This document shows, piece by piece, positions 1-64,000 of a DNA stretch of 64,000 bases. Under the pieces are notes generated by a model, which had not been told where the DNA came from, did not search any database, and worked only from the letters and a program-made list of their open reading frames with translations. Numbering within the stretch: position 1 is the stretch's first letter; each line of letters starts with the position of its first letter. The translations under genes and the position numbers were made by a program. The stretch covers positions 1 to 64,000 of the forward strand of contig JAKAOG010000003.1 in NCBI GenBank assembly GCA_021823325.1, written 5' to 3'. This stretch comes from an archaeon (GTDB lineage: Archaea > Thermoproteota > Nitrososphaeria > Nitrososphaerales > Gagatemarchaeaceae).

Positions 1-1
1 G

Positions 2-94
2 TATGCCCACATCCTCGCGTCCAACTTTCCGTCGCTCTATCCGCACGAGAAGCTGGAAGAGTGGATGAAAGAAAGGCTCGTGAAGGAAGACTAG
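2..94 (+). CDS. C-terminal fragment of a CDS entering from the left edge (…YAHILASNFPSLYPHEKLEEWMKERLVKED*)
   Basis: Open frame from window edge to TAG at 92-94; product not identifiable. Confidence 0.5.
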   Translation, partial: YAHILASNFPSLYPHEKLEEWMKERLVKED

Positions 95-149
95 CGAACC
101 GCACAGTCCTTCGCTCCAGGTCAGGAAGACGAGACCGTCCCGCGCACCG

Positions 150-311
150 CTAAGCTTTGGAGACCCTGTCGTGATGCTCGTAGTCTTCTAGCACGACGGT
201 CTTCCTCTGCTCGTCGATAGAATACAGGAGGACGTAGCTTCCGAGGTGGACCTTCCTCACTCCAGACAAGGGAAAGCGCATTGGTTTGGACATCTGACGC
301 TGATCTCTCAT
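150..311 (-). CDS. Short RelE/ParE-type toxin-like ORF (53 aa), not in supplied ORF track
   Basis: MRDQRQMSKPMRFPLSGVRKVHLGSYVLLYSIDEQRKTVVLEDYEHHDRVSKA*; RxVxxGxYxLxYxID…DYxHHDxV resembles the C-terminal half of archaeal RelE-family toxins. Confidence 0.55.
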   Translation of the reverse strand: MRDQRQMSKPMRFPLSGVRKVHLGSYVLLYSIDEQRKTVVLEDYEHHDRVSKA

Positions 312-341
312 GCGTTAGGCGACGGCTCGGCCTGCGGGCGC

Positions 342-1280
342 CTAGATGCCGAGCGCCGACCTGAGCCCCTTGTACCTGTTCCTGATGGTGACTTCGGTGA
401 CCCCGGCCGCCTCTGCGACGTCCTTCTGGGTCTTGTCCTCGCCTTCCAGGGTGCAGGCCACGTAGAGCGCTGCCGCTGCCAGGCCCATGGGGTCCTTGCC
501 CGCGGATATCCTCGTCTCTTCCGCCCTCTTCAGTATCTCCAACGCCCTCCTCTTGGTCTTCTCTGTCAGCTGTGCCTTGGACGCTATCCTGGAGATGCAC
601 TTCGTCGGGTCGACGACGGGCATCTTGATGTCCATCTCCTTCAGGAGGAGCCTGTAGCACCTTGCGATGTCCTTCTTCTTGACGTTCGACACGGCTGCGA
701 GGTCCTTCAGGGTCCTCGGAGTCTGCGTGTCGCGGCACGCCGCGTAGAGCGACGCCGCTATTATGGCGGATATCGACCTTCCTCTGACCAGCCCTCTCTC
801 GAGGGCCTTCCTGTAGATGTAGGCTGCCTTCTCGACGACAGCGTCTGATACCGACAGCTTGTCGGAGAGCCTGTCCAGCTCGCTGAACGCCTGCCTGAGG
901 TTCCTGTCGACCGGCTCGTGAACCTGGCTGCGCGAGTCCCAGGTCCTCAGCCTTTCGACGGTCGCCTTCATCGAAGCGGAAAGCGACTTGCCTGAGGCGT
1001 CCTTGTTGATCCCACCGATGACCGTGGCGAGCCCCATGTCGTGCATCGCGATGGAGGTCGGTATCCCTCCCCTGCTCCTGTCGTCCTTCTCCTCTTTGGA
1101 GAACGCCCTCCATTCAGGGCCCGTCTCCTCGATCTTCTCTTTTACCACGAAACCGCAGGCGCCGCAGAAGAGCTCCCCTCCGGCCGAGTCGACGACCATC
1201 GGCCCCTTCCCGCATCTGGGGCACTTGTCCATCGCCTTTTGCAGGCGCATCAGCCTCGACATGTCTTTGTCTGAGAACAT
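342..1280 (-). CDS. tfb: Transcription initiation factor IIB (TFB)
   Basis: N-terminal zinc ribbon CPRCG…CGACG followed by two cyclin-like repeats. Confidence 0.95.
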   Translation of the reverse strand: MFSDKDMSRLMRLQKAMDKCPRCGKGPMVVDSAGGELFCGACGFVVKEKIEETGPEWRAFSKEEKDDRSRGGIPTSIAMHDMGLATVIGGINKDASGKSLSASMKATVERLRTWDSRSQVHEPVDRNLRQAFSELDRLSDKLSVSDAVVEKAAYIYRKALERGLVRGRSISAIIAASLYAACRDTQTPRTLKDLAAVSNVKKKDIARCYRLLLKEMDIKMPVVDPTKCISRIASKAQLTEKTKRRALEILKRAEETRISAGKDPMGLAAAALYVACTLEGEDKTQKDVAEAAGVTEVTIRNRYKGLRSALGI

Positions 1281-1344
1281 ATGAAATGCCTACGAAATAC
1301 TTTTTTAGCTCCCTCTCTCTCCAGTATATATGTGTTGCGCCTGA

Positions 1345-1383
1345 ATTGCAAGAAATATGTCATCGTCGCCTCTATCTTGCAAT
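1345..1383. promoter_or_regulatory. 9-bp inverted repeat ATTGCAAGA…TCTTGCAAT in an AT-rich intergenic region upstream of tfb
   Basis: Perfect arms at 1345-1353 and 1375-1383, 21-bp spacer. Confidence 0.4.
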
Positions 1384-1472
1384 ATTCTGGCGAATTATTG
1401 CGATTTCAGTCCCCTCCCGCCGCTTCACATGTTTTCATACGCCGTTTTCAGAGGCGTTAGTGCGGTGAGCGG

Positions 1473-2444
1473 TTGAAGGGGAAAACGGGCCCGGTCGCGG
1501 GCTATCTCGGGCCGATACTAGACACCTACATGAACTCGGCCGTCGCTCTCGTCGGGTGCAACTCGCGAGGGATCGAGAGGTACTCGTGCGAGCTGGACGT
1601 CCTCGTGGTCACGGGCGACAGGCACCCGCCGACGACCCTCAAGCTCGGCGACGCGTATGCCGACGTCGTCTTCGCCCCTGAAAGCGAGATACTGAAGCCC
1701 AACAACCCCGAGAAGGCCATGTCTCTGGCTCTCGCCAAGCCTGTAAGGGACGCGTCTCTCCTGCTCTCGACAGGGAGCGCAGCCGCGGCCGCGACCTTCT
1801 CCGACTCTGCGAAGGTGGCGGGCAGGACGAGGCTGACGTCGGCGCTGAAGACCGTCGCAAGGGCAGAGCTGGCGGTCAAGTCTTCGCCCGTCGAAGCCGA
1901 TTTTTGGCTCCTGGCCGCCTCCTATGAATACGCGTACGCCTTCCTCTTTTCCAGGGAGACGGTCCCCTCCCCCAGCCACCTGCTTTCACAGCTGAGGGGC
2001 GCCTCGAAGGGGGCCGCAAAGAGCTTCGAAGGGGTCTCCATAGGGGCGGGCCTGGACTCCGCCACGAGGGCTGCGTGCGGCACCAGGCTCGACGCTCTCG
2101 CGGTCCTCCATGACCTCCTGAGAGAAGGGTCGGAGTCTGCTACGGCGGAATCGGAGTGGTCGGAGGCGAGGACCGACGTCCTTGACGCGAAGGCGAGGGA
2201 GCTCATCACCAGGGTCGAGCTCGCCGAGTGTTACTCTTACCTGGGACAGGAGCTCGTCGACGACGTCCTTTCGGTGCAGAGGCGGCACCCTAAGAGGAGC
2301 GTCGGCTCGCTGATAGGCGGCGGGAACAAGCTCCTCGGCGAGCGGCTCGTAAGGCAGCTCGGGCTTTCAAGGGATGAAAAGTCGGTGAAATCGGGGCTCG
2401 AGGTCCTCAAACGCCAGGTCGTCCAGCTCACCAAGAGGATATAG
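1473..2444 (+). CDS. Conserved hypothetical, nucleotidyltransferase-like N-terminus
   Basis: TTG start; 'VALVGCNSRGIERYSCELDVLVV' resembles a Pol-beta NTase strand; no firm family. Confidence 0.5.
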   Translation: MKGKTGPVAGYLGPILDTYMNSAVALVGCNSRGIERYSCELDVLVVTGDRHPPTTLKLGDAYADVVFAPESEILKPNNPEKAMSLALAKPVRDASLLLSTGSAAAAATFSDSAKVAGRTRLTSALKTVARAELAVKSSPVEADFWLLAASYEYAYAFLFSRETVPSPSHLLSQLRGASKGAAKSFEGVSIGAGLDSATRAACGTRLDALAVLHDLLREGSESATAESEWSEARTDVLDAKARELITRVELAECYSYLGQELVDDVLSVQRRHPKRSVGSLIGGGNKLLGERLVRQLGLSRDEKSVKSGLEVLKRQVVQLTKRI

Positions 2445-2476
2445 GAAGTTCGCCAAAGCCTTAACTGCCCTTCGTC

Positions 2477-3277
2477 ATGCGCGAAAGTGGCATGTCCGCC
2501 TCCGAGGGCGACGCCCTTGCAAAGATCGCGGGAGACATCGTCTCCAGCCCGGACGCCGGCCGGGCGATGAAGGCGTGGAGGGAGAAGCTCAGCATCAAGC
2601 AGAAGGCGCTGGCGGACGCGCTGATAGTCGGGAGAAAGTGCTCGAAGTGCGGCGAGCTGAACGAACTGGAAGCCGCTGCCTGCGCGAAGTGCGGCTCGAC
2701 CAGCCTGGCGCCCAAGGGGATGTCCGCTTCGGTCCTCAGCGACTACGAAAGCGGGCGGAGGCCGTCCCCCGGGGTCGTTTTCGTGAAGAAGTACGTCGAA
2801 GCGCTGGTGAAGTTGGATGAGGGAAAAGGGAGGGTCGTGTCGAACCTCCTTTCTAGCGAGAAGGACGCGGCCATCCTCTCGATAGGCGAGTTCCACTCCC
2901 CGATCGCGGCGTCGAAACTCCTGAAGCTCCTTGACGCGACCGTCCTTGCCGGGGACCCGGAGCAGGTGAAGCTCTATGGGTACACCGTCGTAGACAGCAT
3001 AAAGACGATCTACGCCCTCTCAGGGTACGACTTCTACAGGATATTCGGCGCCACCACGGAGAGGGCGCTCATTTTCACCAGGGTGGGCATGGGGAGGAGC
3101 CCGCTGGTGGCGATCAGGGTGTCCCAGCTGAAGCCTCGAGTGGTCATCATACACGGCCCTGAGGAGGTCGACCCCCTGGCCGTGGACCTCGCAAAGAGAG
3201 AGGGGCTCGTCCTCGCGCTTTCCGGCGCCCCTTCTGACGACGCGATGATCAAGGCGCTTTCGTCGCTGAAACCCTAG
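2477..3277 (+). CDS. HTH transcriptional regulator (MJ1621-like) with Cys4 zinc ribbon inserted in the HTH
   Basis: WREKLSIKQKALADAL-[CSKCG…CAKCG]-SASVLSDYESGRRPSPG; C-terminal 'TERALIFTRVGMGRSPLVAIRVS…KPRVVIIHG'. Confidence 0.75.
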   Translation: MRESGMSASEGDALAKIAGDIVSSPDAGRAMKAWREKLSIKQKALADALIVGRKCSKCGELNELEAAACAKCGSTSLAPKGMSASVLSDYESGRRPSPGVVFVKKYVEALVKLDEGKGRVVSNLLSSEKDAAILSIGEFHSPIAASKLLKLLDATVLAGDPEQVKLYGYTVVDSIKTIYALSGYDFYRIFGATTERALIFTRVGMGRSPLVAIRVSQLKPRVVIIHGPEEVDPLAVDLAKREGLVLALSGAPSDDAMIKALSSLKP

Positions 3278-4302
3278 GGTCTCGCGAGCGCCAGGATGGC
3301 GTCCGCCGCCCTAAGGTGCCCGTCGCACGGGACCGGGTCCTTCCTCTTCCCCATCTTCTCAGAGATGAGCTCTGGGAGCCTGGCCAGGTCGCCGTAGGCG
3401 TACCCCAGCGCCTCCGCGTTCCGCTCCTGCTCGGCGTGGTACCTGATGGGGATGACTATCGCCGGGGTCCCTGCAGCGGCGGCCTCGTCTATAGTGCTCT
3501 TCCCGGCCGTCGAGACCACCAGGTCCGCGCATGCGACGAGGTTCTGGTTGTCGCCGACCACCCCGAGGTCGATCGTCCCGTCCCCGAGCTTCTCCCCCCT
3601 GTTCCCGGTCACCACCAGTCTTACGTCAAGTCCGGTCTGGTCCAGCGCCGCGCGCGTCCTCTTCGCGAGCTCCCTCCCTATCCCGCTCCCGCTCATGCTT
3701 ACGAGCACGAAACGCCCGTCAGGGATACCATGCTCCTCCTTCGTCTGCCGGGCGGACTTCGTCACGCCTCTGACGATAGGGCCCACGTACCTCCTGTTTC
3801 CGCCGTCTTCGCCCCGCTCGGGGACGATGAGAAGATCGACCGAAGCCTGCAACGACGCGTACCACCCGGCGACCCGGCCCTCGACCTTCCGAGCCAGCCA
3901 GCCCCGCGCGAACCCCAGGCCGAGCTCGTCCGCGATGAAAGCCCTCTTCACCCCCGCCTCCCCTGCGGCCGTCACCCCCGAGAACTCCTCGTCGCCGACG
4001 ACGACGTCCGGAGAGAGCCTTTCCATCATCGCCATGGCCCTCTTCACGTTCCTCTTCTGCGCGAGCCAGGACCTGACATACCAGGATGACACGCTCCCCA
4101 TGACGAGCCCGTCGACCGAAGGTCCGGCGTCGTCTACCGTCTCGGCTACGTCGAGCCCCTGGCTCTTCAGGAACGCCGCTGCGTTCCCGCCCGAAAAGAC
4201 GGTCACCCCGGCTCCACGCCTCTTCAGCTCGTCTATGACGACCAGGGACCGCGTGGCATGCCCGAGGCCGATAGGGCTCACGCCGTAGAGTATCTTCGGC
4301 AC
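3274..4302 (-). CDS. MurG-like/UDP-GlcNAc-type glycosyltransferase
   Basis: ILYGVSPIGLGHATRSLVVIDELKRRG…; GTG start at 4302 chosen over the longer ORF (to 4485), which overlaps the + strand gene. Confidence 0.75.
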   Translation of the reverse strand: MPKILYGVSPIGLGHATRSLVVIDELKRRGAGVTVFSGGNAAAFLKSQGLDVAETVDDAGPSVDGLVMGSVSSWYVRSWLAQKRNVKRAMAMMERLSPDVVVGDEEFSGVTAAGEAGVKRAFIADELGLGFARGWLARKVEGRVAGWYASLQASVDLLIVPERGEDGGNRRYVGPIVRGVTKSARQTKEEHGIPDGRFVLVSMSGSGIGRELAKRTRAALDQTGLDVRLVVTGNRGEKLGDGTIDLGVVGDNQNLVACADLVVSTAGKSTIDEAAAAGTPAIVIPIRYHAEQERNAEALGYAYGDLARLPELISEKMGKRKDPVPCDGHLRAADAILALARP

Positions 4303-4357
4303 CGGGGCGAGCTTCGAGGGTGCGTATTTAACGCCATGACGGCGGGGCGGAGGGAAG

Positions 4358-5170
4358 ATGCTCACACTGATCCCCGCCCTGGCGGAGTTCTTCGTGGTGG
4401 TGGCTGTCGCCCTCGCGGCGGTCCTCCTCAAGACCATCGACGCGAGAGGGTTCCTCGCTAGCGCGGCGGTGGGGTTCGCCGCCATCTACGGGGGAGGGGT
4501 CTCGTGGTTCATCACGGTGGCGGTCTTCTTCATCCTCGGGGTCGCGTTCACCCTTTACAAGTACGGGTACAAGCGGAAGCTCGGGGGCGCGCAGGGGAAG
4601 GGGGGCGCGAGGAACTGGCCCCACATACTCGCCAACGGGGGCGTGGCGTCCCTGGTGGCGGCGTGGAACTTCTTCCACCCGAGCCCGTGGAACGCCGTTC
4701 TGTTCCTCGGGGCGGTGTCCGCGGCCGCGGCAGACACGGGAGCGACGGAGCTCGGCCTCCTGAGCCGGGAGGAGCCGAGGCTGATCACTGCCCCTTCGAG
4801 GAAGGTCCCTCCGGGGACGTCAGGGGGGGTGACCCGCCTGGGTTCGCTAGGCGCTCTGCTGGCGTCACTCATCATCGGGGTGACCGCCCTTCCTCTTGGG
4901 GTGCTGGGATACCCATTCGCGGTCATCCCCGCATGCGTCCTCGGCGGGGTCGCCGGAGCGGTGGCGGACAGCCTTCTGGGGGCGGCCGTGCAGAGGAGGG
5001 GGTACTGCGTCGCCTGCCTGAAGCCCACTGAGGCTCTGAGCCACTGCGGAGAGAAGACCAGGCCCACTAGCGGAACCCCTTACATCGAGAACAACGTCGT
5101 CAACGTGGCGGCCACCGTCGTGGGGGCCCTGGTCGCGGCGGCTATCCTGCTGGTACAGCTTTCGATATAG
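4358..5170 (+). CDS. DUF92/TIGR00297 family membrane protein
   Basis: Multi-TM protein with 'AAADTGATELGLLSREEPRLITAPSRKVPPGTSGGVTRLG' signature. Confidence 0.8.
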   Translation: MLTLIPALAEFFVVVAVALAAVLLKTIDARGFLASAAVGFAAIYGGGVSWFITVAVFFILGVAFTLYKYGYKRKLGGAQGKGGARNWPHILANGGVASLVAAWNFFHPSPWNAVLFLGAVSAAAADTGATELGLLSREEPRLITAPSRKVPPGTSGGVTRLGSLGALLASLIIGVTALPLGVLGYPFAVIPACVLGGVAGAVADSLLGAAVQRRGYCVACLKPTEALSHCGEKTRPTSGTPYIENNVVNVAATVVGALVAAAILLVQLSI

Positions 5171-6620
5171 CCGGGAACTTCGTGATCGAGGCTAGCCTGG
5201 CGGAGAGGTCCTCGACGCTCACCCTCGACTGCTCCCTCGTGTCCCTGTCCCTGAGGGTCACGGTGCCGTCCTTCAGAGTGTCGTAGTCGACGGTCACGCA
5301 CGCTGGGACCCCGGACTCGTCCGCCCTCGCGTACCTTCGCCCGATGGCGCCCGACTCGTCGTAGAACGCCTCGAACGACTCCCTCAGTCGGGCGTGGATC
5401 TCCCGCGCCTTCTCCTGAAGGCCGTCCTTGTTCACCAGAGGGAACACGCAGACCTGCGTCGGGGAGAGATACGGCCTCAGCCCCATGACCCTCCTTTCCC
5501 CTTCCCCCTTCATGGAGGACTCGATTATCGCGAATATGCTCCTGTCTATCCCGAGCGAGAGCTCGAAGACGTGTGGGAGGACCTTCTCGCCCTCTTCGTC
5601 TACCGTGAAGTTGCTCCCGCTGACCCTGGCGTGCCCGCCGAGGTCGTAGTCCCCCCTGTAGTTGCAGGCGACGAGCTCCACCCACCCCCAGGAGAGCTTG
5701 ATCTCGAGGTCGAACGCCGCCCGCGAGTAGAACGCCCTGTCCTCGTCGGAGAGGACCCTCAGACGTATGTTCTCCGGGATTATCCCTGCGGCCTCGTAGA
5801 AGTCGGTGACGAGGGCGAGTAAGTGCCCTGACAGCTTGTTCGGGACCACCCCCTTCTGGATGGCCTCGCCGACCGAGAGCTTGACGTCGGCGCCGTCCGG
5901 GAGCCTGAACGCCAGCACCCGCGCGAGGTCAGAGTCGAACCTCGCGTCGTCCGCCTTTTTGGGGTTGAAGAAGACCTCCACCTCCGCCTGGTTGAGCTCT
6001 CTGAGCCTGATCAGCGCCTGCCTCGGGGCGATCTCGTTCCGGAAGCTCCGCCCCACCTGGGCTATCCCTATCGGGAGCTTCACCCTCTGCGTCTTGAAGA
6101 GGAGGGGGAAGTCTACGAAGATGCTCTGGCACGTCTCGGGGCGGAGGTACGCCTCCTCCTGGCCCGGGCCGATGCCCACCCTGAACATCATGTTGAACCT
6201 GGTCGTCCCGGCGAGGCGGCTCCCGCACTTCAGGCACTTCACGCCCGCCTCGGCCATCAGCCTGTCGTAGTCGGCGTCGCCCAGCTTTTCCGGGACCTGC
6301 TTCCCCGTCTTCTCCTCGATGAGCTTGTCAGGGCGGAAGACGCTCCCGCACGTCGCGCACTTCACGAACGGGTCTGTGAACCCCGCGAGGTGTCCGGAGG
6401 CCTCGAACACCGCCTTCGGGAGTATCTGGGAGCCGTCTATCTCGAGCATCCCGTCCCTCTTCACCACGACCCTCCTCCAGAGCTCGACGAGTCTGTTCTT
6501 CATCCCGACGCCGAGGGGCCCGTAGTCGAGGAACCCCGCCGGGGTGTTGGGGTAGCTCTCCGCCGTCTTGAAGAAGAACCCCCTCTGCTGGCCAAGCCTC
6601 ACGACTTCGTCGAAGCTCAT
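5142..6620 (-). CDS. glyS: Glycine--tRNA ligase (archaeal/eukaryotic class II type)
   Basis: Class II motifs, 'RNEIAPRQALIRLREL', 'YLRPETCQSIFVDF'. Confidence 0.95.
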   Translation of the reverse strand: MSFDEVVRLGQQRGFFFKTAESYPNTPAGFLDYGPLGVGMKNRLVELWRRVVVKRDGMLEIDGSQILPKAVFEASGHLAGFTDPFVKCATCGSVFRPDKLIEEKTGKQVPEKLGDADYDRLMAEAGVKCLKCGSRLAGTTRFNMMFRVGIGPGQEEAYLRPETCQSIFVDFPLLFKTQRVKLPIGIAQVGRSFRNEIAPRQALIRLRELNQAEVEVFFNPKKADDARFDSDLARVLAFRLPDGADVKLSVGEAIQKGVVPNKLSGHLLALVTDFYEAAGIIPENIRLRVLSDEDRAFYSRAAFDLEIKLSWGWVELVACNYRGDYDLGGHARVSGSNFTVDEEGEKVLPHVFELSLGIDRSIFAIIESSMKGEGERRVMGLRPYLSPTQVCVFPLVNKDGLQEKAREIHARLRESFEAFYDESGAIGRRYARADESGVPACVTVDYDTLKDGTVTLRDRDTREQSRVSVEDLSARLASITKFPAISKAVPAG

Positions 6621-6621
6621 C

Positions 6622-7923
6622 TTACTTCCCGCCCTCTTGCTCCGGTGATAAATCCTCTGGGTCAGGAGCCCTCTCTATGTCCGCGACCCTGTCGAAGGCG
6701 CTGAACTCCTGAAGTGTCTGCTGCCTGCCGAAGGTCCGGGTCGTGTACCGGGAGAGGAGCGGCCCCTGGAGGAGGATGCTGAGCATGACGACGCCGAAGG
6801 TCAGAGTGGCCACCGGCTGCCTCGTGGCTTCGGGGACGGCGGACACCAGGGCTATCGCGAGCGCGCCCCTCATGCCTCCGAGGGTGGCGGTGTTCATCCA
6901 GCTCGCCGAGATCTCCGAGCCCGAAACCTTCGAGATGCCGAGTATGGGATAGACCGACGTGACCCTCGCCATCAGGACGACCCCGTAGGCGACCAGGAAC
7001 GCCCCGGAGCTCAGGGCGAGGAGGACGATGTTGGTGCTCACCCCGATGAAGAAGAACGCGGCAGAGTTGGCGACGAAGGCGATAATCCCCCAAAAGTCCC
7101 TCGTCGCGTCGGCCACCCTCTTGCTCTCCACCCGGAACAGGATGGTGTTGCCGTAGAAGAGCCCGGTGACCGCGACGGCGATGAGCCCCGACGCCCCTAT
7201 TGAGTTGGCGAGGGCGTACGCGCCGTAGACCGCCACCAGCGTGAGCACGACCTGGGTTACAGAATCCTCGATGTGCTTCTGCACCCAGCGGGCCCCCCAC
7301 GCCACCCCGAGGCCGACCAATATCCCCGACGACAGGGTGTAGGTGAAGCTCGCGACCGCCTCCACCGGGACGAGGGCCGCCGCCTGGGACGAAGCGAGGA
7401 TGATCGTGAATATCGCGATCGCGGTGGGGTCGTTGAATACGGCCTCCATCTCTATGAGGGTGGCCAGCTTCGTCGGGACCTTCACCCTCCCGAATATCTC
7501 CAGCACCGTCGCGACGTCGGTGGGGGAGATCAGAGCAGCGAAGAAGAAGGAGACGAGGAGCGAGAGCCCCACGACCTTCCAGAGCACGACCCCGACCACG
7601 AGGGTGGAGATCAGGACCCCCACCGTCGCCATCAGCATCGCAGGGCGGTAGACCGCGCGGAAGTCCGAGATCTTCACGCTCATGATGCTCTCGAACAGGA
7701 TAGGAGGGAGGATGAGCCCGACGAACAGCTGCTCGTTGGCGAGGTTGTCGAAGAAAGTGGTCACGCCTGTGAGAGCGGGGAGGGACAGCGAGGCGACAGT
7801 CGAAAGCGCGAGCCCTACGAGGACCAGCAGGAGGGTGTAGGGGGTCTTGGTCTTCCTGGAGACTAGGACCGTGAAAAGCGCCAGGAGAAGGAAGACCGAG
7901 AAGATCACCACCGTCTGGGTCAT
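6622..7923 (-). CDS. Cation:proton antiporter (NhaP/CPA1-like)
   Basis: Multi-TM, 'LILPPILFESIMS', 'SPTDVATVLEIFG', 'EMEAVFNDPTAIAIF', 'GGMRGALAIAL'. Confidence 0.9.
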   Translation of the reverse strand: MTQTVVIFSVFLLLALFTVLVSRKTKTPYTLLLVLVGLALSTVASLSLPALTGVTTFFDNLANEQLFVGLILPPILFESIMSVKISDFRAVYRPAMLMATVGVLISTLVVGVVLWKVVGLSLLVSFFFAALISPTDVATVLEIFGRVKVPTKLATLIEMEAVFNDPTAIAIFTIILASSQAAALVPVEAVASFTYTLSSGILVGLGVAWGARWVQKHIEDSVTQVVLTLVAVYGAYALANSIGASGLIAVAVTGLFYGNTILFRVESKRVADATRDFWGIIAFVANSAAFFFIGVSTNIVLLALSSGAFLVAYGVVLMARVTSVYPILGISKVSGSEISASWMNTATLGGMRGALAIALVSAVPEATRQPVATLTFGVVMLSILLQGPLLSRYTTRTFGRQQTLQEFSAFDRVADIERAPDPEDLSPEQEGGK

Positions 7924-8019
7924 GGCCGCGCACCATGCGCTGGACGCGTCTTAACGGTCTTGCTTTTCTCCTGGGGCCGGACGACGAGCTTTTAGGGGCG
8001 CCACCCGGGAACCCGCACA

Positions 8020-8619
8020 TTGGAGGACCGGACGCGGTACACCACGAAGGAGCTCACCGCGGCTACGTGGCCCGACTTCCAGAGGCTCTTCAGGAGGCCC
8101 GGAGAGTGGGGGGCGTGCTGGTGCATCTACTACCAGAGGAAGAAGCCTCCGCCCAGCGCAGGTATGACGCTCGAGCAAAGGGCTGAGAGGAACAGGAGGG
8201 ACAAGAAGGCGATGGTGAAGAGCGGGCGCTCCCACGGTATACTGGTCTACGACGCAGGCGAACCTGTCGGATGGTGCCAGTACGGAGAGAAGGACGAAGC
8301 GCCGCGGATCGACGCCTCTAGGAAGTACAAGGCGCTCGATGTGGAGCCCGTAGGAGGGAGGCTCTGGAGGATAAGCTGCTTTTCTGTCGACCGGAAGTAC
8401 AGGAAGATGGGGGTGGCGAAGACGGGGCTTTCGGCCGCCCTCGAGTCCATCAAGAGACAGGGTGGAGGGACCGTGGAGGCGTATCCTGTCACGAGGAGAG
8501 GAGCGCTCGCCACCTGGTTCGGGACTGTGTCCATGTTCGAGGAGCGCGGTTTCAAGGTCGTCTCTCCCTTCGGTAGGAGCAACGTCCTCATGCGGAAGAA
8601 GGTCGTTCCGGCTAGATGA
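8020..8619 (+). CDS. GNAT-family N-acetyltransferase
   Basis: 'CFSVDRKYRKMGVAKTGLSAAL' acetyl-CoA loop; TTG start. Confidence 0.75.
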   Translation: MEDRTRYTTKELTAATWPDFQRLFRRPGEWGACWCIYYQRKKPPPSAGMTLEQRAERNRRDKKAMVKSGRSHGILVYDAGEPVGWCQYGEKDEAPRIDASRKYKALDVEPVGGRLWRISCFSVDRKYRKMGVAKTGLSAALESIKRQGGGTVEAYPVTRRGALATWFGTVSMFEERGFKVVSPFGRSNVLMRKKVVPAR

Positions 8620-8743
8620 TCTTGGACGGACGGCGGAAGCGGCTGTCCGAGAAGGCGCCCGCCACGGCCGCGACGCACACCGGGTGGTCGCGTTCTGGAG
8701 AGGGCGGCTCTACCAGGGAGCGGCCCTGGACCCCGGCTTCGGC

Positions 8744-9130
8744 TCAGACCGTGCAGAACTTGTACCCGTAGACGATCTGCCCCGACTCGCCGTCGACCCT
8801 GGCCCTGCGGACTATCGCTCTCACCCTGGCCCCTGTCTTCACGGACTCGTCAGGGGAGTCGACTATCTGGCTCAGCACCCTCGTCCCGTTGTCGAGCGTT
8901 ATCACCGCGAGGTAGAACGGGGCCTGCGCCTCGAACCCAGGGAGCGGCTCGTGCAGCCGGGTGTAGGTGAGGACCTTCCCTGTCTGCGGCATCTCCTTGT
9001 CCGTTATCTTCTCCGACCCGCACTTCTTGCACCTGTAGACCGGCGGAAAGAACTCCGCGCCGCACTCGGAGCATGCGCTCCCGACGAGCCTGTAGTATCT
9101 GTCCCTCTGCCTCCAGTACTGTATGGTCAA
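8744..9130 (-). CDS. DUF35 zinc-ribbon/OB-fold protein partner of thiolase/HMGCS
   Basis: 'GSACSECGAEFFPPVYRCKKCGSEKI' then OB fold; TTG at 9130 sits 1 nt after thiolase TAG; longer start at 9154 also possible. Confidence 0.85.
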   Translation of the reverse strand: MTIQYWRQRDRYYRLVGSACSECGAEFFPPVYRCKKCGSEKITDKEMPQTGKVLTYTRLHEPLPGFEAQAPFYLAVITLDNGTRVLSQIVDSPDESVKTGARVRAIVRRARVDGESGQIVYGYKFCTV

Positions 9131-9131
9131 A

Positions 9132-10292
9132 CTACGCCGCCCCTCCGAACACATGGACCGCGCTCGTCGAGTCCACCCCTCCGATGTTCTGGGTGGCCGC
9201 GTACTTCGCCCCTGGGACCTGGTTCTTCCCCGCCTGCCCCGTCAGCTGGAGGTACGCCTCGGCTATCTGGTACATCCCTGTCGCGCCAACCGGGTGCCCC
9301 CTGGCCTTCAGCCCCCCGAACGTGTTGATGGGGAGCTCTCCGCCGGGGGAGTATCTGCCCGCTTTCGCGTCCTTCGACCCCATCCCTTTCTTCGAGAACC
9401 CCATCGCCTCAAGTGACAGCGCTCCCACCACCGAGAACGCGTCGTGCACCTCCACCAGGCTCAGCTTGCCGGGGGCGAGGCCGGCCTGGCCCATCGCCGC
9501 CTTGAACGCCTCCTTCGTCGCCTTGAAGTCCAGCATGTCCTCCCTCTCGTAGATGCTGAACTCGTTGGTCGCTATCTTCCCGCCCAGTATCTCGACCCTG
9601 TGCTTGCTGGCGACGTTGGCGCCGTCGTTGACAATCAGCGTGGCCGCGGCTCCGTCCCCTACCGGGGCGCAGTCGAACAGCCGCAACGGGTCGGCTATCA
9701 TGGACGACCTGCTGACGACCTCCGGAGTGATCGCCTTCCTGAACTGGGCGTGCCCCGCTGTCACCGCGTTCGAGTGGTCCAGGACCGGGATGGAACTGAG
9801 CTCGTCCCTGCTGACGCCGTGCTGCTCCATGTAATACCTCGCGAGGAGGCCGTTGAGCGCCGCGAAGGTGGCTCCTACGAACTGGGTGTACTCCGCCGAC
9901 TCGGCCATCGCAAGCGCCTGGGACACCTCTTCCGGCTCCAGGTCCCTCATCTTCTCGACCCCCACCACCAGCGCAGAGTCTATCGCCCCGGACTTCACCA
10001 GGTTGTAGGCGACGTTGAACGCCGAGCCTCCGGACGCGCACGCCGCCTCGACCTTGTAGGCGGTGGTCCCTGAGAGCCCGAGGGCGCTCGCTACGAGCGA
10101 ACCCAGGTGCTCCTGGCCCGCGCCCATCGAGCTGAACATGTTCCCGACGATTATCTGGTCAGGCGCCTTCTTCCCCAGCGGCGCGAGCGCCCCCCTCGCC
10201 GCTTCGACGGCCAGGTCGGTGAGGGACTTCTCCCAGTGGTCTCCGATGGGGGTGAAGCCGACCGACGCGATGTAAGCTTTGGAACTCGCCAT
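9132..10292 (-). CDS. Acetyl-CoA acetyltransferase/thiolase (mevalonate pathway type)
   Basis: MASSKAYIASVGFTPIGDHW…ACASGGSAFNVAYN…NTFGGLKARGHPVGATGMYQI; ORF track over-extends the N-terminus. Confidence 0.9.
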   Translation of the reverse strand: MASSKAYIASVGFTPIGDHWEKSLTDLAVEAARGALAPLGKKAPDQIIVGNMFSSMGAGQEHLGSLVASALGLSGTTAYKVEAACASGGSAFNVAYNLVKSGAIDSALVVGVEKMRDLEPEEVSQALAMAESAEYTQFVGATFAALNGLLARYYMEQHGVSRDELSSIPVLDHSNAVTAGHAQFRKAITPEVVSRSSMIADPLRLFDCAPVGDGAAATLIVNDGANVASKHRVEILGGKIATNEFSIYEREDMLDFKATKEAFKAAMGQAGLAPGKLSLVEVHDAFSVVGALSLEAMGFSKKGMGSKDAKAGRYSPGGELPINTFGGLKARGHPVGATGMYQIAEAYLQLTGQAGKNQVPGAKYAATQNIGGVDSTSAVHVFGGAA

Positions 10293-10300
10293 GGTCTCAT

Positions 10301-11335
10301 CTACTTGTGGAGCTTGTCCCTGAACTTCGAGTATGTGGAGTAGTCGATCTTGGTCCCTCTTTCGAGCATCGACTTCACCGTGGGGTTGACCCCCCTCGAC
10401 TTCTCGATCCCCTCGAGCACTTCGATGCAGAACGCGTCGGACCCTGCCCCCGAGCCGAAGCTCGCCATGAGTATCTTGTCCCCTGGTCGCGCCTCGTCCA
10501 GGACGGCTGCGAGGCCTATCGGCGAGCTCCCCGCGTACGTGTTCCCTATCATGGGGTTCAGGAGCCCTGTCTTGATCTGGTCCATCGTGAAGCCGAGCCT
10601 CGAGGCCACCTCCACCGGGAACCTCGGGTTGGGCTGGTGGAACACGGCGTACTTGAAGTCCGAAGGCTTGTGCCCTGTCTCCTTGAACAGTGTCTTCACC
10701 GAGTTCTCGATGTGGTAGAAGTATGCGGGCTCTCCCGTGAACCTGGACAGATGGCGCGGATACCTTTCGTGCGCCCTCCTCCAAAAATCGCCTGTGTCAG
10801 ATACGAAAGACGTGCTGCAGTCTATGACCGCCACCGCGTCTTTGCCCCTCCTCCCGATGACGTATGCGGCTCCGCCGCTCGCCGCGGTGTACTCCAGGTC
10901 GTCCCCGGGGCGCCCCTGGGCCGTGTCCATCCCGATCGCGAGCCCGGCTTCTATCATCCCTGACCCGACGAGCCCGGTGACCACCTGCATCGCCTCGGTC
11001 CCCGCCTTGCACGCGAACTCCAGGTCCGCCGCCAGCGTGTGATGCTGGCCGAGCGCCTGTGCCACCATGGTCGAGGTCGGCTTGACGGCGTACGGCTTCG
11101 ATTCGGTGCCGACGAAGACCGCCCCGAGGGACTGGACCCCCGACATCTTCACCGCCTCCCTCCCCGCCTCGATCGCCATCGTGACCGTGTCTTCGTCCAT
11201 GGAAGCGACCGCCTTTTCGACGTTCGGTCCCGACCCGCCCCCCTTCCAGACCTTCGCTATCTCGGTCGTGGGGAGCCGGTAGTATGGGACGTAAGCCCCG
11301 TACCCTAGGATCGCCGCCCTTTCCTTGCTCTGCAT
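10301..11335 (-). CDS. Hydroxymethylglutaryl-CoA synthase
   Basis: MQSKERAAILGYGAYVPYYRL…LEFACKAGTEAMQ…FHQPNPRFP; ORF track over-extends the N-terminus. Confidence 0.92.
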   Translation of the reverse strand: MQSKERAAILGYGAYVPYYRLPTTEIAKVWKGGGSGPNVEKAVASMDEDTVTMAIEAGREAVKMSGVQSLGAVFVGTESKPYAVKPTSTMVAQALGQHHTLAADLEFACKAGTEAMQVVTGLVGSGMIEAGLAIGMDTAQGRPGDDLEYTAASGGAAYVIGRRGKDAVAVIDCSTSFVSDTGDFWRRAHERYPRHLSRFTGEPAYFYHIENSVKTLFKETGHKPSDFKYAVFHQPNPRFPVEVASRLGFTMDQIKTGLLNPMIGNTYAGSSPIGLAAVLDEARPGDKILMASFGSGAGSDAFCIEVLEGIEKSRGVNPTVKSMLERGTKIDYSTYSKFRDKLHK

Positions 11336-11392
11336 GAGGTGCAAGTAGTAACTTCGTTCGGGCCCGATTAAGACGACTATAAAATCGTGTAT

Positions 11393-11411
11393 CGTCGTTA
11401 TGCAAACGACG
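11393..11411. promoter_or_regulatory. 7-bp perfect inverted repeat CGTCGTT-atgca-AACGACG between rpoP and the HMGCS gene
   Basis: Direct reading; next to TATA-like ctataaaa (11377-11384). Confidence 0.4.
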
Positions 11412-11427
11412 AAGTGGCTGAGGTTCG

Positions 11428-11640
11428 CTATATCGCCTTGATCTGCTTGACCACGGCGGGCCTTGCCTTCCTGAAGACCCTGTAGCCGCAGATGCACTTC
11501 ACTTCTGGGAGCTTCGCGAGCTCTTCCTGGGTGGTCCTCGTCCCGCACCTCACGCATTCGTAGACCGCCCCTGCGAACACCTTGGCGGGTTGTTCCTTCG
11601 GCGCGGCTTCTGGGGCTGGTGCTTGGGGTGCTTCGCTCAT
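11428..11640 (-). CDS. rpoP: DNA-directed RNA polymerase subunit P (Rpo12)
   Basis: 'VYECVRCGTRTTQEELAKLPEVKCICGYRVFRKARPAVVKQIKAI'; ATG at 11640 or 11649. Confidence 0.85.
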   Translation of the reverse strand: MSEAPQAPAPEAAPKEQPAKVFAGAVYECVRCGTRTTQEELAKLPEVKCICGYRVFRKARPAVVKQIKAI

Positions 11641-11836
11641 TTCATTCATCGCCCGATGTCTCTCATATTTCTGCATATCGCCATCCGGCTCTGTCGAGTC
11701 GACGGCTGATCCGATCGTTCGCCAAGGGAAGGGCGACGGGGACCGGCATGTCACGGATAGCGTGATTAGGTGGCTCTGGTGGAGCGACATCGCATCAAAG
11801 GAGATGAAGCGCGGGTTTCGGGGGTCGAGGTAGCGC

Positions 11837-13147
11837 ATGAGTAGGAAGAAGCTGAGCTTCTGGGAAGCCACCGCAATCGGGCTGGGGAACATAGTCGGGG
11901 CGGGTATATTCGTGATGGCGGGGGCCGCGGTCAGCGAAGCCGGAGCCGGGGCCCTGGTGGCGTTCATCATCACCGCCGCCCTCGCGCTTACGGTCGGTCT
12001 GAACAGCGCCGAGCTCTCCTCAAAGCTGCCAGACATAGAAGGAGGGGTCTACAGTTTCGCCAGGGCCACCATGGGGGACACCGTCGGCTTCCTCGTGGGA
12101 TGGTTCAGGCTCATTTCTTACGCGGTGAGCGGCGCGGCGGTCGCCCTTGGTTTTGCGGCTTACCTCATAGGATTCGGGCTCCCCCGGCTGGCGTACTTCC
12201 CGCTTGCCGCGACCCTCATCGTGGCCCTCTGCCTCGTGGAGATGAGGGGGGTCAAGATCGCTTCCGAATTCGAAAAGTGGCTCGTCGCCTTCACTATCGT
12301 GGGCCTCGGTCTGACCGTCGTCGCGATCCTTTTCTTCGGGAGGTATTCTCCCAGCAACTTCACCCCCCTGTTCCCGTTCGGATCCTTGGGCGTCATCCAG
12401 GCCGCGAGCCTGGCTTTCTTCGCCTACTCCGGATTCAACACGATCGCGACCCTGACCCCAGACGTGGAGGACGGGGCGAGGAAGGTCCCAAAGGCGATAA
12501 TGACTTCGCTCGGGATAAGCTCGGCGTTCTACATCCTCGTGGTCTTTTCGCTGCTTTACGCGACGAGATGGACGGGATACGGGACCGCCTCGAACCCTGT
12601 TTCGCTCGCCCTCGCTGCGGTCAGAGCCCCCGGCCCGATCTCCAGCGTCGTCAGCGTAGCGGCTCTGACGGCGACCCTGACCGTGACGCTCTCTCTCATC
12701 ATAGCCGGATCGAGGACCGCCAGGCAGATGGGAAAGGACAGGATGCTCCCCTCCCTTCTGGGGAAGGGCTCGAGGGTGCCTACGCTGGTCATAGCCGTCG
12801 TGATGCTTTCATCGCTCGCCCTCGGAAACGTGGAGTCGATCGCCCTCGTGGCAAACTTCGGCGTGATATTCTCATACATGCTCTCCGGGGTAGAGGTCGC
12901 GATAACGAGGAAGAGGCAGATGACAGGGAGCTACCTCTCGCTGGGCTATCCTTACGTCCAGATATTCTCTGTCGTCCTTTCCGGCTCCTTGATGCTAGGC
13001 CTCGGCGAGCAGTCCCTCGTGATCGGGTCTCTGACGTTGCTGGCGGGGCTCGTCTTCCACTCTGTGTACGAGCACATCGTCAAGGCGACGGCGCTACCTG
13101 AACATCGCGCCCAGGAGCTTCCACTGGTAGTTGCTCGTCCGCCTTGA
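11837..13147 (+). CDS. APC-family amino acid permease
   Basis: 'KLSFWEATAIGLGNIVGAGIFVMAGAA' and ~12 TM segments. Confidence 0.88.
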   Translation: MSRKKLSFWEATAIGLGNIVGAGIFVMAGAAVSEAGAGALVAFIITAALALTVGLNSAELSSKLPDIEGGVYSFARATMGDTVGFLVGWFRLISYAVSGAAVALGFAAYLIGFGLPRLAYFPLAATLIVALCLVEMRGVKIASEFEKWLVAFTIVGLGLTVVAILFFGRYSPSNFTPLFPFGSLGVIQAASLAFFAYSGFNTIATLTPDVEDGARKVPKAIMTSLGISSAFYILVVFSLLYATRWTGYGTASNPVSLALAAVRAPGPISSVVSVAALTATLTVTLSLIIAGSRTARQMGKDRMLPSLLGKGSRVPTLVIAVVMLSSLALGNVESIALVANFGVIFSYMLSGVEVAITRKRQMTGSYLSLGYPYVQIFSVVLSGSLMLGLGEQSLVIGSLTLLAGLVFHSVYEHIVKATALPEHRAQELPLVVARPP

Positions 13148-13654
13148 CTCGGTCTCGTCGTTGGCGCTGGAGGTGTATCCGTACTGGACGATCCGCGCGC
13201 GGGACTTCAGCGCGTGCTTCAGGATCTCGATGTGGACCGTCATGTCAGCCGCTTTGAGGGGCGGGAGGGACTTCATCAGGTCGAGCGAGAGCCTGCACAG
13301 CCCCCCGGTCGAGTCGCGTATCCTCCTCCATGCGACGAGAGAGAAGAGGAGAGAGTATGACTTTGACTGGAGGCCGATGTTCTCCCTGTATGGGAGGACG
13401 AGCGCCGGGCCCTCTCCGAAGCCTCCTGACGCGAGCTTCACGATCTCCGCGGGGGGATGATATCCGTCGGTGTCCGCCGTCACGAGGTCCGCGCCCGCGT
13501 CTAGGGCCCTCCCGATCGCGTACCTGTACGCGTCGGCGTAGTTGGGGGTCCTGTTCACGAACGACTCGAACCCGTCTCCCGACGGGACGTCTATCTTGGG
13601 CTCCCTGTCTGGATGGCACATCAGTGAGACGAGAACCCGTTCCATCGGTGTCAC
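13094..13654 (-). CDS. GT-A (GT2/DPM1-like) glycosyltransferase, short
   Basis: 'ADLVTADTDGYHPPAEIVKL' DxD-type motif. Confidence 0.6.
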   Translation of the reverse strand: MTPMERVLVSLMCHPDREPKIDVPSGDGFESFVNRTPNYADAYRYAIGRALDAGADLVTADTDGYHPPAEIVKLASGGFGEGPALVLPYRENIGLQSKSYSLLFSLVAWRRIRDSTGGLCRLSLDLMKSLPPLKAADMTVHIEILKHALKSRARIVQYGYTSSANDETESRRTSNYQWKLLGAMFR

Positions 13655-13668
13655 CCTGAAGCCAGAGG

Positions 13669-14781
13669 CTACAGATACCTTCGGGCGGCCTCTAGGAAGC
13701 TGTCCCCGACCTTCTGCAGGTCATCGGGGGAGAGCCCCGGATAGACCGGCAGGGACAGGACCTTCTTCGCCGCGTCCTCCGTCTTCGGGAGGCTCTTCTT
13801 GGCGTACCCGAGCTTTACGTAGAGAGGGGTCTTGTGCACCGGGGTGGGCCAGTATGCCCCCGCGCCAACCCCGGCTTCCTTGAGCGCCTTCGCTATCTTG
13901 TCCCTGTTCTTCCTCAGCCTGAGGGTGTACAGGTAGAACACGTGGGTCCTGTCGCCGGCGTCCTGCGTGAACTCAGCCTCCTTCACCCCAGAGAGGAGCT
14001 CCATCAGACGCCGCGCGTTGCGCTCCCTCGCCCGCAGGAACCCGTCCAGCTTGTCCATCTGGACCGACGCCAGCGCCGCGCAGATCTCTGGGAGCCTGTA
14101 GTTGAACCCCAGGTGCCTGGAATCGTACCCGTGGACCTGCCCATGGTTCCTGACGAGCCTCAGGAGGTCGGCGAGCTCGTCGTCGTCCGTGGATATCGCG
14201 CCCCCCTCCCCCGACGTGATGACCTTCGTCGCGTACAGGCTGAAGCAACCGGCGTCGGAGAGCTTGCCCGTCTGGGTCCCCTTGTACGTGGCGCCAAGCG
14301 ACTCGGCGGCGTCCTCGACGACGCGGACCCCCTTCGCTGAGGCGACCTCGCGTATCTCGTCCATGTCGGCAGGATAACCATAGACGTGCACGGGGATGAC
14401 AGCCTTCGTCTTCTTCGTGACCGCCTTCCTGAACGCCGCAGGGTCCATGTTGTAGTCGTCCTTTATGTCGACGAAGACGGGCTTCGCCCCGCACGCGAGC
14501 ACCACGTTCGCGGTGGCGAGGAACGTGAACGACGGGACGACGACCTCGTCCCCCGGCTTCACCCCCATCGCCATCAGGGCCGTGTGGAGCGCGGCGGTCC
14601 CCGAGTTCACCGCGACGACGTGCTTCACCCCAAGCAGGTTCCGGACCTTCCCCTCGAACGCCCTCACCTGTTCGCCCCCTTCGTAGGAGGCGTTGACCAG
14701 CATCCCTGAAGAGACCACGTCCAAGACGGCCTTCTTCTCCTCCTCCCCGAGGATCGGCTTGTTGATCGGGATGAAACCCAT
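13669..14781 (-). CDS. DegT/DnrJ/EryC1/StrS family PLP aminotransferase
   Basis: 'VAVNSGTAALHTALMAMGVKPGDEVVVPSFTFLATANVV'; 'VVEDAAESLGATYKG'; 'FSLYATKVITSGEGGAI'. Confidence 0.92.
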   Translation of the reverse strand: MGFIPINKPILGEEEKKAVLDVVSSGMLVNASYEGGEQVRAFEGKVRNLLGVKHVVAVNSGTAALHTALMAMGVKPGDEVVVPSFTFLATANVVLACGAKPVFVDIKDDYNMDPAAFRKAVTKKTKAVIPVHVYGYPADMDEIREVASAKGVRVVEDAAESLGATYKGTQTGKLSDAGCFSLYATKVITSGEGGAISTDDDELADLLRLVRNHGQVHGYDSRHLGFNYRLPEICAALASVQMDKLDGFLRARERNARRLMELLSGVKEAEFTQDAGDRTHVFYLYTLRLRKNRDKIAKALKEAGVGAGAYWPTPVHKTPLYVKLGYAKKSLPKTEDAAKKVLSLPVYPGLSPDDLQKVGDSFLEAARRYL

Positions 14782-14847
14782 GGTCGACCGTCCCCGGGTT
14801 TGTTCGCTTTTAAGCTCGGCAGAGTCGGCGCCGCCGAGTCAACAGCG

Positions 14848-15909
14848 ATGACTGAGCGGACACCACTCGCCGGCTGGCTCCGGAACGCCCCCGCCATCCT
14901 GCTGCTCGCAGTGGCCGCAGGGGTAGCGGTCAGGGGCGTCCTCCTCTCCCTTCCGCCCCTCTTCATCACGGACGTCTACTTCTACAACGCTCAGGCGCCC
15001 GCGTACCTGCTCGGCGGAGTGGACCCCTACGGGGCCTCTTACTCGGTCCCCCTCCAGCTCGCCACTTCAGGGGCTGGGACCGTGTTCGCCTATCTCCCTG
15101 GAGTGTTCGCCTTCCTCGTCCCGGGGAGCCTCGGGGCCGGGGCTAGGCTCGGACTCGTCGCATGCGACCTGGTGGTCGCTGGGGCGCTCGTCGCCGCCGG
15201 GCGTAGCCGGGGGTGGCTGATGGCCGCGGTGTTCCTCCTCCTCCCCCCAATCGCGCTGTTTTCCACTTCCTTCCTCAACGACTCCCTCCCTGCGGTCGCG
15301 TTCCTCTCCGTGGCCGTCGCCCTAGAAGCGAAGGGGAGGCACGTCCCCGCCGGCGTGCTGCTGGGCCTCGCGCTCGCCTCCAGCCAGGAGGCCTGGTTCG
15401 TCGTCCCCGTCTATCTCGCGTACTCGGCGAGGCGCCACAGCTTCCGGGGCGCCGCGGCCGCGCTCGTATCAGCGGTGGCGGTGGTCGCGCCCTTCGCCGC
15501 CTGGAACTTCTCCGCCTTCGTCGAAGACACCCTCCTGTTCCAGTTCCAGAGGGGGGCGGTCCCTCTGCTTTCGGCGGGACCCTTCGGTCTGAACGTCAAC
15601 CCGAGCCTCCAGGGCATCCTCTTGAGCGCCGGGGCAGGGCTGCCGGTCCTGGCGAGGGGGGGCGTGACCGCGGCGCTTTTGGCGTTCGTCGTATGGCGAG
15701 CCAGGCCGACCCTCGGCTACCTTCTGTGGGGGTCGTCCCTCGCGGTGGCAGGGTCGCTCTTCCTCCTTGCCGGGGACTTCTTCTGGAGCTATCTGGAGCT
15801 CCCGTTCGTGCTGGGGCTGTTCTGGGCGGGGCTCTCGCTCGGCTTCGGTCCAGAAAGGTCTACAACGCTTAAAGAGCCAGAAGCGGGAGTCGCCTCTCCT
15901 GCCAAATGA
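14848..15909 (+). CDS. Multi-TM membrane protein, possible GT-C/mannosyltransferase-like
   Basis: Many TM segments, 'LLGGVDPYGASYS'; ATG at 14848. Confidence 0.55.
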   Translation: MTERTPLAGWLRNAPAILLLAVAAGVAVRGVLLSLPPLFITDVYFYNAQAPAYLLGGVDPYGASYSVPLQLATSGAGTVFAYLPGVFAFLVPGSLGAGARLGLVACDLVVAGALVAAGRSRGWLMAAVFLLLPPIALFSTSFLNDSLPAVAFLSVAVALEAKGRHVPAGVLLGLALASSQEAWFVVPVYLAYSARRHSFRGAAAALVSAVAVVAPFAAWNFSAFVEDTLLFQFQRGAVPLLSAGPFGLNVNPSLQGILLSAGAGLPVLARGGVTAALLAFVVWRARPTLGYLLWGSSLAVAGSLFLLAGDFFWSYLELPFVLGLFWAGLSLGFGPERSTTLKEPEAGVASPAK

Positions 15910-16424
15910 ACGAGACCACTGAAAGGATGTACAAGCTCGTCGCCTGGACGTCGCTGGCGATCATCGTCGTCGTGACCGTATACGGGATCATCGAGTCTCT
16001 CTATGTCAGCGGCGAGCCCGTCGGCCAGGTCTGGGTGGGCGTCTACTTCCCGTTCCCCCCGTATTTCGCGCAGCCCGTCACGTACTTCAGCGTCGCGTGC
16101 GTGGCTCTGTTCTACAGCGGCCTCAGGCTCTGGGAAGAGCGCATCAAGAACTGGCCCGAGTGGCTGCTCATGCTGCTCCAGCTGGTCGGGTTCGTCGTCG
16201 CCTTCTCGGCTGCGTATGAGGTCATGTACAACTTCATGCTCTGGGGGGCCATATTCTCTCTGGCGTGCGCGACCAAGCCTGTCTGCAACCCCGACCTCCT
16301 CACCAGCACGTACCCCTCTCAGTGGAGCCTTGTGTTCGCCACGAGGGCCTTCAGCGCCCTGTTCGTGATAAGCGGATACTCGGTCTATTTCCTTCGGAAG
16401 TTCTCTAGCTCGTCTCTGATTTGA
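15906..16424 (+). CDS. Hypothetical 4-TM membrane protein
   Basis: ATGA overlap with upstream gene; TM-rich. Confidence 0.55.
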   Translation: MNETTERMYKLVAWTSLAIIVVVTVYGIIESLYVSGEPVGQVWVGVYFPFPPYFAQPVTYFSVACVALFYSGLRLWEERIKNWPEWLLMLLQLVGFVVAFSAAYEVMYNFMLWGAIFSLACATKPVCNPDLLTSTYPSQWSLVFATRAFSALFVISGYSVYFLRKFSSSSLI

Positions 16425-16782
16425 CCGGTGCGAGAGAGGCCGAGCCCACGTAGCCAAGGAAGACGTGGACGAGAGCGAAGACGGCGAACCCTGCCAGCGC
16501 TTCGCCTGCGAGAGACGAGAACGCTCCGCCAAGGAAGGGCGACCACGCGTAGAGCTGATAGAGCGAGATGATGAACCCCAGGACCGCCGTAGACACCGCC
16601 CACGCCCATGTCAGCCTCTTCCCGGGCCTGAACTTGACCAGGACCCCCGCCGCTATGCAGGCGGCCACAGGCCACCCGGTGAATATCGCTCCCGTCAGGA
16701 CCCCTATCGCAGCCCATATCAGGCCGACCATGATGAACAGGTACGGCGCGTTGGACTTCAGCGCCCCGAAAGTGCTCGACAT
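16405..16782 (-). CDS. Hypothetical membrane protein
   Basis: MSSTFGALKSNAPYLFIMVGLIWAAIG…; hydrophobic. Confidence 0.55.
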   Translation of the reverse strand: MSSTFGALKSNAPYLFIMVGLIWAAIGVLTGAIFTGWPVAACIAAGVLVKFRPGKRLTWAWAVSTAVLGFIISLYQLYAWSPFLGGAFSSLAGEALAGFAVFALVHVFLGYVGSASLAPVKSETS

Positions 16783-16825
16783 CTGAGGTGGGCGGCCAAT
16801 GCTCTCGTTATAAATTGTCCGCAAC

Positions 16826-19426
16826 ATGGCCGGTCGAAGAGGGTATCCTTATCTGTCGAACCCATCCCACGTGTCCGTTCTCTCCTTGGCCCTTCAATCC
16901 ACCTATCAGACCAAGGGGCTCAAAGAGAAGCTGGCGGAGCTGACGAAGCCGACCGACGACATCGACGAGTCGCTCCTCGCGTCGGCCACCTACGACGGAA
17001 ACACCAGGAAGGCGATACTGAAGCTCTACGACCAGAAGGCCGGGCGGTTCTGGCTCTGGGAGGACAACACGGGGCACAGGCCTTACTGCTACACCAAGCT
17101 CCCGATGGAAGAGCTTGAGAAGGTCCAGAGAAGGAAGGACGTGATAGGGATCGAGGAGGTGGAGAGGGTGGACCTGCTCAACGACTCCACCGTCAAGGTC
17201 AGGAAGATAGTGACGACCGATCCTCTGGCGATAGGCGGCGGCAACGACAGCATAAGGGACGCGATAAAGGCCTGGGAGGCTGACATCAAGTACTATGAGA
17301 ACTACACCTACGACCTCGGCCTCAGGATGGGGACGTACTACAAGGTCGACGGCGGGAAGGTCATCCCGGAGAAGCACCAGGTCCCAGAGAGGGTCAGCCG
17401 GTCCCTCGAGGAGATACTCAAAAGGAACCCGCCTGAGTTCACCCCCTTCCTGAGCGAGTGGGCGGAGCTGCTGAGCGAACCGCTCGCGGACTTCAAGAGG
17501 GTGGCGCTCGACATAGAAGTGGAGAACGAGCCCGGGAGGCTCCCTGACGTCGAGAACCCCACCCGGGAGGTGATAGCGGTCTCGTTCGTGAACCAGACGG
17601 AGAGGGTCGTCTACCTGCTGAGAGGCGCGAGGGACGGGGCCGGGCTGGAAGGCTCGCAGTTCGCATACGTCGTGTTCGACAGCGAAGCTGAGCTCCTCCG
17701 GGCCGTTTTCTCAAAGATAATGGACTACCCCGTCCTCGTGACGTTCAACGGGGACGACTTCGACCTCAGGTACCTCCAGCACAGGGCCGAGAGGCTAGGC
17801 ATCGCCGAGGAGGAAGACCCGATACAGCTCGAGCGCGTGGCGGCGGCGCTCAAGCACGGGATCCACATCGACCTCTACCAGTTCTTCCGCAACCGCTCGG
17901 TCCAGGTCTACGCGTTCGGCAACAGATACACCGAGCACACCCTCGGGGGGATCTCGGAGTCCCTCCTCAACAGGTCGAAGATCGAGTTCGAGGGAGAGGT
18001 AGGAGACCTTCCTCTTTCGAAGCTCGCCGAGTACTGCCTGAACGACTCCCAGCTCACATTCGACCTGACCGCGATGAGCGACTCCCTGGTGATGAAGCTC
18101 CTGCTCATGATCTCGAGGATCGGGAAGATGCCGATGAACGACGTCTCGCGGCTCGGGATATCGAACTGGATCCGGAGCATGCTGTTCTACGAGCACCGCA
18201 GGATAGGGGCCCTGATCCCGAGGCAGGACGAGCTCGCCGACAAGGGGGGAGCATCGTCGAAGGCGGTGATCAAGGGGAAGAAGTACAAGGGAGGCCTGGT
18301 CATCGACCCGACCCCCGGGGTATACTTCGACGTCTCCGTCCTAGACTTCGCGAGCCTCTACCCTTCGCTGATGAAGGTCCACAACCTGTCGTACGAGACC
18401 GTCAACTGCGGCCACCCCGAGTGCAGGGGGAACAGGATCCCTGACACCGACTCATGGGAGTGCACCAGGAAGAAGGGGATCACGAGCCTCGTCATAGGGT
18501 CGCTCAGGGATTTGAGGGTCGGCCACTACAAGCAGCTGGCCAAGGACCCCACCCTCTCCAAGCAGGACAAGGAGCTGTACGGGGTGGTCTCGCAGAGCCT
18601 CAAGGTGTACCTCAACGGGGCGTACGGGTCTTTCGGGTTCGAGTCGTTCGCGTTCTACTGCCTCCCGGTCGCCGAGGCCACGGCCGCCCTCGGTCGGGAC
18701 GCGATCACCAGGACGATCGCAAAGTGCAAAGAGCTTGGGGTGGACGTCCTCTACAGCGACACGGACAGCCTCTTCCTCAGGAGCCCCTCGAAGGAGCAGG
18801 TGACCACCGTTACGCGGTGGGCCGAATCGGACCTTGGGGTCGAGCTGGACCTAGACAAGGTGTACCGGTACGTGGCGTTCAGCAGCAGGAAGAAGAATTA
18901 CTTCGGGGTCTTCCCCGACGGGACGGTCGACATCAAGGGCCTGACGGGGAAAAAATCGATGACCCCCGAGTACCTCAAGAAGGTCTTCTACGAGACCCTG
19001 GACATCCTCAGCTCCGTCAAGAACCCGGACGACTTTGCGCGGGCCCGGACGAACACCATGGAGCTGCTGACGAGGATGATTTCAGACCTGAAGGGGAAGA
19101 AGGTCCCCGTCCAGGAGCTGGCGTTCACGGTCCTGATGGGGAAGCCCACCGACAAGTACAGCGGGACCACCCCCCAGCACGTCCGAGCGGCGAAGCAGCT
19201 GGAAGAGAAGGGAGAAGAGATCAAGGCGGGAGAGATAATCGCGTACGTGAAGACCAAGAACCCGCCCTACGTGAAGCCGGCGAAGATGGCGCGCCCCGAC
19301 GAGGTGGACGCCGACAAGTACATCGAGTATGCGCACTCGATGTTCGACCAGCTGCTGGACGCGCTCGACTTCTCGTTCGACGAGATAATGGGAGCGACCA
19401 CGCTGGACCTTTTCTGGGGCGCCTAG
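16826..19426 (+). CDS. polB: Family-B DNA polymerase
   Basis: Exo I 'VALDIEVENE', motif A 'DFASLYPSLM', motif B 'QSLKVYLNGAYGSFG', motif C 'YSDTDSLF'. Confidence 0.96.
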   Translation: MAGRRGYPYLSNPSHVSVLSLALQSTYQTKGLKEKLAELTKPTDDIDESLLASATYDGNTRKAILKLYDQKAGRFWLWEDNTGHRPYCYTKLPMEELEKVQRRKDVIGIEEVERVDLLNDSTVKVRKIVTTDPLAIGGGNDSIRDAIKAWEADIKYYENYTYDLGLRMGTYYKVDGGKVIPEKHQVPERVSRSLEEILKRNPPEFTPFLSEWAELLSEPLADFKRVALDIEVENEPGRLPDVENPTREVIAVSFVNQTERVVYLLRGARDGAGLEGSQFAYVVFDSEAELLRAVFSKIMDYPVLVTFNGDDFDLRYLQHRAERLGIAEEEDPIQLERVAAALKHGIHIDLYQFFRNRSVQVYAFGNRYTEHTLGGISESLLNRSKIEFEGEVGDLPLSKLAEYCLNDSQLTFDLTAMSDSLVMKLLLMISRIGKMPMNDVSRLGISNWIRSMLFYEHRRIGALIPRQDELADKGGASSKAVIKGKKYKGGLVIDPTPGVYFDVSVLDFASLYPSLMKVHNLSYETVNCGHPECRGNRIPDTDSWECTRKKGITSLVIGSLRDLRVGHYKQLAKDPTLSKQDKELYGVVSQSLKVYLNGAYGSFGFESFAFYCLPVAEATAALGRDAITRTIAKCKELGVDVLYSDTDSLFLRSPSKEQVTTVTRWAESDLGVELDLDKVYRYVAFSSRKKNYFGVFPDGTVDIKGLTGKKSMTPEYLKKVFYETLDILSSVKNPDDFARARTNTMELLTRMISDLKGKKVPVQELAFTVLMGKPTDKYSGTTPQHVRAAKQLEEKGEEIKAGEIIAYVKTKNPPYVKPAKMARPDEVDADKYIEYAHSMFDQLLDALDFSFDEIMGATTLDLFWGA

Positions 19427-20037
19427 ACCCCGAGCCTCTTCTCCAGCCTCGCCCCGGCCGAGTGGTTCGTTATCGGGCCGGCAGAGAGGTTGCCGTTGCC
19501 TATGACGGTGACGACCCCTTCCGGGGACCTGATCCAGGTCGTCCGCAGCGAGAGCTTGACTATCTTCCCCCTGACTCCCCCCGGCCCTCCGTACTGGATG
19601 TCGTCTCCGAGCCTGATGATCCCGTCGCGCTGCAGGAGCACCCCGGAGATGACGTTCGATATGGTGGCCTGGAGGGCGAGCGAGACGGTGAGGCCCGCGA
19701 TCCCGGATATGGTGAGCGCGGTGAGGTAGGAGGAAAGCCCTGCCACGGTCGAAAGGACCCCGACGGCCGCGAGAAGCGTGATCACCCCCATCCATTCAGT
19801 GACGGAGACGGCCATCTGCTTCGACCCCCCGGCCCTCAGAAGGATGCGCCTGAGGACCCTGGTCACCCCTGCGCCGATGAGCACCACCGCGCAGACCGCG
19901 ACGACCGCCTCGGCCACGGTGACCCAGAGCGACGCCGCGCCTGCAGATGTGGCGGCCGAGGTCGACGTCACCTGCAGCAGAGACGCGGCGGCGTGCACGA
20001 AGGAAGCGGCGTCGGCACTTTTGAAAAACGTTTTCAC
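19423..20037 (-). CDS. Small-conductance mechanosensitive channel (MscS family)
   Basis: 'GLTVSLALQATISNVISGVLLQRDGIIRLGDDI'. Confidence 0.88.
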   Translation of the reverse strand: MKTFFKSADAASFVHAAASLLQVTSTSAATSAGAASLWVTVAEAVVAVCAVVLIGAGVTRVLRRILLRAGGSKQMAVSVTEWMGVITLLAAVGVLSTVAGLSSYLTALTISGIAGLTVSLALQATISNVISGVLLQRDGIIRLGDDIQYGGPGGVRGKIVKLSLRTTWIRSPEGVVTVIGNGNLSAGPITNHSAGARLEKRLGV

Positions 20038-20087
20038 CCGTGCGGGGACCTTCAGTTTGAATAGGCGCCTCGGGCAGGGCGGACGCG

Positions 20088-20933
20088 TTGTCTGATTCGG
20101 TCAGGCTCGGGCTCGTCCAGATGTCCATGTCTGACGACGGCAAGGCGAACCTCGCGAAGGCGCTGAGGCTGGCAGGAGAGGCCGTGGCCAGGGGGGCCCA
20201 GGTGGTATGCCTTCCCGAGCTGTTCACGTCGAGGTACTTCCCCACGTCACAGCGCTCCCGACAGGCGCCCGAGCCGATCCCCGGCCCCGCGAGCAGGGCG
20301 CTCTCGAAGGCGGCCAAGGACCTCGGGGCGGTGCTGGTCGGGGGGAGCATATACGAGAAGGACGGGCGGAGGAACTACAACACCTGCCTCGTGTTCGACG
20401 AGAAGGGGAGGACCGCCTCCAAGTACAGGAAGGTCCACGTCCCCCAGGACGAGCACTACTACGAGCAGGACTACTTCACCCCCGGCAGCGGGTACGCCGT
20501 CGCGAAGACCCGGTTGGGGAGGCTGGGGACGCTCATCTGCTTCGACCAGTGGTACCCGGAGGCGGCCCGGGTCAACCGCCTGATGGGGGCGGACATCCTG
20601 TTCTACCCCACGGCGATAGGGTGGGTGAAGGGGATCGACCCGGTCGAGGGGGACTGGAAGCAGGCGTGGGAGTCCGTGCAGGTGGGGCACGCGATAGCGA
20701 ACAGCGTAGTGGTCTGCGCGGTCAACCGCGTCGGGACGGAGGGCGCGACGACGTTCTGGGGGGGCTCGTTCGTCAGCGACCAGTTCGGCAAGGTGATACT
20801 CAGGGCGGGGGACGAAGAGGGGGCGTTCACCGCCGACTGCGACCTCGGGCTGGCCCGGACCGTGGAGGAGGGGTGGGGGTTCTTCAGGAACAGGCAGAGG
20901 TCGACGTACGGGCCGATAGCGAAGCGGCCATGA
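20088..20933 (+). CDS. aguB: N-carbamoylputrescine amidase (carbon-nitrogen hydrolase)
   Basis: 'CLPELFTSRYFPTSQ', 'KYRKVHVPQDEHYYEQDYFTPG', 'LICFDQWYPEAAR' Glu-Lys-Cys triad context. Confidence 0.85.
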   Translation: MSDSVRLGLVQMSMSDDGKANLAKALRLAGEAVARGAQVVCLPELFTSRYFPTSQRSRQAPEPIPGPASRALSKAAKDLGAVLVGGSIYEKDGRRNYNTCLVFDEKGRTASKYRKVHVPQDEHYYEQDYFTPGSGYAVAKTRLGRLGTLICFDQWYPEAARVNRLMGADILFYPTAIGWVKGIDPVEGDWKQAWESVQVGHAIANSVVVCAVNRVGTEGATTFWGGSFVSDQFGKVILRAGDEEGAFTADCDLGLARTVEEGWGFFRNRQRSTYGPIAKRP

Positions 20934-21955
20934 GGGAGACCCCGTCAGGGCTCGGCTACCGCATGCCGGCGGAGTGGGAGAAGCACGAGGCCACCTGGCT
21001 GTCCTGGCCCAAGGACCCCGACACGTTCCCCCCGGAGATCCTCCCGAAGGTCGAAGCGGCGTATGTGAAGATGGTGTCCGCGCTGAGCCGAGGCGAGGAG
21101 GTGCGCATACTCGTCGACGACAAGATGATGGAGGAGAGGGTCAGAAAGCTGCTCGGGAGGGTCGAGAGGGTGAGGTTTCTGGCGTTGAAGACGGCCGACG
21201 TCTGGATGAGGGACTACGGCCCCACCTGCGTCAGGGGGAGGGACGTCGCCCTGGTCAAGTGGAGGTTCAACGCGTGGGGGAACAAGTACGACGACCTCCT
21301 CCCTGACGACGAGGCGGGGGCAAGGCTCGCGGCGCTGACCGGGCTGAGGACGTTCACCCCGGGGGTGGTGCTCGAGGGAGGGTCGATAGACGTCAACGGG
21401 ATGGGCACGGTCCTGACCACGGAACAGTGCCTCCTGAACCCCAACAGGAACCCTTCGCTCGGCAGGGAAGGGATAGAGAGGGTGCTGAAGGACAACCTGG
21501 GGGTCCGGAAGGTGGTCTGGCTGAAGGAAGGCATCGAAGGCGACGACACGGACGGCCATGTGGACGACATCGCCAGGTTCACGGGGGAGAGGGCCGTCCT
21601 CGTCGCGTCGGAGCGGGATGCAGGCGACCCCAACCACGGGGCGCTCAGCGACGACATGGCGCTGCTCAGGGCCGCGACGGACGAGCGCGGGAGAGACTTT
21701 GACGTCCAGGAGGTCCCCATGCCCCCCAGGGTCCAGGCCGAGGACGGGAGGCTCCCGGCCAGCCACCTGAACTTCTACATCGGCAACGGCGCTGTGGTGG
21801 TCCCCACGTTCGGAGGGGACAGCGACAGGGTCGCGCTGAGCGTGATAGGGAAGGCGTTCCCCAAGAGAGACGTGGCGGGCATCGACTGCAGGGCCCTGGT
21901 ATACGGCCTGGGGACGCTCCACTGCGTCACCCAGCAGCTCCCGGCGCCCGCGTAG
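20930..21955 (+). CDS. aguA: Agmatine deiminase
   Basis: 'MPAEWEKHEATWLSWPKDPDTFP', 'MRDYGPTCV', 'EGGSIDVNG', 'DTDGHVDDIARF'; ATGA overlap with aguB. Confidence 0.9.
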   Translation: MRETPSGLGYRMPAEWEKHEATWLSWPKDPDTFPPEILPKVEAAYVKMVSALSRGEEVRILVDDKMMEERVRKLLGRVERVRFLALKTADVWMRDYGPTCVRGRDVALVKWRFNAWGNKYDDLLPDDEAGARLAALTGLRTFTPGVVLEGGSIDVNGMGTVLTTEQCLLNPNRNPSLGREGIERVLKDNLGVRKVVWLKEGIEGDDTDGHVDDIARFTGERAVLVASERDAGDPNHGALSDDMALLRAATDERGRDFDVQEVPMPPRVQAEDGRLPASHLNFYIGNGAVVVPTFGGDSDRVALSVIGKAFPKRDVAGIDCRALVYGLGTLHCVTQQLPAPA

Positions 21956-21958
21956 GGC

Positions 21959-23653
21959 TCACTTGTGCGCTGCTGTCTCGTCGAGTACCCGGGCTGCGAA
22001 GTCGTCCAGCTTCACGCCGAACGTCTGCTCCCCCGACCGGGTACGCACGGCCACGGTCTTCGAATCCTCCTCCTTCTTTCCGACCACGAGCATGTAGGGT
22101 ATCTTCAGCAGCTGGGCGTTCCTGATCTTGGCACCCATCGTCCCGCTCGCGAAGTCTCCCTCTGCCCGCACCTTTCCGGCGACGAGGGCGTCCAGGACGC
22201 TCCTGGCGTAGCCGAGGTGCTCGTCGGAGAGCGGGATCACCTTCGCCTGGACGGGCGAGAGCCAGACCGGGAGGACCCCCTTGTAATGCTCCAGCATGAC
22301 ACCCATGAACCTCTCGAGCGAACCGAGTATCGCACGGTGGACCACCACCGGCGTGTGCTCCTTGCCGTCTGACCCGGTGTAGGTCAGCTTGAACCTCTTC
22401 GGCATCTGGAGGTCGAGCTGGAACGTGCCGCACTGCCACTCTCGCCCCAAAGAGTCCCTGATGTCCACGTCTATCTTGGGCGAGTAGAAGTTCCCCTCCT
22501 TGTCTTTGACCTCGTAGCTCCACCCCTTGCTCTTCACCGCCCGAATCAGGGTGGCGGTCGCCCTCTCCCACTCCTCGTCAGACCCCATGGAGTCGTCCGG
22601 CCTGGTGGAGATCTTCACCTTGTAGGAGAGCCCGAACACGCTGTAGACCCTCGCCATCATGTCGAGCGCCTTCGAGATCTCCGCTTCCGCCTGCTCCTCG
22701 GTTGCTATGATGTGGCCGTCGTCCTGGGAGAGCGCCTTGACCCTGAAGAGCCCGCTCGCCACGCCGCTCAGCTCGTTGCGGAACAGGGGGTCGAAGGTCG
22801 CGTACCTTACCGGGAGCTCGCGGAAACTCCATTTTCTCGTCTTGTAAATCAAGAAGTGCGAGGGGCAGTTCATCGGCTTCATCCCCATCTCCTCGTCTCC
22901 AAGGGCGGTCAGGAACATGTTGTCCTTGTAGTGGGCCGAGTGTCCGCTGACCTGCCAGAGGGCTGTGTTCGCCAGGCTGGGGGTCCCCACCTCCTGGAAG
23001 CCGTCCCTGGCGAGCTCTCCCCTGAGGTAGTCCACCAGTATGTTCCTGAGCCTGAACCCCTTCTCGTGGAGGTAGACCATCCCCGGGGACACTTCCTGGA
23101 AGCTGAAGAGGTCCTGTCTCTCCCCGATTATCCTGTGGTCGGTCTCAGGGAGGTTGACGAAGTCGCTGCGCTTCAGCCTGGCCATCGCCTCGGCTTCGGA
23201 GAGCTCCCGCAGGGCCTTCGCCTTCGGGGCCTGGGGCGCCGTCGCGTTGGAGTAGCTCCTCGACATCTCGGCGAGCGGGTGTCCCTTCACCTTGATCTGC
23301 AGGGACTTGTTCCATCCAAAGGGGGCCCTGTATACCTCCAGCCCGGCGGCCCGGGCGTCCTTCTCCATCTCCAGCAGGAGGGCGAGCGCCTCTTGCGGCG
23401 GGGCGAGGTCCTGGCTGATGTGCGCGAACGGGTAGAGCATGACGCGCTTCGTCCCCAGCTTGGACAGGAACTCCTTCGACTCCGCCACTGCCTTCGCGGC
23501 GAGCCCCGCGTCGTCCCCGCGCTCGAAAGCGGTGAAGAGCACCACGATGTCCGCCTCCTTCACCGTCTTGGGGTCGATCTCTTCGGCGGCCCGGATCTCC
23601 TTCTTGATGGGGGTGTACTCTATGAAGTCGGCGTGCATCTGGAGTATCTTCAA
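21959..23653 (-). CDS. thrS: Threonine--tRNA ligase (archaeal-type N-terminal editing domain)
   Basis: 'MKILQMHADFIEYTP' archaeal editing-domain start; class II core 'GMKPMNCPSHFLIYK', anticodon domain. Confidence 0.93.
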   Translation of the reverse strand: MKILQMHADFIEYTPIKKEIRAAEEIDPKTVKEADIVVLFTAFERGDDAGLAAKAVAESKEFLSKLGTKRVMLYPFAHISQDLAPPQEALALLLEMEKDARAAGLEVYRAPFGWNKSLQIKVKGHPLAEMSRSYSNATAPQAPKAKALRELSEAEAMARLKRSDFVNLPETDHRIIGERQDLFSFQEVSPGMVYLHEKGFRLRNILVDYLRGELARDGFQEVGTPSLANTALWQVSGHSAHYKDNMFLTALGDEEMGMKPMNCPSHFLIYKTRKWSFRELPVRYATFDPLFRNELSGVASGLFRVKALSQDDGHIIATEEQAEAEISKALDMMARVYSVFGLSYKVKISTRPDDSMGSDEEWERATATLIRAVKSKGWSYEVKDKEGNFYSPKIDVDIRDSLGREWQCGTFQLDLQMPKRFKLTYTGSDGKEHTPVVVHRAILGSLERFMGVMLEHYKGVLPVWLSPVQAKVIPLSDEHLGYARSVLDALVAGKVRAEGDFASGTMGAKIRNAQLLKIPYMLVVGKKEEDSKTVAVRTRSGEQTFGVKLDDFAARVLDETAAHK

Positions 23654-23660
23654 TCCGCGC

Positions 23661-23864
23661 TTACCATCTCGAACGTTCTAGCGACCTGGACTTCTTGGTC
23701 GCCTTCTTCCAAGCCTTGTAGTGTTCCTTGCACAGGTAGACCCTCCGCCCTTCCCCTCCGACGCTCAGCCCGCTCCCCCCCATGTCTTCCCTGCTCAGGG
23801 AGCGTTCGGCCTGGTTCTTGCACCCGGTGACCCCGCACCCGACCCCTTTGTCTACCCTGCCCAA
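23661..23864 (-). CDS. Small Cys-rich archaeal protein (67 aa), putative zinc-binding
   Basis: 'CGVTGCKNQAERSLS…VYLCKEHYKAWKKATKKSRSLERSRW'. Confidence 0.6.
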   Translation of the reverse strand: MGRVDKGVGCGVTGCKNQAERSLSREDMGGSGLSVGGEGRRVYLCKEHYKAWKKATKKSRSLERSRW

Positions 23865-23890
23865 GCGATGCCGACCACGGGCGGTGCTAC

Positions 23891-23900
23891 TATATTAAAA
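23891..23900 (+). promoter_or_regulatory. TATA box (tatattaaaa), ~27 nt before TTG 23922
   Basis: Position relative to the proposed leaderless TTG start. Confidence 0.5.
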
Positions 23901-23921
23901 AGGAAAACGGAGGGCGCAGCC

Positions 23922-24539
23922 TTGCTCGACAGGCTCAGGTCAAGGCTGGGCTCATCGCTTTCGTCCGTGGGACTTCTCTTCGCCAGGCTCGAGCTCTCAC
24001 CTACGGCGTGGACGGTAGTGGGGCTCGTCGTTTCTCTCCTTTCGGCATGGTCGTATTCGACGGGGGGGTACGGCGGGGAGCTCCTCGGCGGGGTCCTGAT
24101 ACTCGTGGCGGGGTGGTTCGACATCGTGGACGGAGCCGTCGCGAGGGTCACGGGAAAGGTCTCGGCCAGGGGGGCGTTCCTCGACTCGACCCTCGACAGG
24201 GTCGCCGAGGTGGGCCTCTTCCTAGGGATACTTGTCGGAGGGTATGCGAACCCCGTATTCGTCTTCCTTGGCCTCTCGCTGAGCCTCCTGGTGAGCTACA
24301 CCAGGGCCAAGGGGGACGCCCTGGGAGTGAAACTCGCGGGGGTCGGGATCGGGGAGAGGAGCGAGAGGCTCCTGATACTGGCCATATCGTCGCTGGTCGG
24401 GTTGGTGGGGTGGGGGGTGCTCCTGGTGGTCTTGGTGGCCGGGTTCACCTTCGTCGAAAGGAGCTACACGGCGACGCGCGGGCTGGGCGGCGCGAGTCCG
24501 AAGAGTATTTCTACCGAAAGAGCAACGCCACCGCTCTAG
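23922..24539 (+). CDS. CDP-alcohol phosphatidyltransferase (archaetidylinositol-phosphate-synthase-like)
   Basis: 'DIVDGAVARVTGKVSARGAFLDSTLDRVAE' = DGxxAR…GxxxDxxxD; start placed at TTG 23922 because a TATA box lies inside the longer ORF. Confidence 0.85.
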   Translation: MLDRLRSRLGSSLSSVGLLFARLELSPTAWTVVGLVVSLLSAWSYSTGGYGGELLGGVLILVAGWFDIVDGAVARVTGKVSARGAFLDSTLDRVAEVGLFLGILVGGYANPVFVFLGLSLSLLVSYTRAKGDALGVKLAGVGIGERSERLLILAISSLVGLVGWGVLLVVLVAGFTFVERSYTATRGLGGASPKSISTERATPPL

Positions 24540-24540
24540 T

Positions 24541-25236
24541 TTGGTAGACAAGCCTGGACGGAGGAAGAAGCAGCGCGTCCTCCCCTGGAAGAAGGTCGCT
24601 TCGGTGGCCGTCGTCGTGCTCATCATCGCCGGAGTCTCCTGGATAGTGTACTGGAACCTCATCTACAAGGCGCCGCCGATATACGCCCAGTTCAACACGA
24701 CAGACGGGTCCTTCGAGGTCGAGCTATACCCGGCGTGCGCCCCCCAGACCGTGTCCAACTTCGTCAGCCTCGCGAACTCGGGGTTCTACAACGGACTGGT
24801 GTGGCACAGGATCATCAAGGGGTTCGTGATCCAGACAGGTGACAACGGGACCCGCGGGGGCCTGAACAGCACCAGAGCCACCTGGGGGACAGGAGGGACC
24901 GCGGCCACGATACCTCTTGAACTGTGCGGGTGGCTCCACAACTATGAAGGATACGTGGCGGTCGCCCATACGTCGTCTTCGACCAACGGCGGCTCTCAGT
25001 TCTACATCAACCTCTCGAACAGCACCGCCAACCTCAATCTCGACGGGAGCTACACCGTTTTCGGCAAAGTGATAAGCGGGTGGAGCGTCGTGCAGGCGCT
25101 CGCCAACTCCCCCGTCTGCACCACGTCCACGTGCAACCCCAGCTGGCCGGCGGACGAGCCTTATCCTGCAGTGTTCGTCAACAGCATCGTGATCCAGGGG
25201 ACGTCCCCCGTCAACTCGACGAGCACCACCGCGTAG
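24541..25236 (+). CDS. Membrane-anchored cyclophilin-type peptidyl-prolyl isomerase
   Basis: N-terminal TM then 'APQTVSNFVSLANSGFYNGLVWHRIIKGFVIQTGD', 'NGGSQFYINLS'. Confidence 0.9.
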   Translation: MVDKPGRRKKQRVLPWKKVASVAVVVLIIAGVSWIVYWNLIYKAPPIYAQFNTTDGSFEVELYPACAPQTVSNFVSLANSGFYNGLVWHRIIKGFVIQTGDNGTRGGLNSTRATWGTGGTAATIPLELCGWLHNYEGYVAVAHTSSSTNGGSQFYINLSNSTANLNLDGSYTVFGKVISGWSVVQALANSPVCTTSTCNPSWPADEPYPAVFVNSIVIQGTSPVNSTSTTA

Positions 25237-25280
25237 GCGCGTACGCAACCCATACATCCTCCAGGAAAGCGGCTGGGCCG

Positions 25281-26426
25281 ATGGTCGAACGCGCGCTGTT
25301 CCCGACTTCCGTTGTAGGGAGCCTCCCGAGGCCGGAGTGGCTCCTTGAGGCGATAGCCGCCTACGAAGGCGGGAAGATAGAGGAATCCCAGCTGAAGGAG
25401 TACTACGACGAAGCGGTGATACTGGCCGTGAAGCAGCAGGAGACGGCGGGGGTCGACGAGATATCAGACGGGGAGCAGAGGCGTTTCTCGTTCCTGGCGT
25501 TCGTCGCAGAGAGGATACCCTCGTTCAAGCTGATCCCGACGACCGAGCTGATGACCAGGGAGGCCGAGGAGTACGTGAAGTCGATGAACCTCCACGTGGG
25601 GGTGATAAGCAACCCGGTGATAGTCGGGCCGATCAAGCGGACAGCCCCCCTCGTCGCCGAGGAGGTGAAGTTCGCCATGAAGTACACCCAGAAGCCGGTG
25701 ATGGCGCCCCTGATAGGCCCGCTCACCCTGCTCATCAACTCGTGGAACAAGGAAAGGTCGGGGAGGTATTACACGACCCCCGAGGACGCGTTCGGAGACC
25801 TCACCAAGATGCTTAGGGAGGAGATCCTGGCGCTGAAGGAGGCCGGGGCGAGCTTCGTGCAGCTCGACGAGCCTGCCATCGGGAACTTCGTGGACTTCCG
25901 CTACACGAGGTGGCTCCTGGCGCTGAACGGGTGGAAGCTCGGGGACTTGAGCGAGCTGCACAAGATAGCGTCAGACCTGATCAACATGACCGTGAAGGGG
26001 GTATCAGGGATCGACGTCGGCGTGCACATCTGTCGCGGAAACTGGCGCTCCGACGAAGAGCACTACTCGCACGGCGGATATGAGCCGATGATAGACGAGA
26101 TACTCGACATGAAAGTGAAGAGGCTGGTCCTGGAGTACGCCACGAAGAGGGCCGGGACGTATCAGGTCTTCAGGGACCATCCGTGGCACGGAGAGGTGGG
26201 ACTCGGCGTGATAGACGTCAAAGACCCCAGGGTCGAGTCCCCGAAGGAGGTCGTCGCACGGGTGGAGGAGGCCTCGAAGATTTTCGGAGAGGAGAACATC
26301 ATACTGAACCCGGACTGCGGCTTCGCCTCAGGGAGGCCCTGGCCGGTGGTGAACAGGCGGATAGCGTATGCGAAGCTGTCGGCCCAGTCAGAAGCGGCGA
26401 AGCTGCTCAGGAAGAAGCACGCTTAG
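25281..26426 (+). CDS. Core MetE (cobalamin-independent methionine synthase C-terminal domain homologue)
   Basis: 'FPTSVVGSLPRPEWL', 'VQLDEPAIGNF', 'HICRGNW', 'LNPDCGFASGRPWPVVNRR'; no N-terminal MetE half. Confidence 0.88.
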   Translation: MVERALFPTSVVGSLPRPEWLLEAIAAYEGGKIEESQLKEYYDEAVILAVKQQETAGVDEISDGEQRRFSFLAFVAERIPSFKLIPTTELMTREAEEYVKSMNLHVGVISNPVIVGPIKRTAPLVAEEVKFAMKYTQKPVMAPLIGPLTLLINSWNKERSGRYYTTPEDAFGDLTKMLREEILALKEAGASFVQLDEPAIGNFVDFRYTRWLLALNGWKLGDLSELHKIASDLINMTVKGVSGIDVGVHICRGNWRSDEEHYSHGGYEPMIDEILDMKVKRLVLEYATKRAGTYQVFRDHPWHGEVGLGVIDVKDPRVESPKEVVARVEEASKIFGEENIILNPDCGFASGRPWPVVNRRIAYAKLSAQSEAAKLLRKKHA

Positions 26427-26456
26427 CGGGATGCTGCGACGGAGCCTAGGATAAAG

Positions 26457-26732
26457 CTACCAGCTGCGCCTTTCGGACTTCGCCCTGACTTTGACGATGC
26501 CGTAATGGACGGCGCATGACACGCAATAGTAAGCCACCTGCGTGGGGCTTGCGATGTATGCTCCCGCCGCCCTGAGCTCGCGCGCGAGCGTCGGCTCGAC
26601 GAGGCTGGTCCTCTTGGTGACTTTCTTCGCCTTGTCCCTGGGTACCGCAGCGCCACAGTTGCTGCAGTAGATGGTGTCGCTGTGCCCTTTTCCTCCCTTC
26701 GAGCGTCCACGACTCTTCCTCTTCTTAGACAA
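26457..26732 (-). CDS. rps26e: 30S ribosomal protein S26e
   Basis: 'MSKKRKSRGRSKGGKGHSDTIYCSNCGAAVPRDKAKK…YYCVSCAVHYGIVKVR'. Confidence 0.93.
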   Translation of the reverse strand: MSKKRKSRGRSKGGKGHSDTIYCSNCGAAVPRDKAKKVTKRTSLVEPTLARELRAAGAYIASPTQVAYYCVSCAVHYGIVKVRAKSERRSW

Positions 26733-26835
26733 GGCTGAAGCCCGAGCGGTTTCGACCCTCTTTAAACATATAGAGCGTAGACCGTGCTTTGAGCTGAAGT
26801 CTCAGCGGCGGCGCCTGATGAGGCAGGTTCGGGCT

Positions 26836-28230
26836 CTACTGGTTCTTTTCGGCGCGCACGAGGTTCTCCCCTGCCGCCATCGCAGGAGACGAAGGAGAGA
26901 CGCCCGAAGACTCGCCCGAGGTCACGGCGATGCTCAGCCCCTGGCCGGTCTCGATTCCCTTGAACTGCCAGACGAGGACCGCTATCATCCCTACGGACCA
27001 GACGAGCGCGTTGAACAGGATGTAGTTGTTCTCTGACAGGCTTAGCCCGATGTAATAGGCCGGTATGGCCGCGCCGATCGAGATGAACCTTGTGACGGCG
27101 GTGAGGGTCCCTCTCCTTGTCGTGTGCCAGACTTCGCCCTTCAGGGTGTCCTCTGCCAGGTACCCTATCCCCACGAACACGTTGAGTATGATGAGGAACG
27201 CGTAGAAGGCGATCAGCGAGTTGGAGAATGCCGCGGTAGACAGGTTCACGAAATAGATCCCCCAGGTGATGATGAATGTCCCGAGCATGGAATAGGTCAG
27301 CATCTTCTTCCTGCTCCACTTGTCCGCCATGACCGAGACGAAGGCCCCGGCGAAGAAGCCGACTAGGTTGGCCACCAGGATGATGGTCGCGATCTGGGTG
27401 GCGTAGTAGTAGTATCCAAGCGAGTAGGTCATCAGACCGAACCCTACCGCGTTGGCGCCCGCGATAGCGGTCACCACGAATATCTTGATGGCGAGCGACG
27501 GGTGCTTCCCGACCGCCGGTGCGGCGGACGCGCTCTGTGCTACGGAGGTTTCAGCCGTTGAAGCGACGGCGAAGTGCTTCTGGGCGGCGGCAGCTGCCTC
27601 GGCGTGCTTCCCCTTCGCCTCGAGCCAGCGTATCGACTCCGGCATCTTCAGCCTGCTGAAAAGCAACACCGCCAGGATAGGGATGAACATGGCCGCGACG
27701 AGGTCCTTCGAGAACGACAGCGAGCCGTACGCTGACGCGGCGATGAACCCTACCGCGCCGAGCAACACCCCTCCGACGTTGATGAAGTTGATCTCCCAGA
27801 ACATGGTCCTGCTCCTGTACTTCCTGGGCATTATCTCATGGTTCGCAGCCATGATGGTGTTCATCTCCCCGCCTGCGGCGAAGAGGAGCAGCGCCAAGAA
27901 GAAGAGGACGTAGGTGTATGCCGAGAAGAAGTAGATCCCTACCGCCCCGACGGCGTAGAGCGCCATCGTGAAGAAGAAGGTCAGCCTCCTGCCGAGGGCG
28001 TCGGATATCGGCCCTGCGAACGCAATCCCGATTATCAGGAACAGCGGAGACCAGACGAGCGCGAGAGTGCCGAGGAGGCTCGGAAGGGTCGTGAACCAGG
28101 CGGCGGCGAAGCTACCTAGCCCGTAGATGTAGGCCTCGGCGAGCATGCCTACCGCAAAAGCGACGAAGGTCCAGGTATGTGCAGACGTCCAGGCCGACTC
28201 CTCCAGTTTGCTGGAGTACGACAATCGCAC
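26836..28230 (-). CDS. MFS transporter
   Basis: ~12 TM; 'GPISDALGRRLTFFFTMALYAVG', 'SVMADKWSRKKML'. Confidence 0.88.
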   Translation of the reverse strand: MRLSYSSKLEESAWTSAHTWTFVAFAVGMLAEAYIYGLGSFAAAWFTTLPSLLGTLALVWSPLFLIIGIAFAGPISDALGRRLTFFFTMALYAVGAVGIYFFSAYTYVLFFLALLLFAAGGEMNTIMAANHEIMPRKYRSRTMFWEINFINVGGVLLGAVGFIAASAYGSLSFSKDLVAAMFIPILAVLLFSRLKMPESIRWLEAKGKHAEAAAAAQKHFAVASTAETSVAQSASAAPAVGKHPSLAIKIFVVTAIAGANAVGFGLMTYSLGYYYYATQIATIILVANLVGFFAGAFVSVMADKWSRKKMLTYSMLGTFIITWGIYFVNLSTAAFSNSLIAFYAFLIILNVFVGIGYLAEDTLKGEVWHTTRRGTLTAVTRFISIGAAIPAYYIGLSLSENNYILFNALVWSVGMIAVLVWQFKGIETGQGLSIAVTSGESSGVSPSSPAMAAGENLVRAEKNQ

Positions 28231-28373
28231 TACCCTCCAAAAGCCTCCTAATAAAGCGGGCTAATTTGCAATTTTTTGCCGTCTTGGGCCCGTCGTCAAT
28301 CTTTTTGCGGTGCTTGACGCCGTCCGGCGCTCGCTTCCCTCGCGTTTAAAGGCGGCTCGACGGGGGCGCGCTA

Positions 28374-29354
28374 ATGGCAGTCGTCGCCGGCCGCTCCGAC
28401 GGCGGGAGTGAACGCAGTCCGAGGACCGTTCCATACGCCGTCGCCCTCCTCGTGACGGTGCTCTGGTCGTCGTCCTTCGTCCTGATCAAGTGGGGGCTCA
28501 CAGACATCCCTCCTCTCTACTTCGCGACGCTGAGGTACGGCCTCGCTTTTGTGATCCTCCTCGTCGCGGACGTCGCTCTCTCCCCGAGAGGAGGGCAGCG
28601 GGCGGCTTTCGGCGGGCGAAACGGCGCGCTTCTGGTGATAGCAGGGGTCGGAGGGTACACCGTAGCCCAGGGGCTCCAGTATGTGGGGCTCTTCTATCTC
28701 CCCGCGGTCACGACCAGTTTCTTGCTCAACTTCAACCCGTTCTTCGTCCTCCTTCTCGGCGTGGGCCTCCTGAAGGAGAAGGTCACGGCGGTCCAGCTGG
28801 TGGGTTTCGGGTTCGCCGTCCTGGGAGCGTACCTCTTCTTCAGCGAGAGGGTCACATGGGGGGGCCAGATCTTCGGGGTGGTGATGGTGCTCGCCTCGGG
28901 GGTCGGGTGGGCGGTCTACGTGGTCGCGGTCAGGTTCTTCTACGGATCGTTCAGGCTGAGCCCTCTGAGGCTCACGACCGTGACGATGGGGATAGGGGTG
29001 GCGGGCTTGGTCGGGCTCACGCTGGCGTCCGGAGAGTACGCCCCCCTCACGTCCGTCGGTGTGCTCACCGTGGTCTGGCTGGCGTCGGTGAACACGGCGC
29101 TAGCTTTCGTCCTCTGGAACTGGACCCTGAAGGCGATACCTGCCTACGAAGCGACCATCCTGCAGGACCTGATGCTGATAGAGATCGCGCTGTTCGCGTT
29201 CTTCTTCCTAGGGGAGCCCATCACCCTGTTGATGGTCGCGGGGATGGGGCTGGTGATTGTCGGCGTCGTGGTGGCCCAGCTGAACGGAAGGCCCCGTCCC
29301 CCGCGCGCTGGGACAGTTGCGTCAGGATCCGGCTCGCGCAAACCGCCGTCATAG
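28374..29354 (+). CDS. EamA/DMT family transporter
   Basis: Ten-TM with duplicated EamA domain; TATA tttaaa at 28345-28350. Confidence 0.9.
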   Translation: MAVVAGRSDGGSERSPRTVPYAVALLVTVLWSSSFVLIKWGLTDIPPLYFATLRYGLAFVILLVADVALSPRGGQRAAFGGRNGALLVIAGVGGYTVAQGLQYVGLFYLPAVTTSFLLNFNPFFVLLLGVGLLKEKVTAVQLVGFGFAVLGAYLFFSERVTWGGQIFGVVMVLASGVGWAVYVVAVRFFYGSFRLSPLRLTTVTMGIGVAGLVGLTLASGEYAPLTSVGVLTVVWLASVNTALAFVLWNWTLKAIPAYEATILQDLMLIEIALFAFFFLGEPITLLMVAGMGLVIVGVVVAQLNGRPRPPRAGTVASGSGSRKPPS

Positions 29355-29366
29355 CCCGCGCCGATG

Positions 29367-30320
29367 TCAGAGGCAGCCTTCGAGCGCCTTCAGGGACTCC
29401 TCGGCGGCCGACGCAGGGATGTTCCCCCCGGCCGCGAGCCTATGCCCTCCCCCTGAGCCGCCATGCTTCGCAGCGACCTCTGAGATCGCCTTCCCCAGGT
29501 GCGCCCTGCACCGCGAGGTCCCCCTCAGCTCTACGACGTAGCGTCCTCCCGTCTTCGTCAGAGAGACGCCCACGGGGACGTCCATCGCCCCCGGGATCAG
29601 CTCGGCCACGTTCCCCTTCGTCCCCTCGGGGACGAAGACGTAGGCGAGGCGCCCAAGCTTCACCCCCTTTTCGCTGATGAGGCTGACGAGCTCTTTCGAC
29701 TTCTTGAGCTGGCGGAACGCGGCTGCCTCCACTCCCCTGAGCTCGTGCGGCTCAGCCATCGTCGACAGGCCCCGGACCGCCGTCCGGAGGAACGAGGCGT
29801 CTCCTTTCATCGCGAGCACCGCGTTAGAGAGGAGGGACGCCTCGGCGAGGACGTGGAGCCTGTCGGTCCCTTCGATAAGCCGCCGGGACATGGGCGAGTC
29901 GTCCATGCAGTCGGTCACCGCGCCGAGCAGGGACACCTGCCACGCAGAAGCGGGGAGCGCGTCTTTGAACCTCGAATAGACGAGCATGCTCGCGCACTCT
30001 CTCTCGTCGTGGACGAGCTCGACCCCCAGCTCCTCGATCCGGCGCATGGCCCTCCTCTGGAGGAAGTGGTGGTCGATGTAGGTCACGGCCGTCCGGGACG
30101 CTATCGCCGCGAGCCTTTCGATGAACGGGCCCTCGTCAGATCCGTCTACGCCCATGTCGCAGAGGACGAACCTTTCGGCCGACTTCGGGACCTTTTTCAG
30201 GTCCGACAGCAGCGTGTCGTAGTCTGTAAGAGCGTAACTCGCTCCCGTGGCCGCGACCACGAGGGCCGCCGAGCTGATGCCGTCTACGTCCCGGGAGTGC
30301 GAGATGCAGAAGGTCTTCAA
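29367..30320 (-). CDS. DHH/DHHA1 family phosphoesterase
   Basis: 'SHSRDVDGISSAAL', 'YIDHHFLQ', 'GSGGGHRLAAGG'. Confidence 0.88.
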   Translation of the reverse strand: MKTFCISHSRDVDGISSAALVVAATGASYALTDYDTLLSDLKKVPKSAERFVLCDMGVDGSDEGPFIERLAAIASRTAVTYIDHHFLQRRAMRRIEELGVELVHDERECASMLVYSRFKDALPASAWQVSLLGAVTDCMDDSPMSRRLIEGTDRLHVLAEASLLSNAVLAMKGDASFLRTAVRGLSTMAEPHELRGVEAAAFRQLKKSKELVSLISEKGVKLGRLAYVFVPEGTKGNVAELIPGAMDVPVGVSLTKTGGRYVVELRGTSRCRAHLGKAISEVAAKHGGSGGGHRLAAGGNIPASAAEESLKALEGCL

Positions 30321-30365
30321 GAGAGGCGGGCGCGCGCTCCGGGAGTTATAAGCCAGCGGGAGGGT

Positions 30366-32120
30366 TCAGCCTTTGACGCCCCCGGAGTAGAGCCCCCTCA
30401 GGAGGTACCCCTGGGCTACGATGGAAAGGATGATCACGGGTATCGCGAGGATTATCCCGGAGGACGCGAGCTGGGTCCAGACGTTGTTGCTTATCGTGCC
30501 GCCCGTGCTGTCAGGGTCGAAGAGTATGGCGAACGTCGTGACAGTGTTAGACCCCACCGGAGGGAAGGTGAAGGAGAACGGGGTCTGCGAAAGGACGAGG
30601 GGGAAGAGGAGCAGGTGCCATGAGAAGATGAACGCCACCATGCCGGCCGCGATGAGCCCGGGCCTTGCGAGAGGCATCACGATGGAAAGGAAAGAGCGTA
30701 TCCGCGAATACCCGTCGACCAGGGCCGCCTCTTCGTACTGCTTGGGGAGGGAGTTGTAGAAGTTGGTCATCGTCCAGACGACGAAGGGGATCGTGAAGAG
30801 AGGCTCGGTGATGATGAGCGCCGTCCACGTGTTGATGAGACGCAGTCCGACCATCATCGAGAATATCCCGTAGACGAAGACGATCGACGGGAGGGAGAAC
30901 GTGTAGATCATGATCCCCAAGAGCAGTCTCTTCCCTTCCCTGGCTATGATGTAGGCTGCAGGAGCGGCCAGGATTATGGTGATCGCCGTGACCGCGCATG
31001 AGATGACGAAGGTAGTGACTATCTCGGGGAACGCCTGGGCGACGGTCTGAAGGAACACGTCGGTGATTATCTTCGTGGGATAGAGGACGGGAGGGAGCAG
31101 GTAGTCGAGCGACTGCGGCCTGAACGCCACCAGCCCCAGCCAATAGACGGGGAACAGGATGAAGAGCGACACCAGGGCGCATCCGATGTAAAGCGCGTAC
31201 CTGAAGGGGGCGTTGAACGCCCGCCGGGAGCCTGGGAGGCGGAAGGAAGGCCTGGGGAGCCTGGAAGCCCTCCTCTCCTTCTTGGGCGCGCTTACCGTGG
31301 CCCTGACCAGCAGGAGCCCCGGGATGCTGGCCAGCAGGGCTACGAAGATGGCCGCGGCGAGCCCCTGCGGCGCTAGGTTGGCGTAGAACATCTCGGCGTA
31401 GGCGTAGACCACCATCGTCGCCATGGTCACCGGCGGGACACCTCCCGCTCCGCTGAGGATGTAGGGGAGGTCGAAGTTCCCGAAGCCCAGTATCATGATC
31501 ATCAGGAAGGCGGTGATGACCGCGCCCTTCGCCAGAGGGAGCGCCACTGAGGAGTAGTAGTCCCACATCTCCATGCCGTCCACGGACGCCGCCTCCTTCA
31601 CCTGCTTGGGGACGGAAGAGAGCCCCGCGAGGATGATGAGGAAGGCGAGCGGGATTGACGCCCACACCCCCACCATCGTAAGCGAATAGAGCTGCAAGGA
31701 AGGGCCCAGCCAGTCGATGGCGGGGAGGCCTATCGACTGCAGCAACGGGTCGATCGGGCCGTACCCGGGGTTGAACAGGGTCACCCATATCAGCGCGCTC
31801 GCCGTGAACGGGATCATGTACGGGAGGTACGCTATCAGGGAGATGGCCCGCTTCGCCCGGCGCCTGCTGTCCACGAGGATAGCGAACGCCGCGCCTATGA
31901 ACACTGAGACCGCGGCGGTTCCGACGGCGAAGAAGACCGTGTTGTAGACGATGCGGCCGAAGTCGGCCTGGGCGAATAGCGACACATAGGACGACAGGTC
32001 GGAGGACGGAGCCGACAGGGAGACCGAGAAGAGCAGGGGGACTAGCGCGAACAGGAACAGGTACGCGACGGCGGGGATGTAGAAGATCCTTTTCGAAAGG
32101 GCGGCGCCGACGCCGGACAG
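30366..32120 (-). CDS. Sugar ABC transporter permease, fused MalF-like + MalG-like
   Basis: Two BPD_transp domains, each with an EAA loop (EAASVDGMEMWDYYSSVALPLAKG; EEAALVDGYSRIRSFLSIVMPLARPG). First TM lies upstream of the tracked GTG 31985; candidate CTG start at 32120. Confidence 0.85.
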   Translation of the reverse strand: MSGVGAALSKRIFYIPAVAYLFLFALVPLLFSVSLSAPSSDLSSYVSLFAQADFGRIVYNTVFFAVGTAAVSVFIGAAFAILVDSRRRAKRAISLIAYLPYMIPFTASALIWVTLFNPGYGPIDPLLQSIGLPAIDWLGPSLQLYSLTMVGVWASIPLAFLIILAGLSSVPKQVKEAASVDGMEMWDYYSSVALPLAKGAVITAFLMIMILGFGNFDLPYILSGAGGVPPVTMATMVVYAYAEMFYANLAPQGLAAAIFVALLASIPGLLLVRATVSAPKKERRASRLPRPSFRLPGSRRAFNAPFRYALYIGCALVSLFILFPVYWLGLVAFRPQSLDYLLPPVLYPTKIITDVFLQTVAQAFPEIVTTFVISCAVTAITIILAAPAAYIIAREGKRLLLGIMIYTFSLPSIVFVYGIFSMMVGLRLINTWTALIITEPLFTIPFVVWTMTNFYNSLPKQYEEAALVDGYSRIRSFLSIVMPLARPGLIAAGMVAFIFSWHLLLFPLVLSQTPFSFTFPPVGSNTVTTFAILFDPDSTGGTISNNVWTQLASSGIILAIPVIILSIVAQGYLLRGLYSGGVKG

Positions 32121-32121
32121 G

Positions 32122-33180
32122 TCAGGCCCCTTCCTTGCCCAGCACGTGCACCCCGCTTGGTTGGACCGAGAACTTGACCGTCTGCCCCGTGGACATCCCG
32201 CTTACGTCGCGCGCGATGGCCCTCATCTCCACTCCCCCTATCCCCAGATAGACTATCGTCTCGCGTCCTGCGTACTCGAAGGCGGTCGCCACGGCCTCGT
32301 TGGGTCCCGAGCCGAGGACCAGGCTCTCCGGCCTGACCCCTATCCTGTAGTTGCCGTCGGCGAGCCCCTCCAAGGGGAGAGACAGGGGGGTCGAGGCTCC
32401 CCCGGATATCGTGATGTGCATGACGTTGAGCGGCGGGCTCCCGATGAACGTGGCCGTGAACTCGTCGGCAGGCGTTGCGTAGATCTCCTTCGGCGTCCCC
32501 ACCTGGTGGATCCTGCCGCTCCCCATGATGGCCACCCTGTCTGAGATGGAGAGGGCCTCCGACTGGTCATGGGTCACGTAGATCGTGGTCATCCCGAACT
32601 CCCGCTGGACGTCCTTCAAGAACTTCCGCGCGGAGAACCGGAGCTGCGCGTCGAGGTTGGAGAAGGGCTCGTCGAGGAGGAAGACGTCGGGGTGCTTGAT
32701 GAGCGCCCTGGCGAGGGCGACCCTCTGCTGCTGCCCCCCGGATATCTGGCCAGGCCTCCTGTCCAGCGTCTCGCCTATCCCCAGGAGACCGGCGATCTCC
32801 TTCGCGTCCCTGACCGCGTCCTGTTTCTTCGTCCCTTTCACCGTGAGAGGAGAGGTGATGTTCTCCATCACGGTCTTGTTGGGGTACAGGGCGTAGTCCT
32901 GGAACACCATCCCGATGTTCCGCTTGGCAGGGCCGAGCGCGTCCACCGCCTTCGCGCCGATGTAGACGCGGCCCGAGTCCTGGACCTCCAGCCCCGCGAT
33001 AATCCTCAGCAGCGTCGTCTTCCCCGACCCCGACGGCCCCACCAGGGAGAAGAGCTCCCCCGGGGATATCTCCAGGTTAACGCCGTCGAAAACTGTGAGC
33101 TTTCCGAACCTCTTGGTGATGTCTTCTAGCTTTACGCCTGATGCCCGGGCTTCAGTACCCGAAAAAGAAAGGGCAGGCAC
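32122..33180 (-). CDS. ABC transporter ATP-binding protein (MalK/UgpC-like)
   Basis: Walker A 'GPSGSGKTTLL', signature 'ISGGQQQRVALARAL', Walker B 'VFLLDEPFSNLD', C-terminal TOBE-like region. Confidence 0.95.
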   Translation of the reverse strand: MPALSFSGTEARASGVKLEDITKRFGKLTVFDGVNLEISPGELFSLVGPSGSGKTTLLRIIAGLEVQDSGRVYIGAKAVDALGPAKRNIGMVFQDYALYPNKTVMENITSPLTVKGTKKQDAVRDAKEIAGLLGIGETLDRRPGQISGGQQQRVALARALIKHPDVFLLDEPFSNLDAQLRFSARKFLKDVQREFGMTTIYVTHDQSEALSISDRVAIMGSGRIHQVGTPKEIYATPADEFTATFIGSPPLNVMHITISGGASTPLSLPLEGLADGNYRIGVRPESLVLGSGPNEAVATAFEYAGRETIVYLGIGGVEMRAIARDVSGMSTGQTVKFSVQPSGVHVLGKEGA

Positions 33181-33186
33181 CGGCCT

Positions 33187-34626
33187 TCAGCTTACGGCTT
33201 TCAGCCAAGCGGCCGCGGCCGTATCCAGTGCCTGTTGCGCAGATGAGGTGCTGTTAGTTGAACCGGTGAGGAACCCGTAGACCGGCTGGTTGAAGGCCGG
33301 TATCAGGGTGGAGGATGTGATGACGAGGTTCGGCGGGTTCGCCCAGCCGACTGCCCCGGTGTTGAACACCTGTTGTATCACGTTCCTCGCCTGCTGTGGG
33401 ATGGAGCTGTTGGAGGTCAGGATGGCTGTCGCTTGCTCGGAGATCGGGAACTCTCCCGCCACCGTGTAGATCCTTGCGTTGACAGCGGGTGAGACCAGAT
33501 ACTGGATGAACGCTGCAGCCAGCGCCTGGTTGGTCGAGTACTTGTTGATGGCGTAGAAGTCCGTCCCGGTCTCTGCGTAGCCGCCCGGAAGCGTGCTGAC
33601 AGCGATGGACGAGGAGATGTTCTTCGAGCTCAGCAGGGTAGACGCGTCAGCGGTGAACATCAGCGAGCCCCATGCCTCGCCCGCCTGAAGCGGAGCGAAC
33701 ACGGTGCCGTAGCCCACCGTCGTCCCTGCCGGCTGAGGGTCGTACTGCATCAGGTTGTACATTGTCTGCAGCGCCTGTACCCCCGCTGTCCCGTTGAACG
33801 ACGGAGACGGGACGCCGCTGGACCCTGCGAAGCCGTTGAACATGATGTTGTAGTTCAGCAGCCCTCCCTGTGGGTTGGAGCCGCTTATCGTCGAGTCGTG
33901 TGAGTAGTAGTAGCCGAAGATGGCCGGGTAGGTGTCGATGATGTCATGGCCCTCAGAGCCGTCGGTGATCAGGCCGTACTTCACCGTGTGAGTCTGCGTC
34001 ACGAGGAAGTGGTCCACGTCGAGGACCGCCTGCCAGCTCGACCACGGTGGGCTCATGCTGAACCCGTACTCGCTCTGGAACTGTGCGTTCAGAGCAGGGT
34101 TGCTCAGCAGGGTCTGGTTGTAGAAGATGGTGAACGTCGAAGTGTCGTACGGCACCCCGATGAGCTCCTTCGTCCCGTTGACGAGGTAGTAGCCGCCGAA
34201 GTTGAGCTGCGGCGCGGGGATGTCTGACGTGTTCAGGTTCACGAGGCCGTTCAGGTTCGACACGTAGCTTGCGAATCCGAGCGCGCTTGTCGACGTGAAC
34301 GTGATGATGTCATAGGTGGAGGTCTGGGCCTTCAGCGAAGTGAGCTCGGTCGTGGTGTAGCTGCTGAAGCCTTGCGCCGTTACGTGGATTGTGACCCCAG
34401 GATGGGCGGCCGTGAACGAGTTGGCCGCGTCCTGCAGCCAGGCGTTCGACGGGTCGGTGAATGTGATCACGTTGAGGTTCCCGGACAGCTGCGCGGTCGT
34501 CGTTGTGCTTGTAGAAGGCGAGTAGTATGCGACGTAGTAATAGGCGCCGCCTGCGACTATCAGGAGGACGACCACTATCGCTACGCCTGCACCTGTGCTT
34601 ATTGCTTTTCGGGATTGAACGTCCAT
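33187..34626 (-). CDS. Extracellular solute-binding protein (sugar ABC importer)
   Basis: N-terminal TM/signal then SBP fold; operon with ATPase and permease; ATG at 34626. Confidence 0.88.
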   Translation of the reverse strand: MDVQSRKAISTGAGVAIVVVLLIVAGGAYYYVAYYSPSTSTTTTAQLSGNLNVITFTDPSNAWLQDAANSFTAAHPGVTIHVTAQGFSSYTTTELTSLKAQTSTYDIITFTSTSALGFASYVSNLNGLVNLNTSDIPAPQLNFGGYYLVNGTKELIGVPYDTSTFTIFYNQTLLSNPALNAQFQSEYGFSMSPPWSSWQAVLDVDHFLVTQTHTVKYGLITDGSEGHDIIDTYPAIFGYYYSHDSTISGSNPQGGLLNYNIMFNGFAGSSGVPSPSFNGTAGVQALQTMYNLMQYDPQPAGTTVGYGTVFAPLQAGEAWGSLMFTADASTLLSSKNISSSIAVSTLPGGYAETGTDFYAINKYSTNQALAAAFIQYLVSPAVNARIYTVAGEFPISEQATAILTSNSSIPQQARNVIQQVFNTGAVGWANPPNLVITSSTLIPAFNQPVYGFLTGSTNSTSSAQQALDTAAAAWLKAVS

Positions 34627-34738
34627 GAGTATTCTCGGCGTCCGCTCCGGTTGCAAGTTATTTAAACGGGGAACCGGATTCCCACATCAGCGAAACACGG
34701 CAAAGTGTTCTTAACGACCGGACAGCCGACGGCCGCGA

Positions 34739-35644
34739 ATGAAGGTCCTGGTCGCGGGGTTCACCACCATCGACTCGATACAGCTCCCCATGCGCCAGAT
34801 AACGTCGGTAGGGGGCCCCCCGAGCTACGCGGGCCTCGTCTGCGCGAGGTTCGGTCATGACGTGACCCCCCTCACGAAGGTGGGGAACGACTTCCCGGAC
34901 GAGCAGTGGGTCTGGCTCGCGAGGAACGGGGTGGTGCTCAGGGCGGGGGACAGGAGCGCGACGAAGCCGACCACCAGGTTCAGGATAGCCAACTCGGCAG
35001 GGAGCAGGACCCTCTATCTGTCGTCCAGGTGCGAGGACCTGGCCGCCTCTCAGATACCCCCCGACACCAAGTTCAACGCGGCCCTCGTCAGCCCCATAGC
35101 GGGAGAGGTGTCCTCGACCCTCCTGGCGGAGATATCCGCGAGGTCGGACTTCACCTTCCTCGACCCGCAGGGGTTCGTGAGGACGTTCGACGGGGAGGGG
35201 AGGGTGGGTTTCGGGCCGGTGAAAGACAGGAGCGTCCTCTCCAAAGTGGACGGCGTGAAGATGGACAGGACGGAGGCCGAGATGCTAACCGGGAAGAGCG
35301 ACCCAAGGGCGGCCCTCGAGAAGATAGCTTCGATAGGGGTGCGGCGCGGGATAGTGACCCACGGGGGGGAGCCGTGCTTTGTGCTGGACGGCGCGCGGAT
35401 CTATGAGGTCGGGGTGCCGAAGGCGACCGTCATCGACAGCACCGGGGCGGGAGACATACTGAGCGGATCGACCCTTTCGTGGTACCTGAAGACGAGGGAC
35501 TTCCTCAGGAGCGCCTGCTTCGGCATAGCGGCGTCCGCCTTGTCGATGCACCTGATAGCCCTGCAGAAGGTCGACCTCCCCATGAGCGTGGACGAGAGCG
35601 CCGCGAAGCTGTTTTCGATGGCGAGCCCGGTCGCGTCCGTCTAG
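34739..35644 (+). CDS. PfkB-family carbohydrate kinase
   Basis: 'TVIDSTGAGDILSGSTLSWYL' anion-hole motif. Confidence 0.9.
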   Translation: MKVLVAGFTTIDSIQLPMRQITSVGGPPSYAGLVCARFGHDVTPLTKVGNDFPDEQWVWLARNGVVLRAGDRSATKPTTRFRIANSAGSRTLYLSSRCEDLAASQIPPDTKFNAALVSPIAGEVSSTLLAEISARSDFTFLDPQGFVRTFDGEGRVGFGPVKDRSVLSKVDGVKMDRTEAEMLTGKSDPRAALEKIASIGVRRGIVTHGGEPCFVLDGARIYEVGVPKATVIDSTGAGDILSGSTLSWYLKTRDFLRSACFGIAASALSMHLIALQKVDLPMSVDESAAKLFSMASPVASV

Positions 35645-35657
35645 CCCCGGCTGAGCG

Positions 35658-37100
35658 CTAGTACGACTTGCCGTAGATGGCGTAAGACGGCGCGTCCTTG
35701 CCGCACCCCAAGCACGCCCCTGAACCAGGCTTCTGGTCGACGGGGACGTTCAGGACCTTCCCACCTGCCCCCTCCTTCATCTTAGCCTCGCAGGCAGGGT
35801 CTCCGCACCAGCGCACCCTTACCAGGCCCCCGCTCTGGGCCATGACCTTCTTCAGGTCGGCGATGCTCCCGGCGTCGTGGGTGCTCCTTGCAAGGAAGTC
35901 GGACGCCTTGCGGAAGAGGTTCGCCTGGATGGACTCGAGCTCGGCCGAGACCTCGGCGGCAAGTGACTGGAGCTTCACGACGCGCTTGGCCCCGGTGTCC
36001 CGTCTCACCAGCACGGCCTGTCCTTCTTTCATGTCCCTCGGCCCGAACTCGACCCTCAGCGGGACCCCCTTCAGCTCCCACTCGTTGAACTTCTTCCCCG
36101 GGGTGAGGTTGTCCCTCTCGTCGAGGCGCACCCTGAACGCCGCCAGCGACGCGGCGAGCTTGCGCGACTCCGCCAGGACGGCGGCCTTGTTCTCGTCGTT
36201 GACTATGGGGACGACCACCACCTGGACGGCGGCGAGCCTCGGCGGGATCACTGCCCCCTTGTCGTCTCCGTGCGTGGCTATCATCACCCCTATCTCCCTG
36301 GTCGATATCGCCCAGGTGTTCTGGTAAGCGAACTGCTTGCTCCCGTCCTTCCCGATGAAGACTATGTTGAACGCCTTCGAGAAGTTCTGCCCGTCGGCGT
36401 GCCAGTCCGGACCCTGTATCGCCTTGCCGTCCGGCAGAAGGTGCTCTATGCTGTAGGTGGCCTCGGCTCCGGCGAAGGTCTCTCCCTTCGACTTCCTGCC
36501 CAGGACCCCCGGGAGAGCCAGGTACTCTTCGGTGATCTTCCTGTATATCCCGATGATGCTGTCTCGCTCGGCCTCTGCCTCCTCCCTCGTGGCGAAGAGC
36601 GAGTGTCCTTCGTTCCAGAGGAACTCTCTTGAGCGCAGTATGAACGTGGGGTTCTTGAACTCCCAGCGGACGACGTTGTTCCACTGGTTGAGCCGCATCG
36701 GGAGGTCCCGCCACGACCGCACCCATCGGCTAACCACGTCGTACATCAGGGACTCCGAGGTCGGCCTTATCGCAAGCCTCTCGTCCAGCTTCGAGCTCCC
36801 CGCCTCGGTGACCCATGCGACCTCCGGGGCGAACCCCTCCACGTGCTCTGCCTCCCTTTTGAGGAGCTTCTCAGGGATGAATAACGGGAAGTAGACGTTG
36901 GAGATGCCGTCCTTCTTGAAGAGCGCGTCGGTCTCTCGCTGGATGTTCTCCCAGATGGCGTAACCCAGGGGCCTATAGACCACGCACCCTGAGACAGGGC
37001 TGTAGTCCGCTATCTCCGACTTCAGGATGACCTGGGTGTACCACTCGTCGAAGTTCTCCGCCTTCTTCGCGGTCATCCCTTCCTGGCTCGCCCCGGACAT
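35658..37100 (-). CDS. proS: Proline--tRNA ligase
   Basis: Class II motifs; 'RPTSESLMYDVVSRWVRSWRDLPMRLNQWNNVVRWEFK'. Confidence 0.95.
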   Translation of the reverse strand: MSGASQEGMTAKKAENFDEWYTQVILKSEIADYSPVSGCVVYRPLGYAIWENIQRETDALFKKDGISNVYFPLFIPEKLLKREAEHVEGFAPEVAWVTEAGSSKLDERLAIRPTSESLMYDVVSRWVRSWRDLPMRLNQWNNVVRWEFKNPTFILRSREFLWNEGHSLFATREEAEAERDSIIGIYRKITEEYLALPGVLGRKSKGETFAGAEATYSIEHLLPDGKAIQGPDWHADGQNFSKAFNIVFIGKDGSKQFAYQNTWAISTREIGVMIATHGDDKGAVIPPRLAAVQVVVVPIVNDENKAAVLAESRKLAASLAAFRVRLDERDNLTPGKKFNEWELKGVPLRVEFGPRDMKEGQAVLVRRDTGAKRVVKLQSLAAEVSAELESIQANLFRKASDFLARSTHDAGSIADLKKVMAQSGGLVRVRWCGDPACEAKMKEGAGGKVLNVPVDQKPGSGACLGCGKDAPSYAIYGKSY

Positions 37101-37125
37101 GTCTTCCTGACACCGACGAGCGCGC

Positions 37126-38367
37126 TTAATGAAGGTGCCCCTGAAAAGCGGCGGCGAAGGTCCTGAAGACGGCGGTCCTGTCGCGCGACCTCGCGAGCTC
37201 GAACGCGGCCAGGACGAGATAGAGCGCCGTGACTTCGTACCTGACAGCGGGGACGAAGAGCTGGACGAGGAAGAGCGCGAGGATGGACGCCGCGTCGAAC
37301 CTCCCGAGCTTCAGGTCCAGGAGGCAGACGAACCCGTAGAGGGACTGGGCGGCGGTGAGCAAGACCTCCTGGGTCTGCAGCCCCGTAAGGTGGATGCTTC
37401 CGAACCCTCCGAGCGCCACGTCGTACACCAAGGGGATGGTCGCGACGAGGATGGTCCACTGGTTCAGCTTGGATGACACGAGGCTTGACAGCGCCATGGG
37501 GGCCTTGCCCGTCTTGGCTGCCCAGTAGAACACGGTGATCGACTCGGGGAGCTCGGTGAGGAGCGGGGTGAGCCATTGTATCAGCAGGTACTGGGTCCCG
37601 GCCCCCAGGCTGAGGGACCCGGCGATGGCGAGGAAGCTGGTGACGAACGGGCCCGAGCCGAGGGCTATCGCGAGCGCGCCGACCCCCACGAAGAATATGA
37701 TGGCCGCCCCCTTCAGCGGCCCTTTCATGCTGGAGACGGCCCTTGACGGGCCCTCAAGCTCGTCGATGAGCTCGCCGGGCTTTGCGGGCATCCTGCTCCC
37801 AGTGTAGACGTAGACAGCGAATATCCCGAGGAGGACGGCCGCGTCTTCCGGGCCGAGCGTCCCCTTCAGGGCCACCACGAACGAATACAGCGCGGCCACT
37901 CCCAGGAACACTATCGGGACCCCCTGCGACTTTTCAAGGACGAGCGTGCCCGGGTCGGCCCCCGAGCGCCTGGAGGCGAGATAGTTCAGGGCATAGACGA
38001 CGGGCCACCCGAGGCCCAGGAGGATCCTGTTCGCCCCGGTCATTGACGCGGTGGCGTAGTGCAGGAGGGTGGCGTCAGTAGCGCCCCTGTAGGCGAGCAC
38101 CACCTCGACGGAGTACTCGGGGAGGACGTTGACTACGGCGAGGACGGCGAGCGCGAGCGCCTGTGAGAATATGAACTGCAGGGACTCCGCCCCCCAGGCG
38201 AGCGCGAACCCCGCAGAAGCTATGGCGAGCCCTGTGGACGCCACGACCGCCCACGGGTCGTTGGTTTCTATGCCGAACAGGATGTTCGCCACGAAGGGGA
38301 CGAGGCAGAGGAGCAGGATCAGTATCTGCGCTCTGTCTCTTTTTGTGAAAGTAGCCAGCAAGAGCAC
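37126..38367 (-). CDS. CaCA-family sodium/calcium exchanger-like membrane protein
   Basis: Inverted alpha repeats 'NVLPEYSVEVVLAYRG…GANRILLGLGWP' and 'TELPESITVFYWAAKTG'. Confidence 0.75.
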   Translation of the reverse strand: MLLLATFTKRDRAQILILLLCLVPFVANILFGIETNDPWAVVASTGLAIASAGFALAWGAESLQFIFSQALALAVLAVVNVLPEYSVEVVLAYRGATDATLLHYATASMTGANRILLGLGWPVVYALNYLASRRSGADPGTLVLEKSQGVPIVFLGVAALYSFVVALKGTLGPEDAAVLLGIFAVYVYTGSRMPAKPGELIDELEGPSRAVSSMKGPLKGAAIIFFVGVGALAIALGSGPFVTSFLAIAGSLSLGAGTQYLLIQWLTPLLTELPESITVFYWAAKTGKAPMALSSLVSSKLNQWTILVATIPLVYDVALGGFGSIHLTGLQTQEVLLTAAQSLYGFVCLLDLKLGRFDAASILALFLVQLFVPAVRYEVTALYLVLAAFELARSRDRTAVFRTFAAAFQGHLH

Positions 38368-38442
38368 CGCCCCCGCCGGGGTGTGGCGCGCCCCTTTTCT
38401 CCGTGACTGGCGCTCCGCGCCGGCCCGTGCGCCGGGACGGCC

Positions 38443-39060
38443 CTAAGGCTTGGACTTTTCTTCGGCTTTCTTTCTGTCCGGCAGCAGGAAGGCGCTCGCT
38501 CCGACGATGATGAGGAACAGGGCGATGGCCAGCCCGACCGTCACCTGGCGCTTCCCTATCTCGTATATCGAGCCGGTGGCGAGCAGGAGGGCGACTATGC
38601 CGAAGATCCTCGGCTTCGCTAGCGCAGAGAGGTTGAACTGTGCTGTCACAAGAAAGCTGAGGAGCACCAGGACGGCGGGGAACACGAGGCCGTATCTCCC
38701 CACGATGAAGTCGGAGGCGGCGTTGCCGATGTTCAGACCGTTGGCGTAGAGCGCGCATACGAGGACCAGTATCAGGCTCGCGACGGCCAGCGACTGAAGG
38801 TTGCTACCGATAGACGTGAGCTTTGCCTTGCGCTGGGCGGGGTCGGTCCCGCTCATGTCGAGAAAGACGCCAAGGAGCACCGCCAGGGATCCCACCATGA
38901 AGATGTACGGGTCGCGCGTGACCGTCAGGTAGACCGAAGTCGGGAGGATCGCGGACAGGCCCGCCTGGACCCAGAGATAGAGCCCGTAGATGCCGCTGGC
39001 GAGGAACGGGACGATGTAAAGGACCGCGGTGGCGTCTCCATAGCGGCCGCTGCTGCTCAT
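38443..39060 (-). CDS. Hypothetical membrane protein
   Basis: Multiple TM segments; TATA-like ttttaac (minus) near 39090. Confidence 0.6.
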   Translation of the reverse strand: MSSSGRYGDATAVLYIVPFLASGIYGLYLWVQAGLSAILPTSVYLTVTRDPYIFMVGSLAVLLGVFLDMSGTDPAQRKAKLTSIGSNLQSLAVASLILVLVCALYANGLNIGNAASDFIVGRYGLVFPAVLVLLSFLVTAQFNLSALAKPRIFGIVALLLATGSIYEIGKRQVTVGLAIALFLIIVGASAFLLPDRKKAEEKSKP

Positions 39061-39141
39061 TGATTTGCGTGCGCGACCAGGCCGAGGTTAAAACCATTGC
39101 TACGCCGCCCTCTAAATATCCGGGGCGGGGCAGAGACGCAC

Positions 39142-39555
39142 ATGGTAGAGGGAGAGGGGACGATCCTGTTCGTGTGCGTGGAGAACGCAGGGAGGAGCCA
39201 GATGGCGGAGGCGTTCGCGAAGAAGCTAGGACTCGACGCCCAGAGCGCAGGCACGATGCCTCCGGGCAGAGTGAACCCGGTAGTCGTCGAAGCGATGAAG
39301 GAGAGGGGGATCGACATCTCGGCTAACAGGCCGAAGATGCTCACGGCCGACATGATAGAGCGCGCGAGCGTCGTGTACACGATGGGGTGCTCGGTGGAGT
39401 CTGTATGCCCCCGGCCGATGCTCGCCAGGATGCAGAAGAAGCTTGTCGACTGGGACCTGGAGGACCCGAAGGGCAAGCCGATCCAGGAGGTCAGGAGGAT
39501 CAGGGACGAGATAGAAAGGCGCGTGGGGCGGCTCGCGCGACCCGAAGGCGACTAG
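39142..39555 (+). CDS. Arsenate reductase / low-MW phosphatase family (ArsC-like)
   Basis: 'ILFVCVENAGRSQMAEAFAKKLG…SAGT'; TATA taaata at 39112-39118, 27 nt before ATG. Confidence 0.85.
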   Translation: MVEGEGTILFVCVENAGRSQMAEAFAKKLGLDAQSAGTMPPGRVNPVVVEAMKERGIDISANRPKMLTADMIERASVVYTMGCSVESVCPRPMLARMQKKLVDWDLEDPKGKPIQEVRRIRDEIERRVGRLARPEGD

Positions 39556-39558
39556 GCG

Positions 39559-40344
39559 TCAGGACGGTGCGGCTGGAGGGAGGGTCTTCCTCCCGAAGTT
39601 GAGGTACGCCGTATGTCCCACCATTATGTTCGAGGGCCGGGTCATCCCGACGCGCGCCTCGAGGTGCCTTAGCAGGATCTCGAGGGACTCGACCGCGACG
39701 AACCCCTCCTCTTTCATCTTCGCGACAAGTTTCTCCGCCTGGTTGGTGGTGGGGGTGACCGCCGCCATGGGACCGGAAGGCTTCAGCGCTTCTTTCATGC
39801 TGTGGACGACCTCCCAGGGGTCTCCTACGTCGAGGATCCCGGCGTCCATGTCCTTCTCTTCGAACCCCAGGCGGGAGTCCCCGATCTTGAACGTGACGTA
39901 CTTTGACAGGCCGACCCGTTCGATGTTCTTCTTCGCGACCTCCTGGAACTCGGGGTTGATGTCGTAGGTGTAGACCATCCCTGTCGGCTGGACAAGATAG
40001 GCCATCAGGGCGGTCGTGGCGCCGCTCCCGGTCCCGGTCTCGATGATCCTCGACCCCGAGCGCACTCCGAGCTTTACGGCCATCAGCCCCAGGTCCTTCG
40101 GGTAGATCACCTGCGTCTTCCTCGAGAGCTTCATCACGAGGTCCTCTATCGTGGGCTCGAGCACGGTGAGCTCGTCCCCCATCGTGGTGGTCACGTTGAC
40201 GCCGAAGTCTTGTCCGACGAGCGCGGTCATGTCCAGTATCCCCAGGTGGGTGTGGAGCTTCGGGGTGTCCTTGGGTTTCACCAGCCACCTCCGCCTCCTG
40301 TCCCTGTACACCAGGACGTAGGAGTCTTCGGCTATCTTGTTCAC
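39559..40344 (-). CDS. trmI: tRNA (adenine-N1)-methyltransferase (TrmI-like)
   Basis: 'DMTALVGQDFG', 'QVIYPKDLGLMAVKLGVRSGSRIIETGTGSGATTALMAYLV'. Confidence 0.88.
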   Translation of the reverse strand: MNKIAEDSYVLVYRDRRRRWLVKPKDTPKLHTHLGILDMTALVGQDFGVNVTTTMGDELTVLEPTIEDLVMKLSRKTQVIYPKDLGLMAVKLGVRSGSRIIETGTGSGATTALMAYLVQPTGMVYTYDINPEFQEVAKKNIERVGLSKYVTFKIGDSRLGFEEKDMDAGILDVGDPWEVVHSMKEALKPSGPMAAVTPTTNQAEKLVAKMKEEGFVAVESLEILLRHLEARVGMTRPSNIMVGHTAYLNFGRKTLPPAAPS

Positions 40345-40389
40345 ACGGCGCGCCCCTTTTCGGAGTTCTATATGCTTGTGCCGCGCAGC

Positions 40390-41218
40390 CTAGACGGCCT
40401 TCCAGCGGGGCGTCCCTGCTATGACCGACACCCTTCCTGGGTCCATGTGACCGGAAAGGACGAGCGCCCGCTCTCTCGACGCCCTGGAAGCGAACCTCAC
40501 CTTGCTCGCCACGAGGGTGTCGCGGTCAGTCCAGGTCGCGACGAGCCCGGGCTCCACCGCCTCCTCCACCGTATGGTAGAGGTCCCCGATGCAGTAGCAG
40601 CGCTTCTGCCCGGAGGCTACCGTGAGGATCTGGTGGCCCGGGCTTTCGCCCGGGAAAGGCTCGACGTACACGCCCCTGGTTATCCCCACCCTCCCTTCGA
40701 CTAGCCGGACGAGCCCCGCCTTCTCTATCACGCCGAGGGTCGTCGTGACGTCTCTGTCCCCCTTCGCCCTGGCGTCGGCGACGTCGGGCATGTTCCAGTC
40801 CCTCAGAGGGATGAGGTGCACGGCGTTCGGGAACGTCGGCTCCCAGGCCCCTCCTTTTTCGACGGAGACCCCTGCGTAGTGGTCGAAGTGCAGGTGAGTG
40901 ACCACGACGTGGGTGACGTCCCCCGGGGCTGACGCCTATCGTCGAGAGGTGCTTCACCAGGTGGACGGGCCTGAACAGATTCGGGTCGAGATTTGGAGCG
41001 CTCGCCGTCCTCAGCCTCGCGGAGTCCCCGGGGTCCACGACGACCTTCGCCTTCCCTGCGTCGACGAACACCGAGTTGCTCGGGAACCAGGCGTTGGGGT
41101 GCGCGAAGCGGTCCGCCCCGTCGCCATATACCTCCTTCAGGTCGATCGGGAAGGAGCCTCCGTTGAACAGGTAGACCTTGACGCCGGAGGCCGCGAAAGA
41201 CGGGGCGGGGGCAGGCAC
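40390..41218 (-). pseudogene. MBL-fold metallo-hydrolase interrupted by a single-base frameshift
   Basis: N-terminal part (…VKHLSTIGVSPG) and C-terminal part (VTHLHFDHYAG…) are in different frames; deleting one base in the C5/G4 run at 40920-40928 restores 'SPGDVTHVVVTHLHFDHYAG'. Confidence 0.8.
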
Positions 41219-41222
41219 AGGG

Positions 41223-41780
41223 CTACGCCCTCCACCAGTCGTACCTTAGGAAGTCGATGGACTTCTTTTCCTTGTCAGATATCGCGATGATGAACTGCTT
41301 CCTGACGGTGGTGGCCAGCCTCCCGGACCTGACCATCGAGGTGGCGGTCATCTTCGAGCCTGGAGAGACCACCTGGACGATGTAGGGGGCGTGGTCGATC
41401 CCCGGACCGTGCTCGTAGACTGCGAAGTCGGAGCCGAACTTTATCCCCGGAGTGACGACAAACCCGTCTTCCCTGAGCTTCCGGTACACCTGGAACTTTT
41501 CGGCGAACTCGGTGTACGACGACTCGCAGACCTGGTGGAGCGCTTTAGGCGACATCTCGTCCCCGGAGCCGTCTTCGACCGCGATGACCTTCTTCGTGGC
41601 GAGGTAGTACCCCTCCATCAGGTCCAGGATCAGCGGCGCGTCGAAGAGGTAGTCCTTCGGCTTCGGTATCCCCAGGGGCTTGCCGTAGTATCCCTCCTTG
41701 AAGAGCCGGCGGGAGTCTTCGATGTCCCACACTACGATCCTGTTCTCGAAGAGCCTCCCCCTGGCCCTCTGCTTGGGCAT
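41223..41780 (-). CDS. endA: tRNA-splicing endonuclease subunit
   Basis: 'YRKLREDGFVVTPGIKFGSDFAVYEHGPGIDHAPYIVQVV' catalytic core. Confidence 0.92.
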   Translation of the reverse strand: MPKQRARGRLFENRIVVWDIEDSRRLFKEGYYGKPLGIPKPKDYLFDAPLILDLMEGYYLATKKVIAVEDGSGDEMSPKALHQVCESSYTEFAEKFQVYRKLREDGFVVTPGIKFGSDFAVYEHGPGIDHAPYIVQVVSPGSKMTATSMVRSGRLATTVRKQFIIAISDKEKKSIDFLRYDWWRA

Positions 41781-41783
41781 GGA

Positions 41784-42437
41784 CTACATTCCCAGAGCCA
41801 GGATGGTGCTGGCGTTGGCCGCGTCCAGCATGGCGTCGGCGCAGTCCTCGATCGACTCCACCACCTCTTTCACGGTGATGAGCTCCTTCACGTTGGTGGC
41901 CGTCTTCATTACCATGGCGACCGCCTCCCTGTACGAAGCGTCAATCGAACTCTCGAGCTGCTGGACCTGAGCCGACATCTGGATCGACTGTTCAGGGTTG
42001 ATGGAGAGCGCCCTGATGCTCTCGTTCAGCTTGGATATGCCGTCTACCAGGAGCCCGAGGAGCTCCACTATCGAGTCCCTGTACTTCTTGTTCCTGGCGG
42101 ACGACTTTTGGAGCTGCGACATCTTGAACGCCACGCCGTTGATGTGGCCGAAGATGTCCTCGACGGCGAAAGCCCCTCTGAGTATGTCCTCCCTGTTCAC
42201 GAGGAGGGTCCCCACCTGGGACAGTTCCCTTATCAGGGCAGACCTGAGCGTCATCACGTCGTCCTCCGCCTGCTTCACGCGCTCGAGGGACGCGGAGATC
42301 TGCGCCTTCTCGCCTTTTCCGATCGCGTTGAACTCTTCCAGCAGGACCCGAGTGGCGTCCAGGACCCTGCGCATCTCGTCCTGGAGGACCACTATCGTCC
42401 TCCTCCGTGCTTGAGTCTCCCCTTCTTGGCCTGACAC
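41784..42437 (-). CDS. DUF47/PhoU-like protein
   Basis: All-helical; 'ITVKEVVESIEDCADAMLDAANAS'. Confidence 0.7.
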   Translation of the reverse strand: MSGQEGETQARRRTIVVLQDEMRRVLDATRVLLEEFNAIGKGEKAQISASLERVKQAEDDVMTLRSALIRELSQVGTLLVNREDILRGAFAVEDIFGHINGVAFKMSQLQKSSARNKKYRDSIVELLGLLVDGISKLNESIRALSINPEQSIQMSAQVQQLESSIDASYREAVAMVMKTATNVKELITVKEVVESIEDCADAMLDAANASTILALGM

Positions 42438-42535
42438 TCTAATCGCTCACTCCAACCCTTCATGCGGATTGGATTTAAAAATAGGGGATATCGCATTAGT
42501 TGATGAAAAATCTGGACGTTCCCGACGCCAGAGCT

Positions 42536-43441
42536 CTATTTCTTCTCGTTTTCCTTGGCGTATTCTCTCAGAGGGGCGATCAGATTGGTGAACTCGAGCG
42601 GGAAGATGTACTTCGTCGACGGCGACGCCCCTATGGCCTTCAGCGCGTCGAGATACTGCAGTATCATGGTCTTCGAGTCGATCCCCTTCGCCGCCCCGAA
42701 TATCTGGTTGAGCGCCCCGGCGTACCCCTCGGCCCTTAGTATCTGGGCCTGCTTGTCACCCTCTGCTCGCAGGATGTTTGACTTCTTGTCTCCCTCCGCG
42801 ACAAGGATCGAAGCCTCCCTCTTGCCGTCTGCTTCCGTGACGGTTGCCCTCCTGGTCCTCTCCGCAGACATCTGACGGACCATCGCCTCCTGGACGTCCT
42901 GCGGCGGCCTGATCTCTCTGATCTCTACGTTCGTCACCTTGATGCCCCACCTCTCGGTCACTTCGTCGAGCTTTGTCCGGAGCACCTGATTGATCTGCTC
43001 CCTCTTCGCAAGCAGCTCGTCAAGCGGGATGTCCCCCACGACCGCCCTCAGCGTCGTGGTGGCGATGCCGATAGAAGCCCCTTCGAAGTTCTGGACCTGG
43101 ACTATGCTCTGCGTCGCCTCGACCACCTTGTAGTAGATGAGGAAGTCGATGTCTGTCGGGGCGTTGTCCTTCGTGATGCAGGTCTGATGGGGGACCTCCA
43201 GATAGCGCTCTCTCAGGTCCACCTTGTTTATCCTGTTGACGATGGGGATGATGAAGACGACCCCCGGCCCCCTCGCACCGATCAGCCTTCCGAGCCTGAA
43301 CACGACGAGCCTTTCGTACTCCCTGATGATCTTGATGGTAGCCCCGATGAGGGCGATGGCCACGACGACGACGATCGCGTAGATCGCGTAGTCGACTATG
43401 TCCCCGACGGTCTGCAGCTGGATCGGACCGAGGATGCTCAA
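42536..43441 (-). CDS. SPFH/band-7 slipin (stomatin-like)
   Basis: 'IIREYERLVVFRLGRLIGARGPGVVFIIPIV'. Confidence 0.93.
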   Translation of the reverse strand: MSILGPIQLQTVGDIVDYAIYAIVVVVAIALIGATIKIIREYERLVVFRLGRLIGARGPGVVFIIPIVNRINKVDLRERYLEVPHQTCITKDNAPTDIDFLIYYKVVEATQSIVQVQNFEGASIGIATTTLRAVVGDIPLDELLAKREQINQVLRTKLDEVTERWGIKVTNVEIREIRPPQDVQEAMVRQMSAERTRRATVTEADGKREASILVAEGDKKSNILRAEGDKQAQILRAEGYAGALNQIFGAAKGIDSKTMILQYLDALKAIGASPSTKYIFPLEFTNLIAPLREYAKENEKK

Positions 43442-44775
43442 TTCTCTTTCTTCTCGACGACCAGCGTGTTTCCTTGGACTTCTTTAACCCTTACCACGTC
43501 GCCGCGTTTCAGGTCCAGGGCGGCCGTGACGGTCCACTCTTCCGAAGAGACCTCGGCGACCCCCTTCCCTCCCGCCTTCAGGTCAGACTCCATCTTCCCC
43601 TCCCTCCCTATCAGGACCGACGGCTCGTTGACCCGCGGCCTGCTCTTCAGCCCTTCCCGGATCGACCTGAGGTAGAGGCTGGCGATGACTATGGCGGCCC
43701 CCAGGCCGACGATGAGCCCGTACGTGATGTCGGGGATCCCGGAGAAGTTGGCGGGCGGTAGCCCGCTCGTGCTGGGGGTCGCGGCGGCCGACGGAGGGAG
43801 CTGGTAGATCAAGAGGAACCCCACGATGAATATCGCGACGCCTGCGAGGGCGCTGATGCCGTGCTGCGTCTTCACTTCAAGGAAGATGAAAGCCGCGCCT
43901 ATGATCATCATGAGCACCGCCAGGGGGGACGCCCCGAACACGCCGAGCCCGAACAGCGCCATGGCGATGACCACGACCCCGATGACCGAGAGGATGATCG
44001 TCGGGTGGTAGATGTCTGCCATGACGAGGAAGACCCCCACCAGAAAGAGCAGGCTCGAGACGTTCGGGTTGCTGAGGACGGATATCAGCGAAGACCGGAC
44101 CCCCGGGGTGTTGACCGGGGCGTTCGCCGGTACCCCTAGGGCGCTCAGCGCCCCTTGCACGGTGTTCGTGTCTATCACGCTGTTGACGACGCCTAAGGCG
44201 AGGGCGTCCTGGTCAGAATAGGTCTGGGCCGGGATGGTGACCATCCGGGCGGCGGCGGTCGCGTTCCTGTGGTTCGCCGAGGCGAGCCCGTACATGTATT
44301 GCGAGAAGGCGCCTATGTCCTTGGAGTACGTCCCGTTCTCCTCCCCCGTCGGGATCCCCGAGACTATGGGGGTCGCGGCGCCGATGCTCGTCCCGTTAAC
44401 CATCACTATCTGGGTCGACGCTTCTGCTATGTATGAGCCCGCGGACCAGGCGTGCGAGGTCTGCGGAGCCACGAGCGTGATGAATGTCCCGCCCCATGCC
44501 TGGTAGCTCTGGATGGAGCCCACCATCGACTCCATGCTCGTCCCGTCGCCTCCGTTCGTGTTGAGGACGAACACGATCGTGTGCGCGCAGAGGGATTCGG
44601 CGTTGCTCACCGTGATGGACATGAAGTCCGCGGCCCCGGGGTCGATGCCCGCGTTGAGCGACGCCACATAGTAACCGCCGGACGACGAGCAGCTCTGCTG
44701 TCCGTGCGCCGGGAACGCCTGCGCGGCGAGGGCGAGCAGGAGGGCAACTGCGATGACCAGCCTGAGCCGCTTCAA
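43438..44775 (-). CDS. NfeD-family membrane-bound serine protease
   Basis: ClpP-like domain 'GTSIGAATPI', NfeD OB domain at C-terminus; ATGA overlap with slipin. Confidence 0.88.
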   Translation of the reverse strand: MKRLRLVIAVALLLALAAQAFPAHGQQSCSSSGGYYVASLNAGIDPGAADFMSITVSNAESLCAHTIVFVLNTNGGDGTSMESMVGSIQSYQAWGGTFITLVAPQTSHAWSAGSYIAEASTQIVMVNGTSIGAATPIVSGIPTGEENGTYSKDIGAFSQYMYGLASANHRNATAAARMVTIPAQTYSDQDALALGVVNSVIDTNTVQGALSALGVPANAPVNTPGVRSSLISVLSNPNVSSLLFLVGVFLVMADIYHPTIILSVIGVVVIAMALFGLGVFGASPLAVLMMIIGAAFIFLEVKTQHGISALAGVAIFIVGFLLIYQLPPSAAATPSTSGLPPANFSGIPDITYGLIVGLGAAIVIASLYLRSIREGLKSRPRVNEPSVLIGREGKMESDLKAGGKGVAEVSSEEWTVTAALDLKRGDVVRVKEVQGNTLVVEKKEN

Positions 44776-44833
44776 ACGTTCGGCCCGCGAGTATCGCTGA
44801 CATAAATAGTGTTACGAAACGCTCGCCGCTGCC

Positions 44834-45484
44834 TTGAAGGAGAAGCCGAAGGTCACGGTCGTGGACCACCCGATGGTGAAGGAACAGCTCTCTCTCGTCC
44901 GGGAGAAGGGGACGAACCAGGTGGCTTTCAGGAAGGCGATATACAGGCTCGGGAGGTACATGGCGTACGAGTTCCTGAGGACCCTCGAGACTGAAGAGTT
45001 CACGGTCGAGACCCCCCTGGGGAAGGCGAAGGGGGGGAGGGTGAAGGGGAACGACAAGGTGGTGATAGTGCTTGTGCTCAGGGCGGCCATACCTTTCGTC
45101 GAAGGGATGTACAAGAACTTCCCGATGGCGCGCACCGGGGTCATCAGCGCCTGGAGGGGGCCGGCGCCGAAGTTCAGCATAGAGGTGAACTACGCCAAGA
45201 TACCTCAGATACGGCGGGACGACGTGGTGGTGATAGCGGACCCGATGCTCGCGACAGGGCACACGCTCCTCGAGGTAGCGAAGATGGTGGCGAAGAAAGG
45301 GAGGCCGAAGCGGGTCGCGTTCTTCTCCGTCATAGCAACGAGACAGGGGATAGACTACGTGTCGAAGAAGTTCCCCAGGGCGGAGTTCTACACCTGCGCC
45401 ATCGACCCGGGGCTGGACGAGCACGGGTACATCGTCCCCGGGCTGGGGGACGCCGGAGACAGGTCCTTCGGGGCACCCCGCTGA
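44834..45484 (+). CDS. upp: Uracil phosphoribosyltransferase
   Basis: 'VVIVLVLRAAIPFVEGMYKNFP', PRPP motif 'VVIADPMLATGHTLLE'; TTG start, TATA cataaata at 44801-44808. Confidence 0.92.
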   Translation: MKEKPKVTVVDHPMVKEQLSLVREKGTNQVAFRKAIYRLGRYMAYEFLRTLETEEFTVETPLGKAKGGRVKGNDKVVIVLVLRAAIPFVEGMYKNFPMARTGVISAWRGPAPKFSIEVNYAKIPQIRRDDVVVIADPMLATGHTLLEVAKMVAKKGRPKRVAFFSVIATRQGIDYVSKKFPRAEFYTCAIDPGLDEHGYIVPGLGDAGDRSFGAPR

Positions 45485-45529
45485 AGGCCGAACCGCTTAT
45501 ACCCGACCGGTCCGAGGTGCGCACGTAAG

Positions 45530-45856
45530 ATGATCCTGTACAAAGACGCGTTCTGGAACCTAGTCACGGGAAGCGTCCTTCTGGTCGTGCTGGTCTACGC
45601 GTACTGGCTCCACAACGCGTTCAAGGGGGGCGCGATCCGCCGCGCCTACACCTACATGCTCGTAGCGCTCGGGGTGATGTGCTTCTCCTTCCTCGGAAAG
45701 GTCCCGCTCGACATCGCAGGGATAACCGACCCCCTCGCCCCCTACGGGGTGGCTTACACGAACTTCGGGGTCCTGCTCGGGTCGATATTCCTGGTCCTGT
45801 CGGTCAGGGAGCTGGCTAAGCTCTGGGCGACGCCCGTCGGGTCGCCCGCGCGCTAG
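45530..45856 (+). CDS. Hypothetical 3-TM membrane protein
   Basis: TATA-like cttatacc near 45496; hydrophobic. Confidence 0.55.
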   Translation: MILYKDAFWNLVTGSVLLVVLVYAYWLHNAFKGGAIRRAYTYMLVALGVMCFSFLGKVPLDIAGITDPLAPYGVAYTNFGVLLGSIFLVLSVRELAKLWATPVGSPAR

Positions 45857-47649
45857 GCCTGGGCGCCTATCTTCTTCGTCTGGCGGTTGTACATCGCGAC
45901 AAGCTCGTCCACGCTCGTGGAGTCTTCAGCGCTCTTGTCGTCCCTCACCTTCCCGGTGAACTTCGGGAACCTGAGCGAGATCCCCGCCCCGGCCCTGATG
46001 CGCCCCATGCCGGCCGTGTGGATCGGAGAGAGGGTGAGCTCTGCGGCGATTATCTCGATGACGACTTTAGGCCTGAACCAGACGTCAGGGACCATCTTGG
46101 ACTCGACCCCTGGAGGCTTGACGGAGCTTTCGAACGGCTTCAGGACGCGCGGGATCTTCTCCAGGTCCTCGTCTGAGAACCCGGTCCCGACCTTGGCGAC
46201 GCTGGTGAAGACAGAGCGCTTGCCGTCGTAGGTGGCAAGGAGGTACGTCCCGTAGTTCCCCGCCCTGCGCCCCCTGCCGTGGAACGCCCCGATTATCGCC
46301 AGGTCGATGGTGTCCGTCAGCTCGCTCCTGTACTCCCGCTTCAGCTTGATCCATGCGAACTCGCGCGCCCCGGCCCGATAGGTAGACGCGGGGTCCTTCA
46401 CCACGAGCCCTTCGCACCCGTTCTCTATTGCCTCCTCCATGAAGTCCTCGATCTCGCCCGGGCTCTCGGTCGTCACGGCCGGGACGAGCCTCGTCCTGTC
46501 GGTCCTCTCCACGGTCTGCTCGAGCTTCTTCCGCCTCACGGTGTACGGCTTCCCTGTGAGGTCGGCGGAGCCCGCAAGAAGGATGTCGAAGAAGTTCAGA
46601 GCGACGGGATAGTCTGAGATCGCCTGGTCGACCCCGTACTTCCGCCTCCTGTGCATCAGCTCCTGGAAGGGGAGGTACTCCCCCGTGTCCTCGTTGATCG
46701 CGACGACCTCTGCCTCGAGGATGGCCCTCTTTGCCGAGACGCGCTCCTTCACGAGGTCGGCGGCGTCAGGGTAGTGCGAGGTTATGACCTCCAGCCTCCG
46801 AGAGAAGAGCTTGACGTCGTCCCCTTCCTTGTGTATCTGGAGCCTCTCTCCGTCCAGCTTGTACTCGGCTGTGACGGCCTTCTCCCCCATCTTCTTGACG
46901 ATCTCGGCCGCCGAGCTGAGCCTCTCTGCGAGCATCGGCCTGATGGGTATCCCCACCCCGACCGCGATCTGCTCTATCCCCTTCAGCCCCTTCGCGGCAA
47001 CGCTCTCCACTATGTACCCCAGGTCGGGGTGGACGTTGTACGCCCGTTCTATGTCTGCGCGAGCCTCCTTCCCCCCGAGGAACGCTGTGGCTGCCGCGTC
47101 AAGGACAGTGTAGTCGGCGACCCCGAGCCTCAGCTCGCCCGTCACGGTCCTCATGATGAACTTGGCCTCCAGCGGGCTCGCATCGTTCAGGAGAGAAGAA
47201 AGCTCCCTCAGCTTGGCGTCGACCGACCCGGCGCCGCTCTGCCTCGCGATCTTGAGCAGGGTGTCGTAGACCCGCTTCAGGGTGAGCCCCTCGCTGAACA
47301 GGGTCCCCTGGCCCTTCGTCTTCAGCAGGTCCTCCGCCGCGGTCCCCAGGTCGCCGTGCTTCACGTAGACCGAGTAGGCCTTGTCAGGAGGGACCCCTGC
47401 GGAGGCAGACAGCGCCCTGAGCGCGAGCTTCTCGGCGAGCCCCAGCTCGACCCCTTCGTAGTCTGGCCTCAGCTTCCCCTGGGTCATGTAGACGAGCGGC
47501 GCGAGCTCCTGCTTGGGGGTGGACGTCAGGAGGCTGGCAAGCACGACGGTCATCTCGTTCCTTCCCGAGATCTGCTCCAGCTGGGCGTATTTCGCAGCCA
47601 CCTCCGAGTAGATCAATGTCGAGGGGTGCGCGCGTCGACTAATCTCCAT
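45853..47649 (-). CDS. lig: ATP-dependent DNA ligase
   Basis: 'EYKLDGERLQIH' KxDG motif; archaeal domain layout; start uncertain. Confidence 0.94.
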   Translation of the reverse strand: MEISRRAHPSTLIYSEVAAKYAQLEQISGRNEMTVVLASLLTSTPKQELAPLVYMTQGKLRPDYEGVELGLAEKLALRALSASAGVPPDKAYSVYVKHGDLGTAAEDLLKTKGQGTLFSEGLTLKRVYDTLLKIARQSGAGSVDAKLRELSSLLNDASPLEAKFIMRTVTGELRLGVADYTVLDAAATAFLGGKEARADIERAYNVHPDLGYIVESVAAKGLKGIEQIAVGVGIPIRPMLAERLSSAAEIVKKMGEKAVTAEYKLDGERLQIHKEGDDVKLFSRRLEVITSHYPDAADLVKERVSAKRAILEAEVVAINEDTGEYLPFQELMHRRRKYGVDQAISDYPVALNFFDILLAGSADLTGKPYTVRRKKLEQTVERTDRTRLVPAVTTESPGEIEDFMEEAIENGCEGLVVKDPASTYRAGAREFAWIKLKREYRSELTDTIDLAIIGAFHGRGRRAGNYGTYLLATYDGKRSVFTSVAKVGTGFSDEDLEKIPRVLKPFESSVKPPGVESKMVPDVWFRPKVVIEIIAAELTLSPIHTAGMGRIRAGAGISLRFPKFTGKVRDDKSAEDSTSVDELVAMYNRQTKKIGAQA

Positions 47650-47688
47650 ATCGGTGGCCGGGGAAGGAGTTACGGCGCGGCTGCGGGA

Positions 47689-48132
47689 CTATTTCTCTTT
47701 CTTCCAGGCGAGGTTCGGCTTCCAGACGGTCTTCGCCCACTTCTTCTGTCGCTCCGCAAGCCAGACGGCGTTCTCCCAGAGGACGGGCATCTCCTTTCTT
47801 GCGCCCTCCACGATGGGCTCGAGCTTCCCCCAGTTGAACCCGATGGGGCTCATGTCGAAGAACAGGTCTTCGTTGAGGAGCCCGTGCGAGACGAGCACAC
47901 CTGCCAGCTCGTACTGCGCCATTATCCTCCCGAGGTATTGCATCCCAGGGCTCCCCTCTGGGTATGTTTTCTTGAAGTCAGCCCAGGTCTTCGACCTGAA
48001 GTCTCTTTCGAACCAGGTCATCGCTTCTTCGTTCACCTCGTTGAACCCCAGGGTGACGAGCTTGATGAGAAGTTGAGCGTCCTCGAAGGTCGGCTTCTTG
48101 TAGCCAGGCACGGACGCCGTCCTGCGCCTCAC
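47689..48132 (-). CDS. Conserved hypothetical (DUF4760-like)
   Basis: 'YEDAQLLIKL…YLGRIMAQYELAGVLVSHGLLNEDLFFD'-type helices. Confidence 0.5.
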   Translation of the reverse strand: MRRRTASVPGYKKPTFEDAQLLIKLVTLGFNEVNEEAMTWFERDFRSKTWADFKKTYPEGSPGMQYLGRIMAQYELAGVLVSHGLLNEDLFFDMSPIGFNWGKLEPIVEGARKEMPVLWENAVWLAERQKKWAKTVWKPNLAWKKEK

Positions 48133-48222
48133 CTGCTTAAGGAGTTATGGGTACATTCCGTCCCCGGCCCTTGCGTTGCGGAAAGGCTTAATTGCGGTCT
48201 CGGGACGTCTTGTTCGAATTTC

Positions 48223-48561
48223 ATGGGCGGCGTAAAGAAGAAGTCCCTGGCATCGATGGAGAAGACTCAGGACTCAGAGGACACGAACCAGGAACAGACG
48301 CAGGCGAAGGGAAAGAAGACCGAGAAGAAGTCCGCTCCACAGCAGAAGAAACAGCTTTCGTTCCTTGCCCCCAAGATGGGAGACGCTGAGATGCTGAAGG
48401 CGCTGTCCCCTCTGAAGGCGATAACCGTCTACACGGCCGCCAGGGCCCTGGGCGTGAACGCGTCCGTCGCGTCGGGGGTGCTGAAGGACCTGGAGTCGAA
48501 GAAGATAATCATCAGGGCCGGCGGGTTCAGCGGGCACGGCGTCTGGTCCGCCAAGAGATAG
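48223..48561 (+). CDS. rps25e: 30S ribosomal protein S25e
   Basis: 'ITVYTAARALGVNASVASGVLKDLESKKIIIRAGGFSGHGVWS' winged helix with charged N-terminal tail. Confidence 0.92.
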   Translation: MGGVKKKSLASMEKTQDSEDTNQEQTQAKGKKTEKKSAPQQKKQLSFLAPKMGDAEMLKALSPLKAITVYTAARALGVNASVASGVLKDLESKKIIIRAGGFSGHGVWSAKR

Positions 48562-48564
48562 GCG

Positions 48565-48963
48565 CTAGACCGCCAGAGCAGATATCCTGACGACGTCGCC
48601 TGGCCTTATCGCATCGAACAACTCGACCCCGGAGTCGACCTTCCCGATCAGGTTCAGGGGCCTCTCGCTCTTCGCGTTGCCGAGGAACACGCAGATGAGG
48701 CTCGCGGAAGGCAGGAACGCGACGTCCCCCCTAGAGAACTGAGTCCGCGGCTTTTCGACCCCCACGCGCAGCTGGGTGAACAGGGACACCATCGCCGGGT
48801 ACACGGTCACCCTGCTGTCGAAAGGAAGCCCCCTCACCACGGAGTTCACCGTGAGCGGGGCCAGGTGGCGGTAGAAGGACACCCTGGCCGTCCCTTTGCC
48901 CCCGACCGAAGCGACGCACTCTATCCTCGACACTGAGCCGGCGGCGGGGGGTTCGGCAGACAA
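48565..48963 (-). CDS. Cyclophilin-like fold protein
   Basis: 'YRHLAPLTVNSVVRGLPFDSRV…GDVAFLPSASLICVFLG'. Confidence 0.65.
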   Translation of the reverse strand: MSAEPPAAGSVSRIECVASVGGKGTARVSFYRHLAPLTVNSVVRGLPFDSRVTVYPAMVSLFTQLRVGVEKPRTQFSRGDVAFLPSASLICVFLGNAKSERPLNLIGKVDSGVELFDAIRPGDVVRISALAV

Positions 48964-49064
48964 CTGGTTCGACCTCCTGGACGGGGTCTAAATCCGTTTT
49001 CAACCACCCCAGGAAAAAGACTTATCTTCCGACCCAAAAGGGCGAAAGCAACTTCTGGGCCCAT

Positions 49065-49355
49065 ATGTCACCTGCAAAGACAGTCAGAAAGGCGAAGCAG
49101 CCGTCAATAGTCGAATTCGAGGTAAAGATAGGTCCGGCGAAGCTCACCAGGTTTGAGAGGGCGAGGATCGTGGGGGCCAGGTCGCTCCAGCTCGCGATGG
49201 GGGCGCCGGCGTTCGTATCCATAGAAGGAGGGTACAAGGGCCCGATCCAGACCGCAATGCTCGAGCTCGAGGAGGACGCGCTGCCGATATCGATCCGCAG
49301 GTCTCTCCCCAACGGGATCACCCAGGACATCCCTATCAAGGCGCTCGCGAAGTAG
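49065..49355 (+). CDS. rpoK: DNA-directed RNA polymerase subunit K (Rpo6)
   Basis: 'KLTRFERARIVGARSLQLAMGAPAFV…LPISIRRSLPNG'. Confidence 0.93.
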   Translation: MSPAKTVRKAKQPSIVEFEVKIGPAKLTRFERARIVGARSLQLAMGAPAFVSIEGGYKGPIQTAMLELEEDALPISIRRSLPNGITQDIPIKALAK

Positions 49356-49364
49356 GCACAAGCC

Positions 49365-50282
49365 ATGGCCGAGCGGGTCGCTGTTTTCGTCAGCGACGAG
49401 CTTCCTAAGCAGGCCAGGGACGTTCTCAGCGGGTTCGAGATCTTCGAGAAGAAGGCGAGCGACGCCGACCTCGCCAGGTGCAGGGCGCTTGTCTGCTGGC
49501 CGCACGGGATCAACGGAGAGCTGGTCCGAAAGATGACAGGTCTCACCATGATACAGACCATGTCGGCCGGCGTGGACAAGCTCCCGTTCGCGGACATACC
49601 GAAGGACGTACAGGTGTTCTCCAACGCAGGCGCGTTCACCGAGGCCGTGGCCGAGCATGCATGGGGTCTGTTGCTCGGGGTGGCGAAGGGAGCGCACGTC
49701 AGGAACGCCCGGACCGTGCCCAGGAAGCTCCGGCGGAAGACGCTGCTCGTGGTCGGGGCGGGAGCGATAGGCTCAGAGGTCGCGCGGCTGTCAAAGTCCG
49801 TCGCGATGAAGACCATGGGGGTCTCGAGGTCGTTCAAGAGCCCGGAGGTCTTCGACGAGAGATACCCGGTGTCGCGGCTCGCTGACGTGTTCCCGAGGGC
49901 TGACGCGGTGGTGATGGCGCTTCCGCTGACGAAGGCGACGGCCGGGCTGGTGGGGTATGACCTGCTCTCGAAGGCAAAAGACGCTGTGATTGTGGTGAAC
50001 GTCGGCAGGGCGGAGAGCATCTCCGAGGACGGCCTGATGCGGTGGCTGAAGGAGAGGCCGGAGAGCAGGTTCGCCACGGACGTGTTCTGGATGAAGGACG
50101 GGAGAGAGTCGTACTCTGGTCCCGCGTGGGAGCTCCCGAACTTCGCGGGGACCCTGCACATCTCTGCAGTCCCCTTGGGCGAGGACCTGTCCGGGACGAA
50201 GGTCGCGGCGGCATGGAACGTCAGGCGCTTCTTCGAAACAGGGGACGCGGTGAACCGCGTCGACTCGGGCGAATACGCGTGA
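49365..50282 (+). CDS. D-isomer specific 2-hydroxyacid dehydrogenase
   Basis: 'LLVVGAGAIGSEVARL', 'VVNVGRAESISEDGLMRWL'. Confidence 0.88.
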   Translation: MAERVAVFVSDELPKQARDVLSGFEIFEKKASDADLARCRALVCWPHGINGELVRKMTGLTMIQTMSAGVDKLPFADIPKDVQVFSNAGAFTEAVAEHAWGLLLGVAKGAHVRNARTVPRKLRRKTLLVVGAGAIGSEVARLSKSVAMKTMGVSRSFKSPEVFDERYPVSRLADVFPRADAVVMALPLTKATAGLVGYDLLSKAKDAVIVVNVGRAESISEDGLMRWLKERPESRFATDVFWMKDGRESYSGPAWELPNFAGTLHISAVPLGEDLSGTKVAAAWNVRRFFETGDAVNRVDSGEYA

Positions 50283-50340
50283 CTTGTCCCGAAAGCGGTT
50301 AAATACGCGGTCGGGTGGCCGTGCCGAATAAGGTCAGCAT

Positions 50341-50703
50341 ATGCCAAAAAAGAGCACCGACAAAAACGCATCAGAGGGACACAAGGCCGAACGGGCCACA
50401 CCAGCACCTAGCCAGCACGCACCAACCCAAAGGACCGCACCCATGAACCACATATTCGTAGGCCAGAAGCCTGTGATGAACTACGCGATGAGCGCACTCA
50501 TCCAGCTAGCGTCTGCCGGCGAAGTGGTCGTGAAGGCCCGAGGGATGGCGATCAGCAGAGCGGTCGACGTAGCAGAAATCGTCACAAAGAGGCTGGGCAA
50601 CGGCCAGTTCAAGGTCAAGGACATCGGCATCAACACCGAGGTCGTTGGCGAAGGCGCAGAGACAAGGAACATCTCCTCGATCGAAATAGTCGTCGGCAAG
50701 TAA
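50341..50703 (+). CDS. alba: Alba-family DNA/RNA-binding protein with extended N-terminal tail
   Basis: 'NHIFVGQKPVMNYAMSALIQLASAGEVVVKARGMAISRAVDVAEIV'. Confidence 0.94.
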   Translation: MPKKSTDKNASEGHKAERATPAPSQHAPTQRTAPMNHIFVGQKPVMNYAMSALIQLASAGEVVVKARGMAISRAVDVAEIVTKRLGNGQFKVKDIGINTEVVGEGAETRNISSIEIVVGK

Positions 50704-50808
50704 TCGGGACAGAGCACCAACACATCAACCGTTGGATAGGATGAAGCAGCGTGAGCTGTGGACCACTTTTCTGTTTTTGAGCGCCCTCAGCCTCGTCAGC
50801 GGACACTC

Positions 50809-51057
50809 TCAAGCGCCCGAGAGGAGGAGCGTCTTCTCCCGCCTGCTCAGCTTCTTGATCGCCGCCTCCCTTTTCAGGGCCCCCCTCAGGCTCGAAGCTT
50901 CTTCCGAATAGACCAGCTCGACCGGGAGCCTCGAGCGGGTGTACTTCGAGCCGCGCCCCGAACCGTGGCTCGCGACGCGCCTGTCCAGGTCGACAGTGTA
51001 CCCGGTGTACAAAGTGCCGTCGGAGCATCGCAGCATGTAGACCCAGTATCTAGGCAT
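50809..51057 (-). CDS. GIY-YIG nuclease domain protein (UPF0213-like)
   Basis: 'MPRYWVYMLRCSDGTLYTGYTVDLDRRVASHGSGRGSKYTRSRLP'. Confidence 0.92.
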   Translation of the reverse strand: MPRYWVYMLRCSDGTLYTGYTVDLDRRVASHGSGRGSKYTRSRLPVELVYSEEASSLRGALKREAAIKKLSRREKTLLLSGA

Positions 51058-51251
51058 CGGGAGGACCGCACCCAGCCCATTAGAAAAAGTCCGGCCCCGG
51101 GGGCAGCTCGAAAATCCCCTGCGACCGAACAAAGACCGCCCTGCAAGCTCGGTCGACCGCGAACGCGGTGTTGTCACGGAGCGTGCAACTTTTTTTCCGG
51201 CGCGGGGATAATCTTATAAGAGAAATTCAGCGGCGGTCAGACAACACAAAG

Positions 51252-52571
51252 TTGGTCGACACTCGCACGCAGCCCGTGCCACGAACGGGTGTTGCGGCGC
51301 CGAGATTTTCAGACAGGGAACTGTATGGGCTAGCAGAGAAGTACGGCACCCCGTACTTCCTGATAGACGAGGCGACCCTGCGGAAGAAGGTCGCCGAGAT
51401 GGAGCAAGGTTTCGGGGAATACAAGGGGGTCTTCAGGGTCGCGTATTCGGTGAAGGCGAACTTCAACCCCTCCGTGATCAAGACGTTCGTCAGCGAAGGC
51501 ATACTGTTCGACCTCACGGCTCCGAGCGAGCTCGTCTTCGTGCTGAAGGCAGGCGGGGACGCGGAGAACGTGATGTACACGAGCATCACCGAGACGGCAG
51601 CGGAGTACGAGCAGGTCATCAGGAAGGGAGTGAAGAAGATCGTCGTCGCGAGCCACAACGGGCTCCTGAATCTCACCGAAGCGGTCGCGAAGACCGGGAC
51701 GACGGTCAAGGCGATGATAAGGGTCAACCCGGAGGTCCATGTCCATGCAGAGCTCAGGGGGTCGATGGGGCACGGCAAGTTCGGGCTTCAGTTCAACGGC
51801 GGGAGCCAGGACAGCGCTTTCTACGTCCTGAAGAAGCTCCTCGCCACGCCTGGCCTTGAGTTCGACGGGTTCCACTTCCACCTTGGAAGCCAGATAGAAG
51901 ACCCCGCCTGCTACGCCGACGCCATCGAGAAGCTGGAGGCGTTCATCCTCGGCGCCAGGAGGCAGCTAGGCAACTTCAAGGTCAACACGCTGGACATCGG
52001 AGGAGGGCTCCCCGTGCCATACGGGAAGAAGGTCCCCAGCCCGAAGGACCTGGGGGGCAAGATAGTCAGCCAGCTCAACAGCCTCGTCGAGAGCATCGGC
52101 GACAGGTTCACCCTTGTTGCGGAGAGCGGCAGGTTCCTTTCCGCCGAGTCGACCGTCCTAGTCACTCGCGTGGTGAACATGAAGGGGTTCGGCGAGACGA
52201 AGTACATCTACGTCGACGCGGGGTACAACGTCCTCCTCGATTCGGCTCTGCTCCGCCACGAATATCCTGTGGAGGTCGTCCCTGGGGGCAAGCCGTCGCC
52301 TCAGAAGGTGGCCCTCGTCGGCCGGCTCTGTGACCCGTTGGACGTCTTCCCCATCTCGAGCAGGTCGAGGCTGGGAGGGGCGGAGGTCGGGAAGCTCGTG
52401 GTCTTCAGGGAGGTCGGGGCGTATTCGCTCGTCATGAACATGCCTTTCCACAGCCAGCCGAGGCCCCCGGTCCTGATGCGGAACGGCCAGGGGAGCTACA
52501 TGGTGGCGAGGAAGGGGCAGGACGTGGAGAAGCTCTTCGCCGACGAAGGCGGAGACTGCCTCTCCAACTAG
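51252..52571 (+). CDS. lysA: Diaminopimelate decarboxylase-like PLP enzyme
   Basis: 'YSVKANFNPSVIKTF', 'HFHLGSQI', 'LDIGGGLPVPYG', 'ESGRFLSAESTVLVTRV'; TTG start; TATA cttataag upstream. Confidence 0.85.
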   Translation: MVDTRTQPVPRTGVAAPRFSDRELYGLAEKYGTPYFLIDEATLRKKVAEMEQGFGEYKGVFRVAYSVKANFNPSVIKTFVSEGILFDLTAPSELVFVLKAGGDAENVMYTSITETAAEYEQVIRKGVKKIVVASHNGLLNLTEAVAKTGTTVKAMIRVNPEVHVHAELRGSMGHGKFGLQFNGGSQDSAFYVLKKLLATPGLEFDGFHFHLGSQIEDPACYADAIEKLEAFILGARRQLGNFKVNTLDIGGGLPVPYGKKVPSPKDLGGKIVSQLNSLVESIGDRFTLVAESGRFLSAESTVLVTRVVNMKGFGETKYIYVDAGYNVLLDSALLRHEYPVEVVPGGKPSPQKVALVGRLCDPLDVFPISSRSRLGGAEVGKLVVFREVGAYSLVMNMPFHSQPRPPVLMRNGQGSYMVARKGQDVEKLFADEGGDCLSN

Positions 52572-52579
52572 GGCGACCC

Positions 52580-52596
52580 TCATCCGGCTCGGATGA
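52580..52596 (+). terminator. 7-bp perfect hairpin TCATCCG-gct-CGGATGA just after the lysA stop
   Basis: Direct reading; terminator or regulatory hairpin not distinguishable. Confidence 0.3.
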
Positions 52597-52645
52597 ACAG
52601 GGCAACTGAGAAACGATAAATCCTCCCCGAAGGGCGCGGGGAAAG

Positions 52646-53212
52646 TTGACACTCGAAGTAATCATAGGGCCCATGTTCTCCGGGAAGACTTCGGAGCTCA
52701 TCAGGCTGGTCGAGCGCGAGGTGTATGCGAAGAAGAAGGGAGGGATATTCAAGATCGCATTCGACAAGAGATACAGCGAGAAGCAGGTCGTCACGCACAA
52801 CGGCCTGAGATATGACGCGTACTCCATAGCGTCCTCAGACGAAGGCGTCGAGAAGATAAGGGAGGTCGCCACTTCGAACGGGCTCGACGCCGTGGGCGTG
52901 GACGAAGTGAACTTCTTCCCGGAGGCGGTGGTCGGGCTCCTCGATAGCCTCGCGGAGGACAAAAAGGTGATCGCGTGCGGGCTCAACCTCAACTTCAAGG
53001 CGGAGCCGTTCAGGACCACGATGGAGCTGGCCGCGAAGGCGGACAGGGTCAGGTACCTCAGCGCCGTCTGCGTCGTGTGCGGGCAGGAGGCGACGAGGAC
53101 CCAGAGGCTGGTAGGAGGCAAGCCGGCGCCGAAAGACTCGCCGGTGATCGTGGTCGGAGGGAAGGAGATGTACGAGCCGCGCTGCCGCAGCTGCTTCGTC
53201 CCCCCGAGATGA
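52646..53212 (+). CDS. tdk: Thymidine kinase
   Basis: 'IIGPMFSGKTSELIRLVER', 'GVDEVNFF', zinc Cys pairs; TTG start. Confidence 0.93.
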   Translation: MTLEVIIGPMFSGKTSELIRLVEREVYAKKKGGIFKIAFDKRYSEKQVVTHNGLRYDAYSIASSDEGVEKIREVATSNGLDAVGVDEVNFFPEAVVGLLDSLAEDKKVIACGLNLNFKAEPFRTTMELAAKADRVRYLSAVCVVCGQEATRTQRLVGGKPAPKDSPVIVVGGKEMYEPRCRSCFVPPR

Positions 53213-53269
53213 CGGCCACGTTGCGAACCCTTGATAACGACCGGACACGGGTCTAGACGGGGGACTCGG

Positions 53270-54040
53270 ATGGCCCACGAACCGAAAGACGAGGAAGGCA
53301 GGCCGTATCACATCAGGCTGAGCAGGAGCGATTTAGGAAGGGTGGCGCTCCTTCCGGGGGACCCCGGGAGGGTCCCGCTCATAGCGAAGCGGCTGGAAGA
53401 CCCCAGGCCCCTCGGCTCGAACAGGGAATACAACGCGTACGCGGGGAAGACAGGGGGAGAGAAGGTGGTCGTCGTGAGCACCGGGATCGGAGGGCCGTCC
53501 GCTGCGATAGCGATAGAAGAGCTGGCAGGACTCGGGGTCGAAGTGATGATCCGCATCGGGACCTGCGGGGCGATTCGCCGCGACATCAAGACCGGAGCCC
53601 TGATCGTCGCAGACGCCGCCGTGAGGATGGACGGGACGAGTTCCCAGTACATACAGGCGGGGTATCCGGCGGCGGCGTCCCCGGAGGTGGTGATGGCGCT
53701 CAAAGAGGCGGCCGACGGGCTCAAGAAGCAGGCGTGGGTCGGGATCTCGGCTTCCACGGACTCGTTCTACGTGGGTCAGGGGAGGAAGTCGTTCAACGGC
53801 TACATCCCGCCTGACAAGAAGAACGTGGTGGAGGAGATGAGGGCGGCCAACGTGCTCTGCTTCGAGATGGAGTCGGCGACTCTTTTCACCCTGGGGAGGA
53901 TCTTCGGGCTCAAGACAGGCGCCGTGTTCGCGGCCGTGGGGAACAGGATAACCGACGAGTTCGAACTCGAGGCTGGAATAGACGACGCGATAGACGTCGC
54001 CGTCGCGGCAGTGAAGAAGCTGAAAGCGCGCCCTAGCTGA
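53270..54040 (+). CDS. udp: Uridine phosphorylase / nucleoside phosphorylase
   Basis: 'ALLPGDPGRVPLIAKRLED', 'VSTGIGGPSAAIAIEEL', 'FEMESATLFTLG'. Confidence 0.9.
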   Translation: MAHEPKDEEGRPYHIRLSRSDLGRVALLPGDPGRVPLIAKRLEDPRPLGSNREYNAYAGKTGGEKVVVVSTGIGGPSAAIAIEELAGLGVEVMIRIGTCGAIRRDIKTGALIVADAAVRMDGTSSQYIQAGYPAAASPEVVMALKEAADGLKKQAWVGISASTDSFYVGQGRKSFNGYIPPDKKNVVEEMRAANVLCFEMESATLFTLGRIFGLKTGAVFAAVGNRITDEFELEAGIDDAIDVAVAAVKKLKARPS

Positions 54041-55259
54041 CCGGGCCGAGCACTCGCTGCAGCACCTCCTTCCCCATCAGGTGCCCGAGGGACCCCCTCG
54101 CGGCGTTGGCTTCGGTGAAGCGCATCCCGTCTCCTCTGTCGCCTGCGACCATGAGCGGGACGGGGTCGGCTGAATGCATCTTGATGGTGCAAGGGGTGGC
54201 GTGGTCGCAGGAGACGCCGAGCCTCATCCCGTCGACGTTGGAGAGAGACGAGAAGAAGTCCCTGTCGATGACCTCGATGCTCTTTCTCTTCCCCCTGGCG
54301 TCCCCGTCGTGGCCGAACTCGTCGGGGCCCTTGATGTGCACATACACCGCCGTCCCCTCCCTGAGCTCGGAAGTGAACAGCGAAGCTTTCTCCTTCATGT
54401 CGTTCCTGTCCTTGACCTGCGCCATCTTCATCCTCAGGAGCCTCGCTATGCCCACCTCCGCGGGCATCTCCACGAGGGCGGTCCCCTTCATCCCGTACTT
54501 CTCCTCGAACGAGGGGAGCCGCGGCAGATGGTCACCTGCGTCTCTGAGCAGGACGCAGTTGGCAGGGAGCCTGCCGGAACCGGTCCTCTCCTTGTTCGTC
54601 GCGCTCTTATCGAGGACCTTCAGCGACTTTGCAGTGAACTCGTTCACGAGCTCGGCCGCCCGGACCGCCCCCTCGGACCTGGACTCGGGGACGCACTTCA
54701 TGACCCTGTCGTCTGACGAGGTCTCCTTGGCGGCTCCGAACCCCCCCACCCGGGCGTAGGCGGGGTCTGTGTTCGACACGGACGCGGATAGCGGCTTCTC
54801 GTCTCTTATCACGAGGACCCCCCTGTAGGATACCGTCGGCTTGAACTCGAACGTGGCCCCGCTGAGCCGGATGGAAGCGATGTCGTCGGCGAGCCTTTCC
54901 GCCTCCTCCTGTGTCAGGTTCCTCCCGGCCCTCCTGTCCACGATCTTCGTCCCCTTCGCGGAAGCGAAGTTCGCCCTGAGGGCGAGGTAGCCGTCTTTCA
55001 TCTCGACCCCTGAGCCTACAGCTTCCACCACCCCCCTTCCGGGATAGCCGCTTTCGAAGGAGTAGCCGAGCATGTTGAAGACCGCGATGTCGGACTCGGG
55101 AGCCACCCCCTTCCGCACCGTCGTGACCGTCCCGAGCCTGGACCTCGTCGCTATCCTGTCAAGGTGGGGCGTGTACGCCGACTCCAGCGGGGTCGTGAAG
55201 TTGAGCTCCGGCACCGCCCTGTCGCCGCAGCCGTCCAGCAACACATAGCCTGCTTTCAA
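54033..55259 (-). CDS. apgM: 2,3-bisphosphoglycerate-independent phosphoglycerate mutase, archaeal type
   Basis: 'YVLLDGCGDR', 'TPHLDRIATRSRLG', 'VYVHIKGPDEFGHDGDARGK', 'SCDHATPCTIKMHSADPVPLMV'. Confidence 0.93.
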   Translation of the reverse strand: MKAGYVLLDGCGDRAVPELNFTTPLESAYTPHLDRIATRSRLGTVTTVRKGVAPESDIAVFNMLGYSFESGYPGRGVVEAVGSGVEMKDGYLALRANFASAKGTKIVDRRAGRNLTQEEAERLADDIASIRLSGATFEFKPTVSYRGVLVIRDEKPLSASVSNTDPAYARVGGFGAAKETSSDDRVMKCVPESRSEGAVRAAELVNEFTAKSLKVLDKSATNKERTGSGRLPANCVLLRDAGDHLPRLPSFEEKYGMKGTALVEMPAEVGIARLLRMKMAQVKDRNDMKEKASLFTSELREGTAVYVHIKGPDEFGHDGDARGKRKSIEVIDRDFFSSLSNVDGMRLGVSCDHATPCTIKMHSADPVPLMVAGDRGDGMRFTEANAARGSLGHLMGKEVLQRVLGPVS

Positions 55260-55362
55260 TTCTGCACTCCTTGCCGGGCTGGCGCGTGCATTTCTTCCTT
55301 TCGCGAAACGATGGGGGTTCCGCGAATGACTCTAATACCAGACAAAGGTCGAAGGCGCGCCC

Positions 55363-56397
55363 ATGGTCGAGATAAGGAAAGACTACTTCTCAGACAAGCT
55401 CTCGATCACCCTGCCTGACAGAGGACTGAAGCCCGGCCAGGTGATAACTCAGAAGTCGGACAAGTGCAGCTACTGCGCCGGGAACGAGGAGATGACCCCG
55501 CCCGCCGACCTGGTCCTGGTCAAAAGGGGAGACACCCTCCTCAAGCAGACGGACTCCGAGGGGGACGTGGTCAAGAACTGGGCCGTCAGGATATTCCCCG
55601 CCAAGGCACCCGTGGTCGCGCCGAACGCGCCCCCTTCGTATGGCGACGCGCCCCACTACAGCGAGCCTGCCGTGGGGTACCACTACGTCCTCGTGGCAAC
55701 GCCGAAGCACGACCAGCCGTTCTCCAAGATAGACACGGAGCAGTGGACGAACATACTCGCGTCGCTGCAGGACAAGGTGAGGTGGCTATACTCCCAGAAG
55801 GGAGTGAGCTACGTGCTCGTGTACGTCAACAGCGAGCGGGAGGGGACCCCGGTGGCGGTCCACCCGAGCATCCAGATGGTCACCACTCCGAGGGTGCCGC
55901 CGGCGGTCGAGGTGGAGGCGGAGACCGTGCAGTCGTCCCTCAACGACCTCGGGGTCTGCCCCATGTGCCAGGTGGTCGCCACCGAGACCGGAGGCCCGAG
56001 GCAGATACTCGCGACGGACTTCTTCCTGGCGTTCGCCCCCTGGGTGTCGACCCACCCGTACGAGTACTGGATATACCCCAAGCGGCACATGACGAGCCTG
56101 CTCAAGCTCTCCCAGAAGGAGATGATGGACCTGGCGCTGATGCTCAGGTCGACCCTCGGGGGGATGTCGAAGGCGCTTGACTCTCCGGCGTTCACGATGG
56201 TCTTCCACAGCTCCTCCGAGAAGAAGACGACCAAGCAGATCCACTGGCACATCGAAGTGTATCCGAAGCGCGGGCAGTGGACCGGGCTCGAGCTCGGCGG
56301 AGGGATCTACGTCAGCGAGACGACCCCGGAGGCGGCTGCCCAGGTGCTGGGGGCCAGCGCGCGGAAGGAACTCGCCCAGCTAGTGGGAATTAGGTAG
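55363..56397 (+). CDS. Galactose-1-phosphate uridylyltransferase-like (HIT superfamily)
   Basis: 'SYCAGNEEMTPP', 'HWHIEVYPKRG' HIT motif. Confidence 0.82.
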   Translation: MVEIRKDYFSDKLSITLPDRGLKPGQVITQKSDKCSYCAGNEEMTPPADLVLVKRGDTLLKQTDSEGDVVKNWAVRIFPAKAPVVAPNAPPSYGDAPHYSEPAVGYHYVLVATPKHDQPFSKIDTEQWTNILASLQDKVRWLYSQKGVSYVLVYVNSEREGTPVAVHPSIQMVTTPRVPPAVEVEAETVQSSLNDLGVCPMCQVVATETGGPRQILATDFFLAFAPWVSTHPYEYWIYPKRHMTSLLKLSQKEMMDLALMLRSTLGGMSKALDSPAFTMVFHSSSEKKTTKQIHWHIEVYPKRGQWTGLELGGGIYVSETTPEAAAQVLGASARKELAQLVGIR

Positions 56398-57411
56398 CCC
56401 CCCTGCGGACTTCAGCCTGTCAAGGAGGCTGGTGGGGGTAGGGTCTCTGCCGAGGGCCACGGCAAGGTAGTACGAGGCGAGGTCGAGCCTGTAGGTCATC
56501 GACATCAGCTGCGACAGGATGGACGCGCCCTTCCCTCTCAGCTGGACCGGGGTCTTCCCCAGCTCGACGAGAATCCTCACCATGTGGTCGACCTTCGCCG
56601 AGTCGCGGGGGCTCTCCCACGAGTGGCGTATGAAGACAGGGAGGAAGTCGGTCCCCGGGTCTTCCCATGATTCTATCTCGTTGTGGAACGCCTCAGGGAC
56701 GACGTCGAAGTGGGCGTGCTTCTTCGAGTTCTCGTTCAGGACGTTCTTGAAGCGGACTCCGACCCCGTATCCGATCCTGTCGCTGTAGATGGCCGGGACC
56801 TTGTGGACCAGCGCTGAAGCCAGCACTTTCGCTCCGTTCCCGGGCTCAGGGCGGGCAGGAGACGCGTCCGACCACTCTGACTCCATAGAGCGGACCGACT
56901 CGTCGACCTCATCCTCGCATCTGAGGTCGAATGAAGAGTTCAGGACGGACAGCGCGGAGTAGACCAGGAACGGGAGCATCAGCCTCTGGGCCATGGCTTT
57001 CGGCACCCGGATCACAGGGACGCCGAGCTCCGCGGACTTCTCGCTGAGCATGCCGTCCCCGCTGATAGAGACCGCCTGCGCCCCTCCTTCGACGGCGGCG
57101 GAGAGCATCTGCACCGTCTCGACGGTGTTCCCCGACACGCTGCACGCGACCGCGATCGAGTCCTTCATCCCCGCGGACGGGACGCCCCCCTTCATGACGC
57201 CGATCTCGAGCCCCTTCCTGCCGTAGAGCCAACCCTCGATTATGTCTCCGGCCGCCGCAGAACCTCCCATCCCGAGGATGTACGCCTTCTTTGGCGGAGA
57301 CCGCGGGGAATAGTTCACCCGGAACCCTTCCTTCGCCAGTGAAGGCCACCTCTGATAGGCGTCAAGCATCCCTGACCCGTCCGTCTTCAATCTTGTTTCT
57401 TCTGAGAACAT
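56380..57411 (-). CDS. Bifunctional phosphoglucose/phosphomannose isomerase
   Basis: SIS domain 'ILGMGGSAAAGDIIEGWL', 'VACSVSGNTVETVQML'. Confidence 0.88.
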   Translation of the reverse strand: MFSEETRLKTDGSGMLDAYQRWPSLAKEGFRVNYSPRSPPKKAYILGMGGSAAAGDIIEGWLYGRKGLEIGVMKGGVPSAGMKDSIAVACSVSGNTVETVQMLSAAVEGGAQAVSISGDGMLSEKSAELGVPVIRVPKAMAQRLMLPFLVYSALSVLNSSFDLRCEDEVDESVRSMESEWSDASPARPEPGNGAKVLASALVHKVPAIYSDRIGYGVGVRFKNVLNENSKKHAHFDVVPEAFHNEIESWEDPGTDFLPVFIRHSWESPRDSAKVDHMVRILVELGKTPVQLRGKGASILSQLMSMTYRLDLASYYLAVALGRDPTPTSLLDRLKSAGGLPNSH

Positions 57412-57509
57412 GCTATCAACTAGAGCCGGTGTCGGCGGTCAACCGAGCCACGGCCGGTTCTGCTTTAAGCTCGCCGGCATGCGCCGTCTGAAGCAGGCGC
57501 GTGCACGCG

Positions 57510-58748
57510 TCATGGCAGAAGCCCCTTCTTCACCCCTGCCTTCGCCCTCTCTCCGGCGGTCTCGCTGAACGCCTTCCTCAAGAGCCCCTCCTCGGCCCTG
57601 GTAGGCGCCATCCCACGCCTCTCCATCATCCGCCTCTGGGTCTCGAGGACCGACTCGAGCCTGAGCTCCACCGACTTCGAACCGTCGTGATATGCGAAGC
57701 TCGGCACGTTCACGGCCGCGACCCCCGACACCATCGAGGCCGTCCCGACAGACTTCCCGGCGTAGACGAGCGTGCCGATGGAGAGCTTCGCCATGTCCCC
57801 TATGACGGGGCCGAGCTTCACCATCCCACTGTCGACCTTCCTCCCTCCGGCCTCCAGCCGGACCGTCCCGTACGTGTTCTTCAGGTTGCTGAAGGTGCAC
57901 CCCGCTCCGAGGTTCACCCATGACCCGACGTACGAGTCGCCCACGTAGCCATGGTGCGCCTTGTTGGTGAACGGCGAGATAATGGAGTTCTCGACCTGGC
58001 CGCCGACCTTGCACGACTCGAATATCGAGGTCCCGCCCCCGATGAGCGCGGAGAATATCTTGGCCCTGGGGCCCACGTAGCACGGCCCCATCACCCTGCT
58101 GAAGCTCTCTATGGCGGCTCCCTTCTCGACCACGATCGGACCGAGCCTCGCGTCGAACGTCACGTTCCCTTCCACGTCGGCGCCGTCGTCGACCATCAGG
58201 TTCGCCTGCGGCCCCCGGACTTCGACGGACCGGGGGAGCGGAAGGGGGTCCTCGGCGCGCCTGGCCTGGCCGGCGATGGCAAGGCTGTTGCTCTGGACGA
58301 GGTCCCAGTAGCCTGCGAAGAGAGGGGACTGCGGAGACGATGCGCTCCTCACCCTTTTCGAGAGCGAGGAGACTGCCTTCTTCGTCAGGACCCCGGGGGC
58401 GAAGGGGACCGTGTCGAGACGGGCCGCGACCAGCTCCTTCCCGGCGAGGAGGACGAAGGGCTCGGAGCGCGACGCGTGCGAAAGCAGGTCCTGCGTGGGG
58501 CGGGCCCTGGCGTTGACAAGGAAAGCCTGACCGTGGACCTTCTCGTTGTACCCCTTGCCCGTAGACTCCCGCGCTACAGCTGCGACCTCGGGGCGGCCCC
58601 AGAGCGCTACGTCGGTGACGTCAGGGATCTTTTCCGTCAGAGCGGCGAGGAGCGTCTTCGTCCCCCAGTGGAGCTGGCTCGCGTGCTTGAGCCTAGTAAG
58701 AGGGCCGAGCCCTGCGAGCCCCTCGTCCTCGAAGACGACTAGCTTCGT
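57510..58748 (-). CDS. GlmU-like protein: N-terminal NTP_transf_4-like region plus left-handed beta-helix acyltransferase domain (5' boundary unresolved)
   Basis: Frame open to 58748 encoding 'LKTKLVVFEDEGLAGLGPLTRLKHASQLHWGTKTLL…' with no ATG/GTG/TTG before GTG 58352; LbH repeats 'GTSIFESCKVGGQVENSIISPFTNKAHHGYVGDSYVGSWVNLGAG'. Confidence 0.75.
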   Translation of the reverse strand, partial: TKLVVFEDEGLAGLGPLTRLKHASQLHWGTKTLLAALTEKIPDVTDVALWGRPEVAAVARESTGKGYNEKVHGQAFLVNARARPTQDLLSHASRSEPFVLLAGKELVAARLDTVPFAPGVLTKKAVSSLSKRVRSASSPQSPLFAGYWDLVQSNSLAIAGQARRAEDPLPLPRSVEVRGPQANLMVDDGADVEGNVTFDARLGPIVVEKGAAIESFSRVMGPCYVGPRAKIFSALIGGGTSIFESCKVGGQVENSIISPFTNKAHHGYVGDSYVGSWVNLGAGCTFSNLKNTYGTVRLEAGGRKVDSGMVKLGPVIGDMAKLSIGTLVYAGKSVGTASMVSGVAAVNVPSFAYHDGSKSVELRLESVLETQRRMMERRGMAPTRAEEGLLRKAFSETAGERAKAGVKKGLLP

Positions 58749-59458
58749 TTTGAGATGTCACCCTTCGGCATGTTACGGGTGTACAAGTCGTTGGCGTCCT
58801 TGAAAGACTTCCTGTCCCCGATGTCCATGAACGTCCCCTCCACCTTCACCGCATAGATCTTCGCTCCCTGCGACTTCGCCTCCCTGAAGGCGTCGTTCAT
58901 CTCGTACACCTTCCCAGCCTTCAGGTGCCTGAGGAACCCCTTCTCCATCACGTAGCACCCTACGTTGATGAATCCTTCTATGGTAGGCTTCTCCTTCCAC
59001 TCCACGAGCCTCCCGTCCTTGTCCGTCTCCATGAAACCGTACTTCAGCTCCGTGCTGTACTTCATCAGGACCATGGTCGCGCTTGCGCCCTTCTCTTTGT
59101 GGAACCTGACCGCCCTGTCGAGGTCGAAGTCGAAGAGCTGGTCTCCGTAGATGCAGACGAACCTCCCGCGTATCTTGGACTCGGCGGCTTTCAGCTGCCC
59201 TGCCGTCCCGAGAGGGTGCGGGGAGGTTGCGTACGTGACCTTCATCCCCCACTCTGACCCGTCCCCGAAGTACTCCTGGATCATTTTCCCGAGATAGCCG
59301 GTGGAGACCACGACGTCGGTTATCCCCCACTTCTTCAGCCACTCGAGCAGGTGCTCCATTATCGGCTTCGGCCCCACGGGGAGCATCGCCTTCGGGAGGA
59401 GGAACGTGTATGGCCGGAGCCTCGTGCCGAGGCCCCCAGCTAGAATGACGGCCTGGAT
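58739..59458 (-). CDS. Sugar-phosphate nucleotidyltransferase; true N-terminus upstream of tracked ATG 59386
   Basis: Upstream in-frame reading gives '[38 protein letters not shown]' (GGxGTRLxPxT…PK motif); start appears to be ATC 59458 or CTG 59473. Confidence 0.88.
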   Translation of the reverse strand: [239 protein letters not shown]

Positions 59459-59459
59459 G

Positions 59460-60179
59460 CTATTGCCCTTCAGACGCGAAACGCCTTGGCCCCAGCCCGG
59501 CTATCTCGTCCTTATACGCTTCGTCCGTGCCAGAGAGTATGCACGGGTCAACCACGAGCCCTTTCACCCCTACCCCCACCACGTTAGCGACGTCGGCTGC
59601 GGTGAGCCTCTTCTGCGTCCTCAGCAGTATCGGCTTGACGGAGAGGTTCGCTATCACGCCGAGCGTCGCGTAGTCGAGGACGCTGAAAGGGGCGCCCCGA
59701 TACTGGTGGGGGACGGTTGCGACGTCTATCGCCTCGATACCTTCCATCGAAGACAGCTGCCTTACCTGCTCCAGAATGTAGCCCGTCGCTATCGCGCTCA
59801 CCTTCTTGACCCGGCGGTCGGAGAGGACGAACGTTGGCATCTGGTGAGCATACATCTCCACGAAGCTGAACTCGCTCGACATTATCCTCTCCCAGTACTC
59901 CTCCGTGAGGAGCCTGGCTCCCCCGATGAAGAGCCCGCATGGGACGGAGACCGTGGAGATCACGTCGTTGATGTACGCGTCGTGCAGGTCATAGCTGCCG
60001 AAGTGGTTCGGTGAAGAGCCCTCGTCCCCTTCTATGTTGAGCATCAGCGCGTCCGCTCCCCCTTCGACGGCCTGCGCCGCCAGGGACGTGCTGTTCTTGG
60101 GGAGGCTGGCGATGAGGGTGTACGGTTTGCCCTCCTTGGTCAACTCTAGGGGCCTCCGGATCTGGCCCAGGGATTCCAT
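59460..60179 (-). CDS. Putative TIM-barrel protein of unknown specificity in the nucleotide-sugar cluster
   Basis: 'LAAQAVEGGADALMLNIEGDEG…PCGLFIGGA…GVKGLVVDP' alternating beta/alpha pattern. Confidence 0.6.
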   Translation of the reverse strand: MESLGQIRRPLELTKEGKPYTLIASLPKNSTSLAAQAVEGGADALMLNIEGDEGSSPNHFGSYDLHDAYINDVISTVSVPCGLFIGGARLLTEEYWERIMSSEFSFVEMYAHQMPTFVLSDRRVKKVSAIATGYILEQVRQLSSMEGIEAIDVATVPHQYRGAPFSVLDYATLGVIANLSVKPILLRTQKRLTAADVANVVGVGVKGLVVDPCILSGTDEAYKDEIAGLGPRRFASEGQ

Positions 60180-60280
60180 TCTACGGGGGTTGTGACCCGC
60201 CGGCCCCCCTTAGAAGAGACCTGCTCAAAGTTGAGTGAGGGTTTGGTATGCTCGTCTTCACCATGGCAGGGCGGGGTGCG

Positions 60281-61168
60281 CTAGGCGGAGAGCCAGACGG
60301 TGAGCCCGAGCACCAGGAAGATGACCGTGAGATACGGGCTCGTGAGCTTGAACAGCGTCCACGCCGTCTTGCGGCTCTGCGTCATCGCCAGCCTCCCGCT
60401 GTAGAGGAGCACGAGCCCGCCGAGCACGACCGCGGTGACGGTGTAGAAGATGCTTACCGCGGGGGTGAACAGGAAGATGGCGACCGAGAAGACGGTCAGG
60501 AGGGCGCTCGTGGCGGCCACGCAGATGGAGGCGACCCTGTCTCCGAACACTATCGGGAGCATCGGGACCTTGGCAGCCTCGTAGTCGTTCCTGTTGAATA
60601 TCGCGAGGCTCCAGATGTGGGTCGGGATCCAGACTATGACGAGCGCGGACATGTAAAGCGCGATAGGCGTGACGACCCCGGAGACGGCGGTGTACCCGAC
60701 GAGCACAGGCATCCCTCCTGAGATTCCGCCGAGGATTATGTTCAGCCATGTCCTCCGCTTCAGCAGCAGGGAGTAGACCACTATGTTGTCGATGAGCCCG
60801 AAGAGCATGAAGGCCGCTGAGATCGAGTTGATCAGGAAGAGCGGGACGAGGACCGAGGGGACCGCGAGCGCGAGCCCGAAGACCAGAGCCCCCCGTGGGC
60901 TCACCCTGCCTGCTGGGAGGGCCCGCTGCATCGTCCTCTGCATCATCCCGTCGATGTCGCGGTCGTGGTAGTTGGTCAGGACCTCGGCCGCCGCGCTACC
61001 GAGGAGCAGCGACGCCGTGCCGAGGATAAGCAGCGTCGGAGAGAGGACCGCACCGGGGGTCTCCCTGAACGCCACGAGCATCGCGATGAAACCGGTGAAC
61101 ACGAGCAGCCCCCAGATTCTGGGCTTGGTGAGCCGCCAATAATCTACCAGGGAACCCCGCAGAGGCAT
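60281..61168 (-). CDS. ctaB: Protoheme IX farnesyltransferase
   Basis: 'YWRLTKPRIWGLLVFTGF', 'NYHDRDIDGMMQRTMQRALPAG'; start 61168 favoured because TATA-like ttttat lies ~27 nt upstream (61189 alternative). Confidence 0.92.
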   Translation of the reverse strand: MPLRGSLVDYWRLTKPRIWGLLVFTGFIAMLVAFRETPGAVLSPTLLILGTASLLLGSAAAEVLTNYHDRDIDGMMQRTMQRALPAGRVSPRGALVFGLALAVPSVLVPLFLINSISAAFMLFGLIDNIVVYSLLLKRRTWLNIILGGISGGMPVLVGYTAVSGVVTPIALYMSALVIVWIPTHIWSLAIFNRNDYEAAKVPMLPIVFGDRVASICVAATSALLTVFSVAIFLFTPAVSIFYTVTAVVLGGLVLLYSGRLAMTQSRKTAWTLFKLTSPYLTVIFLVLGLTVWLSA

Positions 61169-61393
61169 CAGGCGCGCCGTAGCTCTCATGGATAAAACGT
61201 TAGCGCAGGGGTGAAAACCGGGGGCCCCGACGCGGGCAGTCGCTCTCCCAGCGCGGGGCGATCGGGGGCGCGCTGATTGGACGGCTCCGATGCCGCTGCC
61301 GCACCTGAGACGGTGGCGCAGGAGGAGGAAGCGGGGGCACGAGGGGAGCATGCGCAAGCCCCAGGTGGGCGGATGGACGGACGTGACGTCCTT

Positions 61394-61534
61394 CTAGCTT
61401 TCAGGCTTGTCTACCAGCGGGATGCGGTTTCTCCACCTTCTTCCAGTCATGACTCTCACGGCGATCACTATCACTATCACAGCCGCGGTGAGCCCGACAA
61501 TCAGGACGACCCTCTCATCGATTGGCAGCGCCAT
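61394..61534 (-). CDS. Single-TM microprotein (46 aa), not in ORF track
   Basis: MALPIDERVVLIVGLTAAVIVIVIAVRVMTGRRWRNRIPLVDKPES*: TM helix plus basic cytosolic flank. Confidence 0.45.
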   Translation of the reverse strand: MALPIDERVVLIVGLTAAVIVIVIAVRVMTGRRWRNRIPLVDKPES

Positions 61535-61637
61535 TTGACGGGGAGAGGCAGGCCCCGCCCAGTTAAGCTTGCCTTGGCCCGGGTCTGCGCCCCCAGGCTT
61601 GGCGCGGACGAGCCGTCATGACGATACGGGGCAACGC

Positions 61638-61645
61638 GTATAAAC
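61638..61645 (+). promoter_or_regulatory. TATA box gtataaac, 27 nt before tatA ATG
   Basis: Spacing to ATG 61669 matches a leaderless archaeal promoter. Confidence 0.55.
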
Positions 61646-61668
61646 CTCGCTCAAGGAATCCGTTTCAC

Positions 61669-61968
61669 ATGGCAATCGGAGACCCGCTCCAGTGGATCAT
61701 AATCGGGGTCATCGTCGTTGTGATATTCCTGTGGGGGCCGCAGAAGATCCCCGAGCTAGCGCGGGGGCTTGGAAGGGCGAAGGGGGAGTTCGATAAGGCA
61801 TCAAAGGAGTTCCAGGCGTCGGCGACCGCTGCATCCACCACGTCCCAGGTGCCGAAGTCGGCAGACCAGATACTCCTGGAGACCGCGATGCTGCTCGGCA
61901 TAGCGACCGAGGGGAAGACGAGGGAGCAGATCTCGCAAGAGATAGTCGCGAAGGCAAAGCCCCAATAG
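61669..61968 (+). CDS. tatA: Sec-independent translocase TatA
   Basis: 'WIIIGVIVVVIFLWGPQKIPELARGLGRAKGEFDKASKEF'. Confidence 0.93.
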   Translation: MAIGDPLQWIIIGVIVVVIFLWGPQKIPELARGLGRAKGEFDKASKEFQASATAASTTSQVPKSADQILLETAMLLGIATEGKTREQISQEIVAKAKPQ

Positions 61969-62003
61969 CGTGAAATAGGGAACCGGGCCGGTCCGCCTCA
62001 GAC

Positions 62004-62903
62004 TTGTTTTCAGGAAGGTTGCCTTTCGCCGAGCACCTGGAAGAGCTCAGGCAGAGGCTGAAGGTCGTCGCGTACTGCTTCCTCATCGTCTTCGTGCTGG
62101 TCGTGCTCTTTCCCGCCAACCCGCTCTCGTCCATACAGAACCCGGGACAGTACCTGAACCTGACGTTCCTGGAGGGGACGTTCATCGCGATATTCCTGAA
62201 GGACCTGGTCGGGTACCTTCTCCCGTCGACATGGCACCTCATCGCGGCGAACGGGCTCGGGGAAGGGATGGAGATCTACATCGTCGCGAGCCTGCTGGTC
62301 GCGACCGTCGTCACGATGCCTGTCATCGCGTATGAGACATACAGGTTCATCGACCCTGCGCTCACGGAGAAGGAGAGGGGACTAGCCTACCCGTTCGCGA
62401 CCTCTGCCTCCGTGCTATTCGCCGTCGGGGTCGTGTTCGGGTTCTTCGTCCTCGCGAAGTACCTGGTCATTTTCCTGGGCCCGTTCTTCTTCGCGGTGGG
62501 GATAACCCCGCCCGTCCTGGTGGACGCGTCGGCCTTCTACTACGTCGTCTTCCTGATAATCGGCGCGACGGGGGTCTCGTTCACGAGCCCGGTGTTCGTG
62601 TACACCCTCATCCGGCTCCAGGTCGTAGAAGCAGACTTCTTCTCGAAGAACAGGGTGATAATCTGGTTCATAATCTGGGTCGTCACGGGGCTCTTCCTCA
62701 CCCCTGACGGCGGCCCGCTCCTGGACCTCGTGATATTCGTCCCGATAGTCGTGATGGTCGAGGCGGCCGTGGCGCTCGGCAGGAGGAGCGTCAGGGACCA
62801 GCCGCCGAAGCTGAAGAGAGGAGCCATTGTCTGTCCGTCATGCGGAAAGGTGCTCCCCAGGCCGATGCTCTTCTGCGAACACTGCGGCCGGTCGATTGCC
62901 TGA
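62004..62903 (+). CDS. tatC: Sec-independent translocase TatC with C-terminal zinc ribbon
   Basis: 'LPFAEHLEELRQRLKVVAYCF', six-TM layout, 'FLTPDGGPLLDLVIFVPIVVMVE', then 'IVCPSCGKVLPRPMLFCEHCGRSIA'. Confidence 0.93.
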   Translation: MFSGRLPFAEHLEELRQRLKVVAYCFLIVFVLVVLFPANPLSSIQNPGQYLNLTFLEGTFIAIFLKDLVGYLLPSTWHLIAANGLGEGMEIYIVASLLVATVVTMPVIAYETYRFIDPALTEKERGLAYPFATSASVLFAVGVVFGFFVLAKYLVIFLGPFFFAVGITPPVLVDASAFYYVVFLIIGATGVSFTSPVFVYTLIRLQVVEADFFSKNRVIIWFIIWVVTGLFLTPDGGPLLDLVIFVPIVVMVEAAVALGRRSVRDQPPKLKRGAIVCPSCGKVLPRPMLFCEHCGRSIA

Positions 62904-62953
62904 GTGCGTGTTAGAGGCTCATCGGCGCGCCTTGCCGCTGACCAACGCGCTGT

Positions 62954-62974
62954 CGGTCGGGCCGGGTCCGACCG
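62954..62974. other. Perfect 7-bp hairpin CGGTCGG-gccgggt-CCGACCG downstream of tatC
   Basis: Direct reading; possible terminator. Confidence 0.3.
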
Positions 62975-63104
62975 GATGGTGGAGTCAAGCGGCGGTGCCG
63001 TCGTCGCACAGCGTCGGCTCATCCAGCGCTCCTTCCGCCGAGCGGGGTCGTTTGGTGAGGCACTAGCGGGCCGAGGTTTTTCGGACGAGCTACCGAGATA
63101 GGGC

Positions 63105-63572
63105 CTATCTCTCTTCCTCTGCCATCGAACGCCAGACCTCGTTAGACCGCGTGGACCTTGTCATCGGCTTCCAGTTCGAGATTGCGGACCACGGACTGCT
63201 GACCGGCCTCTTCAGGAAGTCCCGGGTGTACTCGGAGAGCGGAACCCAGTGGCCGTCGTCGACCACGTTCTGCTTCCTGATTATGACCGGCTTCGGTCTC
63301 ATGGTCGCCGGCTTGGTTCTGTCCGGCTCTATCGCGATAGCGTTGGTCGGGCACTCCCTAACGCAGATGTTGCATCCGGTACACCTCTCTTGTTCGATCA
63401 AGTAGGGCTTCTCCATCATCCAAGGCTTGGGGGCAGATCCTTGCATCAGGGCCCCGTAGAAGGAAACGTCGTTCGGCTTCGTGAACTCAATACAGGTGGA
63501 GGGGCAGAGGTCCATGCACGCGCCACAGTTCATGCACCGACTTTCGTCGACGATGAGACTGTAGAGCACCAC
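63105..63572 (-). CDS. 2[4Fe-4S] ferredoxin-domain protein
   Basis: Two motifs: 'CMNCGACMDLCPSTC' and 'CTGCNICVRECP'. Confidence 0.88.
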   Translation of the reverse strand: MVLYSLIVDESRCMNCGACMDLCPSTCIEFTKPNDVSFYGALMQGSAPKPWMMEKPYLIEQERCTGCNICVRECPTNAIAIEPDRTKPATMRPKPVIIRKQNVVDDGHWVPLSEYTRDFLKRPVSSPWSAISNWKPMTRSTRSNEVWRSMAEEER

Positions 63573-63582
63573 GCTCTGGCCC

Positions 63583-63999
63583 CTATGCTATGTAGTCTAC
63601 GCGTTCCCTTGGCAGGAGCGCGGAAGCTTGCGCGTTCGTCCCTTGCACTGGCCGGGGATCGTCGCCGCGTTCCGGACCGGAGTAGACTCTGCCCGTAGGC
63701 ACGGGCGCCGGTACCGCGGGCGAAGTGGATGGAGAAGGAGCGCTCAATGACTTCTTGGGACCGATCCTCGAGTGAAGGAACGGGTGGGCGAAACCGACTA
63801 GGCCGATTAGTCCCAGTGCGGCGAATCCGCCGTAGAAGGACGTCATGGCCAGACCCAGGTTCTGGGTGGAACTGAAGTTGTTGTATATGGTGGCCCAGAT
63901 CCCGCTCGTGGCGCTGATGCCGGCAGGGAGCGTGCTCAGGGCGAGGGGCGTCTCCGTGATGAAGACTGTGCCGAAGATCCAAGATACTGTTCCAGCGAA
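63583..63999 (-). CDS. Membrane protein, 5' end outside the window
   Basis: Open frame to the window edge '…FAGTVSWIFGTVFITETPLALSTLPAGISATSGIWATIYNNFSSTQNLGLAMTSFYGGFAALGLIGLVGFAHPF…'; operon with ferredoxin. Confidence 0.6.
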   Translation of the reverse strand, partial: FAGTVSWIFGTVFITETPLALSTLPAGISATSGIWATIYNNFSSTQNLGLAMTSFYGGFAALGLIGLVGFAHPFLHSRIGPKKSLSAPSPSTSPAVPAPVPTGRVYSGPERGDDPRPVQGTNAQASALLPRERVDYIA

Positions 64000-64000
64000 G

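Follow-up and report, generated by a model that had tools for sequence, protein, structure and literature searches.

Zinc modules are combined with a related XRE-type helix-turn-helix (HTH) domain in archaeal MBF1 and in MqsA-type regulators, but there they lie N-terminal to the HTH, whereas the zinc ribbon described here lies inside it. Ribbons of the eL40 and Zn_Ribbon_1/DZR kinds share their CxxC-x10-CxxC pattern with this insert, but they are free-standing or terminal domains and are not inserted into an HTH. The nearest precedent found for an insertion between helices 2 and 3 is the atypical homeodomain of HNF1A (LFB1), which carries a loop of 21 residues at that position (PMC4901127). 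That example, however, is a eukaryotic homeodomain whose insert is common to its whole class, as against a single species in the present case. A literature search over titles and abstracts, with partial coverage, returned no published zinc ribbon inside an HTH turn; the HNF1A insert, to our knowledge, is not a zinc ribbon either.

The regulator considered here belongs to an archaeal ortholog family that we take to be COG1709. COG1709 is listed as a 'regulator' among the proteins specific to all Archaea (PMC1852104), a paper in which no mention was found of MJ1621, the protein after which the earlier note on this DNA had named the family.

The regulator and its locus

The window, a stretch of 64,000 nucleotides, comprises positions 1-64,000 of contig JAKAOG010000003.1 in assembly GCA_021823325.1, the genome (7 contigs, 85.65% complete) of an uncultured Gagatemarchaeaceae archaeon. 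An open reading frame on its forward strand, whose translation matches the quoted protein exactly, encodes an XRE-type HTH regulator (Table 1); judged from the starts of its relatives, the true start may be the ATG at 2492 (Met6). The second half of the motif gives the protein a match of 25.3 bits to Pfam HTH_3 (cut-off 23), and the same model is matched by all 39 relatives in the alignment that was scanned. By sequence the HTH resembles a designed DNA binder, MBF1 (weakly) and other XRE-type proteins, and by structure, in Foldseek comparisons, C.BclI, SinR and other XRE-type regulators. The aMBF1 model TIGR00270 is not among the NCBIfam matches of the window protein, and is matched by 9 of the 39 relatives (best E 1e-6).

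The C-terminal domain has no Pfam match in this regulator or in its orthologs, and the Pfam DRTGG model in particular matches neither the window protein nor its relatives. Foldseek nevertheless relates the window model to 3l2b (E 3e-4) and the model of a relative to 2ioj (E 8e-4, TM 0.70 by target length). The regulator is an archaeal XRE-type HTH joined to a DRTGG-like C-terminal domain, a modelled fold that suggests a sensor role.

The order of genes around it (TFB, a 323-residue protein of unknown type, the regulator, a glycosyltransferase-like gene, DUF92 and GlyRS) is common to close relatives, and it is therefore the ortholog, and not a paralog, that is being compared. The gene for the 323-residue protein stands beside the regulator in 17 loci of relatives, and is probably co-transcribed with it as an operon partner.

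Table 1. Features of the regulator locus, in window coordinates
Feature	Position	Strand	Basis or remark
Upstream gene, conserved, without Pfam match (323 aa)	1473..2444	+	32 bases before regulator
Gene for XRE-type HTH regulator	2477..3277	+	266 aa from ATG at 2477; Pfam HTH_3; orthologs
HTH helix 1	2555..2587	+	model residues 27-37
HTH helix 2, QKALADA region	2600..2620	+	model residues 42-48; conserved in orthologs
Insert, Cys4 zinc ribbon, residues 50-80	2624..2716	+	junction DNA, alignment, ribbon models, model strands
Retained ancestral HTH turn Gly-Met-Ser	2717..2725	+	junction DNA, ortholog alignment
Recognition helix 3	2726..2752	+	model residues 84-92; alignment
C-terminal domain, DRTGG-like fold	2870..3262	+	about residues 132-262; Foldseek; presumed ligand-binding

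An in-frame insertion at the end of helix 2

Relative to its orthologs, the gene carries 93 additional nucleotides, in frame and on a codon boundary, that encode the 31 residues IVGRKCSKCGELNELEAAACAKCGSTSLAPK; these come after helix 2 (KQKALADAL) and ahead of the recognition helix SASVLSDYESGRR. At the junctions the window reads CTG, then ATAGTC...CCCAAG for the ends of the insert, then GGGATGTCC. The corresponding DNA of a genus mate is ...GCGCTG GGGATG TCCGCC..., and this fixes 2624-2716 as the cleanest placement: the mate runs GACGCGCTG GGGATG TCCGCC, and the window runs GACGCGCTG, the 93 nucleotides, and then GGGATG TCCGCT. The earlier note had put the insert at 2627-2722, which is the same element slid by a few bases. 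It had also described about 30 residues with CxxC…CxxC as replacing the turn of the HTH; a ribbon of 31 residues is indeed present, but it was added at the end of helix 2, and the residues of the ancestral turn, G-M-S, still follow it directly. The four cysteines of the insert (Cys55, 58, 69 and 72, spaced CxxC-x10-CxxC) are all the cysteines of the regulator, and of 39 relatives sampled, 35 lack cysteine entirely. A 14-nucleotide near repeat (86%; 2489-2502 and 2717-2730) encodes GMSAS near the N-terminus and again just after the insert, and is probably a matter of chance.

The protein shares with its family the HTH, the C-terminal domain, full-length similarity (44-84% identity) and the gene order of close relatives; what sets it apart is the insert, which no other member checked possesses. 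XRE/HTH_3 motifs are recognised by a short turn that leads from helix 2 to the recognition helix; here this turn is longer by 31 residues. When the full protein is used as a query, relatives match in two pieces, one running to about residue 50 and the other starting from about residue 81, which lie next to one another in their genomes, and the alignment displays a clean gap of 31 residues in each relative shown. A residue-by-residue comparison, with all loci pooled, covered 111 distinct orthologs that extend from helix 2 to helix 3, and not one has an extra residue in the turn. The earlier proposal that the family otherwise runs from helix 2 straight into the recognition helix therefore stands, and the ribbon is not a common feature of the family. 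Among 80 named loci of the genome collection, ranging from MAGs of Nitrososphaerales/Thaumarchaeota to Thermococcus and Desulfurococcales, none has inserted residues in or near the turn. No second member with a ribbon in its HTH was found within the genus (31 genomes, 24 of them with any match). When a relative lacking the ribbon served as query, the genome of the window gave the only match broken at the turn among the matches listed from 400 genomes of the class, and likewise among those listed from 398 genomes of the phylum.

The same searches returned some irregular relatives. Genomes of one family in the class (f10) gave weak HTH matches only, and several of another (f8) matched over the first ~80-90 residues only; the full-length regulator seems, from these matches, to have been lost or shortened in them. 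Two orthologs (G300:C3:8527-9197 and G109:C29:3555-4212) appear to be broken into two open frames in the region of residues 91-128, and would represent either frameshifts or split genes.

A predicted zinc ribbon growing out of the turn

The insert has two CxxC knuckles with the spacing of a zinc ribbon, and several short ribbon models agree on it, though none scores over its family cut-off: residues 54-81 are matched by Pfam Zn_Ribbon_1 (E 8e-4; 19.5 of 25 bits) and by NCBIfam eL40 (E 1.5e-5; 24.5 of 54 bits). Judged at the level of sequence, the match to ribbons exceeds chance. The best sequence match in the PDB is a solved eL40, and the best match of the insert in its own genome is likewise eL40 (44% protein identity over 27 residues), with DUF35/ChsH2 ribbons giving weaker matches there. 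One gene of the latter type, encoding a DUF35/ChsH2-type ribbon and an OB fold, lies elsewhere in the window (8846-9091, reverse strand), just downstream of a thiolase-like gene; it had at first been taken for a ribbon-HTH protein of the MBF1 type.

An AlphaFold2 model built from an alignment of 40 sequences (mean pLDDT 85.6) gives high confidence to helices 1 and 2 (about 92-95) and to helix 3 (92). Confidence in the ribbon is middling (70-79), because no aligned sequence covers it. Strands at residues 50-55 and 77-81 fall between the helices at 42-48 and 84-92, so that the ribbon grows out of the turn; a further helix, after helix 3, occupies residues 100-116. The model of a ribbon-free relative has the same helices (19-29, 34-41, 45-53 and 60-77), without the strands. 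Alignment and model thus agree with the earlier note that a Cys4 ribbon stands between helices 2 and 3, within the HTH and not outside it. As read from the secondary-structure string, the two strands would pair with one another.

The best-supported reading of these observations, to which we assign a probability of roughly 0.62, is a lineage-specific, in-frame domain insertion, in which the ribbon adds a structural element next to an HTH that is still intact. The regulator would have gained its 31-residue ribbon, in one species, at the C-terminus of HTH helix 2, and the ribbon would bind one Zn2+ through its four cysteines. Its end strands would pair as a stalk, and it is therefore proposed that helices 2 and 3 keep their normal distance; the operator would still be read by the HTH. 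The zinc would be structural, and DNA binding would need it only in so far as the insert must fold. In the lambda repressor the turn of the HTH lies near the DNA backbone, and by analogy the ribbon might make contact with DNA flanking the site, or bring in a partner. Placed beside the DNA-binding face, it may offer an extra contact surface for the DNA backbone, for RNA polymerase or for some other factor.

Alternative explanations

The earlier note had gone further and suggested that the ribbon might make DNA binding dependent on zinc or redox state, or might change the geometry of recognition. Four cysteines do sit in the HTH turn itself, where unfolding would plausibly disturb the motif, and one may imagine a switch in which loss of metal or oxidation of cysteine distorts the geometry between helices 2 and 3 and frees the regulator from DNA. 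We consider such a switch unlikely: the cysteines are spaced as in common structural ribbons, eL40 among them; the neighbouring genes, named above, include none for zinc transport or redox functions; and the regulator already has a presumed sensor domain. Neither dependence on zinc or redox state nor a changed geometry drew support from the analysis. The recognition helix is identical to those of close genus mates, and the model keeps all HTH helices in order. That the regulator of one lineage is a metal- or redox-gated reader of DNA, in which the metal site directly sets the geometry of helices 2 and 3, is to be regarded as quite unlikely.

The invariant length of the motif in the 111 orthologs would also suit an insertion that broke DNA binding, the protein persisting as a relic or by virtue of its C-terminal domain. 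Unless the insertion is very young, however, the recognition helix of a broken HTH should have become relaxed, and this is not seen: that helix is identical to those of close genus mates. Outside the insert, comparison with nearer relatives gives dN of about 0.14-0.20 and dS mostly of 0.9-1.8 (dN/dS about 0.1-0.2), and by these rates the rest of the regulator is under purifying selection; the HTH taken alone has a dN close to that of the whole gene. In the tree the end branch of the window protein (0.20), which pairs weakly with YP1.bin45, is of ordinary length. The AlphaFold2 model also keeps the HTH. A loss of DNA binding seems distinctly doubtful, although a very recent insertion might leave all these measures unchanged.

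The insert is known from a single assembled genome, as might be expected if an error of assembly or binning had joined foreign DNA into the gene. Against this, it is exactly in frame, encodes a complete ribbon and matches the codon composition of the gene (G+C at third codon positions 0.84, as against 0.85 in the rest). A source for such DNA is also lacking: no near copy was found in its own genome, and a scan of 400 genomes belonging to the order yielded no donor, its best matches being ribbons of other protein families (48-61% over 22-27 residues). No mobile-element or flanking repeats were found around the insert beyond short chance matches. An artefact is accordingly improbable. Searches for viral, phage or plasmid carriers of a ribbon-HTH combination found none.

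Archaeal protein genes can carry bulge-helix-bulge introns, and the 93 nucleotides are short enough to be one that is spliced from the mRNA, but this is scarcely credible for an in-frame segment coding for a whole Cys4 ribbon, in a region that folds no better than its shuffles (z +1.26) and with no bulge-helix-bulge and flanking helices that fit the junctions.

Implications

Gating, if it were true, would represent a new way of coupling metal state to the reading of DNA. On the preferred reading, that of a structural ribbon added beside an intact HTH, a turn between helices 2 and 3 that is otherwise constant in length across the family checked is predicted to tolerate a whole zinc-ribbon domain in this one archaeon. 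The untouched recognition helix, together with relatives that lack just the insert, makes the locus a clean natural experiment on the insertion of domains into folds, and one that could guide the design of metal-responsive regulators.
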